From NCBI GenBank assembly GCA_001931905.2, contig MSJI02000666.1:62001-126000 (forward strand): a stretch of DNA of 64,000 nt, read 5' to 3'. The stretch comes from Cladosporium sp. IMV 00045. Lineage: Eukaryota > Ascomycota > Dothideomycetes > Cladosporiales > Cladosporiaceae. Positions 1-64,000 of the stretch are shown here, piece by piece. The position numbers and the translations under genes are program-made. The first letter of the stretch is position 1. The number at the start of each line of letters is the position of its first letter. The notes beneath the pieces were generated by a model, which was given only the letters and a program-made list of their open reading frames with translations, had not been told where the DNA came from and ran no database searches.

Positions 1-2
1 TT

Positions 3-2363
3 CCCTCTCAACCGCTGCCGGGTATCGGTGAGAGCGCTCCTCCACACCCTGACATTCCTTCCACGCCTACGGCGCCATCAAGTGCAGACATGGACAAAAC
101 AACTTTCACATCAGAGCCTACGAATGACCTTCACGCGCAGTTGCGGGCACTCCGCGCAAGGAAAAATGCTGAGCGAAGAACTCAGACGCCCACTGGCTCA
201 GCACAAGGAACACCGGCAAAACCATCCGCTGTGCCACCAAGTGCTGTGCCACCGAGACTGAACGCAGAATTGGCTGCTGAAACACCAGGGCATGCAGGAT
301 CAACAGACTCCTCCCTTAATGGCGGTCGTTCACCTTCAGCTGTGCCAGCTGCGCTACCGATTCAAATGGTGACTCAAGAAGAGCAGAACACATCTGAACG
401 GTACAAGACTCTGCTTCCACAACCAAAAGAGAACTCGTCTTTACGAAGGCAGAGTACCATCACTGGCACTGCGTCCAAAGAGAATTCGAAACCTGGCAAC
501 TTCGTTCACTCTGTACCGATTGCATTGATGGGTCATCAGCGGGACGCGTATCCTACAATGATTCAGCAGCACAAAGACATGATTGAGCGATTCCTAGGTA
601 CAAAACAACCCGGTGATGCCCTAACGGCTGAGATAGAGGCGTTGCTAGAGCGTCTGCGCCGGATCGTAGTGCATCCGGATCTCGATAATGTCGAGACGTG
701 GACACAGTACGATGTTCCGCCAGCTGCTCACGCAAAATGGGCAATCGATTGCAGTGCAAAGTTTGGCTTTCTCAAGCACTTGATTGACGAGCTGAAAGAC
801 CAAAAGCTGACATTTGCGGTGATTTGCCACTCCACACAACTGTTGGAAATCACGGAGAATTTTCTGCTAGGTTCCAAAATCAGCTGCTACAGAGCTGATA
901 CTGGAAATACCACGGAGCAGGAGGGATGTTTTCTGAATTTCAACATTATAATGGCCGACGAGGATATCAGTCCTGATTCAGTTTCTGCGGATGTGATCGT
1001 ATGCTTGGACAACAGCGCGGAGGGTGGCTCTGCCCTTCAACTTCTCCAAGAGAGCAACACACCGCTTATGATGGCCTTTGTTGTGCCTGGCACTGTTGAG
1101 CATGTCGAGCGCTGCCTGTCGCCGGATCTTAATCATCACCAGCGACTGCGGGCTACTATGCACGGCGTCTTTGACCTCAGACATGAGGCCGGCAAGCTTG
1201 AACATGGCCAGTTGCCATCCGTGGAATCCGCAAAGGTCATTGCGGACTATATCAAAAGCGCCGAGAGCGACAAAGAATGGTCTATCGCTGCTCTGAGCAT
1301 GCTCGAAAACCTTGACAGCCAGACTGAAAGCGATGTCGCACTGCCACCAAGCGGCGTCGTCACCCACGCTGGCGACAAACGGTCTCTCGATCAAGCGTCT
1401 GAGACTGAGATGTCGCCCACCGCATCCTTCAAGCGTCCACGCTTCGAACTCAACGGGACACAGGTACATGAGCAGCCAGCCACTATCAACCCCATGCAGC
1501 TTGACATTTCCCACGTGAGCGATTCAGCCAACCAGCCCGACGCCTCCAACATGAACGCAGCCGAACTTTTCGAAACCAACAATCGCCTCCAACACCTGCT
1601 CCTCCTAGCTCAAGATCGACTCGCATCTCACGAAATCGACCTCAGCAACCTCCAATACCGCTTCGAAGAGCAGAGCAAAGACCTAATCGAAAAGACGCGA
1701 ATGTTCAAAGAGGCGATGGAAACGGCCCGCAAAGCCGTCGAGCGCATGGAAGAAGGTTCCAGCACCATCAGTACCCTGCGCGCCCAAATTCGCACGCTGA
1801 AAGAAGAACGCAACGCCTCCAACGCCGCGCTTGCAGACCACACCGTGCCCGACCGCGCCGCTTTCGAGAAACAACGCCTCGCCCTCGCGCAAGCGCAGGA
1901 AGAGACCAAGAAACTCGAACAGCGCCTCAAAACCTGCAATGGCGACCTCGACTACGCGCAGGAAATGTACCAGAACTCCAGCTCCAACGCGCACCGCCTG
2001 GCCACGACCAACAAGGAACTCGAGAACAGCCTGGCGCACGCGCAGAACCGCGCGAGCGGTGAGCAGGCGCGCGCGAGGCAGATGACGCTTGACGCGCGGG
2101 CGGGCAATCTTGTCAAAGAGAACAAGCAGCTCAAAGCGAAGGTGAGAGAGCAGACGGAGGCGTTGCAGAGGAAGGATAAAGAGTTGCTGCAGTTGAAGGA
2201 GGCGAGTAGGGGACGCATGGGGACGAGGGGCACGAGTGTGCCGCGCAGTCCGAGGATGGCGAGTCCGTTGAAGGGCGTGGGTGGGAATGGCGGCAGTAGG
2301 CAGAGTAGTCCTGCTGCGGGGGAGCTGAGGGGGAAAACGCATCCGTTGAGGCAGGGTGGGTGA
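3..2363 (+). CDS. Class II histone deacetylase (Hda1) complex subunit, Hda2/Hda3-like, 5' partial
   Basis: This looks like the accessory subunit of the fungal Hda1 histone deacetylase complex, a nuclear corepressor. The frame is open to the left edge, so the start is probably outside the window; the first visible Met is at 90. About 130 disordered, Ser/Pro-rich residues come first. A folded region follows, beginning at SVPIALMGHQRDAYPTMI and running through ERLRRIVVHPDL and KFGFLKHLIDELKDQKLTFAVICHS. In known Hda2/Hda3 this region is a degenerate Snf2/helicase-like fold without catalytic motifs, and I see no Walker motif here. The last 250 residues or so (from about 1560) form a long Glu/Lys/Arg/Leu-rich coiled coil, as expected for the heterodimerising arm, and then a basic Ser/Gly-rich tail. 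It converges on the 5-phosphatase gene. No intron is needed. The family call is good; Hda2 and Hda3 cannot be told apart by eye. Confidence 0.8.
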   Translation, partial: PSQPLPGIGESAPPHPDIPSTPTAPSSADMDKTTFTSEPTNDLHAQLRALRARKNAERRTQTPTGSAQGTPAKPSAVPPSAVPPRLNAELAAETPGHAGSTDSSLNGGRSPSAVPAALPIQMVTQEEQNTSERYKTLLPQPKENSSLRRQSTITGTASKENSKPGNFVHSVPIALMGHQRDAYPTMIQQHKDMIERFLGTKQPGDALTAEIEALLERLRRIVVHPDLDNVETWTQYDVPPAAHAKWAIDCSAKFGFLKHLIDELKDQKLTFAVICHSTQLLEITENFLLGSKISCYRADTGNTTEQEGCFLNFNIIMADEDISPDSVSADVIVCLDNSAEGGSALQLLQESNTPLMMAFVVPGTVEHVERCLSPDLNHHQRLRATMHGVFDLRHEAGKLEHGQLPSVESAKVIADYIKSAESDKEWSIAALSMLENLDSQTESDVALPPSGVVTHAGDKRSLDQASETEMSPTASFKRPRFELNGTQVHEQPATINPMQLDISHVSDSANQPDASNMNAAELFETNNRLQHLLLLAQDRLASHEIDLSNLQYRFEEQSKDLIEKTRMFKEAMETARKAVERMEEGSSTISTLRAQIRTLKEERNASNAALADHTVPDRAAFEKQRLALAQAQEETKKLEQRLKTCNGDLDYAQEMYQNSSSNAHRLATTNKELENSLAHAQNRASGEQARARQMTLDARAGNLVKENKQLKAKVREQTEALQRKDKELLQLKEASRGRMGTRGTSVPRSPRMASPLKGVGGNGGSRQSSPAAGELRGKTHPLRQGG

Positions 2364-2746
2364 GTTGACATGGGAGGATGTGTTGGCGATAGCATCGATG
2401 CAGCTTGTTTACTGCGGGTGGAGTGAAATGCGGAGTGGATGTGATGTGATGTGGTATGATCACAACTTTTGCTTATGGAGTTTTGGGATGATGGAATCAA
2501 GCATTTCTTATTAGACATTGGTAGACGGTAGATCACAATGGATTTTTCTGATAATCCAAATCCACTCACATGGTTGCTGGAGATCCTGGCTTTAAAAGCC
2601 ACCGAAGAATCGAGAGGGCACATCTTTGACTGGGAAATCACCCAAAAGCCTGAAGTTCGTCGCAATTGTGAAAAGAATTTTGATTGTATCGAACATCTAC
2701 ATACGACACCGGCACAGGCTCGCCCGAATGGACGGGCAAACACTCC
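2364..2746. other. Convergent intergenic region
   Basis: About 380 bp lies between two genes that end towards each other and should hold both 3' UTRs. A small + frame at 2538-2807 overlaps the last exon of the opposite gene and has no protein-like features. Confidence 0.5.
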
Positions 2747-5700
2747 TCAGCCTCGCAAAGCCGCTGCAGCATCCTTGGGAGCCATACCTAGGACATTGGT
2801 CAAGTAGTCGAGCCTGCAAAGAATTCATCGTCAGCCGAAAAGAACCACAAACTAAGAGCCCGAAGCACATGAATCACAAGAGAAAAACTTACTGCACATT
2901 CCTCTTCACCCTCCCCCTGACCGCCTCAAACTCCGCCACACACTTCTCCCAAACCGGCCCGCGCTTCCCCATCTCCACCCTCTTAACCCTGACCTTAAAT
3001 CGCGCACTCACAGGCCTATGATCGCTAACCCTACACTCCCACCTCCTGTACTCCTCACACTTAACCTTCCCCAACCCCCTAAAAAGCACGCGATCGCACC
3101 AAGCCGGCGCGCGCTTCTTCTCGCTCGTGTCGTAGTCGTCCGTGCCGACGTTATACTTGTACGTTGGAGCGAAGGAGATGGGCGCTTCGGCGAAGCTGCG
3201 CAGGCGGAAACCGGGATTCTTCTTGCGGGATAAAAGCAGTTGGTCGCGCTCGAGGAGGCGCGGGAGGTTGTTTTCCCGCACGTGCTTGATCACCGTGTCG
3301 CGGCCCATGGTGTCGATGCGGTAGTTGAGGTCGCCGTTGAGGATGCAGATCTCGTGGTCGAGGATCATGCTGCCGTCGCCGCCGGAGGCGAAGACGTCGG
3401 CGTGCGAGACGGGGGAGGTTTGGGATAGGGGGTTGGGCGGGAAGGGCTCGGATTCCAGGATGGCGGCGATGTCGTTGTTGCGGTGGATGGTTTGCGTTTG
3501 GCCCGCGGCGAGATGGCAGTTGAAGAAGCACAGGCTGCTGTCGTCGAGGATCATGCGGAGGACGAGTGCGCCTTTGTTGCCGTGCAGGCCGCCCATGCCG
3601 CGTTTTACTTCGGCTGTGTGGACGTGTTTGATTCGAGGCCGGAGAGAGCTTTTGACGAATATGCAGGTGAAGAGACCGACCATGCTGGCTGAGTTTAGGA
3701 GGACGTAGCCGGTGTCGGGTGGCATGAAGTCTTCTAAGCATCTGGTGAGGTAGTCTCGCCACGCGCGGTATTGGTGGCTCATGTGCTCTTGCTCAGAGGG
3801 GTCTTTCTTCTTGCTCTTGAAGAAAGATTTAGCTGTCACTTTCTTGTTCTCGAGGTCCACAAGCTCTTGGAAGCCGAAAATCAAAATGTCAGGCGAGCTG
3901 GATGCTTCCATGTAATCTCGCAGGAAATTGTTGTCTTGGTTCATATACTGCGAGTGGATCTGGCTTGGTTTGCAGGCACCTGCATTCCAGGTCATGACTG
4001 CCACATTCAGCTCGCTGAAAGAGCAGAATTCAAGATCTCGATCATGCATGCGAGTGTCAAGCCAGTCTTCTTCCAGCATGCCGTCCCAGATTCGCAGCAT
4101 GTTGTCTGTGCCGAGCGTGATCACTTGCAAACGATTCAAGTTCCAAACAGCAGATGGGTCCGCAACGATACTGCAGATCTGCTTCTCATGCGCATGCCAA
4201 TCCTTCTTGACTTTCCAAGGTGTGCTCGAAGTATCGTACACGTACGCCATGCCTGTGTTGTAGCCGGCCCAGAGGTAATCGCCAACACCTGCCAGAGAGC
4301 TGATCTTGTACACGCTGACGTTCACCACGCTGGTACAAGAGAAATCTCGCCGATTATAGATGCTGACTTTGCCGTCTGTGTGACCGAAGTAGACGAAATC
4401 TGGCTGGCTGCTTATGGTGGCGCCAGACGTCACATCTCCAGTATTGGGTTGGTTCAAAGGGCTTCGCAGTACTTGAAACTGATCATCTGACTGCGCGCTT
4501 GGGCGGAAGACTCGAATATCCTTTCCAGTCGCATACCACAATTGCTCACCGCATGCTATACTGAAGGTATGACCCCTCGGCACGCGGAAACTGTTGGTCT
4601 GCTGGTCTAGACTTGGCATACCAGAAGAGCTTCTCTTCCAAATAACGAGTTCGCCACCCTCATCTAATGACCAGAGCTCAGAGGCGTACCGGAACAATCT
4701 GATTACCTCGCGGCGGTGTGCATTCTTTGTTTTGATTAGGGCCTGATTGATGATGTCGATTTCCATGATCTCGCCAGCGTTGGTGCCTATCCAGATCCGG
4801 GTGCCTTCATCATCAGCACTAGCCGAAGGCTTGAAGACCAGAGACAAAACCTTCATATTCTCGCTATGCGCCATATAAAGTATTCGTTCCCCAGTTCGAA
4901 CATTCCACGCTTTGGTGATGTATCCAGAAGTGCAGACATATTCACCACAGGCTGCGACCAGTCTAGTGTCGTAGTCCGTGGGTATCTGGTAAGGGCGTTG
5001 TCTGTAGCGAGGTGGCCGACGGCTTGCCATGGAGGAATCAGGGAAGTCATTTGGCGTCGCGCCTTGGCCGGGTGCAGCATTGAGCGGTGGATATTCTTCG
5101 ACATCATCGTGCGAGTGGCCATTTGTTTGTACGACCGGCGCTATCTGCGGTCTCTTATCCATGGATCTCCGAGGTGGCGGCACCTCTGGGGCGAGTGCTT
5201 TCGGTATCGCACTAGCTGCTGGCGCGGCTCCAGCTCTATCAAAGCCTTGTACCAGAGCATTACTCTGCACAGGCTTGCCAGCTGGAATGCGCGGCGCTTG
5301 TTGTTCGTGAAAGGTAGTTGGCCGCTGTGGTTGATCCATAGATTGTCGAGACGTGACTGATTGAGAGAGTTTGCTAGGGCTGGTTCTTCCAGACTGCGCT
5401 TTTGGTGGGGAGGCTTTTCCAGAACGGAACCTGTTCGGACTTGTCCTCCCTGACCTCATCTGCAACTCTGGCCTCGCCGGTAGCCTAGGTCTATCGCCCT
5501 CCAAGTCGCCTGCAGACGTCATATCCCGCGCGTGGAATGGTGAGTACCGAACTGGCATGCTAGGCGTACGCGACAAACCATTCATGTGATCACGCTTGAC
5601 AGCGACATGATGGTGTGTCGGAGGCGGCTCGAAACGGCGCTCTGGCAGAGAAAAGGGCTCTATGTTTGCATTTGAAGATCCAGGTTGTCCACGCTCCGTG

Positions 5701-6554
5701 ATCGATGATGCATCAGAATCAGTTCGAAGGCGTTCCACAAACGATGCATCTGAAAGCGCTCTCCCGTGAGATGCAGGTGTCTTCTCAGGCGAGCTTGCCG
5801 CGCTACTAGGCGGCGTGCTGAAAGGAGACACGCTGTGGTCAGTGAGCTCGGCAGGGTTGGGCTCCGGCGCAGTAAGTCCTTGTGATGATTTAGCTAGATT
5901 TGCCGGCTTTGTAGGAATCTTTGGCTTTCCCGCACGGTTGACGGGTGGCGGTCCATTGAATTTATTCGAAGCCGGTTGAGCGTTTGATGCTACCGGAGGT
6001 TGCGCCTTCCCTGGCTGTGGTGATTTAGAGGGGTCGGACTCTATGAGGAATGCACTCATCCTCTGCTCCAGTGAAGGGGTCGCAGCACGGCTTAAGTTTC
6101 GAGAATGAGCTCTACTGGAAGCGCTTCCAGCTGGCGAACCTGTCTGACCTGCGTTTCCCAGACGAGACTCAACTGAGGACTCCACTGATGGTGATTTGGG
6201 AGAGTCCACAGTGACCAAGGGTGGGAATGGCTGAGGAGGAGTGCTCGCGATCATAGACGTAGGCCTTGGCTGAGGTGGAGTTGGATGCCTCGCCCGCGGT
6301 ATGGAAATAGTCGCTGCATCGCTGGGCCTTGGGGAAGGGGAAGCACTGAGCTTACCTGCAGATTGCGGTCGATCCCCTGAGAAATTTCGGTTTCCTAGCG
6401 ACGCCTGTCGTTGGCCAACTCCCGGTGTCTTCGGCGCTTCTGGGTCCTTGTGCAGGTTCTCGAACTTGGACAGAAGTGAGGAGACAGGCCGGATAGACGA
6501 GTCGTCCGGACCATTGCCCTGAGACTCCATGTTGAGTGTCTGTCCACCGTCCAA
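2747..6554 (-). CDS. WD40-type inositol polyphosphate 5-phosphatase
   Basis: The protein probably removes the 5-phosphate from phosphoinositides or inositol phosphates at membranes. Exons are 6554-2893 and 2813-2747, giving about 1242 residues. Residues 1-500 are disordered and rich in Ser/Pro. A beta-propeller-like region follows (about 510-860), with blades such as VAACGEYVCTSGYITKAWNV. The catalytic IPPc domain (about 870-1205) shows MTWNAG, FGFQELVDL, GGLHGNKGALVLRM, FFNCHLAAG, LNGDLNYRID, PAWCDRVLF and SDHRPVSARF, so the metal-binding and catalytic residues of the family are all present. The longest uninterrupted frame ends at 2889. A GTAAGT donor at 2892, a GCTGAC branch site and a TTTGCAG acceptor at 2814 define a 79-nt intron, and a terminal exon adds 21 residues ending DAAAALRG. 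The propeller-plus-IPPc layout recalls plant WD40 5-PTases. The specific substrate is unknown. Confidence 0.88.
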
Positions 6555-7206
6555 GCAATCTTCTCAGTAATTCACGTGCTATCTGATCTTCCAAGGATGC
6601 CTAGCTCGTAATACGCCATTGAGGGTGTGAATGTGCTCTTTGTTTCTCCGCGATTCCAGGATAGGCGGCGTGGAAGCCTTGATCGGGTGCCACTCCTGCA
6701 GTGTTCAATTCGGCTTGCATACAGAATAGATGCGCTTCCAGAATTGTGGTTTCGGTATAGTCGAAGTCGGCGACACGCGGCGGCGGAGGGGTGTTGCTGA
6801 TGGAGAGCTGTGTTTGGTTTGAGTGTATCGTGTCTTTTCTCTTCTCTTCTTCCCAACGTGTACATGTGATAACACAAAGAACCACCCTATGGCATGAAGC
6901 GAGTGAGGAGTGTTGTGTCAGTGGCAGTGCTTCCTCCCTCCCAGTCGTCAGCGGGCAGATCAGTTTAGAACCGTCGTCAGCTGCCAAACACGGAGGACGC
7001 CCAAACAGCCATGTGCAGTCATTCCCCATACTTCGCAACGCCCGGCAAGCGCGGCCCGGCGGGGTTTAAACTCACTGCCCTTCACCCTGCATCCGAGCGA
7101 AACACTTCAAAACACTGGTCGATCAGCCACTTATTATATTGCAAATCCATAAACACCATCAGGGTTTCACTCTATAAGAGCGTGCCAAGCAGAAGAGATC
7201 GCAAAC
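6555..7206. promoter_or_regulatory. Divergent promoter region, 5-phosphatase / CHY zinc protein
   Basis: About 650 bp lies between two divergent start codons. It contains pyrimidine-rich tracts (for example 6833-6852) and short CA-rich segments but no frame I trust. Both promoters and 5' UTRs should be here; no specific factor site can be named. Confidence 0.5.
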
Positions 7207-7634
7207 ATGTGGTATGGGCACCTGCCAGATCGAGTCATGATCCCGTATCACATCACTAACCCTATCGCAGCAAACACATCCTCAACGCACAAGTCTCCAT
7301 CCGCTCCCCCTGCTGCCGGCAATGGTTCGACTGCGCCGAATGCCACGCCGAGAAAACCAACCATGATCTGATGGGCACGACGGAGATGATCTTCGCGTGC
7401 AAGAAGTGCAAGAAGTGTTTCCGCAAGGACATGGAGACTTTCGAGGAGAGCGACGAATACTGCCCACACTGCGACAACCACTTCTTGCTCGAAGCTGTGG
7501 AGCCCAAGGCGCGCTTGGAGGTCGAGGGTGAGGATGTGAGGAAGGACGCGAGAATGATCAGAGACGAGCGTGTGAAGCAGAAGGAGGTCCCGACTGTGTG
7601 GGAGGACGAGGGTGAGGCGGCTAGGTTGGGCTGA
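7207..7634 (+). CDS. Small CHY zinc-finger protein
   Basis: This is a 122-residue zinc protein made of two exons. Exon 1 codes only ATG plus two bases (7207-7211). The intron is 7212-7270 (59 nt, GTATGG donor, CACTAAC branch, GCAG acceptor), and exon 2 runs 7271-7634. The splice gives MCKHILNAQVSIRSPCC, the conserved start of fungal CHY-finger proteins, which an intronless frame would miss. Zinc ligands follow in order: CKH, CC, DCAECH, CKKCKKC and CPHC, and then a charged helix ending in VPTVWEDEGEAARLG. Yeast Hot13, which helps mitochondrial Tim proteins handle zinc and redox, carries a related domain, but function here is inferred only from the fold. The gene is divergent from the 5-phosphatase. 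The residue continuity and phase make the exon model convincing. Confidence 0.85.
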
Positions 7635-8124
7635 AGAGGAGAATAAGGGTGGTGTCAAACAAATTTTACACGAGCGAAGCGATGGTGTTATGGCGTTGTT
7701 ATGGAGAGGAATGACTGCGTCTGAAGCACACCAAGCTCGGAATTGCCCAGTGGGTGAAGTCAGCACGCGAGTAGGTGGTTAGAGGCCAGACGGAGAATAC
7801 CCAGGAGGTGCTGTGCTGTGCCTTCAGCAAAAGTGAGATGTGAATCACAAGAGAGCAACGTAAGAGTGAAGCGTGCTCATGAGGAATGATACGAACAATA
7901 AGATGCAGAGCAAACGATTTATTCACTTGCGAAGCAGGTGCGACCAAGCTATTTCCCTTCGATCATACCTCAAACTTCAGAACTTCTTCTCATCTAACAA
8001 CAAAAGCCACTGCCACTAGTCTTGCATTCTCAGTACATCATCGCCAGTATTAACCTTCTGGACAATAGAATCTCGGCCGCACGCCCTTCGAAACCTCACA
8101 CATAACGCCACCGCTTTCCACCTC
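7635..8124. other. Intergenic region between tandem genes
   Basis: About 490 bp follows the CHY gene. It should contain that gene's 3' UTR and the promoter of the next + gene. I see no other coding signal; minus-strand frames here have no recognisable content. Confidence 0.4.
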
Positions 8125-8811
8125 ATGGCTGCACCGGACGCCACCGCAGAAGAAGGCACCACCGATCATGTCACACGAGAACACAACGACATCAACACCA
8201 CCCATGCAACTGGTCATCTCCCACAACCACAGCCACCAACTTCCCCTCCTCCAATCTCCGACCTAATCAACGACCTCCCCACCACCCCCACCGATCCCTT
8301 CTCCAACCTGCACGCCTCGAAACATAATCCCGACTTCCGCATTCGCAACCAGCAAAAAGCTCTCAAACTCGCCACAATTCTCTCCGACATCCAACTGCAA
8401 CTCTTCGCCGCGCAGCGAGCTGAAGACCAAGTGGCTTTCGACGCGCTGTATGTGCGGATTTGCAAGGCTGGTGAAGGGCTGCAGAGTTTGGCGGGGGAGG
8501 TGGAGGAGAGAACGGGAGAGGGAGAGAAGGAAGATGGGTTCACTGGGTTTATGCGTGTGGACAGGAAGGAGGGTCGGTGGTCTGTTGCGCATGGCGGGAG
8601 GGTTGACGAGGGTGCGAGGCATGATGAGTTGTCGCGGGAGAGGGTGAGGGTCGCCAGGAGGGAGTATGAGGAGAGATTTGCAGGGATGGAGGAGGTGGGT
8701 GAGGCTGGTGGTGATCATGGGGATGAGATCGGAGAGGATGGCGGTGTTGCTGTCGGGGAGGGGGCGCACGAGAAGAATCTGGATGTGAAACTCCTCGCTG
8801 AGAATGGCTAG
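8125..8811 (+). CDS. Hypothetical protein with central helix
   Basis: I do not recognise this 228-residue protein. Residues 1-60 are polar and Pro/Thr-rich and look disordered. Residues about 68-130 are amphipathic and helical (FRIRNQQKALKLATILSDIQ onward, then FDALYVRICKAGEGLQSLAG). The C-terminal half is rich in Gly, Glu and Arg with low complexity. No signal peptide, membrane segment or catalytic motif is visible. The codon pattern changes sharply in mid-gene, C-ending codons first and G-rich codons later, a gradient also seen in the neighbouring gene on the left side of the window. It converges on the ankyrin-type gene 185 bp away. I consider it a real gene because the frame is long and its first part is C-ending at third positions, but function is unknown. 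Confidence 0.55.
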   Translation: MAAPDATAEEGTTDHVTREHNDINTTHATGHLPQPQPPTSPPPISDLINDLPTTPTDPFSNLHASKHNPDFRIRNQQKALKLATILSDIQLQLFAAQRAEDQVAFDALYVRICKAGEGLQSLAGEVEERTGEGEKEDGFTGFMRVDRKEGRWSVAHGGRVDEGARHDELSRERVRVARREYEERFAGMEEVGEAGGDHGDEIGEDGGVAVGEGAHEKNLDVKLLAENG

Positions 8812-8995
8812 ATTTGCTGAAACCCGTATACTCGGATTCGCCGAGAATAGAGGGGCACTTGGTGGAACATCTCTGAAACATTCGAATGTCGATTGAGTCG
8901 CAATGTTCTCTGTCGCCTCTCCTGCCTCACTACCACTACATGATGCCCGTTTGCCCTGATGCCTAGCTCGCGTGCCAAACTCGCCTTCCGCATTT

Positions 8996-11253
8996 TCAAT
9001 CCTCGATAAATGACATGCCATCTAAAAACTTCCAGCGGCGCCTTGCTTTTAGTTGCGGATCTGGACTCAATCCCAGAAGTTTTGCCATGTCCATGATAAT
9101 TTCTTCTGTCAAGTTCGCAGTACAGCCAAACGGGTTGACCTCTGAAAACACTCGAATCATCTCCTTGTTCTCATGTTCTGACCATGGATGCTCTTTGAGC
9201 ACTGTTTTCACTTGTGACCAGCAGTCGCGATCGTTGTTCCAGTGATCAAGGTAACGTAGAGCGTGCGAGTGCACTGGCGTGTAAAACCCCGTTCGCGTGG
9301 AAGACCCACCAAAATGCGGATTCCGGTTCCAGTGTCGGCATCTGGACAAAGCTTCATGTCCATGTATTGATATCATCCGTTCTAATCCGCAATACCATAG
9401 ATTTCGTTGGTAATCGCGGGTCTTATCGCGATATTTATCGAAAGCCTGGTCCAAATGATCAAAAATCGTCTTGCCGGCCTTGTCTCTTGCGCAAATATCA
9501 GGGAAGCGATGCAAAAGGAAGAGAAGTGCCTTGAGCTCCTTTGACGAGTCTGGGTTTTCTGCTTCGAGCACACAAAAGAAGAGGCAATTCCAGCCGTCTG
9601 AGTCCGTCTCTAGCAAGTCGAATCCCACATCAAGCAGATGCTTTAAGGTTGTTGCTGGGTTTTCGAGTGTTGAGGAAAATTTACAGGCTTGCAGCCATGT
9701 ACTCATACCATCGCCACGCGCGGATTTTGTGTCGAGATACACCCTGCCCTGGTCAAGCAGGATCTCAATGGCGCCCTTTTCAGTGGTCAACGATGAAATT
9801 CACGTTTGCTTCATGAACACCGACCTCAAAGGGGCGACTGCAAAGACTCCACCAAGCGTCGAGTGGAGATTTTTTATCTCTGGGATCTTCTTCCAGCGGC
9901 TGTGAAAGGCTCATATCTGTACGTTTCAGCTCTGACACCGTGGGATCGGCTCCGGCGCCAAGCAAGAGTTGTATACATGTTCTGGCGGCGTCGATGGTAT
10001 CTCGCCGTTGTTTGTATTTAATCGCGCTCAGAGACGTGCAAACGAGATGATCATGCTGCTCGTATAGATTGGATCTGGTTGTGTCAGCGATTCGAGTGTT
10101 CGGTGTCTCTCTCTCTCTCTCACATACAGACTCTCTCTTTCCCCTCTCTCAGCATATAAACAGTATGAATGCCCCGTTCCTCCGTTGAATTCCCTTTAAT
10201 CAAACATTGATACGTACTCATCTTCTGGAAATCTCTGAGAATACCGGTCCACGTCAGCACCTTCTTCGACCAAGAAATTGCAACATCGAGGGCTACGATT
10301 ATAGCAGGCGTACTGAAGAGCTTTAGCTTCATTCTAGTCGCCGATGAACGATCCCTTACAAATAGCAAAGATCGATTTTCTTCGTCACAATCTCTTGTTG
10401 TTGCCTTTTGTGTAGCAAGCAATTTGAGAAGACCATCGACGTCATCTTCCTCAATCAGCGCGAACACTGGTGAGTCAGATCTTACATTCCGATACGCAAA
10501 GATCGTGGGACTCAGGAAGCTTTTGCTGAAGCAGTCTGTTCGCTCACCCACGAAGATTGCGATGGAGGAGCCGACAAGGCTCGTGGAAGGTTCGATGCGT
10601 ATCGTAGAGTCAGTCTCGGTCCTATCTCTGCCCAGTGCATCCCGCAGATGGAAGATGAGAGTTGTGAGTGAAATCTGCCAAGGCCCAAACCTGATCACGT
10701 CTTTCTTGCGGTCGATCTTGACAACATTCATTCGAGCGGTACGCAGCGACACTGCGTTGATCACGACGGACTGGGCCACGCTTATGCTGTTTTTGAACAT
10801 CTTCCATTCCTTCTTAGTATGTTCAGACGAAGGACCATCTGTTCGAATGGCGTCCAGCAGAGTACGCAAATGGCGAGCAACCTTCCTGACGTCTTTGTCG
10901 AGCTTCTGGTGCTGTATGCTGTTGGAGAATTCTCCGAGCCGTTCAAGTGCTTTGGTCAGGGCATGTTGCTGTTTTTGACGCGGTACTTCTTCGACGTCAA
11001 GGTCAAGGCGTTTGCGCTTCATCGAGGACCGGTGTGTCGCAGCGGTTGGGCTTTGCGCAGTAGTCTCGGATGTAAGGTGCGTAGACGAAGAGTTACAGAA
11101 ATGCTCGCAAGCAACGTGGAACAGAGCATTGTGGTAGATAGTATTGCCGATGTGCGCTTTGGCTTCGTCTTGTATGACAATGCCTGAGAAGTTGTGTCCA
11201 GTCTGTCTTGCATTGTCAGGCTCGCGATCTAACGAGCTGGCGTTGAAGTCCAT
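8996..11253 (-). CDS. Ankyrin-type protein with an N-terminal NLR-associated motif
   Basis: Four exons (11253-10360, 10312-10218, 10074-9825, 9775-8996) give about 672 residues. Introns: 10359-10313 (47 nt, GTAAGG..TTCAG), 10217-10075 (143 nt, GTACGT..GCTGAC..CCAG) and a less certain 9824-9776 (49 nt, GTCGGT donor). The N-terminus has NFSGIVIQDEAKAHIGNTIY (residues about 21-40). This resembles the short Gly/Asn-containing motif found at the front of many fungal NACHT and ankyrin proteins. Residues 70-250 form a helical region of unknown type. Degenerate ankyrin units follow; splicing of intron 1 creates RSLLFYACYNRSPRCCNFLV, and later come IQLLLGAGADP and LKHLLDVGFDLLETDSDGWN. There is no NTPase domain, so it is not itself a receptor; a role in self/non-self recognition is inference. 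The last 200 residues match no family I know. It is a good candidate for a fast-evolving accessory gene. Confidence 0.7.
10105..10121. repeat. CT microsatellite in an intron
   Basis: A short (TC)n tract lies inside the 143-nt second intron of the ankyrin-type gene. On the coding strand it is a GA tract, so it is not the polypyrimidine tract of that intron. Confidence 0.8.
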
Positions 11254-11899
11254 CGGAAGCTGGCGTGAACCGGTCTGTCACGTTGGTAGGATCTTGCGAC
11301 TGCGACAAGGGGGAAAGGGCATGCTCGAATCTTCTGTCAAGACACGAGATGGGTTTCGATGCTGCTAGTTGGGATGAGGGAGAAAAATGATGGTCACCTC
11401 GACATGCCAGCCTTGTTCTTGCACCGCTAGGGTGAAGCTGAGGTTGCCGCTCAATATGGAAGCGGTCGCTTAATCTGAGAATCCTTGGCAGGCTGCATGC
11501 TCGCCTTTGCATGATGCACATCACGGAAAGCAGCTGGTGTTTGCCGTTGTCGTGAACTTAGGGTGTGATGAGTTTGAGATTTGAGTTTCCAGGATTGTAA
11601 CCCTATCATCCATGGTTTGGCGAGTTCCACTCTTGCAGAAAGTACTATAGCAAAGACATAACGAATTACAAGATGTCAGCTATTCTCAAATCATCGTAAG
11701 TATGTGCCAATATCGAAGAGTTGTGGGAGATGAATGAACAACAAGGTAGAGACAACATGCTATTCCGTTCTTATCTTCGACGACGGTAACGTTTCGCATC
11801 ACCATCGTTCAACATACTTTCCTCGAAGGGATTATCGGATCCCCTATGTCTGAAGGTCGAAATACCACCCACAGCACACTCCCTTACTTTTACCACCTC
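11254..11899. other. Intergenic region upstream of the ankyrin-type gene
   Basis: About 650 bp contains the ankyrin-type gene's promoter and the 3' end region of the small hydrophobic protein gene. A 102-residue minus frame (11216-11524) overlaps the start of the ankyrin-type gene and is not protein-like. Nothing else is recognised. Confidence 0.4.
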
Positions 11900-12214
11900 T
11901 CACTCATCTGCCCAAAACGAACCGTAACGATACCCTCTCTCCGCCAAGGCCAGCGCCATAAGAAGAAGATGAGCATAAAGCGGAATCTCAAACTCCCAGG
12001 TCATTTCCATCGTAATGGCATACATGGCTGGACGCAAAAATGCCCATTTCCCATCATTTCTGTCGCGGAAATCGATAGCCAGTCTTGAGTAGATGACGGC
12101 GTGTTGGGGGATGGTGAGTAGCCAGTTGGAAGGGTTGTTGAGCGTGGACCAGTGAAGGGCGGAGAGGACGATGAGAAATCCGGACGTGGCTGCGAGGAAG
12201 TCTGTAAGTTCCAT
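11900..12214 (-). CDS. Small hydrophobic protein, possible tandem paralogue 1
   Basis: This is a 104-residue hypothetical protein beginning MELTDFLAATSGFLIVLSAL. It has a hydrophobic N-terminal segment (residues about 5-21) and a second one near residues 80-92 (YAHLLLMALALAERG), which may be membrane-associated. No known family. It lies about 300 bp downstream of a similarly sized same-strand gene with a comparable layout: TD followed by aliphatics, then NPS..LL..P, then a D-containing loop and a final hydrophobic helix. The two may be a diverged tandem duplicate. The small size and lack of homology recall keep confidence moderate. Confidence 0.45.
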   Translation of the reverse strand: MELTDFLAATSGFLIVLSALHWSTLNNPSNWLLTIPQHAVIYSRLAIDFRDRNDGKWAFLRPAMYAITMEMTWEFEIPLYAHLLLMALALAERGYRYGSFWADE

Positions 12215-12510
12215 GATTGTGTGTTGGTGGTCCGTGTGAGTAAGTTGTTCGGGTGGGTAGGTGGGATTGGTTGAGATTTGGATTGACGGGGGGATAGTTG
12301 GGAGTATGAGTGGTTTTGGATGTAGGTGTGTCTGGATTTCAGAAAACGGTCAGAAAGAGCAGGAGCGGAAGAATTGATTGTTGAGTGAGCGTCGGAGTCC
12401 TAAGTGAATGCATAGTTATTGTGAAAGTTGCCTCAGGTCTGAAGACATGTGAAAGACAAACCACTGTCTGTGGACCAACCCAGATAAAGCAACTTCACTT
12501 CACAACCAAT

Positions 12511-12840
12511 TCACTCAAAGTACCCCAAAGCCTCGAACTCATCCAACAGCCCCTGCGTATCGAACCGATCCAACAACAGCGCGACATCAGCGCAAAGCAG
12601 CACCCACGGCGAAGCCTTCATAACATCGAGAATCGGAAGGAAGCAAATGAACATGGCGCAACGCGGGAGCACTTCGAGCAGGACGGATGGGTTTTTCGAG
12701 TCGCGAATGTCCATGACGATGCCGTGTAGGAAAGCGGTGTTGGCGATGAGACGCATGGCCACGACGAAGATGAAGAGGAGGAGATCGGTTGGGGTGTGGT
12801 AGTCGGCTGGGTAGGAGGTGGTGGCGATTTGGGCGTCCAT
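12511..12840 (-). CDS. Small hydrophobic protein, possible tandem paralogue 2
   Basis: I place the start at the ATG at 12838-12840 (MDAQIATTSYPAD), which gives 109 residues. The frame is open further upstream to 13206, but that part is Ser/Thr-rich and lacks protein character. The mature sequence has hydrophobic stretches at about residues 19-40 and 58-73 (CAMFICFLPILDVM), then WVLLCADVALLLDRF, and ends EFEALGYFE. Its family is unknown. Its layout parallels the 104-residue protein downstream, so duplication is plausible. Whether it spans a membrane cannot be settled by eye. Confidence 0.45.
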   Translation of the reverse strand: MDAQIATTSYPADYHTPTDLLLFIFVVAMRLIANTAFLHGIVMDIRDSKNPSVLLEVLPRCAMFICFLPILDVMKASPWVLLCADVALLLDRFDTQGLLDEFEALGYFE

Positions 12841-13218
12841 GGTGGGCCAGATTGGTAGGGCGGAGTTTGATGTTTGGGAGAGAGTGGTAGTGGCGGCTGT
12901 GGTTGAGGAGCGTTTGTAGTTTGTATCGGATCCGAGACAGGAAGCGAACCATAATGATAAGCTTGAGAAGTGTTGTCCGTGAGCTGCATGCCCTTGTCCG
13001 CCTACGAGAAGAAGTAGGCTGGTCCTGGGAGACCTTTCAGTTGAAAAGATGACGTGGAAAATGGAACGGGAACGCTTCACTGATGCTATGTAGTACAATT
13101 CAGATGCCGGTGCTACGAAGTTCCTCACCCGTCCTGCAACTTCACTTGCGACTGGTGCACTGGCCACAACATTCACAACACCATTCCCCTTGCACGCCAA
13201 AGGCAAAAGCTTAAAATG
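12841..13218. other. Intergenic region
   Basis: About 380 bp forms the promoter side of the 109-residue gene and the 3' flank of the next minus-strand gene. The small gene's minus frame is open across almost all of it, but the composition is not convincing as protein. Confidence 0.35.
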
Positions 13219-14663
13219 CTACAGTGCCTCCGGCCCCTTCTTCTTCTTCTCCTTCTCAGCCCTCTCCCTCTCACGGTCCTTCACATCATCAAATTTCTCC
13301 TTGATCCATTTCTCTACTGTGTCAGAGTCTTTCAGCTGCCTTCCACTCGCGTCCAGAAAGGTCCACAGCTCCGTATCGTCATCGCTATTTGCCTCATCAA
13401 GAATGACCGGCTGCCCAGTCCTGTAAGTGACAAATCTGCGAAAAGCACGCACAAGCTCGGAAAGCTTGGGTCCTTTCTTCTGGCTATGGATAGCGAGGAT
13501 GGTGCGGAACTTCTGCGCTACAGTCGAGTTGGCGCGTTTGTGGAGCAAAGAATCGTGGAGGGTGGAGTATTCGGCGTGTTTGTTGAAGAATGCAAGGGAT
13601 TCTGTGAGGTATTGAGCTCGGAGGTCACGGATGGTTGAGGACTTGTTGTCAGCATCGGTAGCTGGACCGGCAAGGGCAGCTGGCGGTCCTGTTGATGCAC
13701 CGGTGTCGCCAGGAGACTCGTCGGCGGGCGAGGCGAGGTCCTTAGAATTCTGATCATCATCCGCATGCGCCACATCCAGCTCGTCGGGAGAACCTTCGCC
13801 GGTTTTCTTTTCTTCCAGATGTTGCGGCAACCATTCCTTGAAAAACCTCGCGAACATCGGCCTAGCCGTCTTCCTTTTCGTCTCCGAAGCCTCGTTCCTC
13901 TCGCGCTTCAAATTGAGCTCCGAGACCATACGACACTTGCCCAGCCACTCGAAAATCTCAACCTCAGAGCCAAATCCAGAATCGTATCTCTCAACATCCA
14001 AGCCGAAGAACTCCATGACCTTCTTTGGATCACTTGAGAGCATCATTCTACCCTCATCCAAGGGAAGCTGAAAGTACTCCCATTCACCACGTCCGCTATC
14101 GTCGGCTTCCTGAAGTCGCAAGCGAAGGCCACGGTCAGTGACATCGAAACCGAAGTTGGTGACGGCGTTGCCTAGAATTCCTACCAGATCGCCGTAGGAG
14201 CCGTAGAAGGCGGTCCATGAATTGAGGTCGGGTGAGACAACTTCGAGGTCGAGTTGAAAATAAGCTTGTTCAGTGAGCTCAGAGGGAGTTCGGAGCGGAT
14301 CGTTGGATTTGCAAAGGGTGTAGCAAATGGGTAGTTCGGAACAGGGTTGGCCGTCGAGACGCATAGCGAAGGAACATTTCTGCGATTTTTCACTTCCGCG
14401 GTTGAGATAGGCGGTGGCACCAATAGTGCTGGCCACATCGGCCCAGTCGGTGATTTCATCATGGGAGATGTTGATGTCGATGTCTCCAAAGTCTGTTTTG
14501 CCAGGAGCTTCGGCACAGTTGATGATGTTACCGGACCAAAGGAGGCGGAAAGGCGTTGAATCAGGCCATGCTTGAGTTTGGTGTAATCTTCCAGATTCAG
14601 TCGGACTATCTGGATAGTTGAATGCCCTGCTGCTTTGGCATTGAGGAACGCGCCACCGCCCAT
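13219..14663 (-). CDS. Conserved fungal protein of unknown function, one-base frameshift
   Basis: The long frame (13219 to about 14575) has no ATG near its beginning. The plausible start is the ATG at 14663 in a different frame (MGGGAFLNAKAAGHSTIQIV, then EDYTKLKHGLIQRL). The two frames meet at about 14520-14555, just before EAPGKTDFGDIDINI. No GT-AG pair of workable length links them, and a single missing base in a GG run near 14529-14533 would. The acidic D-x-D in GDIDINI resembles a nucleotidyltransferase-like active site, but that is only a suggestion. A middle region (EIFEWLGKCRMVSELN) and a C-terminal region (YLTESLAFFNKHAEYSTLHD, FVTYRTGQPVILD) look well folded, and the end is a basic Lys/Glu tail (EKEKKKKGPEAL). 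It is either a frameshifted gene or a gene with an assembly error. Confidence 0.6.
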
Positions 14664-15438
14664 AGTTGATTGTTGTGAAGATGGTGATGTTCCGTGGAGA
14701 GATGATGAGATGATGTTGAGATGGGAAGTCCAAGATTTCAGGGTAAACATATGAAGTCCCCTGCTGTTTGCTGCAAGTGAAAGTGAAAGCAGCTCAAAGG
14801 CACGAGTGCAATCATGTTGCTTTATTGAGCGTAAGTGAAGTGAGATCACAGCAATGCGTACGCCTGACAAGCTTATGCTGAAAGACATAGATGAGCTTAG
14901 GGCTTGATTGAAGCAAATTGTTTGCTCTCACAACTGCACGTCTATGCCATATGTGAGCAGCCTATTCGGAGTCAACAATGAACCAGCAACTGGCAAGGTC
15001 ACAACCACATGATCTTGACAATGTAAGTGTTGCCAAACAAAAATGAACCTGAAAGCAAGAAGTGGACCCAAAGTCAACAAAGTGAAGGGAAGCTTACACT
15101 AGCGCCGGCGCGCAAGACCCTGACGAGAGGAAAATGACGTGACCCCTCCCAGTCTCTCTCCCTGGCAGCAAAAAAATCAGCAGAGAGCTCTTCACTCGAG
15201 TCGGCGGTGTCCTTACTGCAGCTATGCTGGTTGGCTGATGTCCATGCTTACCACCGTTGCTGCATCACTTGGAGTGGAGGTGAGCGATCAACATAGAAAT
15301 ATAAATCTCTTCAATCCTGTCTGGAAAGTTTTGCGTGATCTTTTTGTCTTTCACATCTCATATTCATATACCCGAGTTTCCTTACTCACAAACACACCTC
15401 AATACCCTTGTATTTTTCCTACATTTACATCTGTCAAA
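14664..15438. promoter_or_regulatory. Divergent promoter region upstream of the NAP/SET gene
   Basis: About 775 bp separates divergent start codons. There is a pyrimidine-rich stretch before the NAP/SET ATG (15340-15438, including CTCACAAACACACC), typical of a highly expressed fungal 5' leader. No other gene is seen. Confidence 0.45.
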
Positions 15439-16528
15439 ATGTCCGAGCAAGGCGACGAGATCTCCCAGGTCACCTTCGAGCAGTTGGCAGCTGTCGAGGA
15501 TGAGTTCGAGGACATTGACACCCAGATCAGTACGTCTCTACAACTCGCAGCCGTCACTCACACCCAAGATCACATCCATACTGACCACCTTAAAAGTCAA
15601 GCAGCAATACACCCTCTCCGCGCCCGCCTACGCCAAGCGCACCTCGATCATCGCCAACATCCCTCACTTCTGGCCGATCGTGCTGGAAACCTGCCCGCCG
15701 GAAATCGACCAGTTCATCCAGCCGCAAGACTCCCAAATCTTCGCCGAATCCCTGCAAGCGATCAACGTTTCGCGCCCCGAGATCGACGGCGGCAAGGACG
15801 GCAACCCGCGCAGCATCGCCGTGCGCTTCGAGTTCGCGCCCAACGACTTCTTCAAAGACAGCGTCCTGGAGAAGACGTTCCACTGGCGCCGCGCGAGCGA
15901 TGGGTGGACCGGCCTGGTCTCCGAGCCCGTGCCCGTGCAGTGGAAGGAGGGCAAGGATCTGAGCGAGGGCTTGAACGGCATGGCCGTGAAGCTCTTCGAA
16001 GCGCGCAAGAAGGCCGGCGATTTCCTCAAGAAAGACCTGCCTGAGTACGAGGCGCTGGCCAAGAAGCTCGAGTCCGCGAATGCGATCAACACGTCGTTTT
16101 TCACGTGGTTCGGCTTCGTGAGCGGGCGCCGCTACGTCACTGCTGAGGAGAGCGAGAAGGCTGAGGCGGAGTATGCGGCGAAGAAAGCGAAGGGCGAGGC
16201 TGGCAAGGCTGAAGAGGCGGATGATGAGGACGAGGATGACGAGGATGAGGACAAGGACGACGACTCCATCGTCGAGGTGCACGAGGAGGGCGAGCAGCTC
16301 GCCATCTCGTTCGCGGAGGATCTCTGGCCTGGTGCGATTAAGTACTTCACGCAGGCGCAGGGCATGGACGAGATGAGCGATATTGACTTCGAGGAGATGG
16401 ACGTCGAGGACGAGAGCGATGATGGCGAGGGCGAGCCCGTGGACATCCGCGCGCTGGTTGGCGGTAAGGGTGGAGACAGGAAGGCGAGCGGTAGCGGTGC
16501 GCCGGCCGCTAAGAAGCAGAAGAAATAG
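15439..16528 (+). CDS. NAP-family histone chaperone, SET/Vps75-like
   Basis: This is a nuclear H2A-H2B or H3-H4 chaperone of the NAP/SET family. Exons are 15439-15529 and 15597-16528 (340 residues), with a 67-nt intron (GTACGT donor, CTGAC branch, AAAG acceptor). Splicing gives an N-terminal dimerisation helix (EQLAAVEDEFEDIDTQIIKQ) joined to KRTSIIANIPHFWPIVLETC. This is the SET/Vps75 signature, where IPHFW leads into the earmuff domain. FEFAPNDFFKDSVLEKTFHW is the conserved NAP core, and NTSFFTWFGF follows. Residues about 245-275 and the region around 310-320 are acidic (DDEDEDDEDEDKDDD), as needed for histone binding. The end is basic (AAKKQKK), a plausible nuclear localisation signal. The length suits SET/Vps75 better than Nap1. 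Codon usage is strongly C/G-ending, suggesting high expression. Confidence 0.88.
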
Positions 16529-17444
16529 ACGGGGTTGATTTTTGATTTGCTTTGGTATATGAGAGATGAACACTTGATGGAATCTGGGATGGAATAGAGA
16601 GTCTTCACGTGAGTTGGATAAGAGGAAAGCTATCTAGACGAACCAATAGAATGACAAGACCTCTCGAGAGGCGCATAAACATTGATGATTTGGCCTCATG
16701 TCTGCTCGTGTATCGCTGTCATGGAGATGTCTCGTTCCTGCCACACTGTAGATCGCATCGGGCCAGAGGTTCATGGAAGAAAGTCGCGTGGAGTTGGAGA
16801 TTCTCAATTCTCCTATAGCAACAGAATTCAACGGAGATGCAACTCATACAAAATTATCACTCTCGACAAGAGCGCTACCGTTTCTTTCTCCGTTTTCCCA
16901 TAATGTGGTAAAAATCAAAATAACTTTTATTTGTAAGGGCCGTTTTTCCTGTGAAAATGCGTCTTCAGAAAGAGAGGCGCATGGACGTAACCCCAATGTT
17001 CCTTGCCAGCCCACCAAGATGCGCTTTTATTTTTTGGCGTTCCTTTGCTTCTTGTCCGGAGTGGTGTTGAGCCAGATGCAAATGGAAAATTCTCGATCCC
17101 GATGCTTCTCTTGTCCTCAACCGGCCGACGAGATGATCCCACATGTGCTTTGTGTGAGCCTTTTCTCGCCCAGGCAGCTGGTATCGGCTTCGCACACCTT
17201 TCAGGAGGGCACGACGCTGTTTGGCCCTTTTTCCTTTTTCTCTCACTCCACTTTTTTTTTTCCCAAAATCCTCAAATCTCGGGTAAGTCTTCATGCGCCT
17301 CCTGTTGACGCCGAAGGAATGCCCACCCAATCCCATGTCGTGACGATTGCTTCACACCGTAACCCAATGCATGATGCTGTTGCGCGCGCAAAAAGAGAAA
17401 ACCAACTTCTATCCCTGGAGAGCTATCGGGCCGTGATCAGTCTC
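16529..17444. other. Convergent intergenic region with a candidate secreted peptide
   Basis: About 915 bp lies between two converging genes. On the + strand an ATG at 17019 starts MRFYFLAFLCFLSGVVLSQM, which reads like a signal peptide, followed by a Cys-containing stretch (RCFSCPQPADEMIPHVLC). The frame then runs on into the antisense of the NmrA gene, so a real gene would need an intron; a GTGAGCC donor at 17154 is a candidate. It may be chance. Confidence 0.3.
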
Positions 17445-18640
17445 CTAAATGCTTCCCACGAAGAAGTCGTCTCCGAGACCTTCAGGATGCGAGCGTGGCG
17501 TGTAGGCACCAGTGTAATGCAGTGGCATCGCCACCCCGGCGGGGGTGATAGGTCTCGAACCAGGAGGTGGCGGAGGAGCCTCGCTATCCGCATCATCCGC
17601 CGCACCAGGGCCCAAAGACAGCGTGCGGCCGTCCTCCATCCATCGCAGACCGTTCGCGTACTCCTCGATGGGGAAAACTTCGCGCGCATACTCCTCGATG
17701 CCGCGGTGGCCTTCCCAAATGCTGCGGGCTTCGCGCGGGTATTCGAGGTCAGGACCAAAGTAGGGTGCACGCTTCTGGCCCAGAGTTTCTTGCAGAACAT
17801 CCAGTTGCTCGCGGTAGCCGCTGGGGATGCTGACTTTGACTTGGATGGGACCGTGGATGTAGCGCACTGGACGGCCTACACCGCGGGCGAAACGCGCGCA
17901 ACATTGAAGAGGGGTCAGGCGCTCAAAGGCCATTGTTACCCTGGAAGTGGAGAATTAGTTACTGCGATAAGGCTTCACAGAATGTGATCTTCCACAAACC
18001 TTTGCCCTTTCCAGTGATTGGCACCCATCTTGAAAATCTGGAGAAGTGCAGGGCCAACGTCGTGTTCTGCATCAAGCCAGGGAAGCGGCTGGTCCGGATG
18101 GAAAGGTGCTTGCCACACAAAGCTTCCATCATCTTGAAGCTCCATCTGGAAACAAGGGTAAGGAAGTGATGTGAAATTGTTGTTGTAGATTCCAGTATAG
18201 ATGAAAGTGGCAGGGATGCCTAGTTGTCGCACGTAGTTTTCGATCGCGAATTTCGTCGCCCACATGGGCAGAGCTCTCCAGTCTTCGCCATATACAGAGT
18301 GGTCTGGCATACTGGAATAGACATAATGTTGGATACCGGCTTTCTTGGCGGCGTCGGCGCAAGCCTTGCCTATGGCGACTTCATCTCCCCAGTGAGTGGT
18401 GTTGATGAATGCGATCCGCGCACCGTCAAAGAGAGTTTTGAGCAGAGGTTTGAGTCCAGGACCAGTCAGATCTCCTTCGATCAGTTCGACATTTGGAAGC
18501 GAGGCGAGTTCTTCTGCGACTAAACCTTCCCTGGCTTGCACCTGTGCGCGAACATGCCAGCCGACAGCGCTAGCGACGCGAATGAAGGATGCGCTTTGCC
18601 TTCCAGTCGAGTTGATCGTGGCGATGATTTTTTTGGACAT
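17445..18640 (-). CDS. NmrA-like NAD(P)-binding protein
   Basis: This is a Rossmann-fold protein of the NmrA/atypical SDR group. Members sense NAD(P) redox state, as NmrA does in nitrogen metabolite repression, rather than catalysing oxidation. Exons are 18640-18000 and 17940-17445 (378 residues). The 59-nt intron is GTTTGT..AACTAAT..TTCCAG and restores KGQRVTMAFERLTPLQCCARF. The N-terminus MSKKIIATINSTGRQSASF holds the nucleotide loop in a relaxed form (N-S-T-G-R-Q instead of GxxGxxG). HYVYSSMPD is the NmrA counterpart of the SDR Tyr region, and TFIYTGIYNNNF follows. The C-terminal half contains VKVSIPSGYREQLDVLQE and a Pro-rich stretch (APPPPPGSRPITP). I chose the ATG at 18640; upstream codons to 18724 lack support. 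The family is clear, but the ligand is unknown. Confidence 0.85.
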
Positions 18641-21219
18641 TACAATAACCTCATCGGTAAGGACAGTGGTTTCGTGGCGTGACGCAGGGCAAGAAGTTTT
18701 TCTCGGATTCGGTAGGGTCCTCAAGGTCGTTTTCGCGCGGAAATCTTATTGGCCGATCGGGTGGTGCTGGTTAATAATTTCCTGCTGTTAAGGATGAGCT
18801 CGTCCGATGTACGAGGCTGCGGCTGCGGATTGATCGTGTGTGCCAGGACGTGAACGAATGCGGCCAGTCACTGAAATGAGATCCGAAAGCGTAAATGCAA
18901 GGTATTCGAGAGGGTCGCGCCGTTGCGGTGCGGTGGGTGGTACTACTATAGTGTGGCTCCAGGACAGGGTGGAAGTTAGAAGTCTATCGGAGAAATGACC
19001 GGGCTAGCAGGTAAGGTTATGCGATAGGGCGAAGAATGGCGACAGCGTGTGGTGGTGGACGGAGAGGATCAATGCAGCGGTGCGCACAGTCGTCTGCGGG
19101 CGATGATGAGCAAGATCCCAAGGGATATCTGCGGATCCGAGGAGCGCAGTTGGGACTATTGTCTGCTCTGCCCCGGCCGGTAGGAGCCTGACGATTTCCT
19201 GCGCGAGGGCCCTTCAGACGGGCGCTGGTGGAGGCACGGTGGCACTGGTGGCTCCTCGAGTATTATTATTCACACACTAGACCGACCAACGGTGGAGCGG
19301 GAGCGAGTGCGGAGAAGTGGACATGCACAAGAGGGGCCAGGTGGAGGGCAGGTGATGATTGATGTTGGATGCAGGTGGGTGAGTAGTAGTGTGTATGATC
19401 CTCACCGCGTGCTGAGGTTGTCGTTGGGGGAGGTACCTACTTTGACTTGGATGTGCGTTTGTGCGTGCGCGGGCGGCCACCGAACTCCCACTTCTGGCTA
19501 CCTGCCTCTGCCTCTGCCTGACTGCGCATGGGCATGATGGAGCGCGTCAGCACGCCGGCAAGGAGTTTACGTTGCATTACTCTGGCGGTGGGAGGAGGTG
19601 CTCCGCCGCATTACATAATAGCAAGACGGCACTGGCGTCAGAACGGAGTCGAATGGTGTGGCACGGCGATGATGATGGGACGAACTCGACCCCGACCTCC
19701 CCAGGGCCGGCTATGGCTCGACGGACGAACTGCCTGGTACGAGGTCACTATTCTCGCCTCTCGCTCGCCCAACGCATGTACAGTGACGAACATCTCATCT
19801 CCCGCGACACGTCTAGACAGCCTCGGGATGCCCTTTCTCCACGACGCTGGGCCCTGGTCATATTAAGATGCAGCGCCACACAGCGATCTTATGCATCCAA
19901 GAGTGCGGGGAGACACATTGAGATACAGTAGTGCCTTGCGACATGAGGTACTGTCGCCTTCCCAGCCTCATCTATGCTTTGGCTATCGTCCTTCCTATAT
20001 GGGATAATCAGAGCACCCTAGGCTATCGTGCTTCCGGCCGACACCGAGTCACGTATCTGCATTCATACAGAAAGAGGAGGAGGCGTCGTTTCGTTTGCAA
20101 GGACCTCTCACGCCTCTTTTCTGCGCCGACGGCAAGACGGAGAGCCGCTCCGGCGCCGGTAGGCACTTTACGATAATATAAACAAATACGCCGACGTGCG
20201 CCGATTCTGCTTAGGTATCTCTTACTCACGAAGACGGACCCCAGACGAAAATCACTCAAGGAAAAGGCACATCCTTCGCCCTACGCATACGAGCCATACA
20301 CAGGCGACAGGCGGAGTTCACGCGAGCCAACGATACCTCGCAGAGCCAGGCGAGATGCGCGCCCAAGGTTGTGGATGAAAAGGCCCCACGTAGCGAATTC
20401 TATGGCGAGGATTCACCATACAGCACGCCAGCCTAGCACGAGCCCCCCTGCAAAACTCGCGCACCAATCCGATCGCCCTATTGGACGCTTGTCTACTATT
20501 TCAGTATTTGTTACCCCTTCGCAACTTGTCACAGAGCGGTGATTGTATTTCTCTTACCCCTACCATTCGATCAAGCCGCCTCTCTTGCGCTGCCACGGCT
20601 GCTTAGCATCTCCGCGCCGCGTGGAACAACGTCACTTTAAAGACTAAAAAATTCTTCGACCTTCGCTAACGGAATGGAAAAACGCCTCGCACATCAGTAT
20701 CTCGCAATGTTGCGCGACTTGAGAATGGATTTCCCTCGTGATGGAGAGCGTCATAAGGTACCTTTCTGTCTACCCTCCCGGCACCCTCGCCTGTAAGACG
20801 CTTGACCTACCCACCTGGAGTTCTCGGGAGCGAGGGCAAAACGTGCCGAAAGTCTCTCTTGGATTTGTGGGCTTTGCAAGCCCTTGCAAGGTGGAAGGGT
20901 CGCGGGCGCTGCTCGGGAGTATCCTCGCAACTTGAGTTTGCAGAGCTTCTCGTGATGAGCGAAGCACGTGGGCTCACCGGTGCACGTGAGTATGCAAGGT
21001 CAAGTAGACTTCATCTCGTAACCTTTCTTTAGTGTACGGCACGTCGTCAAGTACACAGGCTTGTCTTCGAGCTGTCTTCGAGCCCAAAGGATACGTATGA
21101 GCTTTCTTCGTAGCGCTCTCTCTACCCAAACGGCTCATCGACCACGTGCCATCAAGGTCGTCCAGCGAATTGCCGTCGAGGCCGCCTTAGGCGACGGCAT
21201 GAGATGAGCATTGACAAGA
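18641..21219. other. Gene-poor region
   Basis: About 2.6 kb holds no gene I can defend. Many short frames occur on both strands, none with a recognisable domain, splice-linked continuation or codon bias. There are small internal repeats such as two copies of TGTCTTCGAGC at about 21063-21085, but no terminal inverted repeats or reverse-transcriptase frame. It borders the NACHT/SesA locus and may be a decayed, fast-evolving segment. Confidence 0.45.
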
Positions 21220-21806
21220 TTAATCACGCCGGAAAGCCTCTATCGCCATTGGGTCCACTGTACGAATCTGCTTCGCGACAATAAGGTCATTGTGCTTGTC
21301 GGACCTCACACGTGTTGAGATGTTCTCATGGGTTGTTGCTGGGAACATGGTAGCCGAGACCATTGCGAAGTGAAAGTGCTGCTGAAGGCGACATAAGGCT
21401 CGTTCCGGAGAGTATGCTTCTACGACTAATGCTGCTGATACTACCCACAACTGTCCTCCTGGAAGCAACAGACGAAATGTCAAAAGTCCAGGGCCTAACC
21501 TAGGGAATCCGTATGCTTCGACCTGGTTAAATTCGTGTGAGGCTTCAATTTTCAACTCAACGGCTTCAGAACTTCTAGACTCCGGATCTTGAGTTTTATC
21601 TGAATCGAACGCAGAATTCGTCGGGTAATCACCCTAACGAGCAATCGTGCGACCTTCGGAGTCTGGAACCAACCTGATGGCGAAGTATACGCAGCCCCAG
21701 GTGCAAAGAAGTCAACCTCATATGATTCGAAGACGAGAGCACAGCAGATACTGGAGTAACAACCTTCTAAGGTCGACCAATGGAAGACTGCATGCTCACT
21801 TCTCAT
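21220..21806 (-). CDS. Hypothetical protein, probably two exons
   Basis: Two adjacent minus frames join into one plausible 170-residue protein: exon 1 21806-21674, exon 2 21599-21220, with a 74-nt intron (GTTGGT donor, GATTCAG acceptor, phase preserved). Exon 1 ends in VDFFAPGAAYTSPS. Exon 2 contains VEAYGFPRLGPGLLTFRLLL, QLWVVSAALVVEAYSPERAL and ISTRVRSDKHNDLIVAKQIR. The middle looks like a small beta-rich or mixed fold. I do not recognise it. It lies 200 bp beyond the stop of the SesA-type gene on the same strand and could be part of the same accessory locus. The donor is unusual, so the splice model is tentative. The alternative is two decayed fragments. Confidence 0.4.
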
Positions 21807-22005
21807 TGCTGATTATCCAATAATATAGACGGGCGACCGAGCAAGGAAAGAAGGCAAAATAGTCTTGAAACGCAAGTCCAAGCCCGATCACGTCCTCCTG
21901 CAAACAACACCATTTCTGTTCAACTGGCTCACAGTCGATTTGACACCATCAGACTTTTTCTCTTGGCACAGCGTGCTTGAACACCCCTCACGGACTTAGC
22001 TCAAG

Positions 22006-22539
22006 CTACTGCTTGCTGTAGTTGTTCTTCTGAGTGTTGTTGTCTCCGCTGAGATTGTTGTTGTATTGATTACCACTGCCTGTATTGGCATTGATCGCAC
22101 CACGACCGGAGTGCGAGAACACAAGTGCGGCCTCGTCAGGCAGTGAGGACGTAACCTCGGACAGCTGCTCAAGCGCAGCGTCGAGGTCCTGAGACCGTGC
22201 AGCCGTTTGGAAGTAATGATTGGCCTGAAGCAACGATAGCTTCTCGAGAATCTCTTCCATCAAGCTTTCGACCTTCTTACTTCTTCCAGGTTTAAAACTG
22301 CGTAGGGCGGCAGCGTAGCGTTGAGGCAGAGATGCACCGTCATCAGGCACGACCTTCTGAAAAATCAGGCTGAGGTCCTCCCCAATGCAGAAATCATGAG
22401 AAAATTGCGAGAGCACTATGGGTGTTTGGCGAGGCTGAGAACAAATTCGCAGGAGTCGATGGCTACCTTGTTTTGGCGAGGCTGTACTATCAGCGTGATA
22501 TCCCATCAAACCAGTAACCCCCACTTGGGCTTCAGACAT
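22006..22539 (-). CDS. SesA-type protein with a C-terminal amyloid-like motif
   Basis: The protein has 177 residues as read from the ATG at 22539. Residues about 58-115 match the second half of the fungal SesA domain: LIFQKVVPDDGAS, then RYAAALRSF, KVESLMEEILEKLSLLQANH and TAARSQDLDAALEQL. The first half of the domain is not recognisable, so either it has diverged or the true N-terminus is spliced from upstream; a GTAAGC..GCTGAT..ACAG pair at about 22555-22484 could be an intron. The extreme C-terminus has GSGNQYNNNLSGDNNTQ (residues 154-170), which matches residues 25-41 of the divergent NACHT receptor. In characterised fungal systems such paired motifs form amyloid and let the receptor trigger the partner. 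The role as downstream partner is inference from architecture. SesA domains are also found directly fused to NACHT proteins, so this may be a separated receptor head. Confidence 0.65.
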   Translation of the reverse strand: MSEAQVGVTGLMGYHADSTASPKQGSHRLLRICSQPRQTPIVLSQFSHDFCIGEDLSLIFQKVVPDDGASLPQRYAAALRSFKPGRSKKVESLMEEILEKLSLLQANHYFQTAARSQDLDAALEQLSEVTSSLPDEAALVFSHSGRGAINANTGSGNQYNNNLSGDNNTQKNNYSKQ

Positions 22540-22686
22540 GCCACGCTAGGCTTACGTGCATGATTGATGCAGCTGGATAGTTCACGTGAGCTGCCGCGAA
22601 CTTCCCGCCCTCAGCCTTGATTTCGACAGCTTCTGAGCAAAATGCCGCTTCTTTAAACAAAGATGGCTTCTCAGTAAGCTAGTAGA
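22540..22686. promoter_or_regulatory. Shared divergent promoter of the SesA-type / NACHT pair
   Basis: Only 147 bp separates the two start codons, so the genes probably share regulatory sequence. The minus strand is also open from 22674 down to about 22540 and could hold an upstream exon of the SesA-type gene. No TATA box or factor site is clear. Confidence 0.5.
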
Positions 22687-25324
22687 ATGGAAAATCTGCC
22701 ATTCAGGGCTGCATCAGTCGTGGGAGGATCAGGCGGCGGGCCTGCTAATACCCTCATCGGTTCTGGAACGCAGTATAACAGCAACTTGACTGGTTCCGGT
22801 AACACTCAGCACATCTACTATGGTCAGAACGAAAAACCACGTAAGTTCAGACGCTTTTCAACCCCGGCGGGATAAGTCTAATCGGTGTCACTTAGCGTCA
22901 GAGAGGTGCAGAGATGCCCTGTTCCTTTGTGATCCCGCAGTGGATCGAGCGAATCTTGTCACCAACAAGGGCGAGAGGGTCCCTGGAACTTGTGAGTGGA
23001 TTACACGCAACGATAACTACATTCTGTGGCAAAAAGGCGAAAGCGGTCCTCTTTGGATATCCGGAAGCCCCGGCAGAGGAAAGACAATGATCTCCATCTA
23101 CATCACCCACGAACTGGAGATGGAGCATACGCCAGTGATATTTTTCTTCTGCGACCGAACAGCCAACGATCGTACCACCGCTACCGCCGTTCTGCGTGGG
23201 CTCATTTGGCAAACCACACATCACATCAAAGAACTTGCAAAATACTTGCATCAGTATTTTGACCCAGAAGTCGGAACGCCCAGAAATCTTTCCACTCTAG
23301 CATCTCAAGAGACCCTTTGGAACATTTGGATGACACTCCTCGACCAATCTCCTTTGTCGACGCCCATGTACTGTCTCCTGGACGGTTTGGACGAATGTGA
23401 CGATGACTCGAAGCGATGGCTTGCCAAGAAGCTCACCTCGCTCCAGTCGTCGTCGGTGCTGCGGCTTGCTGTGGTGAGCCGTCCCGACATTGGTCTGGAT
23501 AAATTCGCTCGGATCAAACTGGATCCTGACAACAATGAAGAGATCAATGGCGACGTTCTCCAAGTCGTGGCAACAGGACTGCAGGAGCTTTCGGAGAAGA
23601 TTCCACGCTTTGAAGAGATCAGAGACGACGTGGAATCCAAAATACTCGAACGAGCCGATGGAACCTTTCTTTGGATAGGCTTCGCAATGCAAGACTTGCT
23701 CAAATGCGCAACCACAACAGAGATCCTCAGAAGAATCCAGGAGTTACCCAAGGGTCTCGATCTTCTCTATTCGCACATGCTCCTTCGGATTAAAGAAGAA
23801 AACAGGACCTCGACCGCTCTTATCCTCCGATGGGTGACGATGGCTGAAAGACCTTTGGCACTCGATGAAATTGGCGAGATCCTTGGCCTGTCGGCAGAGA
23901 ATTCAATCGCTCGCTATCGAATGCTGGAGGATAGAGTCCGTGTCTGCGAGCCTTTCATACGTCCCCTCATTTTCGGCAGATATAGCCTCGTACACATGTC
24001 TGCGAGAGATTATTTATTGCGAGGGAACGTTGACAATGATGTTATACTGGAAAGCTTCCGAATCAAAGGCGCAGAAGCGCACCTCAAGTTGGCAGAATTT
24101 TGCCTTGACCAAATTGTGAAGAATGGGCCGCTCTACAACTATGCCAAGCAATACTGGGTCGACCACACCGCAAATGCGTCCAAGCATGCAGAAGCAATGT
24201 TTGAATGCAAGTGGGTAGTCTTTGGCGGGCCATGCGAGCGTCGAGACGCCTTCTGGAAAAAGATTGAGAAATTCGATCATGGCATCCCGCCACCTTTACA
24301 CCTTGCATGCAGGCTCTCACTTCCTGTATGGGCGCACAAGATAATATCGGAGAACTGGTGGAGATTCGACTCTCGAAGACTCTACACCCAGACCTACCAG
24401 GGCGAGACAGCTCTATTCGTAGCCGTGCGTGAGGGGCTGTGGACGGTAGTAGACTCTCTCCTCGCACAAGGGGCAGACATCGACGCGCGCGACGAAGACG
24501 GAGCCACATTGCTGATGCACTTTGCATTAGGAGGGCGTTATAGAAGTGTCGATCTTTTGCTTTCAAGGGGTGCGTCCATTGATGCACAAGATCATTTGGG
24601 AAGGACTGCACTTAGGGCTGCGGTAGAATTCAGGAACTACCACACCGTTGACCTACTCCTCAGCCGCGGCGCTAGGGCTGACATCAGAAACAGCAGTGGG
24701 CGTACTGTACTACACCAAGCAGCAGAAAATAGTGACCTCAGGTCCGTAAGGTTACTTCTCAATGTCGACAGCAAAGCTACAATTGATATTGCAGATCAGA
24801 ACGGCTTCAACGCTCTACATCTAGCAGCCAGCTTCGACACTGTGGAGCTGTTGTTGGAGCGAAGAATCAAGATCGGTCTAGAAACAAAACCCGACCGGGA
24901 TGTACTTCGCAGGGCGCTCAAATTCTCTGAATATCGCTTGAAGAGATTGTGCCGGTCTCTTAACAGGGGAGCAACGAACAGAGGCAGAAACCAGATTGTA
25001 TTTGCAGCCCTTGGTGAAGCTATCGAACTTGGTCACCGCGATGTCGCGCGTCTGTATCTCGACCAGACGGAGCATGATGACGTGAATAATAGTGGAGAGT
25101 ACACAGTACTCCATGCTGCGGCCGAGTTGGGTCACGCAGAACTCGTACGCCGGTTGCTGGAATATGAAAAGGAGACTTTTGCGGAAGGCTATGCGGAATC
25201 CATTCTACGCAGCGCAGCCAAAGGAGGAAATACGGAAATTTTGCGTCTTTTACTCGAGCAAGGCGCAAAGATAGAGCCAAACGTTACATCCGGCAGACCA
25301 CTCATACACGTTGCGAGCGAGTAG
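22687..25324 (+). CDS. NACHT-ankyrin NLR-type receptor with an N-terminal amyloid-like motif
   Basis: This is a STAND receptor. Exons are 22687-22840 and 22896-25324 (860 residues up to the stop); the 55-nt intron is GTAAGT..TCTAAT..TTAG and joins QNEKP to PSERCRDALFL. Residues 1-51 hold no death-like domain, only a Gly/Asn/Gln motif, GSGTQYNSNLTGSGNTQ (25-41), which matches the C-terminus of the divergent SesA-type protein. The NACHT domain follows: CEWITRNDNYILW, Walker A GSPGRGKT (about 108-115), Walker B YCLLDGLDECDD (about 210-221) and VVSRPD. A winged-helix-like region and the family-typical VHMSARDYLL follow. Ankyrin repeats begin at about 548 (GETALFVAVREGLWTVVDSL, and several GADIDARDEDGATLL-like units). 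The frame stops inside a repeat (TAG at 25322), although ankyrin sequence continues beyond it. It probably signals to its neighbour on ligand binding. Confidence 0.85.
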
Positions 25325-25731
25325 AGGCATCTAAGCGTACTTCGACTGCTTCTTGCTCGAGGCGCCGACGCCAACGCCAACGCCAAAAACGAAGGAGGCG
25401 GCGCGGCGCTGCATTGCCTGGCTCATGACTGTTACCAATGGATGATGCAAGATCTGAGACCGTCAGGAAGACCTGCTTGTCGGTCCGAAACTTGGATGCT
25501 AGACTTAGCCATGGAAAAACAGCATTTGACGTCGCAAAGCAAAACCACAGAACTTGGCTCGTGGACATCCTACAAGAGCATTTCAAGCGACCGAAGCTTC
25601 AACGCTCACAGAGCCTGAGCGGCATGCCGAGTCTCATCCCAGCCATTGCTGAACGCTTACCAGGCTCCGCAACTTCCCGCACGAAAAATATCACCATTCG
25701 ACGAATCGGGCGTGTCATGTCTGTCGTCTAG
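25325..25731 (+). pseudogene. Decayed C-terminal ankyrin tail of the NACHT receptor
   Basis: Immediately after the TAG at 25322-25324 the same frame continues with a clear ankyrin unit (HLSVLRLLLARGADANA, then ALHCLAHD). At about 25430-25440 the ankyrin-like reading moves to another frame, consistent with one lost base, and continues with HGKTAFDVAKQNHRTWLVDI to a stop at 25731. No GT-AG intron of workable length removes either lesion. The tail is therefore separated from the receptor by one nonsense and one frameshift change. The stop could come from CAG by C-to-T, the direction expected of repeat-induced point mutation, but a single change proves nothing. Confidence 0.65.
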
Positions 25732-27306
25732 TCCTATATGGCACGTCTGACACAACGATGGCAGATTTGCGGTCTCGGGCGAAGACACTCCGTGCAAAGA
25801 GGGTAGTTTTTAACGCAGTCCGAGAACTCGATCTGGATAATCCGATTGAACTCGATCGTATGAGTGCTGTGAGAAGTCTAGATCAAGACTACGAAGACTA
25901 TATGACGAGAACGATGCGGAAAACAACGACGACGAAATCCTGCAAGCTCAGAAAAACGATGACAGGAAATGTTCTGACATGCAACGCTCAGTGAAGCCAC
26001 ATTCGCACACTCAAACTCGACAGCAGGAAATGGGCGAACTGCTGTAACAGAGATCTTCCATATCCGTCTCGACTATAAGGCAATCGCAGCATAGGTGCGC
26101 AACGAATGTCGGAATTGTGTGTACCACTTCGAGATTCTATTTCTATTTCAACCATATTTCCATTTTCTGTTTTTGGTACTTTTACTCTTGGTTCATTTAT
26201 GTGCATGCATGCATGCATACATGGCTCGTTCAGGAGACTGGAAATTTGCTCCTTTGACTTTGATTAGACCATTTCATCGCTGCAGTTAACAGCAAAGAGG
26301 AAGCCGTACGCATTTGATCGATCATCCTGTCATTCTCTACTTCTTTTCTACTCGACACTTGGTATGTAATGACTGTCCTGGAATTCCCGTTATCTAAGGT
26401 AGGAGGTATCAAACGATTGTCGACGAAGTCAGCGGACCACCTATCCACTTAAATTCTTTTCTTGCCCTTCAACCGTAGGTAGTCTTATCCTACTACTAGG
26501 CTACAGGTTCCACTGATTTCTGTTGATCGCTATTTTTAATATAGAATGAAGGAACGAGGGTATAACAACGACCGACATATTCCATTCTTTCCCTCTTTGT
26601 AATTCATTACTTCATTGGTGATTCGACTCTCCTGTGAGTTTCTTGTATCTAAGGTGGCAAGCATGCATATTGGGTCTATGAGATTGCCACCTTTTGGATT
26701 CGCCTCCTTCCAATCAGACCTTTGAATCACGCAAGATTTACCTGATATTTCTAAAATAGACTATCAGTGTTTTTTGTTCTTCATTTTTATTGTCTCTCGA
26801 AAACTATCTAGCCCGTTACACCGCTACACCCAGAACCCTTTCCCACTCACGTACTAGCACTGCGTTTCTACTATTCCTATCAAAACCAAAAGCCGTCAGT
26901 TCATATTAGTTGTCAAAGCGCATGCCCTCCCGTCACGTTTTTTGTTCAGTCCTACCTTAGCTCCTCGTCTAGGACTTCTTCTTCATCGGAACCTTGATGA
27001 ATTTCGTCTCTCGTCTTCCATTCCTTCCTTCCTTCTGTTCTCTCCTTTTGCTTCTTCCTTGTCCTTTCATTGCTCCCCTTCTTGCTTCATCTGATGCAAA
27101 GCAGACAACATCAGATGATCTCATAGGCAGGCAACAACGTAAGCAGCCAATAATGCACGAATTGCCATTCATGACCAAACAAACGAACGAATCAAACACA
27201 TCAAATGATTCGTCCAATGATTCGTCTACAGTGATTGAATTTCATCGCTTCATTCAAACCTCATGCAAACATGCAAGCATGCACTTCTATCACCACATCC
27301 AAACCT
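25732..27306. other. AT-rich gene-poor region
   Basis: About 1.6 kb beyond the receptor. A 78-residue frame at 25758-25994 (MADLRSRAKTLRAKRVVFNA) has no recognisable family. There is a short ATGC tetranucleotide run at about 26202-26217 and a diverged direct repeat (listed separately). It is more AT-rich than the flanking housekeeping segments. No transposon frame is seen. Confidence 0.4.
26331..26655. repeat. Diverged direct repeat, two copies of about 70 bp
   Basis: Copy 1 is at about 26331-26400 and copy 2 at about 26583-26655. Both begin CATTCT, keep matching TTCATT/TTGGT-like blocks and TCCTG in the same order, and end in an identical TATCTAAGGT. By eye about two thirds of positions match. 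Read on the minus strand, both encode a TLDxxNS-like peptide, so they may be copies of an old coding or mobile sequence. Confidence 0.4.
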
Positions 27307-30300
27307 CTACAACTTCGCACCAACCTCCTCAAACTCCGCCAACTCCCTAACCATCCTCGGCCCCCTGCTAGCCGGCAAGCTCGCCTTCCAAGCGCGGACA
27401 TCATCGATCACCACCGGTTTCTTGCCGTCCTTCTCACCCTCCTTCACTTCCCCATTAACCTCCCCAGACTTCTCAGCCTCAGCAGAAGCAGACTTGATCC
27501 CCAACAAACCGCCCACCTGCCCCAACACGCCCTCCGCCTGCTGAGCAATACTCTTCACCTGTTCTTCCGCCATGCCGGGGAGGGAAGTGAGGTAAGAAGT
27601 TACTGTTTCGAGCACCTTTTTTGCATCTGCACCAGCACCAGAAGAAGACAAATCCATCTTCTCCAACTGCTTCGAAAGGTTCTCCTCATCCACGCCCTCA
27701 GCGCCCAGCTGCTGCAGGGTCTGCGTGAGAGTCGAGGAGAGGTTCTTGAGCTTCTGGGCCGCGGGAGTGGTCGAGCCACCCTGAGCGACGAGGTGGACGG
27801 ACGTCTTGGCTCGCGTCGGGGAGTCAGGGTGGAAGTAGGTCTTGTAGAAGGCGAGGAGGTCGCGCTTGGTCAGGGGGGCGATGTTTTCGACATCGTGGTG
27901 GACTGTTTGCTGGAAGTTAGCATGGGCCTTTTTGCCGGTTTGAGAGAAAGGGGGAGGGGGAGAGATCGCTTACCAAGATCGAAATCAAACGCCTCGGAAG
28001 CAACATGATGCCACAACCTCCCGCTCTCCTCGCTGAGATTCTTCAACTTCTCCAACCTCTTATTGATGAGGCCGACTTTATGCTTGCCGAAATCCTCCTC
28101 GGTCATCTCCTCCAATTCCTTCTCAAAACCAATCAAGAAACTATCAATCCTCTCTTCCAAATACGCGCAATCCTTCTCGCTCTGAATGAGCACGCGGAAA
28201 GCCTGCACGGTATTCAGCACCAACATGCCGCTGCCGACGATGTAGCCGAGCTGCTCCTGCGTGCGCAGGGTGTTGAAGCAAGGCTCGTCGAGCATCTGGG
28301 CGAGCAACAAGAGGCGAGCGCGCAGGGCGCGGTCCTGGTTCTGGCCCACGAAGACGACGTACTCGATGCAGTGGTTGATGTTGTCTGGGTTCTTGAGCGT
28401 GTGCTCCCACCTGTAATCGCTTCCAGGCGGGAGGAGCATGCTGCGCTTGGTCGGCCATTGGCTGGCGGGCAGGCGGCGGGGTTGCAGCGTGCGCTCGACA
28501 AGGTCGGTGATGCGCAGGGCGTCTTCTTTGTGCACGTTGCCGTGGACGAGGAGCTCGATGTGCATTTGGCGGAGAATTTGGGGGAAGAAAGCGCGCACGT
28601 CGTCGGCGGTGACGGATTCGAGTTCTTCGGTTAGTTCGAATTGGGCCCAGCTGCGTTCAGCGATCAGCCAGCGCGTGTAGGTGGAAACCTGGCGGAAGGG
28701 CTCGGTGTATTCGAAGTTCCGCAGGCCGCGGAGGAGGGACTCCTTGACGATCTCGAAGCGGTCTTGCTTGACTTCGAGATCGCGCATGGAGACAAGGACC
28801 TTCTCCAGCAATACTGGCATCTTGTCGTTGTACCCGCTGACTTGGATGTCAAGACCAGTCGAGTGAGGCGCAACGGCATAGCGCAGGCCAGCAATCTCCG
28901 CGTCGTAAGAGTACTCCTTGAGACTGTCTTCAATGAGCTCCTTGTACATGTAAGTCATGATAGAAGCAAGAGGAGTGACTGAAGTGATCGGACTGCGAAG
29001 GCAAACATGCACATTCGCCTTGGGAACCCAGAACTGGTCGTCCTTCTTGAACCAAGTGCGGGTGTTTTCATGGTTGCGAATGAGCTTGGGAGTAGTAGCC
29101 GGGGACTCAACCTCCTTCTTCTCGACGTCCAATCTCTGCGGCACGAACTCGTTCTTTCCAGGAAGGTAGAGATCAGAAGGACGAGAGCTGGCGGGGGCTG
29201 AGATAGTGCTTTCAAGCTCTTTCACAAAATCCGCAGGAAATGCTTGAACCTTGTACTCGGTACCGTACCACTTCTCCTTCGAAGGCCACTCGTCCATCAA
29301 GTCCTTGCTGACGACGTTGTAGCGGAAGTTGTCCGGTCTGAGCTCGTTAAGACCGCGCGTGATAGCCTCCGGATCGAATTTGTGAATCAAATGCTGACCG
29401 CTCAAGATCTGGTCTCTGGGCAGAGGTTGCTGCATGACACCGCTCAAATTGCTGGTAGTCCTGCTGGCAGGGCTCTTCTGGCGGAACTTGAAATCAACCT
29501 CAGCCAGCTTGGCCATCTCTTCGACAACCCATTCTTGCGGGGGAGTGTCTTTGAGCAAAGCGACGTACTGGAAGAACGCCTTGACAATTTCACGATAGTG
29601 CGTAAGCCCATCTTCAGTCAGAGTCAGACTGCAAGAAAACTGACCCGCACCAGGACAAAGCGAAGCAGCACCAGCACTAAGCTCATTGACCCAACCCTTA
29701 GCCTTGAGGTACGCCAAAAGACTACCAGGGCCTTCATGACCGATCAAATGGCTGATATAGCGGCCGGGCTTCGACTGCCACAAGTTCTCCTCATCGGGGT
29801 AAGGGAAATGCAAGTCCAGCTGCCTCTTCTGCATGACGGGCTTGACGAAGACCTCAATCCCCAACTCCTCCGCTCCGTAAACAGGAATGCCATCCCACCT
29901 CAATTTGGGCAGATTCTGATCCGGCACGTCGACGAACAATTCCTCGACCCAGCTCTGCAGTTCGTCCAAACTCTCCCTACCCAGCACGACCAACTTCATG
30001 CGGTTGGCTGAATAGTGCTCTTTGTAGAAATTGATAAATTCATCCCTAATCTTGACTCCCCTGGCAAGCGGATCATCGTGCAAAGTCTGATAGTTGCCCG
30101 TCGCAAAATTGTGGTATGGATGTTTCTTGTTGGACAGCGCCCTGTTCAGCTGGAACATGCGCCATTGATCGCTCTGCAAGTTTTTCTTGTTCTCCGAATC
30201 GACGGCGCGCAACTCGCGGTCAAGAGTGTCCTCCAGGAACAACGGACGGACGAAGAATTGCGCGAATCGATCTAGCGCGCCGTAGAGGGGTGCGCTTTCT

Positions 30301-30807
30301 TTGGGGATGGGCAGACTGGTCGTGCTGTTGGCGGCGGAGGAGTTTGCGCTTTTTGCTGTGGAGGAGGCGGAGAGCTCGAAGTAGTAGTTGGTCGAGGTGT
30401 GTGCGGTGAAAGCGTTGGAGTAGCCGCCGTATTTGGTCAGGTAGGAGTTGTACTCGTTTTCGCCGGGGTACTGCGAGATTGAAAGTGGTTAGCTAATGCA
30501 TACCTACTTTCCCAAACGCAAGTGTCCAGGCATGACTGATCATTCTCACCTTCTCAGTCCCCATAAAAAGCAAATGCTCCACCGCATGAGCAATGCCAGG
30601 CAACTCCTTCACATCGCTGAAACTGCCAACATTGACGTCCATGGCGGCCGAAGCCTTGTCGGTGTCGGCATCGTGAATGAGCAGAGCCTCGAGCTGGTTG
30701 GGCAATTTGATGACTCGGTAGGTGCGCTCGTCGAGGAGAGGTTTCTCGAGTCTCTCCGCCAGGCGTTCAACACCGGCGGGTCGGCTGTGAGAGATGGGTT
30801 CAGCCAT
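27307..30807 (-). CDS. STE23: Insulinase-family metalloprotease (Ste23/insulysin)
   Basis: This is an M16 zinc protease related to yeast Ste23 and human insulin-degrading enzyme, a chamber protease that cuts small peptides, including a-factor precursor in yeast. Exons are 30807-30550, 30470-27974 and 27902-27307 (1116 residues). Introns: 30549-30471 (GTGAGA..GCTAAC..GCAG) and 27973-27903 (GTAAGC..GCTAAC..AACAG). The inverted zinc motif HxxEH is present in GIAHAVEHLLFMG, followed across the first splice by YPGENEYNSYLTKYGGYSNA and TNYYFEL, as in insulysin. Later regions include DEPCFNTLRTQEQLGYIV, the hallmark RTQEQLGY of domain 4. The C-terminal exon ends with ENIAPLTKRDLLAFYKTYFHP and a variable acidic segment. 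The frame is open and Arg/Ser-rich upstream of 30807, which might be a mitochondrial presequence read from an earlier ATG. Confidence 0.92.
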
Positions 30808-31960
30808 GGTCGCGAATGGGCGACTGGGAGATGGGATTCTTGTGGTGTTGGTGGGGCGGAGAGTGGGATTGTAGAGAGAATTAGGAGATGAGGAGGAAGA
30901 GGGACGTGGGAGAGGAGAGGACAATGCAGAATGTTTAGACAATGGCGAAGAAAGAAGGCGAGAGTGGTGGTGGTGGTGACGATGATGGAATGTTGGTGGC
31001 AGCCGCGGGGGTGAGATTGACGATGATGAAGGCCGAATTGAAGAGAACAGCAGCGAGCTTACTCTGGGCCTGGACGAAAGAGAAAAGACAGTAGCAGGGC
31101 CAGGCAGACACAGGCAGCGTTGCTCAGCAGCGACGGCATGGAACATGGGAGAAATGCGCCACAAGAACGAAATAAAGGTGTCAACTGTGTCACCAGTAAA
31201 TTGATGTGATGGTCGGTGGCATGCACAGCGAGAGACAATCGTAATGCGGGGACGTGCACACAACCCTGATGGTCGGATTGACTGCGAGAGACTGGGTGCG
31301 GTGTGCGTGAAAGAAAGGGCAAACAAAGACAAGAAAGCGAGTTCTTGGTAAAACGGTAGCAAGCGGTGAAGTTGGATCCGAAGAATATCAGGAACACACA
31401 CAGTAGTGTACCAACATCTATCGCAAAGTAGTTCTCGTACTGCAGCGGTTAATCCATGCAGAGTTCATGCAAGCTTGCTGTCATGCTGCAGCACGGCGCC
31501 TTGTCATCCGCTCTACAACTGTCGGCCGCCTTGTAAATGTTGAGTTAACAAAGCGAGTACTGCCATCACATCGAATGCTCCTAGAAACTTCTCTTTCTTA
31601 CGCAGTAGAAGAGCGGAAGACGATGCTCTCTATCCCTGGTTTCGATAAGGCAATCCAATCCGCGTCAACATCCAACACACCCACCATACACGGATAGTAT
31701 GGCCGCATCAAGAGTAAAAGCACGCGATTTCCACACCGCCCTGACACCAAACTACTGATTGATTCCTGTTTGTAAGACGAGAAAGAGGGAAGAGAAAGAA
31801 AGCATGGAGGGGATGAGTTCCATCTAATTCCAATAATCATAATACCACACCCCAAGCCACCCGGCGAGAACCCAGCCAGGTATATGCATACATAAACCTC
31901 TCGTCTTCGCTCGCTCACAGGAGCCTGCCTGCCTTCCTCTCCTCCCAAAATCCCAATCCT
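30808..31960. other. Region upstream of STE23
   Basis: About 1.15 kb lies between the STE23 start and the end of the WDR26/GID7 gene (both minus). The STE23 frame stays open to 31401 and includes a His run (HHRHHHHH) and Ser/Pro-rich sequence; it may be 5' UTR or a presequence. Beyond that I see nothing. Confidence 0.4.
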
Positions 31961-34434
31961 CTAAAGCACAGTCCCATACGCTCTCGATGAAGTCCACCTG
32001 CGATTGCCAATGTCAGAAAAAATCCCCAACGAGTCATCCAGATAGATATTTTGGAGAAGAAACATACACGCGAACCCGCCTATCATCCCCCGCGCTAGCG
32101 AAAACCGCAGGATCGGTCGGATGCCACGCGACAGCATTGACCGTGCCGGGCGAGTGGGCTTCGAGAGAAGCGACTTGGGCGCCGGTTTGGCGGCGCCAGA
32201 TGTACACGTGTGAGTCTATGCGAGAAGAAAGTCGCTACATGTCAGCCAATGCGTTCGTTATGGATGTTTTTAAAAGGGGGTAGATCTTGTTTAACTCACC
32301 TTCACTACCCGAGATAACGAAATTCTCACCCGCGCCACCGAAGCAAGAACGAATGACGAACTCGGCCTGATGCGCGCCTTCGTAGTGCATAACGTCCTCG
32401 CCCGTGGTGCTGTCGAGCGCCCATAACTTGCCTTTACTCTCTTCGCTGTCGTTCATATTGACAAGAAGCAAAGAGCCGTCAGCCGAGTAGTTGATACTAG
32501 TCAACTTGTCGTCCATGGGCCACTCGTCGAGTTTCTTGCGCGTCTGCAAGTCGTACGTCAGGATCCTGTTGTCGATCGTGGCGGCTGCCATGCGCGTGCC
32601 GTCGCGAGAGACGCTCACGTCCGTCACGCGGAAGCTGCTCCCGTTGTCTCGGCTGCTGTTGTCCCAGAGGGGTTCGCGCCAGGAGTGCACTTCGTAGTTG
32701 GAGGTGACGGAGGAGGAGGCTGGGCCGCTGCCGTTGCTGGAGTGGAGGGTGTAGAGGCCTAGAGGTCTGCGGGAACTCTGGGTGCCGATGACGAAGGATG
32801 TTGAGTTGGGGAGCCAGGCGGCTGCTGTTACGGGATAGTCGAAGTGGTCTGCCTTGCAGACTACGCGGCCGTCTCGCACGTCCATGACGACGAATTCGTT
32901 GTTTTGTGAGCAGCTGATCAAGTATCGATCGTCCGGGCTGAAGGCGACGTAGACGACGCCTCGGGCATCTGGTGCTGTTGCGTTGCGCTCGTGTTCTCTG
33001 AATTCGTGCACGATCTTCCATCTCTTCGTTTCATATACATTCACCACGCCGTCTTTGCCAGCAGTGGCGAGTAATGATCCGTCATGGCTGAAGTCCAGAT
33101 ACCAAACCTCATCGGTCTGATTTCTAAGCTCCGTCAAAGTTTGCAAGGGGAAGTCGTCAGGCGCGCATTCGTGATCTGTGTACAGACTAGGCGTGGCTGT
33201 TGTGTTGTGATATTGGCATCCCAGGATTTGGTGCTGCTGTACAGATGTGAACAAAGTGGCCAGTCTATGCTCTGGAATCATGACCGATGGCGATATCAAT
33301 TTTGAGACTTCGGAAAGCAGTTCGCTTCTGCTGCTTCCTTGCGCACCGTCCCAGTCGGCTTGTGCTCGGAGTGCTTCTGGTGATGGAACCATCATGAGCC
33401 TGAACTTGTGTTAGTAGACTTCGTAAATTACAGGGTGGCAAGACGTACGCAGAGAGTGTATGCACACGGCCGACATCCGTTTTCAGAGGCGTAAGTTCAT
33501 TCCGCAAGACACCCAACGCGGCTCCCAGATCTCTTTGCTCCAGCAATTCCAGATACTTCTGTTGTCGTAAGAGGAATTTCAGATATGTGATGTCCGCACC
33601 TTCAGACAATGGAAGTCCAACATGCGTCGAACCGTTCTGGCTTCCAGAAGAATGCCTGCTCTTTCGCCACGAAGGGCTTCCGGCAGTGTGTCCATTGCCT
33701 AACAACACCCCGCCATCCTGATCTGATGATTCGGTGCCGAAAAGCAACGTCTCAGCCTCCTCCCACTCACCAAGCTGCACGGCAGTCCGGAAAGCAGCAA
33801 CACTCGGTATTTCCAGTTGATATCCGCTCTCCCGCGACAGCTGCTCCGCTGCGCCCTGATATCCCAAATCCGACAGCGACTGCAGCAGTATCCGCGTGAC
33901 CTCCTCTCTGTCATGGCCATAGAACGGACTCGTATCCACAGCTACCGCACCAGCGAAGCCATTCCCGTGGAAGCCATTTGTCTCACCGTTGCTTCGCGCA
34001 GAACCATTCGTTTGCGGAGAGGACCCGTTCTGCGACGAGCCGTTGGTGGAAGTCCGGCCTCTTTGGTGGTCTTGCTGGCCGTGCTCAAGCCGCATATCGC
34101 GGGAGCTGCTGTCGCTGGGGTCCTTGGAAGCGCGCGCGCGCTTCCGGTCTTGCGGGTTGGAGGCACTGCCGGTCACGGACGTGTTGGGGTGCTCGACGGG
34201 GGACGCAGAGGAGCGCCTGCGCTTGCGAGGTCGGTCGGAGGAGTCGATGGTATCGGTTTCGTGGGTTGCTGCCCTAGCGATGGTGGGAGAGTCCGTGTCG
34301 AGGATGTGGGTGGGTGTTGATTGTGCTGTAGATTCTGATGCTGAGGGAAGATTGGGGTTGGAGAGTACGGTTGGGTCGGCGGTGGTGAGTGGAGAGGTGG
34401 TGCGTGAGATGATGTCGTCCTCCAGGACGGAGAT
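31961..34434 (-). CDS. GID7: WD40 protein of the WDR26/Gid7 type
   Basis: This is a subunit of the GID/CTLH E3 ubiquitin ligase. Exons: 34434 (or beyond)-33449, 33399-32300, 32215-32068 and 31997-31961; the coding sequence shown is about 756 residues. Introns are 33448-33400 (GTACGT..CTAAC..TTCAG), 32299-32216 (GTGAGT..GCTGAC..ATAG) and 32067-31998 (GTATGT..GCAG). After a disordered, basic N-terminus come LisH-like (VTRILLQSLSDLGYQGAAEQ) and CTLH-like (KFLLRQQKYLELLEQRDLGA) helices. Seven or so WD40 repeats follow, from EVWYLDFSHDGSLLATAGKD to the last blade, completed only by splicing (FASAGDDRRVRVWTSSRAYG). No ATG occurs in frame between the exon's upstream acceptor-like TAG (34435-34436) and residue about 110, so a small 5' exon with the start codon is probably missing from this model. 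Confidence 0.85.
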
Positions 34435-35353
34435 CTATGAGGGGTAGGATGGGGTTTGTCTGATCGTCAACTCTATAGGTAAGCCGACGACATCTGCTTC
34501 AGCGGAGAAGTTGTGTGTTGCCCGCCAGGGGAGATTTGCGTGAGGTTGGTATGACGAAAGAGTGATATAGAGGTCGATGTTGGTACTGGTACTTGGTGTT
34601 TACTGTGCCATGTACCAGACAAAGGCAGTGTTTCCGAGTGATGAGGCCAATCTGGGACGGGCTTGTCGATAGCCAGAGGGAGCAATCAGGGTGGTTCGCA
34701 GTCGGGCAAGTGGAGCAGAAGGTTGGAAGATTGTTATATTGGCTTAAAGCTTGAAGTCTTGTTGTTGTTATCCAGAGAGTCCCGACAACAGGTTGGGGCG
34801 AGAGAGTATGTGAGGTGCTAGGCGAGGCGCAGGGAAGTGGAAGCTCTCTCTGTCTCTCTCTCTCGCTCTCGACCTGCTGTTCCGATGACGCGCCTCTCTC
34901 AGCCCGAGCGGTGCCTGCTGTGTCGGGTGGTGCCTTCAAGCCACGCCCGGCGTCTGATGATCACTCCAACTAGCAATCATTGACCATTAATCAAAAGGCT
35001 TGTATTTGACGCATCCGCATTGAAGATATGAAGAATTGGACAAGTACAGTGAAAGAAATAATGGGCAACTCCCATCAAAATGCATCAGATACCGCCGGCA
35101 GTAAGATCTACACGACACTATCTCTCCCACCGCCCTCTCGGACATCAGAGTACCTCTTAGCACATCATTTAGCTACATACACTATGCCTGTCTAGTCTAG
35201 CAGAGAGACGATAAGGTCATCCACCCAGCCGAACCTGGCAAACCACCTGACCTCACCACAATCGCATCATCTCGGCTATGCAGTAGCTACACAGAACAGT
35301 CGTCTACCTTGCCCTCCTGCTGAATCACGCCAACACACTTCTCCGCATCCCCC
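34435..35353. promoter_or_regulatory. Intergenic region upstream of WDR26/GID7
   Basis: About 920 bp. It should hold the missing first exon and promoter of the WDR26/GID7 gene and the 3' UTR of the glucosidase gene. A CT-rich microsatellite lies at 34845-34870. An ATG on the minus strand at 34490-34492 follows an AAGCAG context and is one candidate start. Nothing else is recognised. Confidence 0.4.
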
Positions 35354-37453
35354 TCAATGCAAGAACCGATATGTGGAGTTGTCAGACTCATCACCCGACA
35401 CCCCAGCACCATGCTGCTCGAACCAGTTGACGAAAGTAAACATCGAAGCCTTAGGCGACCTGGTCAGATCCGTATAGTTGACATGCTGCAATCCAAAGCG
35501 TGTGGACACTCCGGAGGCCCATTCGAAATCTGCACAACCAAACATTAGCATCTGCGCAACCATGAACATCACAACACAAGGGGCAAAAGAATCCTCAAGT
35601 CAAACTCACTATCAAAAATCGCCCACCCCCAAGCCCCCGTAACATTAACCCCATCCTCCACCACCGCCGCGAGGATATTATCAAGATACCCCTGATAATA
35701 ATCCGACCTCCTCAAATCCCACAAGATCGTCTGCAAACTGTCTAGCTGGCTCTCAAACGGCTCCGCGAAACCAAACTCCGTGACCTGAATGTCCGGCACG
35801 CTGGGGAAGAGGTCCTTTGTGATTGTGCTCAAGAACTTGCGCACGCCCGTGGGAGTGTCGTACAGCCAGTTGGCGCCCGGGTCGGCGGATGGACCGGCTG
35901 GGAAGCCGTCTGGTGCGATTTGCTCGGCGCCCGCGCATTCGGGGTAGCCTGGGTGGGAGAAGTTGCTGGTGCAGTCGGTGAAGTTCTCGATGCCGTGGGC
36001 GAAGTAGGATGTGTATGGGTCGATGGCGAAGAAGTCGCAGCTGCCTGCGATCAGGGCTTTTTCGTCTTCGGTGAGCGTGGGCAGGATGCCGCCGAGGGTG
36101 TCTTTGAGGACTTGCGGATAGTCGCCGTCGTTCCACTGGTGAGTGGTCTATGTTAGTGTGATGTTCGCTGACGGCAGGCAGAGCGAACCAACACATACCG
36201 GACCGTAGTTGAACCACCCAAGCACGAAATCATAATTCCTCTGCACCGCCCCAGCATCAGCTTCGGAAGTACTGTTGGCTTCGAAGTAATTGCCGCTGTT
36301 TTTGAAAGTAATCCTTCCCCTGCCTTTGAACTCTTCATGGTACCATTTAGCAACCTTAGCATGCGCAAGAAGCGTATGATGACCACACGTAAACCGCGCC
36401 TTCACGCCCTGTGTCACATTGTTATAAAGCGGCAGGTAAGTGCCAAAAGGATAATAAGAATACTGCCAATTGCAGTACTGCGGCTCATTGATGGTCTGCT
36501 CAGAAGAAAAAAGTCAGCCACGAACCACCCCCACAAACACGCAAACCTGAACAAAACTTACAAACCACTCATCCACCAGATGATCATACCGCTGAATGAT
36601 AAAAGTCGCATAATCGAAAAAGTCATCCACAACCTGCCGATCACTCCAAGCGCCATACTCATTAAACAGCGCCAGCGGCGTATCCCAATGAAACAAGACC
36701 GGAGCGATTTTCATTCCCTGCTTCACAAGCTCAGCCATAACATCATCATAGTGCTTCACGCCTTCTTCGTTAATGGGTCCCTTCCCGAAAGGGAAGATGC
36801 GAGGCCACGAGATGGAGAAACTAAACGCCGGCACGCCCAGCGATTTCAGCCGTGCGATGTCTTGTTTGTACAGGTAGTAGTGCGACGCTACCACGTCCGC
36901 GGTCGTGTTGTCGCTGACTTGGTTCGCTACGCGGTGCGAGAGGAAGTCCCAGATCGAGGGGCCTTTGCCTTCGGCGTCTGCGGCGCCCTGGGCATGGGTG
37001 TTAGCGGCGTTCGTTGGTAAGGTTGGATTGGAGGAGAGGGATCGTTACTTCAATCTGGTAAGCCGAGGAAGCAACTCCCCAAGCAAACCCCTCCGGCAGG
37101 GAGTGAGTGCTCAGATTCGAGATGTAACTCGGTATATACGGATGGAAACCTCCAGCCACATTCGGGTAGACGGAAGGCTCGGCCGTGGGTTCGACGGTGG
37201 TTGTGACAGGCCCCGTCTCGACCGGTCCTACTTGGTTCCAGAGAAAAGCCAATCTCTCGTCTGAGAAGTCATCGTTGGCCAGAGTCGTTGAAGCGGCGGA
37301 GGCGTTGTAAGTCGTCGACGAATAGGAGGTGGAAACGCCAGTTGGGTCTGGGAAGGAAATTGACTCTGCGCTGGAATTGGATTGGGCGAGTGCGGTCCCT
37401 AGAATGAGAGATAAGGTCGTACTCAAATACTTGAGTGAAGTTGAAGACCGCAT
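35354..37453 (-). CDS. Secreted GH1 beta-glucosidase
   Basis: This is a glycoside hydrolase family 1 retaining beta-glycosidase, probably secreted. Exons: 37453-37049, 36987-36562, 36495-36199, 36135-35610 and 35529-35354 (609 residues). The four introns are 61-80 nt with GTAACG, GTAAGT, GTATGT and GTGAGT donors. The start chosen (MRSSTSLKYLSTTLSLILGT) gives a signal peptide; an earlier in-frame ATG at 37540 would bury it. After about 100 Ser/Thr-rich residues the catalytic barrel begins at LPEGFAWGVASSAYQIE. SISWPRIFPFG and the acid/base TINEP (formed across an intron) are present, as is the nucleophile Glu in VTEFGF. The aglycone-site DNFEWASGVSTRFGL is also formed across an intron. All the expected catalytic residues are therefore present. 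Possible substrates are plant or fungal wall glucosides; which one cannot be told. Confidence 0.92.
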
Positions 37454-38288
37454 CTTGTCTAGCCACACCACAAGATAATGTGGTGAATCGATCAAAAAGT
37501 CATTCAGAGCATCGAGGTACTTGGACATGTACCTCCTCAAATACCTACCTTCAGCCTCTCCACCTAACTAACAATGCACAATGCCATCATACAAGCTGTA
37601 CCTTCATGGCGTCAATCCACATCGCTAAAGAAACATATGCAGTCGTGTAGAATACGATCCGGCATCCCCGCCCAATGCTCTCATCGCAAGACGCGGGGAA
37701 GTCGTTTTGCTCACCAATGATCGATCTGACTGGTGGTTTTCGAAGGAAGAGTGTTGGGGCAACAGCGCGGAAGAAGCTAATCCGTGCAGAAGACGGTTAA
37801 ACCGCCAAAGCATGGAGCGAGCGGGGATGCATCTTGGCAATGAAACCATTTAGTTCTGAGATCTTGAGCTGTCTCAGCTGTCTTGTAGAATCCATGAATT
37901 TCTAGAATCGCTTGATCCTAAAGGATTGACGGTCCAAGACCAGAGAGCAAGACTCGATGAGGGTTCCAAGCCGGCAAGTGCTGGCTGGCTGGCTGGATGT
38001 TAGATAGCTTGTGGAGTGTCGGCCCGGTTTGTTCGATGCAATAATTGACTAGCGATCGCAAGAGAGGCTCATAGGGAAAATAATCAGTGTCGTTTCTTGG
38101 AGTACTTACGACTACAAGCTGAACTCCATGATCAACGGCTGGCAGTGGCGTGTGCATTTCCCGGCGACACTGTCATTGACGACACTTGCCACTCAAAACC
38201 ATACTATAGAAGACCTCTCCGTTAGCAATGACCTTTCCGTCCGATCAAGGGTCGACAATCACTATCAAGTCGTTCATACTTAGAGCAT
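37454..38288. other. Intergenic region upstream of the GH1 gene
   Basis: About 835 bp between two minus-strand genes, expected to carry the glucosidase promoter. A short tandem GGCT run is at 37983-37993. No coding signal is seen. Confidence 0.4.
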
Positions 38289-38977
38289 CTAAACCCTCGA
38301 ACCGCCAAAGCAATCCCAGTGTTTTGGACAGATCTTCCGACAGAAACAATAAACTACTTCCAACAACAACACCTCAATTCTCCCTAACCCCTCCATCTTC
38401 TCAACATAACTCTTCAAATCCACCGCCCAATTGCGAAAATGCCTCGCCAAATCCTGCCCATTCAACCATTTAATCACATAACCCAACACGCCCCCAAAAG
38501 CCTCCCAATGGACATACTCCGTCCTCCCATCCCCCAAATCCACCAGCTCATTGACATGCTCCGCCTGCAGCAAGTACCCCAAAAGCGGCACACCACTAGA
38601 ATCAAACCCCCAACACAGCGTCGTGACCGGGTTCGGGTCCGACTCAGAAGGAACCTTCACCTCCTCAGCGAGGAAACACATCTCGTTGCTGGACGTCGTT
38701 TGCTTCTCGCTCATTTTCACGTGGAAAGTGAATTGCGTGCCTTTCTGCATGTGCGTAGAGAGGTTTGGGCCGCTGCCGGGGTTTTGATCACAGCGCTGGG
38801 GACGAAGGTGTTCCAGTGGCGGTAGTTGGAGAGGTCGAGCAGGGCGTCGCGGACGGTGGAGGGTGGGGCGTTGATGATGCTGTGCCCGAGGACGGAGAAT
38901 TTGGGGTTAGGCACGGCGGGCGAGGCGCGTGGTGCTAGTGTTGTTGTGTCCAGGAAGGTGGCGGAGTGGGTTGACAT
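38289..38977 (-). CDS. SRPBCC/START-like domain protein, one-base frameshift
   Basis: This is a small lipid- or hydrophobe-binding-type protein of the SRPBCC superfamily, in a fungal subfamily of unknown ligand. The first frame, from the ATG at 38977, reads GHSIINAPPSTVRDALLDLS and NYRHWNTFVPSAVI. The second frame, from about 38790, reads KGTQFTFHVKM, ELVDLGDGRTEYVHWEAFGG and VLGYVIKWLNGQDLARHFRN. In relatives these are one continuous domain with about 20 residues between the two parts. The frames meet at the run CAAAACCCC (coding strand, about 38784-38792), where one base appears to be missing. A 47-nt GTGATC..GCAG intron could also join them but would delete the expected loop. The last 40 residues are not conserved-looking and may hide a further intron. 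Confidence 0.7.
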
Positions 38978-39451
38978 GGTGGGCAGGAGGGTATTTGTAC
39001 TGATTTACAATATGTACAGGTCAGGGACGGCAGTGAATATACAAGAAGAAGAATATGTAAGAATAAATCTTGAATCAAAGGAAACAATGGGGAATCAAGA
39101 ACACACTCGGCGAGGAAGAACATGTAAAATATGTATAACTGCGTTATCTGTACTGTATGCTTCTATAGTTCGCTTCGATGGTCAGCGGCTAAAGTTCACT
39201 TACCGAAAGCTCGGACCACTTCACATGCTGCCGGCAAAGCTTCCCTCCCGTGACTGCTTGCTTCAGAAGCTCAGAAACACGCTTGCTCGTCGACCTTCAT
39301 CATCATTCGCGACTGCAACTCTACCGAACATCTTCACCATACCCAACCTTCCTGAACAACTCGACCACGGCTCTTACCCACCTGCAAACCCGCCAGCCAA
39401 AAATACGACAATCAAGGAAACCGCGCCCCGGCGCACACAAACACAACAATC
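38978..39451. promoter_or_regulatory. Divergent promoter region, SRPBCC / TAF11
   Basis: About 475 bp between divergent start codons. A CA-rich, purine-poor leader precedes the TAF11 ATG (39420-39451). No other gene is seen. Confidence 0.4.
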
Positions 39452-40708
39452 ATGGCCTCACCACCACCCTCAGCAACCTCACCACCAACACCAGCATCCC
39501 TAGCCCTCCCACGCCAACGACCCGGACCCCTCGCCCTCCCAGCAGGCACGCCTAACCCGCGTCGCAAACCCTCAATCGCAAGCGCGACATCATCCTCTCA
39601 CCCGCTCCGTCAAACCTCATTCCCACCGCCCGAAGGCCGAGGAAACCGACAGAACAGCGCCCTGTACTCACCAGAAGGGAGTGCCGATATTAGCGATTCG
39701 GAAATCATGAGCGCAGTCTCCGCGTCGGCTCCTGGAAATGCTGGTGCTGGAGAGGGGAGCGGAGTGGGCAAGAAACGGAAGAGAGGCGAGAAGAGAGCGA
39801 GAGGCAGACCGCCTAAGGGTGGGCAGGGGGATGATGCGAGGAGCACGACGGGGACGCAGAAGGGTGCGCCTTCGACTACTGGCAAGGCGGATGAAGCGGA
39901 GGAGGAAGACGAGGAAGACGAGGAAGACGCCGCGGGTGGCAGAGCGCTTATGGATGAGAGTTCTGCCTTGATGGAGGAGGCGGATAGGAAGGGCAAGGAG
40001 TTTCTCCTCCACATGCCCGAGTGGCAGTTGGAGCGACACGGTACTTGGAAACGAGCGAAGCTGAAGACTAATAATGTGAAGACGCTTGTCAATCAGACTC
40101 TTAGTCAGAGTGTGCCTGCCAACGCCATCACGGTTGTCTCGGCTTATACGAAGATGTTTGCCGGTTTGATTGTGGAGGGTGCTAGGGACGTGCAAGAGGA
40201 GTGGTTGGCTACGGCGGAGAAGCGGCCGGATGGGGAGGATAATCCGGTTGCGAAGAGACTGAGGGGGGAGAAGCCTGAGCCGCCTAAGAAGCCAGAAGAA
40301 GAAAAGGCGAATGGAAACAAGGAGACGAATGGAGACAACAACGACAGCATGGACGTGGATGCGTCTGTCAAGCAAGAAAGCAGCTCTCCCTCGACAAAAA
40401 ACCAGCCAAACAGCGAGGAAACACAGGCGGACACAGGAAGCAGCGCGACAATGACCAACGGCCATGAAGATGACACACAAAAGGATGACGACGACGACGA
40501 TGAGGAAGTGGTACAGGAAGCCTCATTGGGCGTACGCAGGCAGATCGACCGCGTTGATCGCGGACCATTGCTACCAGATCACCTGCGCGAGGCGCTTCGT
40601 CGATACAAAAGGGCGCAGTACGGTGGGACAGTTGGCTTCACGGGACTCAGTTTGGTTGGAAAGGACAATGCTGCGGCGAGAATGGGGGGTAGAAAGCTGT
40701 TCAGGTAG
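39452..40708 (+). CDS. TAF11: TFIID subunit TAF11 (TAFII28-like)
   Basis: This is a histone-fold subunit of general transcription factor TFIID that pairs with TAF13. It is a single exon of 418 residues. About 190 N-terminal residues are disordered, with a basic patch (GKKRKRGEKRARGRPPKGG, AT-hook-like GRPPK). The histone fold begins at about 205: KTLVNQTLSQSVPANAITVV, then SAYTKMFAGLIVEGARDVQE. After the second helix there is a long acidic, low-complexity insert (about 255-365). The conserved C-terminal block GPLLPDHLREALRRYKRAQY follows. In yeast and animals these two conserved blocks are close together. The fold motifs make the identification secure. It is divergent from the SRPBCC gene. 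Confidence 0.92.
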   Translation: MASPPPSATSPPTPASLALPRQRPGPLALPAGTPNPRRKPSIASATSSSHPLRQTSFPPPEGRGNRQNSALYSPEGSADISDSEIMSAVSASAPGNAGAGEGSGVGKKRKRGEKRARGRPPKGGQGDDARSTTGTQKGAPSTTGKADEAEEEDEEDEEDAAGGRALMDESSALMEEADRKGKEFLLHMPEWQLERHGTWKRAKLKTNNVKTLVNQTLSQSVPANAITVVSAYTKMFAGLIVEGARDVQEEWLATAEKRPDGEDNPVAKRLRGEKPEPPKKPEEEKANGNKETNGDNNDSMDVDASVKQESSSPSTKNQPNSEETQADTGSSATMTNGHEDDTQKDDDDDDEEVVQEASLGVRRQIDRVDRGPLLPDHLREALRRYKRAQYGGTVGFTGLSLVGKDNAAARMGGRKLFR

Positions 40709-42341
40709 GCTGGCGATGTTGAGGGACCCTCTTCAAGAGCCTAAATTCTTAAGTATTGGGCAGCAATATTTGACCTATGACCTCAGTGAGGAAAATTGGC
40801 GCAACTCTCTTACCGAGCGACTCGCTCTTTCGCGTCCGGCGGTTCGAGAAGGAAGATTAAGGGCCGACTAGCTCGAGTCAGCGACGCATGTAATAAAAAC
40901 AAAAGCACAGGCTGAAGCAACAAAGGCATGCCACACCTTCTCCAAGAAATCATACATCAATTGCGTGCATGATATGATATAGAATCCAGTAGCAACCCAT
41001 ATCGCCCAAGAGCACCCCTCCAAACAACCCAGACCAAGCAGCCTGCATGACGTTCCCGCTTCATCGCCCTCCAAGCAAAAAAGCAAAGCAGTGCACGTAC
41101 AATCAAGTAGCGCAGCGCACAGATGTGACATCGGCAATATCGGTTGTTGTCAAGCGGCGCGCGCGAAAGCCATGCAAGTAAATATAGGGCAGCGAAAAGA
41201 TTCTAGGCGATGATAAGCACCGGGGGTGCAGAGAAGGAATATGATCGCTTCCAAGCGAAGTGCACAGAGCAAGACGCGGGTGATCTCATGGACAACCGGA
41301 GGCGAGCGGCAATCCTTCTACTGCGTTTTTCCAACTTTCCCCCTGCGTCGGGGCTGTGGGTACGCTTGCACGATCCATAGGCGGTATCAATGGATGGGCT
41401 TGCGAGGCTTGTCGGCTTCTAGCATGGCGGACCCTAATGGTCGAACTCGGTTTGTCCATGTTTCGTAGCCGGGAAATGCAGGGTCTGACCATGCTGTTTC
41501 TCCAGGCTTTTGGCTTGTGTTTTGGAGTGGGTCTGCCAGTGAATATTAGGAAATAGAATCTCCTTCACCGTCTTCTGCCGGCTGCGGCCGCTGAAAAGAC
41601 GGTCAAACGGCTGGCTTTCTCTGCTGGTCTTGTGACCTTGAGAAATGATCTGCTATCAGACAAACGACATTAGGGTGTGAGACAAACGATGGCAGGGACT
41701 TGGTTTGGACGATATTCTGGTTCCGGGAGGAACTCGTGGGGTTTGGATGAGCATTGCCAGTCTTTTGCGTTCGATGCGTGCGTTCGTATGAGATGATATC
41801 ACATCAAGCCATTGGCGATATTTTAAAATCGATCATACGAACAAATATCATGAGATGAAACGCAGACACGCGCACTCAAGCATGGGATCCACGCGTTGTA
41901 GCGAGATGGCGTCCAGCGGGCTCATCCGGTTGCTATGGGAGTTTGCGAATGTTTACGGGGGCTTCTTGCGCCTCGCGCTCGAGCGAGACGTGCTGTCACC
42001 GCTAAAGCGCCTTAGCGTCGACAAGAGGCCGCAGGGCATGGACCTGCAGTCGGTACTCTCTCCCAAAAGGCCAATCTCTGCATGCTATTAAGAGGAACAG
42101 ACATACTCGGCTCGCCCATCGCGCATATCCTCCGCCTTCCGTTAAATCCCCATGGACCCGCGTGTGCGACGGACTGATCGATTTGCGCCGAAGTTGTCGT
42201 TGCTGTTGCTGCTTTAACGGCGGGAAGTTATCAATACCGAGGCTTTGTTTGGAAGACAGCAGGTCGACAAGAGAAGAAGATAATATTTCTGGATAGAGTT
42301 ACAGACGGAGGAAGCACAAGAAGAAGAAGAGCGCGGACATC
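40709..42341. other. Intergenic region upstream of the kinase gene
   Basis: About 1.6 kb. The last 100 bp, with runs of AAGAAGAAGAAG before the ATG, look like a 5' leader. A minus frame at 40868-41137 is Cys-rich and hydrophobic but resembles no protein and lies in the TAF11 3' flank. Otherwise nothing is recognised. Confidence 0.4.
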
Positions 42342-44603
42342 ATGTCGGCCGACAACTATCACATGCTCGAGGAGCTGGGCAGTACGTTCATCACCCGCAC
42401 ATCACATCGATTTCACGCATCGTCGTATCCCTAACACATCTCTATTCTCACAGGCGGCTCCTTCGGCGTTGTCTACCGTGCCCTCGACAAGCGAACAGGC
42501 CAAGCCGTGGCCGTCAAGCACATCGATCTCGAAGGCAGCGACGATGACATCCGAGAGATCCAGCAAGAGATTTCCCTCCTGTCGACTTGCCACTCCGCCT
42601 ACGTGACCAACTACCTCGACTCTTTCGTCCGCGGTGTCAAACTCTGGATCGTCATGGAATTTCTCGGCGGCGGATCGTGTCTCGACCTCATCAAGCCTGG
42701 GCCCATGGAGGAGAAATACATCGCCATTATTATGCGTGAATTGCTACTGGGCTTGGACTACCTGCATTCAACAGGGAAGATTCATCGGGACATCAAGGCC
42801 GCGAACGTTCTTCTGAGTGAGGATGGAAGAGTGAAGATTGCAGACTTTGGTGTTGCGGCGCAGTTGACAAACATCAAGAGCCAGCGTTTGACTTTCGTCG
42901 GCACACCCTTCTGGATGGCTCCGGAAGTTATTCAAGAGGCGGGTTATGACTTCCACGCAGATATCTGGTCGTTGGGGATCACTGCCATGGAGATGGCCAT
43001 GGGAGAGCCACCAAGGAGCGATGTCCACCCGATGAAAGTACTGTTCCTTATCCCGAAAGAGAAGCCACCACGCTTGGAGGGCAGTCAGTACAGCAAAGAC
43101 TTGAAGGACTTTGTGTCGCTCTGCTTGCAGAAGGATCCCGAGCGTCGACCTTCAGCCAAGGCTTTGTTGAAGCACTCTTTCATTCGGAGGGCAGGCAAGA
43201 CAGAGATGCTGCAGGAGCTGGTACAAAAGGCGAAGGCCTTCGACAATGGTACTGTGAGGGAGCGGGATGTACGATACTACGAGGAGACGTTAAGGGATGT
43301 CAACCTGGAGGACGTGGAAGACGAGTGGGTGTTCAGCACGATCAAGCCGAACGCCAGCATCAGGCAACAACCACAGCCATATGCTAGGAATACTATGAGA
43401 CGGCCGAGACTGGACAGAATACCTTCCGAAGATGGATCCGAGGCTGGCGCTGCGGTGGCGATGGAGAACATGAGCTTGAGGTCTGCTCCCCTCGGTGACT
43501 TCTCAGTGCCGGGAGACAGCACACCAACCAAGGAGCCTTCGACTATCCGTACCCCCAAGGTACGATCGAACAGTGCACGCAAAGTGTCAGCTGCCACAAG
43601 TCGGAAGATTTCAGTATCTTCGCCTACAGCTCGCAGAGTGAGCACCCGCCAGGCCTCTGGCGCCACACCAACAGCTCGCCGTGTCAGCGGTCAACCAAAG
43701 CAGCCTCTCGGTCTCGACATGTCTTTCGGCAACGGCGCATCTACCGTTCGCATGTTCAAGCGTGTATCATCGGACAACGACAACGATGCCAACAAACCTA
43801 TGCCATCCTCCCAATTCTACACCCCATCACCACAAGACAGCGTCTTCGACGCCGAAGCCGAAAACCGCCCTCCTCAACCCGAGCAACGCCCCCACCGACC
43901 CGTCGTAGCAGCCACGAAAGAATCCATCCTCGGCCGCCGGACCTACGCAAAATGCATCGAACCCGCCCTGCAAGAAGCACAAGCAACAACAGCCGACCGC
44001 CACAGCCGAGAAGCCCTCTCGTACGTCGCCGAAGCCTGGAGCCGACTCGATGAACTCGACCCCGAAGGCGAACTCCTCCTCATGAAAAGCATGATCGAGC
44101 GCATCTCCAACGACCCCAAACTCGCCGCCGCTCTCCTCCCCCAACAACACCAACGACCGCAAAGCAGCGGCAGCCCGACCAAAAAACCAAGCATCTCCTC
44201 CTCCACAACCTCCACGCTCGTCAACTCCGACGCGCCAGACCTCCTCTCCTCCTCGCCCGCAAAATTCCCCTCCTCTTACTCCCGCCGCATGTCCGAAATC
44301 CCCAGCTCGCCGCCCAAATCCTCCCACGGCCTGCCGCCACAACAGCAGCAGCAGCTCACGCCTTCCTCGCCCACAAAGCAACAACCGCAACATACCCGCG
44401 AACCCAGCTCCCCGACCAAACTCGTCCTCAACCCGCAGAACCCGCATCTTAGGAAGATGCAGCAGCAGGCTCAGGTTTCGCCCGAGAAGGGCCTGCCGGG
44501 TGGCGAGAAGGAGCCGGGCATGGAGCATGTGGGTTTCGTGGCGGAGGCGCTGTATGGGAGGTGGGCGGAGGGGTTGAAGGGGCGGTGGGGTATGATGGGT
44601 TAG
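42342..44603 (+). CDS. STE20-family (GCK-III, MST3/4-like) protein kinase
   Basis: This is a serine/threonine kinase of the germinal-centre kinase III group, whose fungal members act in polarity and septation pathways. Exons are 42342-42381 (40 nt) and 42454-44603 (729 residues); the 72-nt intron has a GTACGT donor. The splice builds the glycine loop LGSGSFGVVY. The VAIK-type lysine is in AVAVKHIDL. The catalytic loop HRDIKAANVLL, DFGVAAQ and the activation segment FVGTPFWMAPEVIQEAGYDF are complete, followed by DIWSLGITAMEMAMGEPP, typical of GCK-III. The kinase domain covers about residues 8-260. The rest is disordered, Ser/Pro/Gln-rich and regulatory, with a conserved-looking helix near 510-580 (IEPALQEAQATTADRHSREA). 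I would expect orthology to Neurospora MST-1 or yeast Kic1, but cannot separate them from SID-1 without a tree. Confidence 0.9.
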
Positions 44604-45316
44604 TAATCTTGAGGATGGCGGATGCCTTGGGTTTCTTTGGAGGTCGGGGAGAGTGTTGAGGTGGTGGGGTTTGAGTTTTGCATGAAACAGCATTGAAGAA
44701 GAGCATAGGGTTGGTTGACACGCACGCAAAGTGAAATGTCCTGAGAAGAGTGTGTTGGATTACGAGTCGCTGCTGTTGGTGATGTTGTCTTGTTTGGATG
44801 CTGCATTTTTCTTTCCTATTTCTTTTAGTCTTTCCTTTTCGTCTACTCCAAGCAGCCGCACTCGCCTCGCGCCACATCAGCAGCTGGCCTGCCGGACCAA
44901 CAGCAGCCAGGCGCAGCTTCGAGCCGGAGGGGTCTTACAGCATCATCGGCATCAGTTCTTCGTTTTTGAGCGTTTTTGGATTTGGCATTGGGGGGTTGCA
45001 CTTGGGTGAGGTTGAGAGTACAGTACATAGGAACGAAATGAAATAGATTCGAATGAACGCTTCACCATGCATATCGTCTGGAAGAAATATACCTGCATCG
45101 AAGATGTTGGAAAGATGTTCGTCGAGTCTCAGAGAGGGAATTGAGAAAAAAAAAGGGAAAGAAAGCAAAGATTGCAAGAAGTGGCTTGAAGCCGAAAAAA
45201 GCATGTCATCACATTGGAATTCCTCAAGAAGCAGATAATGTTTGTGCTGCCCACCGACCCAAACAACCCCTTGACTATCCCCTCGCGCTAATCGTCAACG
45301 TCCCTCCCCTGCCACA
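44604..45316. other. Convergent intergenic region
   Basis: About 710 bp between two genes that end towards each other; both 3' UTRs lie here. A run of A (45146-45155) may belong to a polyadenylation region. No gene is seen. Confidence 0.4.
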
Positions 45317-48300
45317 TCAAGGCACTCGGTCAATGTAGAGTGTGTCTTGAACACATCCCGTCGCAGTCGTAGTAGCGAGGCCAGACGGGGTGAAGAGGAA
45401 GATAATGTTCCTGAATTCATCCGAGCAAATCGCAACGATAGTCGCGTCGTCCGATGGATTCTGCGCGTCCGGTCCAGGATTACGGACGGCGAGCGAATCA
45501 TCCGCATTCAAGTTGAAGTATACCGGGTTGTAATTTCCGAACTGGTAGGCGGAGAGATTATCGGAGTAAATGGGCTGCTGTCCAGTACCATTCGGATCCT
45601 GGTTGCTGAAGAGAAGCGTGGAGCCGTCCTGAGCGTACATTGTAATCTGCCCGTTGCCTCCGGGCACTGCTGTGAAAATTACGGCATCCACAGCGTCAAG
45701 CACGCCGATCAACGTGTGGCTGTTTGTCGGAGGACGCAGAGGATCGCTGTCTGCAAGATATTCTCCATTACTAACACGCCGAATGCGGAATCTCTGGACG
45801 GTGACTGTTGAGCTTTGCGATGAAGTCGTAGAGCTCGAGGTGGTAGAGGTCGTGGCTGTGGCAGCATGATAGCCTGGAGGTGCCTGTGCAATTTGAAGCC
45901 TGACCGTATTGCAGTTGGTTGAAGACGCAGCGACGGCGGGATTGTGGAGCTCCAGGATGCTGTTAGGTCCGCACATTTGCACAATATTGGCATCGTCGTT
46001 CGGATTATTCACATCGCCCAGATTTTGCACCACGAAGGTGTTGTCGGACTGTAGACAGAACTGCACTGGGTAATAATTGCCGGCGTTGTAAGTCGAAAGA
46101 TCATCGAAGTATATCGGTCCATTGCCGCTGCCTGTCAGCATGTCCTGATCGCTGAACAGCGTAGCACCATTGGCATTGATGAGCGTGATTTGACCATCAC
46201 CACTTGGAGCAGCTTCAAATTCAATCGCTTGCGCGAAGTCGCTGGTGCTGACGAGCTGCTGATCTTGATTTCCAGAAGGAGCAATTCCGCCCGTCTCACC
46301 TGAGAGGTACAGATTGGTGTTGGCAATCTGTACGCGGAATACACCAGCAGGCGTGACACAAGCGCTGATAGATGATGTACTGCTGCTTGATGTCGTAGTG
46401 GTGGTCGTGGTCGTCGTAGGGTCTGGATAGAGTGGTGGCCCGTTAGTATCTGTCGAGCTGCAAGACGCAGATTCTGTGATGGTGGAGCGTTCTGTGATTG
46501 TTGAAGTCTCTGTGGCTATGTTCTAAATCCATTCTCTTCTGAAAGAGTAATCCTACCGGTAAGAGATCTGTCGCTTGTTGCTGTTTGCGTCTCGGTACCC
46601 GTGAAAAAATTATCGCTCATCGTGGTCTCAGTTTGCGTGGCGTACTCAGTGATTATCGAGCCAGCTTCGGTAGAGGTTACTAGACCTTGTGTTAGCTATT
46701 GAAAGTGACAGGCACTGTCAGACTGACCTGTTAGAGTTGTTGTCAACGCAGGCAAAGACGCAATTTCAGTCGTATATTCGGTAGCGGTGGCGGTCGCAGT
46801 CTGCACGATATTCGACCCGGACTGGATTGAGGTCACTTGTAGATTGTCAGTAGCAAGCCACAGGCGCGCATCTTCAGTTCATCTTCTTCCACTCACCTGT
46901 GATAGTAGTCTCCAAAGCAGAAATTGAGAGGCCAAAGCTGGTTTCGGTCAAAGTTCGAGTGATCTGGTCCAAGCTGACTGTGGTCGTCTCGTATCTGGTC
47001 TCGCCTGCAAGAGATTCTGTAAACACCTGAGTCGATGCTGGCTGCGTCTCCGTGACAAACTGAGTAGAGGGTGCAGCCGTCTCGGTCACAATCTGTGTGC
47101 TGGCTGGCAGAGTTTGCGTGATTGTGAGTGCATCCAAGCTCGTCGTTACAGTAAAGTAGCTGGCGGCCAAGATAGAAGTCTCAGTTAGCGTAGAAGCTGC
47201 CAAATAAGCGGTTTCCGTATAAGCTGGCAAGCTTGTAACCAAAGTGGTGTATTCAGTGCTTGCAGGCAAAGTTTGCGTGATGATCTGAGACGAACCGACC
47301 TCCGTTCGTGTGATATACTGGATGATCGCATCTAGCCTGGTCGTGACAGTGTAATTACTGGCAGCAGCGTACGAAGTCAAATATTCTGTTGATGCGGCAA
47401 GTGTTGTAGTTGCGGTATACCCCGGAAGACTCGTGATGGAAGTGACATACTGAGTCTGGATCGGCAGCGTCTGTGTGATCAATTGAGTCGATGCGGGCAG
47501 GAAAGTCGTCAAGGTAATGGCATCGATGCTTGTTGTCAGTGTGAAATAGCTAGGTGCCTGTGTACTGGTGTATGTGATGATCGAGGCCGCAAGTGTAGAG
47601 GTAACTGACAATCGGCACTCGTAAGCATGTTTCTACGCGAGAAATTCTGGGCAGCACTCACCCGTCGCTCCATTGGTCGTCCACGTGATCGTTTGCAAAG
47701 ACGCAGGAGGAGTGAAAGTCAAGGTTTCGCCAGGGCGAGTGTAAGTACTGCAAAGACGCATGAGTAAGCCCTCGCTTCAAGACAAAGGGCGACAAAAGAT
47801 ATAGAACTCTCTCAGGTGTGAGCTACCACTCCTTAAAGGCCCTCAATGGGCAACAGGCCTCTTGCGATTGAGACTTTGCAGCTAGCAATCTCAACGCTCG
47901 AAGAACTTTTGTGTGACCAAACACGCTTTCAAGGAGCATGTGAGCTGTCGAGTGCGGCCCACCGAGTAGGCCATTTTGATCTTTTGGACGTAATTTGTTT
48001 TCGATGGCTGCTGCATGGCTCGCTGAAAGGAACAAAGTGGACTTACATCACCTGGGTCGATGCTGGCAGTGTTGTCACGTACTCATAACTGCTTGCGGGT
48101 AGAGTCACGTTCTCGTAAATTGTTGAAGCGGGACCGCAGCTTTGCGGCGCTATACAGGTCTCATTCGCAGGTATCCAAGAAGTCACAGCCGGGAGTCTAG
48201 GGCAACTGGCGGACGGAACCCAATATGTTGACGAGCCTGACGTGTAAGGAACCACCGATCGACTGGCGCACTTGTGCGAGGTGATTGTGATAACCGGCTG

Positions 48301-48486
48301 CTGAAGAGACAAGCTTGGTGCATGGTGACATCCATTGCAAGGTTTCGTGGTGGTCAGGTATACCACGTTCAAAGGTTCGTTGTGCAGTTCTGCGCAGTCT
48401 GGACCTGGACATGCATAAGAAATTGTAAGAAATGAGTAAAGAGTGGACAGCGCCAGCAAAAGACGCCTTGAAGGTAGATAACCCAT
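45317..48486 (-). CDS. Secreted Ser/Thr-rich surface protein with a duplicated C-terminal module
   Basis: Six exons (48486-48047, 47747-47662, 47604-46897, 46835-46728, 46679-46557, 46515-45317) keep one frame and give 887 residues. Introns are 299, 57, 61, 48 and 41 nt. It opens with a signal peptide (LLLALSTLYSFLTISYA) and a Cys-containing domain. Residues about 130-490 are Ser/Thr-rich with a recurring LPASTQ-x-x-T or LAAST-x-x-T unit (at least ten copies), typical of O-glycosylated wall stalks. The C-terminal 340 residues are two copies of one module (about 548-704 and 731-887). Both show FRVQI or FRIRR, then QITLINANGATLFSDQD or QITMYAQDGSTLLFSNQD, then GPIYFDDLSTYNAGNYYPV or QPIYSDNLSAYQFGNYNPV, and finally a DDANIV/DDATIV block with Cys. 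There is no obvious GPI signal. It may be an adhesin; the module family is unknown to me. Confidence 0.8.
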
Positions 48487-49146
48487 GGCTGTGAGCTTGT
48501 CATGGCGAGATAGTCACGCCAATAAGGAGACTTGAGAGATATGCCCATATAGATCTTACCGACCGAGCGGTCCGCATTCCCACGCGTGCTAGGATGTTGA
48601 CAGCCTGGACGATGGAATGTGAAGCGAAGCATCCCGTTTGCTTTGCGGCGTCATTAGTACCGTACATAACGACAACCTTCGATGAGTTATGAAGTGAAAT
48701 ATCAATAAGATCGTTCCGGTGATATTAGCATGTCGTCGTTTACAGATGTCGGTAAAGCTGCGCGGCTATCATCAACTTGACGCGTTTTCCTTCTCCAATT
48801 TTATGGTTGGCCCATCATCCTGACGAATGCAGGCCAGCAGATGATTGAATGTATGCATATGTTTTGCCCATGCACGCGAGAATATGAAGGTATATCATGT
48901 TGCTATGGTATGTATGCAATGGAGGGCTTGCCATTGGGACAAACGAAGATCGAGGCGAGGTGTTAGGCAAGCTTTCGGGAGGCGAGCGCGGCCCGCATCT
49001 GCCGCTGCAAGCAGCCGTCAGACCCTCGAGTCCACTTGCATCATAAAGAATGTTAGTGAAGTTCTAACAAGGGGTCTGGACTTTTTCAGTTCTACATCAA
49101 CAAAACACCATCAACCTTCTAACTGTCCAGGGGAATTCAAATCACC
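48487..49146. promoter_or_regulatory. Divergent promoter region, surface protein / helicase
   Basis: About 660 bp between divergent start codons. Just before the helicase ATG is a CA-rich leader (49090-49146). No other gene is visible. Confidence 0.4.
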
Positions 49147-50947
49147 ATGGCAGACACCACTGGGACCATGACGAGCTATAGCAGCATGAAAGGCCGTCTC
49201 CACGACGGCCTTTTGCAAGGTCTTGCGGCGATGGGCTACGAGTAAGAAAATCAGGTCGAAGTGTATGACCTTCTTCAAAGGTCGTATATGCGGTCTACTG
49301 ACCTAATGACACAGTACAATGTCTCCTGTCCAGTACAAGACACTTCACGAGCTTCCCAGCTTTCGTGCGGATGTTCTTGCTCAAGCAAAGACCGGCACGG
49401 GCAAGACCATCGCATTCCTTTTGCCTGCACTCCACTCACTCTTGACCCAGCCTGCCTTGCCTAAGGGTCAGGTTTCCATCCTTGTTTTGTCACCTACCAG
49501 GGAGCTTGCTCTACAGATCGCCAAGGAGTGCGATGCTTTGACCGCACAACTGCGACAGCGCCCTGAGTGCCACACCGCCTACGGTGGCACTAGCAAAGCG
49601 ACAGAACTGAAGAAGTTCCTTAACAACGACCCGAAAGTTCTTGTCGCGACGCCAGGCCGTCTGAACGACTATCTTTCCGCTGAGTACGTTGCCGAGCGTT
49701 TCTCCAACGTCCAGACCCTTGTTCTTGACGAGGCCGACACCATGCTGGAGACTGGCTTCCTCGTTGCCATCAACGACATTCTCCGCCGACTGCCGCCCAA
49801 GTCTAAGGGGTGGCAAGGCATGTGCTTCTCCGCAACTGTTCCTCCGAAGGTCAAGGATGTCATGTCGAAGGTGCTGAAGCCTGGCTACACTCACCTGACG
49901 ACCGTCGACCCCAACGAAACCCCTACGATCGAACTCGTGACCCAGCACTCGGCCATCATCCCTTCTGTCGCGCAGACCTACTCCACACTGTATGCTTTGC
50001 TTCTCAAGGAATACGAAATCCAACCGAACAACTTCAAGGCCATCGTTTTCGGTACCACTGCCAACGGAGTGGCGCTCATGCACGCTCTTTTCTCGCAGCT
50101 ACTCGGCAAGCAGATGTCCGTCTTCCAACTGCAGTCTCGCCTTTCGCAGAACGCCCGCACACGCACGACCAACGAGTTCAAGGCTGCATCCGCTGGCCTC
50201 ATGTTCGCCAGCGACGTCATCGGCCGCGGTATGGACTTCCCCAACGTCTCTCTCGTCGTCCAGGTCGGTCTGCCGTCGAACGGTGAACAGTACGTGCACC
50301 GCGTGGGCCGCACAGCCAGAGCTGGAAACGAAGGTCGCGCCGTCATCCTCCTGACCGAGCGTGAATCTTTCTTCCTCAGAATCAACAAACAGCTGCCTAT
50401 CAGCCCCTACCCTCACACCATCAGCCAGACCGCAGATGCAGCAGCTGGCTCAGTCATTTCAGCGTTCGACACCGTCGATGAGTCAACGAGGGGCAAGGCC
50501 TACCAAGCATGGCTCGGCTTCCACAAGACATTCACCAAGCAGCTGCAACTGAACAACGAGTCTCTCGTCGCCGCCGCCAACGACTATGCGGCTACCATGG
50601 GCCTCCCTGAACCTCCTCTCATGGACAAGCAGGTCGTCGGCAAGATGGGTCTGAGAGGTGTCCCCGGTCTCAACGTCGGCCACGTCGTCAGGCAGAACAC
50701 TCGCGGCGGCGGACGCGGCGGCGGAGGAGGAGGTGGAGCCGGTCGCTCCAACGGCCACCCTGAGCGCAAGAACGCTAACGGCGATGCGCCTTCAGGCCGC
50801 GGCGGCAGAGGCGGACGTGGTGGTCGCGGCAGAGGCGGAGGAAGAGGCCGCGGTGGCATTCCAAGCCTTGAACAGCGTCGCAAGGCCGGAAAGATTGATT
50901 GCATGCTAAACAGGGCTTGGAGCATTGGTGAGGCATGTTACCTTTGA
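49147..50947 (+). CDS. MSS116: DEAD-box RNA helicase, MSS116-like
   Basis: This is an ATP-dependent RNA helicase. Exons are 49147-49241 and 49315-50947 (575 residues); the 73-nt intron (GTAAGA..CCTAAT..ACAG) gives LAAMGYDTMSPVQ, the Q motif region. All core motifs are present: AQAKTGTGKT (I), PTRELALQI (Ia), GG and TPGRL (Ib), DEAD (II), SAT (III), FGTT (IV), RGMDFPNV (V) and HRVGRTARAG (VI). The C-terminal extension has AYQAWLGFHKTFTKQLQL and VVGKMGLRGVPGL, which are typical of Mss116/CYT-19, the mitochondrial helicases that act as RNA chaperones for group I and II introns. A tail of RGG/GGR repeats (about 520-560) would bind RNA. The N-terminus is short and lacks an obvious mitochondrial presequence, so either a longer upstream start is used or the protein has another location. 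Confidence 0.88.
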
Positions 50948-51237
50948 TACCCATGTACTAGTACGACACATAGACTCGAGAATAGACATCAAATTTTGTA
51001 TCGATGGATTGTGGAAAGTCGCATGATCATGAGGGGAAAACAAAATCTCGCACAAAGTGTGTGAATTGATCCGAAAAGACTGCATATGGGTTTCGTGCCG
51101 TTACGTTGAAGTCGACCACGATATCTCAAAAGATCCTCCTAGCCGCATTGGGGTACTTCCGACGATGCAATAGCTCTGTCGTGCATCAACGAAAGACATT
51201 CTCGCTTGAACCAGCCAAGCTAATTCCCTCTCGTCGT

Positions 51238-51969
51238 TTAAGCACTGCCACCAGCAGCAGAGATGCGCTCAGACAGGTAGTCAACCGCATCACCAACGTC
51301 GCGAGTGTAAGTCAAGTGACCAGCAGTAACGACAAGAGCGCCACCGCAAACACCGTCCGAGACATTGCAGAAAGTCAGAGCCTTCTCATCAGGGAAATCG
51401 GGGATCTTGCCACCCTCCTGGCGGTTGCGAGTGTTGCCGTAGAGAACGACACCAGCAATCTGCTCCTTGACGGAATCGTCGAGGCGCTGCACGGCGGCCG
51501 TCATGACGGCCGCGCCCTGGCTGTAGCCGCCGGCGACGATGATGGTGTCAGGGCACTGGCTGGCGGCCAGGTCGAATAGGCGCTGAGCCTCGCCGTAGGC
51601 GGCGCGAGTGGTGCCTTCGGGGAGGGCGTTGGAGCCTATGCTCGCGGTGTAGGGGCTGCCGACGCCCTGGCAGGCGACGCGATCGGCGCCGTACTCTTGC
51701 TTCAGGCCGGAGCAGGTAGGGGGACCGACGGTGGAGCCCTACGAGAGTTGTCAGTTGGGAGTCGTTCGGCGAGATAGCTTCTTGTTTTCACGTACGATGT
51801 TGCCAATCTCGGTGGAGCCACGGGCAAAGATAAAAGTGATGTCGCGGCAAGAGCCATCCTCGAGCTCGTTGACGGTTGAGCCAACGCGGGTGCCGAACTG
51901 CCTGCGCTCGACGGTGGGGAGAGCAGCGGCAGTGGATGCGAGAAGAGCAACAGCGGATGTGAACTTCAT
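51238..51969 (-). CDS. Cutinase
   Basis: This is a secreted serine esterase that hydrolyses cutin or related polyesters. Exons are 51969-51796 and 51738-51238 (224 residues); the 57-nt intron has a GTACGT donor and GTAG acceptor and joins IGNI to GSTVGPP. A signal peptide (MKFTSAVALLASTAAALP) precedes a short propeptide. The conserved FARGSTEIGNIGSTVGP block starts the fold, with Ser in the oxyanion region. The nucleophile elbow is GGYSQGAAV. The Asp loop CNVSDGVCGG and the catalytic His in TAGHLTY complete the triad, and four Cys are in place for the two disulphides. Length and motifs are those of a standard fungal cutinase. The gene converges on the helicase. It suggests plant-surface or litter lifestyle but does not prove pathogenicity. 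Confidence 0.95.
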
Positions 51970-54595
51970 TTTGATGATGGATGTTTTTGATTCGGTTGAT
52001 GAAAGCGGATGGGTGTCGTTGACTTGGAAGAACGAAGGTGTAAGAAGCGAATGTTACAACGACCTGTGTTGATGTTGTTGTTGGCTGGCTTGTAGCTGCT
52101 GGATGATTGAGCCATTGTCGAGGGCACGAACTCACATTCTTATAGACAATCCTCTCAGAGAGCAACCTCGGAAGGCCAAGCAAAATCGTAATGATAGTTA
52201 CCTCGTGATGCTTTGAAACTACTTGGCCTCGTCCCATGTGGCTCGAGGCAAGACCGTCCACACTCCATGATTGGAAGCTGGTAGTCGTTCGAGTCAAGCC
52301 GGATTCCAGTAGCCGAGTAACCTCGACATCGAGTGGAGTGAGATGGCACATGGTGGAGGAGTAGGATGATCTTCAAACCTAGCACCTCCGAAAGTGGGAC
52401 CCAAGGTTCGGTCGATGGGTGTACACTAAACCAGCACGATGCGTCGGAATCCTGTTCCGGCAAGGTCCTCCGGTAGCAAAGTCACGTTGAAGTGCAGTCC
52501 TTGCTAAGACTTCTTTCCGTGCAAGACCTATATTCAGAGGATATCACATGGTGGAAGCCAGGGTGACATACGGCTGCAGTTGCCTTGATATTATATTGCG
52601 AATGATCCATGTAGTCAATCCACGTGCTAGCAATATAGGAGTGAGGATTATTACTTAGGGTTATTCACCTGTTTCCGCAGACTGATGGCCATTCAGGTTA
52701 GGGCGGGACTATAACCCAAAGCGCATGGTGCCAGATGCCTAGGTCTGCAGGGCCAATTGGAGCATTTGTCGTATGCGTAAAAAGAAGGATGACAGATTGA
52801 TGTAAGGCAGTAGGATGAAAGTATATTACCGAGCCGACCCTGTTGATGCAGATCTGTCGCGATTAGGAATCATGGCCGTCGGATGAAACGAGCTATCGAC
52901 GGAGAAGAAACGGACGCGCTTCTGCACCAATTTGGTCTTGTCTTGTCATTGGCCGAAATTTGCCCTGTCACAGTAGATGGAGAAATTCGAATGACCGAGG
53001 CAAAGATTTGAGAAGCTGCAGATTCATATCGTACATCTGTCGACAGGGTTGTGATGTTAAGCAACTGATATTGATTCTTGAAAAGGCTGTCGCACAAGAG
53101 AACAGTCTTGGCTGCCTGCTGTCTTGGCCAGCCACAGTATCGATTCTTCAGCCATGCTCCTCATGCTCAGGCACGAAGTAGGTGTCAAGAGACCGCTCTG
53201 CTGCAGGTACGATGACCACCCGACTCATGAGCCGAAGTCGCTGGCTTTGGAACGGCTGCTATCTCCTAGTCACCATAGTCACCACGCCGAGACACGGTAT
53301 AGACAGTTTGAAGGATGAACGGAAGTGAGACTCTTGGAACGGCACGAGGCGGAAGGCGATCCTCCACATCAACATCCACAAAAATCCTACATAAAGCTCA
53401 TAAGGCCTACCCGTCCCACGGCGCCGCCCGAATGCCCTATCTGATATGCCAACCGCGAATGATCGCCGCCCGATGGCGGACGTTGATCCCTTGATAAAGC
53501 CAGCTCTTGTTTGAGTATTGCTCGGCGCACAGAACAAAACCGTCTACAATCGAGCCGAGGCTACATGAGTAGCAAGTCGACGACGTAATCCTATGCATGT
53601 TGTGTAACACGGCATGGATCGATCGGGGACTGACCTAGTAGAAGGAACATCTCGATAAGCCAATCAACATCGAAATCGACTACAGTGTGCCTCGGTATCT
53701 TGTTGCAAGAGCGATACACCATTATGGACCGCTAACAAGATCGAGATACGAGGCGACTTCGATACGTTTGAACTACGATGGACCCGTAGTGGGCAGGCCG
53801 AGGCGAGCAAAGGCAGCACAACACCTTGCCCTACAATCTACCTCAACCACGGATCTTTCCAAATGGCTCAAATCGCGTTCCTCCATGTCTTGGAGCCACG
53901 ATGCCTTGTCTCCTTCCGTTCTCGTCTTTTGAGCTGGCACACCCCTCAATCTACTCTACATGGCATCAACATTCACCTCGGCCTGCGATTCAGATGCGCT
54001 GGCAAACAACGCACCCTTCAATCAAACATGCAACAAAATTCTTAGGGCTCCTCATCTCTAGAAGATCACTACGTTGACCAAACGACACAGCGGCTATGGT
54101 CGGGTCAGCAAAACCTCAGAAACCGTCCAAGATGAGGGTTGATCACAAGACCAGATTCTCACGCTCTGTAAGATAAACCAATCGCGCACAGACTACCGCT
54201 TCTGTCACCGCGAAGCTGTCTGCATGACAAACTGAAAGACGCCTGCCTCGGCAACCAAAACATCTAAGGCCAAAGCATGGATTCTTCGGTTCGCCCTGTC
54301 AAGATAAGTAACGTCCAGTTCAACATCAGTGGAGGACGCATGCAATGTCGAAGACGAAGACGCAAGCACAGCGCCTTCAAGAATTGCGAGAAGGACATGT
54401 TCATCGTTCCAAATCGCACGAGTCGAAAATCAATCACAATCACTTTGATGTGACCTGTGCTGCATTGAGAAGCCCAAGCGATCGAAGCCTAGAGCTTGAA
54501 TCACGAATGTCGCTACAGCAGAGATCGGAGCCGAGAAAGATCGCAGATTTCTACCCTCAACAAAGCAGCACTACGCCAGACTTAATATTCAGTAT
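51970..54595. other. Gene-poor region upstream of the cutinase
   Basis: About 2.6 kb. The first few hundred bases should hold the cutinase promoter. Several frames of 60-190 codons exist on both strands, none with a domain or a splice-linked continuation. No inverted terminal repeats or transposase motif are seen. Confidence 0.4.
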
Positions 54596-55701
54596 CTACT
54601 CGTCCACCATGCCCAACTCTTGCGCAACAGTCTCTCGATCGATTTCACGCCCTAGCAACCACCCGAGACCGACAATCGTATCAACCCTCGTCTTCTTGCT
54701 GACACTCAAGTGCGGCATAATCATCCAATGAAGATGGGGACAGCCGGCATAAAAGCCCAACCTCGTTTCAACGCCAGCCTCACGCAGCATCTCGTGGTAG
54801 ATGAGCGTATCATCACGATATGGATCCAAGGCACCCACTTGAAGATACGTCTTCGGCTGTCGCGATAGATCAGACTTGCTGTTGACAGCGTAGCGCAAGT
54901 CCAAGCTCGAGTTCCATTCTGACAAACGTTGCAAGGCCGTCAAGTTCTCTTTGTTGAGAAATGGAGCATCGCTGCTCTGCTTCCTCGCCAGGAAGACGTC
55001 TTTGAAGCGCTCAGGAACGCAACTATCGTCCATCAAACTCCCGACGCTAAGCCATTGTCTAGTCAAAGCATGGCTGAGAGGCTCCTCCTGGAACTTCCGC
55101 GACAGCGCAGCCGACATACTTGCACCGACACTGACACCACCTAGGATGAAGCCTTGCTGGGGTCAGAAGAAAGAAGCGACTCAGAAGCATGATCGCTGAT
55201 CCACTTGCAGCAGTCCCAGACGTCAAGCTGTTGGGTGGGAAACTTGTGCTCAGGTGCGAGGCGATAGGACACGTTGACAACCGTCGCTCCGAAGAGCCGT
55301 GTCAACGCTCGAGCTTCTCCTGTGGGCTGCTCGTTGCTTCCGCCGACGAAGCCGCCTGCATGACCCAGCACGAAGAGAGGCCCTGGTGGTTTGGAGGCAG
55401 GTTTGATGATTTTGACCATGTTGATCCAGCCATCTCGCATGGCGATCGGGTGGTAAACTTCGATGATGTCTTCCGGGGTTGATCCCAAGCTGGAAAGTAG
55501 ACGAGCTTCGATCATCTTCAGGCCATTCCTCATCGCGGTGTAGTCGTTGGGATCGCTCGATGGAAATGCGTTGGTGATGAGGAAGGCAGCCACCTCAGGA
55601 TCTGGCACCGCGGAGGCGGCCAACTCGGTTGTGTCAAGATCATGTTGGTGGATCTTGTACGATGAACAAAATCTGTGAGACTCTCGATAGTGATATGACA
55701 A
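54596..55701 (-). pseudogene. Alpha/beta hydrolase (HSL-type esterase), broken by a frameshift
   Basis: Two adjoining frames together make one hormone-sensitive-lipase-type esterase. The first (to 55141) has AVPDPEVAAFLITNAFPSSD, the oxyanion region LGHAGGFVGGSN and VVNVSYRLAPEHKFP. The second (from about 55155) has the nucleophile elbow GGVSVGAS, the Asp region LQVGALDPYRDD and the His region CPHLHW. At the junction (about 55150-55158) the sequence lacks one base in a short G run next to DPSK; no intron signal exists. The first frame has no ATG near its start; the codon at 55701 is TTG. The start may be in an unseen exon. The usual HGGGF has Ala at the second position. Either the gene is dead or the assembly is wrong at one base. 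Confidence 0.6.
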
Positions 55702-56848
55702 CTGTTCGGGACAAGATCACGAATTGTAAGTTCACCGATGAACAAAAAAAACTCGAGAGCATCGCGTTCCCAAATATGTACTTTAGAGACTCCGGTGATA
55801 AGAAGCCATGCATACTCCGATCGTACATGAACCATTTGAATCGGCCGAGTGCTCGAAGAACGAAGATAACATAAGCCGGGCCGCACTACCTCTCGGCCGT
55901 AAATCATCAGACGTACAGTAAGCAAGAGCGGAAATGAAAGCATCGTCCTTGGAGTTATTATTCATGTTTTGCTACATTTGTTGTGTTTGGTTCTACCCAG
56001 TTCGTCAAGAACGTATCGTTACCAGCGCCTGAACTCTGGACTCTCAGTTGCCTTCGTTCAGTGGGAAAAACACGGTGCTCAAGATTATGCGGTCTTGTAC
56101 ATGTATCAATCTACAAAACGACCGACTTATAGACATGTCTTTGTGCTGAAGCGTAAAATAGAGTTGCATCCTCACGGAGATTCCAGTCTCACTTAATATT
56201 AGTCTTAAGTGCCCCTTCAAACTATATATCTTCTCAGTTAATAAGTAAGAAGAATAGGTAGTGTGAGAGCTGTAGTGATGCTTGCTGATTGGACGGCTTC
56301 ACTTTGCCCTACGTCCATCAGATGCAGGTCTCATATATTAGCCCAACTCTCTCCACTTCAGCTGACCCCTGTGGCCCCGCACTCTTCACTCTTATCTCTT
56401 CACCAACGACATCATCCTTCTATTGGAGCTCGGCAAGTCGTATCTCGCAATGTAGATCGACTTGTCAAGAATGGGTAGCTGTAGCCGGAATCCCTTATTA
56501 ATGCCTTTGATCGCACGGTCGCGGCAGATGCATCCTGCATGAACTCAAGAAAGTGATAGCCGGCGGGCGACGACGAGCTATCCCTTGTCCGGATGCAGAG
56601 TGCAGCCACGCGTATGCACCAAACATGCTGGCTTAGATGATTCCTGTTGATTGGCCGGGCGGCCCATCCAGATCCCAATCTGCAGAGCATGAGCTTCTGT
56701 GGGTAATGGTGATGGTGGCCAGGTTCCTGGGCGCGGTAGGATTCAGATGACTCTCGGTATTCTTCTTCACCTCGTCTGCATCACTCGACTCGCTCTACTG
56801 CGATCTTCCACTCGAACTCGGTCCCATAAACTACCCAACCCCAGGAAC
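55702..56848. promoter_or_regulatory. Divergent region between hydrolase and permease
   Basis: About 1.15 kb. It should contain the permease promoter and perhaps the first exon of the hydrolase. The permease frame is open upstream to 56699, but MEPPEKNPSPN at 56849 is the better start. AT-rich stretches occur around 56190-56260. Nothing else is recognised. Confidence 0.35.
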
Positions 56849-58523
56849 ATGGAGCCGCCCGAGAAGAATCCCTCGCCGAACATCGCCAGCGAGGATGGCG
56901 GAGCCCCCAGAGATGGCGACATCGTGAATGTGTCCGGCCACGTACAGGAGCTGGACCAATCCTTCAGCATCTGGAGCATTTGTTGCATTGGCATCATGAA
57001 CAACAACGCTTGGGCATCAGGTGGAGGCTCTCTGGTCATTGCGCTCTACAACGGTGGCGGACCCGGCGTTATCTATGGCCTTATGGCAGCAACGTTCTTC
57101 TACACCTTCATTGCCCTTTCCCTGGCCGAGCTGGCATCAGCAATCCCATCTTCAGCCAATGTATACCATTGGGCTTCTGTTACCGCCGGCCCCAAGTATG
57201 GAAGACTCTGCTCTTGGTTCGGTGGTTGGTGGAACGCTCTCGCTTGGATATTTGGAACTTCAAGCGTATGTCTCTTTGGTGCTAATGCAGCCGTTGCGAT
57301 GTACTCGCTATATCACCCGGACTACACACCAGAGCGCTGGCATATCTTCCTTGCCTTCCTGGGCATGGCTTGGTTTGACAACTTGATGGTGATGTTTGGG
57401 CAGAGATTTTTGGCGAAAGTCGCCAATGTCAGCGGCATGCTGTGTATCTTGTTCCTTCTCGTCACGATATTGGTGTGCGCGATCATGCCTTCCAAGACTG
57501 GCGCTGGCTACGCAACCAACTCATTTGTCTGGACAGACTTCGAAAATCTTACTGGATACAGCAGCAACGGCTTTGTCTTCCTTGCCGGCATGCTAAATGG
57601 AGCTTACGCAATCGGTACTGTGGATGGTGTTTGTCACTTGTGCGAGGAGATACCTAATGCTCGTGTGAATGTACCAAAAGGTATGGCAGCACAGCTGAGC
57701 GCAGGCTTCCTCACTACTTTCTTTTTCTTCATCGCCATTGTAAGCGAATTTCCACATTCCATCATGCAGAGATCACTATGCTAACTTCTGACAACAGCTT
57801 TACGGCATCACGTCTCTCGACGAGGTCTACAACACGAACATTGTATCCCTGCCGCTAGCAGCCATGTATCAGCAAGCAACTCGCAGCAATGCCGGGGCTT
57901 TGGGCCTACTGATCCTCCTCCTTCTTGACTTCCTCGTCGCTATCCCCGGCGCCTTCGTCGTATGTGGCCGTATGATCTGGACTCTCGCTCGCGACGATGC
58001 GACCCCGGCTTCAGGCTGGCTCCGCCACGTGTCAAAAAAACATCGGAATCCGTTCAATGCCCAAATCCTCTCGGGATGTTTGATCACCATACTAGGTTGC
58101 ATATACATCGGCAACCCTACAGCCTTCAATGCCTTTGTGGGCACTTTCGCAATCCTTACCACTTTGTCCTATCTTTCGGCTATCCTCCCTCACTTGCTCA
58201 CGGCTCGCAAGTACGTCAAACCAGGTCCTTTCTGGATGCCGTCGCCATATGGCCCGATTGTGATTGCCATCGCCTGCTGTTACATCGTGGTGTTCGATGT
58301 CATCTACATGTTTCCATACGCGCTCCCGGTTGATGAGACCAACATGAATTACTCGTGTGTCATGGTTGGAGGTATCACCATACTTCTCACTCTGGGCTAT
58401 CTCTGGAAACGCAAGCACGGCTATGAGGGACCGGACGTGACTCTGGATGGAAGAGATGATATCCTGGTGGGCACTGTGGGCTTGAGCAAAGAAGAGGAGG
58501 AGGCTAAGAGGAGAGATAGGTAG
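56849..58523 (+). CDS. Amino-acid/choline/GABA-type permease (APC family)
   Basis: This is a plasma-membrane transporter of the amino acid-polyamine-choline superfamily, closest in motifs to fungal GABA/choline permeases (Uga4/Hnm1 type). Exons are 56849-57739 and 57798-58523 (538 residues); the 58-nt intron has a GTAAGC donor, GCTAAC branch and ACAG acceptor. A hydrophilic N-terminus with a Gln-Glu-Leu-rich start of TM1 (ELDQSFSIWSICCIGI) leads into about twelve hydrophobic segments. ALSLAELASAIPSSANVYHW is the family signature after TM2, GYSSNGFVFLAGMLNGAYAI lies near TM6 and DGVCHLCEEIPNARVNVPKG is the conserved EEIPNA loop. The C-terminus is charged (SKEEEEAKRRDR). It converges on the GMC oxidoreductase 217 bp away, which might act on an imported substrate such as choline, but that link is inference. 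Confidence 0.9.
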
Positions 58524-58740
58524 GTCGATGGAAAACTTGTGTATCGATGCGGGTGCCCATGCCTCGCAGGAGCCATGGCCGCTATCAACTACTACATAAG
58601 CAAGTGTGCTGTAGCCCGGATCAATGACAACATTCCATTGTTCGACTAGTAGAGTTCTTTACATTAGTTCAAGTACTTCGATGATTGTGTTCATCATTGA
58701 GATGTTAAAGACGGACATACACGTCCAGCTAGATTTTTTC

Positions 58741-60777
58741 TCACTTTCTCTCAGACTCCCTCTTGATCTTATCCGCAGCATATTCAGCAACCGCATAAAC
58801 AGTAGCTTGCGTATGAGCAGCAGGCAAGATAGGGAAAACACTAGCATCAACAACCCAAAGTCCCTCAGCGCCATACACCTTCAGATTAGAATCGACAACG
58901 CCGCCCAGGTTCCTTGGCATCATCGCAGCGGTTCCAACAGGATGAGCAAAACTAGGACCATACAGCGACGACCGCATAACGGCTTCCAACTCCTCGTCGC
59001 TCTGAACGTCCGCTCCGGGTACAACTTCAACAGGACCAAGCACGGAAAGCGCATCGGCGCTCATGAACTCGCGCACTTTCCTCACCGCCTTAATGGCGAT
59101 TTGAAGATCCACTTCATTGGAACCTGCGTTGAAGTCGAGCAGCGGCGGCAAGGAAGGATCAGGGTTGGTACCATTGATGGCGATCGTTCCACGGCTGAGG
59201 GGTTTCTGCAGAGAAACGGTCACGGCGCCACTGCCTCCGAATGCGATCTCGGCTACAGCAGCGCCTTGGTCGCGGAATTGCGTCTGCAAGACTTCCAGCT
59301 GCTTGCGATAGCCTTGCAACAAAATGGAGTTCTTGGTGTAGATTGACGGGAGGTTGTCCGACTGACTGGATGATGCAAGGCTTTCGGCAGTGATGTCGAA
59401 GTCTTGATCAAGATCCTGGAGGGAGGTGAAGACAATGCGGCTCGACAAGCCGAAAGTAAACGGGCCGGTGCGATTCACCGTATACTCTTCTTGTGCGGCC
59501 GCGTAGAAGTCGGGGTCTTGCCAGGCCTCTTGTCCTTGGAAAGTGCTGTTTTCGTCTTGAAGTGGAATCATGTCAGCTTTGAACGGCTTTGCAGACGTAC
59601 AGAATGTACAAAGGAATACTCACAATTGAAGCTCAGGTACAGTGCCGGGTGATCTTGGAAGTTAGCACCAACTCCGGGAGCGTCAACACGCACATCAATG
59701 TCCAGAGAGTTGAGCAACTCAGAAGGACCGATACCACTAAGCTGAAGCAGACGCGGCGTATTCACTGCGCCAGCCGCCAGCACAACGTTCGATGAGATGA
59801 TGGAGCGGGAGTCAGACTTGGAGTCACGACTAGCCACTTCCACGCCAGAGACTGCTGTGCTGTTGCCTTCGAACTCGATGCGAGCTCCAAAATGCCTCAC
59901 CAATAAGTGAAGGTTGGTCCGGTTGGAGACGGGCTGGTAGTAGGCTGTTGCTGCAGACGAACGATTTCCAGTGATGGCGCTTACGGCTTGAGCAGCCCAC
60001 ATGAGACCTGTGTGGTTACCATCGTTTCCCTCTCTTACAGAAGCGACGTTTAGGTCGTTGGTCCATGCCTGTGCCTCAAGCTCTGTGATAAATTAGTCAC
60101 TCTGTTGCTCATGGGCATACGGTTCACAAGATACAACTTACGTGCTGCAGGCCACTGCCACGAAGCAAATCCGACTTGCACCGGCCCATTGTCATATACC
60201 TCCGGCGTCCACTCGTACCCGTAACGCTCGACATACTCATCAGCAGGAGGAGTGAAAGTGGTCGACTTGCGGAAGTATTGGAAGAGGTTCTCCCAGCTCC
60301 AGCCATCATTGCCCAGAGCTCCCCAAGAATCATAGTCGATAGCAGAACCTCTAGTATACGCCATGCCATTGATGACCGACCCACCTCCTACAGCACTTCC
60401 CACTGGCAGGGGAATAGAGCGGTTGGCCAAATGAGTCTGAGGAGTAGATGGGAAAGCCCATGTTCGCTCGGACTGATCCGTTTGCAAGACAAAGGCGGGC
60501 ACAGAGGTGTTGAGTGAGGTGGGAATCTCGCCGTACTCGATTACGAGTACGGTAGCTATAGAAACTCAGTAAATGCTTGTTGGTTGAAAAGGTGCCGAAT
60601 CGACGTTGACTTACTACCAGGGTTCTCGCTCAACCTGTTGGCCACCACGAGGCCACTCACACCTCCACCAACGATGATATAGTCATATGTCGCATCCAAA
60701 GACTGCAAGTCATATTTCTCAACCGCAGCGGCGAGGCCAATGGCCGAAAGAGTGAGAAAGCACCACTTTGGAAACAT
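58741..60777 (-). CDS. Secreted GMC oxidoreductase (FAD)
   Basis: This is a flavoenzyme of the glucose-methanol-choline family. Exons: 60777-60618, 60555-60142, 60082-59624 and 59555-58741 (615 residues). Introns are 60617-60556, 60141-60083 and 59623-59556 (62, 59 and 68 nt), with GTAGTA, GTAAGT and GTGAGT donors. A signal peptide (MFPKWCFLTLSAIGLAAAV) is followed by the FAD-binding YDYIIVGGGVSGLVVANRL and the first family signature GSAVGGGSVINGMAYTRG. ASNVVLAAGAVNTPRLLQLS-like sequence (SSNVVLAAGAVNTPRLLQ) is the second signature. The C-terminal active-site segment has AHPVGTAAMMPRNLGG and LPAAHTQATVYAVAEYAAD, which carry the catalytic His pair (His and His/Asn). The substrate cannot be named; aryl-alcohol, glucose or choline oxidases are all possible. 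Confidence 0.9.
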
Positions 60778-61449
60778 CTTTGCCTTGCAAACGACCCCAA
60801 AAGATGGAGCAAAGAAGAACAAGAGAGCATGCGAACCCAACATCCCTTCTTAAGATCTTTTATCTTGTATCTCCATCGGCGCCACTTCCTATACAAGCAC
60901 TTCGGCAATTGCAATTTCCATGCAATGCCATCTGCCCTCAGATGCCCTGCATTGAGGCGAGACGCAAGCATTGGAAGCGAGAGCTCGGCGATGAACCGCA
61001 GCAGCTACTACTATACAGTAGCCCGGCTTGTCGCCTCTGGACTCCGAAATGGATCGCGGCATTAATATGTAGAAAATCGGCCCTCCTTCAGTCTAGCCAG
61101 TTACGTGCCGAGGTCCGTCCCACAGGACCTCAATCCTTCAATGCACGATCGTTTGCCCTGCATATTGGCGTCTTTAACCCATGCAGGGGTTGTTCGCGGC
61201 AGTTTCTGTGGTTAAAGTGAGGAAGGATTCCATTCGGTGGTTTTAGGGAAAGTATGTTTATCAATTTTTTGCTTTTTCAATATATCAAGCGCAGTGGTAA
61301 TGGTTTTAAGCAAGCGAGTAAAGCCGTGTGATTTGCGTTTAAACAGTAATAGAAATACGAAATTCTCTGGTATCAACAACTAAAGAAACCCATGCCAATA
61401 TTATAATCCAACGAAAACCGATGAAAGCACACCATGGAAAAGCGCTCTT
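60778..61449. promoter_or_regulatory. Intergenic region upstream of the GMC oxidoreductase
   Basis: About 670 bp. It holds the oxidoreductase promoter and, near 61250-61449, the AT-rich 3' flank of the condensin gene. No gene is seen. Confidence 0.4.
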
Positions 61450-64000
61450 CTACATCGTGGTATCCATAGCATCAGGATCGTCCATCATCTCTGAATCGTC
61501 CTCGAGCATAACCCTCGTGCCCTCCGCATCAGGCGCACCGATAGTAGTCCCGCCCAGTCCGAGAGTGGTATCTTTCATCTCATTCCGCAGCTGAGTGACA
61601 TCCTCAGGCTCAACACCATCAGACTCGTCATCTTCATCCTGGACCGTACCATCCGCGACCGAGTTCTCGGCTTCAGTTGCTTCAGCGCCTGCACGAGTGC
61701 CAGTAGCCGTTGCGTCCGTTTCGTTGCCAGCGTCGTCGTCCTGTGCTGCTTCGGTTTGTTCGACAACAGTCTCTTCCGCGCCACCTCCGCCGCGCTCGAG
61801 GGTCATGACATCGTGCATGAGCTTGAGGAGCTGCGCTTGCAGTTTGGTGAGGACGTTGCGGCTTGTGGCATCGGATGCTACTTTCGTGTCGACGGCCTCG
61901 GTCAACAGCTCCAGGATGGATTTGAGGCGTTCGCCATCGCAGCCTCCAGGAGGCAAGTGAAGGCGACCCAACACAGAGAAGAGGACCTTCTTCTCGTCCT
62001 TTGAAACTTGGCTCGTGACAAGGCGCTCCAAGATGGACTCGGCGAAGAGGTAGTGTGTCTCACTGGCTCCATCGGCGGCGGCTTTGGCGCCAGCAGCTTC
62101 TGCAAAACCGAAAATCTTCCTTGGGTCGGTCCAGTCCAGAAGCATGTTACCGACGACGCTCAGCTTGACCATGCCATCCTCTTCCTCCTCGACGTCAGCT
62201 ACTTCTTCAAGGAAAGCTTCTCTGACATTTGCCAGCTTGGCAATCACTGGGCAGGCGACAGTCACCATGCGAGTGGCGTTGTCTGCTCTGGAATGACAAT
62301 ACACGGGTAGGAAGTAACTAAGGCTCTGGCGAAGCTGGGCATTCTCGGCAGTGTCTGGGTCGAAGTACGCCACTACCAGTTGCTTCAAGAGATCGGTATC
62401 TGTGATCAAGCGGCTAAGCATGGCCTTCGAAAGAGCGGTAGCACCAGTCGATTGCACCGCGGGGTCACCAGACTTGATCGATTTTGAAAAGGTTTTCAAA
62501 ATTGGTCTGATGAGCGGGTTCTCTTCCTCTTCATTGGCAGGTTCGGCGAGAAGTGTCGGGTGCGTGATGATGATATCTGTGATGATTTGAAGCGCAATCG
62601 TTTGCAATGCAGGGTGACCTTTGAGGAAACAGTGCAAGAACAGCGTAAGGTTCTCTTCTGCCAAATTCTGTTCTTGCGTTAGTGTGTTTTCTAGTGAGTG
62701 CAAGAGTTTCTTTGGTGACTGACCTTTCCAAGCACACAGCATAGACCCAGGCAGACCAAGCCTCTCTCGCGGATTGGCGCCTCTTGACTTCTCACAGCAG
62801 GCACAACAAGGTTGTTCAACATCGTCACCAGGTGCACATTCTCCTCGAGGTCACACTGGACATTCTGGAGCATGCACTGTGCAATGTGCAAGCACTTCAT
62901 GTTGACCATGATCTCTCGAACTGCCTTGTCTTCGTCGGCCTCCTCTGAGTCCTCGTCGGTGGGTTTCTTCGACTTCTTCTTTTTCTGCTGGGGTGTACCG
63001 TCCTCGCCATCGACTTGAGAAGTGGCAGAGTGGAAGGAGTCTTCGGTGCTGTCCGGCTCCTCTTCTTCCTCGTCTCCCATGATCGTGTCATGAACTTCTG
63101 CGACTGCCTCAAGCACAATTCCGCAGAACTCGCGCTCTCCCTTTGCATCCTCGCCACACACGAGACGGAGGACCTCAACCACCATCCTCGTTGATTCTTC
63201 GGGCAGCTCAGGCAGCGCCAGAGCTTCACGCATCAGGCCAAACATCTTGCGGCGGCCGACCTCATCGGAATAATCAAAAGTCAAAGCCATGTGCAGCATC
63301 TGCTCGACAATAAACTCGCGCTGCACAGAATCCTCATCGGCCTCTTCATCTTGCTCGGTCGCTGCCTCTCGGATGGTCTCAATAAGCTTGTTCAACTCGC
63401 GCTCAAGCAAGAACCCGAACTTGGTCACTTCGGGAAGCTTCTCCTCGACGAGTACATCCAAAGCTCTAGGGCCAGTGTAGCCATCTTCCTTGCCCGAAGT
63501 TCTGCAGAAGTCGTTGAAAGTGCGTGCAACAAAAGCGAGTTCGGGTGTGAGATCCTCCCAGAAAGAGTCGGGAAAGCTAACGTAGTCGACGTAGTCCGGC
63601 CTTCCCTCCCAGAAGTGCTTCATAGCAATCTGCGCGATGCCATTCTCGCCGCCGGAATTGATGATGTCAATGCGCTCGAGGAGCTCGAGGAGGGCATCCA
63701 GCGAGGGGTCCGCGGCTTGGTTGTTCTGCTGGGCCTGTACGCCATCTTCATTCTCAGCAGCCTGATCCGCAGGAAGCGCCGCGCAGTCCTCGATCCATCG
63801 CTCTCTAAAAAGACGCGCTGTTGCTTCCCTCACCTTCTCATCACGATCTCGCAAGCCCCAACGGAGTAGCTTCTCACGATGAGTCAAGCTGAGATGTCTA
63901 AAGTCGCCCAGTGCGGGCAACAAACGTGCATAAAGCGCTCTGCGAGTCGCGCCATCCAAATCGCGCGCGCGCTCCAAGAGATACGGTAGCACCTCCTTGG
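61450..64000 (-). CDS. Condensin subunit CAP-G/Ycg1 (Cnd3), 5' partial
   Basis: This is the HEAT-repeat subunit of condensin, which binds DNA with the kleisin and compacts mitotic chromosomes. Exons are 64000 (edge)-62724 and 62667-61450. The 56-nt intron has a GTCAGT donor, CTAAC branch and ACAG acceptor and joins CVLGK to NLAEENLTLFLHCFLKG. The frame is open to the right edge, so the N-terminal part is missing. HEAT-like helices are clear: EKLLRWGLRDRDEKVREATA, RGLVCLGLCCVLGK and HPALQTIALQIITDI. An acidic/Lys-rich insert (EEEEPDSTEDS, QQKKKKSKKP) lies mid-protein. The C-terminal Cnd3 domain has DPAVQSTGATALSKAMLSRL, LVVAYFDPDTAENAQLRQSL and SYFLPVYCHSRADN, which are diagnostic for CAP-G. 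The acidic C-terminus (about 150 residues) is disordered. Confidence 0.93.

Follow-up and report, generated by a model that had tools for sequence, protein, structure and literature searches.

A probable sigma-type NLR/SesA gene pair with a variant motif, apparently decayed, in Cladosporium sp. IMV 00045

In the available excerpts of Daskalov et al. 2012 (PMC3321046), homologues of sesA and sesB adjoin STAND genes carrying ankyrin, TPR, WD or HEAT repeats, the sigma motif is a threefold repeat of GxGxQFNxx and GGTQNINT submotifs, and the C-terminal ends of both sesA and sesB are homologous to the N-terminus of HET-eN. A 2017 review, in the part available to us, describes SESA as remotely homologous to HeLo domains and restates the sigma case (PMC5485727). 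In het-s strains the effector head is non-toxic and nwd2 is inactivated by a transposon, and it was suggested that the loss of either partner orphans the other (PMC3321046, excerpts). HET-s is described as a natural cytotoxic-dead variant with a prion tail (PMC12881547, excerpt).

We analysed a window of 64,000 nucleotides of Cladosporium sp. IMV 00045 that contains two divergent genes of this kind. The locus most resembles sesA/het-eN, the sigma locus of Nectria haematococca, where according to the same excerpts a SesA effector lies beside a NACHT-ankyrin STAND protein, the motif is found at the C-terminus of the effector and the N-terminus of the receptor, the receptor gene has an intron in its 5' region and the repeats are of the G-x-G-x-Q-(F/Y)-N type (PMC3321046). 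Unlike sesA/het-eN, the window has a variant motif under the Pfam sigma cut-off, its SesA domain is missing the front half and its receptor ends early. A preliminary description had presented the SesA head as a departure from the best-known pairs; as sesA/het-eN is the original sigma locus (PMC3321046, excerpts), the SesA head is no departure and is a founding sigma effector.

With HET-S/NWD2 of Podospora anserina the window shares divergent adjacent genes and a receptor without effector domain whose N-terminal motif is homologous to the C-terminal motif of the effector, and het-s strains too lose head toxicity and receptor together; HET-S/NWD2 differs in its 21-residue HET-s repeat, its HeLo head, its WD repeats and its loss by point mutation plus transposon insertion (PMC3321046, excerpts). 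In the NLR28/sigma class (Wojciechowski et al. 2022, PMC9815663, in the part available) the motif likewise stands at the NLR N-terminus and is paired with the C-termini of neighbouring effectors, with a relative majority of sigma motifs at 50-99, while that of the window receptor is at residues 15-48. Among the literature matches listed no publication title concerns this particular pair.

The receptor gene and the shared motif

The predicted receptor product is 860 aa long and is encoded by two exons (Table 1). In a Pfam profile search it matches NPHP3_N with 120.5 bits as well as ankyrin repeats, and the winged-helix region scores just under its cut-off. No Pfam family is listed ahead of residue 82, so no N-terminal effector domain was found. 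The protein is thus built as a sigma-type receptor, with an NTPase and repeats and without an N-terminal effector domain.

Table 1. Features of the receptor gene and its divergent neighbour (positions in the window)
Feature	Position	Strand	Remark
Neighbour ORF, 177 aa + stop	22006..22539	-	divergent from receptor
Neighbour C-terminal sigma-like tail	22009..22110	-	
Neighbour 17-mer of the preliminary description	22030-22080	-	within tail
SesA domain, rear part (PF17107 positions 75-122 of 122)	22228..22377	-	Pfam profile match
Putative deletion scar	22381..22392	-	12 bp here vs 321 bp in C586, where they cover the SesA start region and the domain's front half
First part of the 177-aa ORF	22393..22539	-	matches the DNA that precedes SesA in C586; the two copies differ by several gaps of a length not divisible by three
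Receptor exon 1	22687..22840	+	51 codons and one base; ATG 22687; includes N-terminal motif
Receptor motif region, 34 residues	22729..22830	+	three G-x-G-like repeats
Receptor 17-mer of the preliminary description	22759-22809	+	within motif region
Receptor intron	22841..22895	+	55 bp, GT-AG; C586 paralogue alignable across intron
Receptor exon 2	22896..25324	+	NPHP3_N/NACHT NTPase, winged-helix region, ankyrin repeats; TAG 25322-25324
Homology to C586 receptor past the TAG	25325..25686	+	receptor's own frame at 25370-25480, a different frame at 25489-25686

A homologous motif is present at the receptor N-terminus and the effector C-terminus. Residues 25-41 of the receptor (GSGTQYNSNLTGSGNTQ) and residues 154-170 of the neighbour (GSGNQYNNNLSGDNNTQ) are identical at 12 of 17 positions, as the preliminary description had reported, and none of 200,000 shuffles of one 17-mer reached 12 identities (maximum 10). 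The local alignment of the receptor N-terminus with the neighbour C-terminus extends over 45 columns with a score of 100; double shuffles, 20,000 in all, averaged 26 and never exceeded 62. In relatives the motif is a 34-residue stretch with three G-x-G-like repeats, the middle one, GxGxQYNxN, being the clearest and the two flanking ones weaker. Nine positions are invariant in all nine aligned segments (three receptors and six SesA tails), which were picked for their mutual resemblance. Motif placement, the divergent neighbour and conservation in relatives bear out the architecture of a sigma-type STAND/effector pair that had been proposed for the locus.

The codon pattern for GxGxQYNxN occurs at six places in the genome of the window (49.9 Mb, 954 contigs) compared to none for the reversed control. 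These six are four SesA tails and two NLR N-termini, namely both window genes, the receptor of a paralogous pair (C586) and tails at C12, C730 and C747; the C12 tail is in a different frame from the C12 SesA head. The shorter core GxGxQYN is found at 12 places versus 4 in the control and is by itself partly chance. With the 34-residue tail as query at E<=10, six places were again found: the two window genes, C730, C837, C586 and, weakly, C12 (E 0.26).

For the neighbour the Pfam sigma model PF17106 gives 12.4 bits where its cut-off demands 27.6, so that formal assignment to the sigma family is tentative. At E<=1 the model is listed neither for the receptor nor for four SesA relatives (P0003-P0006). 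Six further proteins all missed the cut-off, three with 11.7-18.7 bits and three unlisted.

Beyond this genome, a Cladosporium fusiforme receptor carries a variant of the motif near its N-terminus and is 52 % identical to the window receptor over 79 % of its length, which makes it the closest named relative among the 120 of 404 matches listed. It is also the only one of these 120 (of 404) whose first 90 residues match either of two simple expressions, a count in which at least three relatives (P0007, P0008, P0012) begin after the P-loop with their true N-termini unseen. The named organisms among the 120 of 404 listed are ascomycete fungi.

We also considered whether motifs match specifically within cognate pairs. 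This is unsupported, as the scores do not single out own partners. The window tail scores 112 with the C586 receptor and 121 with the receptor P0009, compared to 100 with its own. The tails of C747, C12 and C178 score 68, 68 and 67 with the window receptor versus 53, 52 and 38 with the candidate N-termini of their own neighbours, which were chosen by eye from six-frame translations and are a biased choice; out of 5000 shuffles, 3, 0 and 83 respectively reached the own-neighbour score.

The missing front half of the SesA domain

The neighbour had been called SesA-type. This holds for the rear part of the domain, and the front half is absent: PF17107 matches with 32.5 bits (cut-off 26.3), yet only at profile positions 75-122 of 122, and the neighbour does not contain the whole 122-position SesA domain with its N-terminal helices. 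All four relatives scanned, P0003-P0006, match positions 1-122 or 3-122 and are 51-76 % identical to the neighbour over the matched part. The window ORF has nothing to match roughly the first 96 residues of P0003; in a structure model of P0003 of moderate confidence (mean pLDDT 63) the missing part corresponds to helices 2-30, 36-43, 45-69 and most of 72-105. Foldseek, used to look for a fold match to solved HeLo or MLKL structures with a modelled head from a relative, returned no PDB entry at E<=0.001. The first 54 aa of the neighbour show no resemblance beyond shuffles to the heads of any of six relatives (score reached by 223 to 1893 of 2000 shuffles). A genome search for SesA that scored 25 candidates gave, at E<=0.01, no other SesA piece on the contig of the window.

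The paralogous pair C586 (L028, C586:37500-46500), likewise a divergent SesA/NLR pair, indicates how the front half came to be missing. Its receptor is 64 % identical to that of the window over exon 2 and shares 46 of the 51 residues of exon 1. Collinearity runs from the receptor through the intergenic gap: from 23200 down to 22393 the two copies align with 82 % DNA identity, position 22393 lies by alignment just upstream of the C586 SesA start region, and homology is back at 22380. By this comparison, about 310 bp with the SesA start and front half, as present in C586, are missing from the window. We place the deletion on the window side because the front half is present in intact relatives. 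As a consequence, the first part of the 177-aa ORF lies, and starts, in former upstream DNA.

The protein collection contains identical copies of the 177-aa ORF from two contigs of at most 1,739 bp. Since neither of these is the 203-kb contig of the window, an assembly slip is less likely, although the strain of origin may be the same.

The early end of the receptor and related loci

In the preliminary description the receptor ends at 25324. The frame does stop there, but the end is an early one compared to relatives. The C586 receptor frame runs on far beyond the point that corresponds to window position 25321, the DNA similarity between window and C586 is 63 % from 25200 to about 25766, and the C-terminal segment of the Cladosporium fusiforme relative is similar too, as judged by eye. 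Compared to these relatives, the window receptor has probably lost its C-terminal part while retaining the motif, the NTPase and most ankyrin repeats. A splice form skipping the TAG could exist unseen, which would argue against decay of the receptor.

Both genes show Ka/Ks values below 1 in their retained parts. For the receptor, window versus C586, the ratio is 0.19 in exon 1 and 0.28 in exon 2 overall, with 0.17 in the first third of exon 2 and 0.48 in the last. For the rear part of the neighbour it is 0.19 compared to C730 and 0.20 compared to C837. Such values would mostly record constraint before decay and do not prove decay.

In the whole genome we found 22 SesA places at E<=0.01, 17 of which exceed the Pfam cut-off. 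An NPHP3_N match is present within 0.7 kb of at least 10 of these 22 places, a lower bound since 150 of the 171 NPHP3_N candidates were scored, and only the window and C586 are divergent among these 10. Several further SesA places end in sigma-like tails, as judged by eye. Damage takes different forms at these loci. The C586 receptor frame is broken by a single stop of its own and the C586 SesA head by several, and no sigma tail is recognisable there. At C837 a SesA copy has stops and a frame change and has kept its tail. C730 (L036) is a second SesA remnant, with an open and intact tail and no front half.

Several observations were made along with these. The C730 remnant lies about 1 kb before another SesA copy without an evident tail. 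SesA copies at C747 (L032) and C12 (L034) have divergent neighbours whose frames, by eye, resemble NB-ARC, and the candidate N-termini next to them have Q-S/T-G and K-x-F-N in common with SesA tails, that of C12 also TQNF. Scoring 150 of the 171 NPHP3_N candidates in the genome gave at least 133 matches at E<=0.001. The NLR repertoire is large, and stops break several of its frames. In the window itself, a long open frame at 27870-30488 on the reverse strand looks by eye like an insulinase-type metallopeptidase, an unrelated neighbour gene.

Decay and its alternatives

We favour the reading, with a probability of roughly 0.72, that the two genes form a sigma-type NLR/SesA pair, a kind known from fungal amyloid signalling, and that this pair has now decayed and its effector is headless. 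In an intact pair, if published systems are a guide, the receptor would sense a ligand with its ankyrin domain, the NACHT domain would then oligomerise and the clustered N-terminal motifs would adopt an amyloid fold. These motifs would in turn serve as template for the tail at the C-terminus of the SesA protein, allowing its helical head to act on the cell, presumably leading to cell death. The window copy has preserved the tail and the receptor motif, with the front half of the head and the C-terminal part of the receptor gone. Owing to these two losses the effector output of the pair is probably lost, and at most the tail could still co-aggregate. The window fits the pattern of paired loss described for het-s strains, where head toxicity and nwd2 are both lost (PMC3321046, excerpts). 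The preliminary description therefore recognised the kind of system; the damage to both genes was absent from it, and the working pair that it implied is at odds, in this copy, with the missing SesA front half and the early end of the receptor frame.

One alternative is that the pair works as it stands, with a complete receptor of 860 aa and a 177-aa protein that functions as effector with a head that is shortened or of another kind. Both frames are open, the motif and the NTPase are conserved, the low Ka/Ks of exon 1 and of the first third of exon 2 would be expected of such a pair, and the C730 remnant likewise combines an open tail with no front half. We nevertheless consider a working pair unlikely, given that the first 54 residues of the neighbour are largely former upstream DNA with gaps that do not come in threes and match the head of no relative, that each of the four relatives scanned has the whole SesA domain and that homology to the receptor goes on past the stop.

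It is also conceivable, if improbable, that the neighbour is a sigma-type analogue of the non-toxic het-s allele, having lost its head and kept its tail as a prion-capable or receptor-buffering protein. The intact tail behind a missing head front, the second headless remnant with a tail at C730, and the precedent of a cytotoxic-dead HET-s with a prion tail and an accompanying loss of nwd2 (PMC12881547 and PMC3321046, excerpts) are consistent with this idea. Simple decay yields the same picture, however: the C837 tail has been kept behind stops and a frame change, and C586 instead keeps a stop-ridden head without recognisable tail. More speculatively still, we hypothesize that this non-toxic protein with its receptor-matched prion tail would be the sigma counterpart of het-s, and that the tails of the window and C730 may persist by propagating a prion state or by buffering the remaining sigma-type receptors, a scenario to which we give little credence.

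Finally, although G, N, S, T and Q abound in the two segments and the seven-residue core also turns up in the control, the notion that their similarity is mere Gly/Asn/Gln-rich low complexity without functional meaning is very hard to sustain and was rejected, given that composition-preserving shuffles never reach the score, that the GxGxQYNxN pattern is confined genome-wide to SesA tails and NLR N-termini (6 of 6 places) and that a variant occurs in the Cladosporium fusiforme receptor.

Read as a decayed pair, the locus would add a sigma-type SesA/NLR pair with a variant motif under the Pfam sigma cut-off, caught while decaying. Together with C586, C837 and C730, which are among the loci most similar to it, it may provide a small natural series in which to ask which half of such pairs is lost first, with the head front gone and the tail kept in the window, a broken head and no recognisable tail in C586, stops and a frame change with the tail kept in C837, and a tail without front half in C730.
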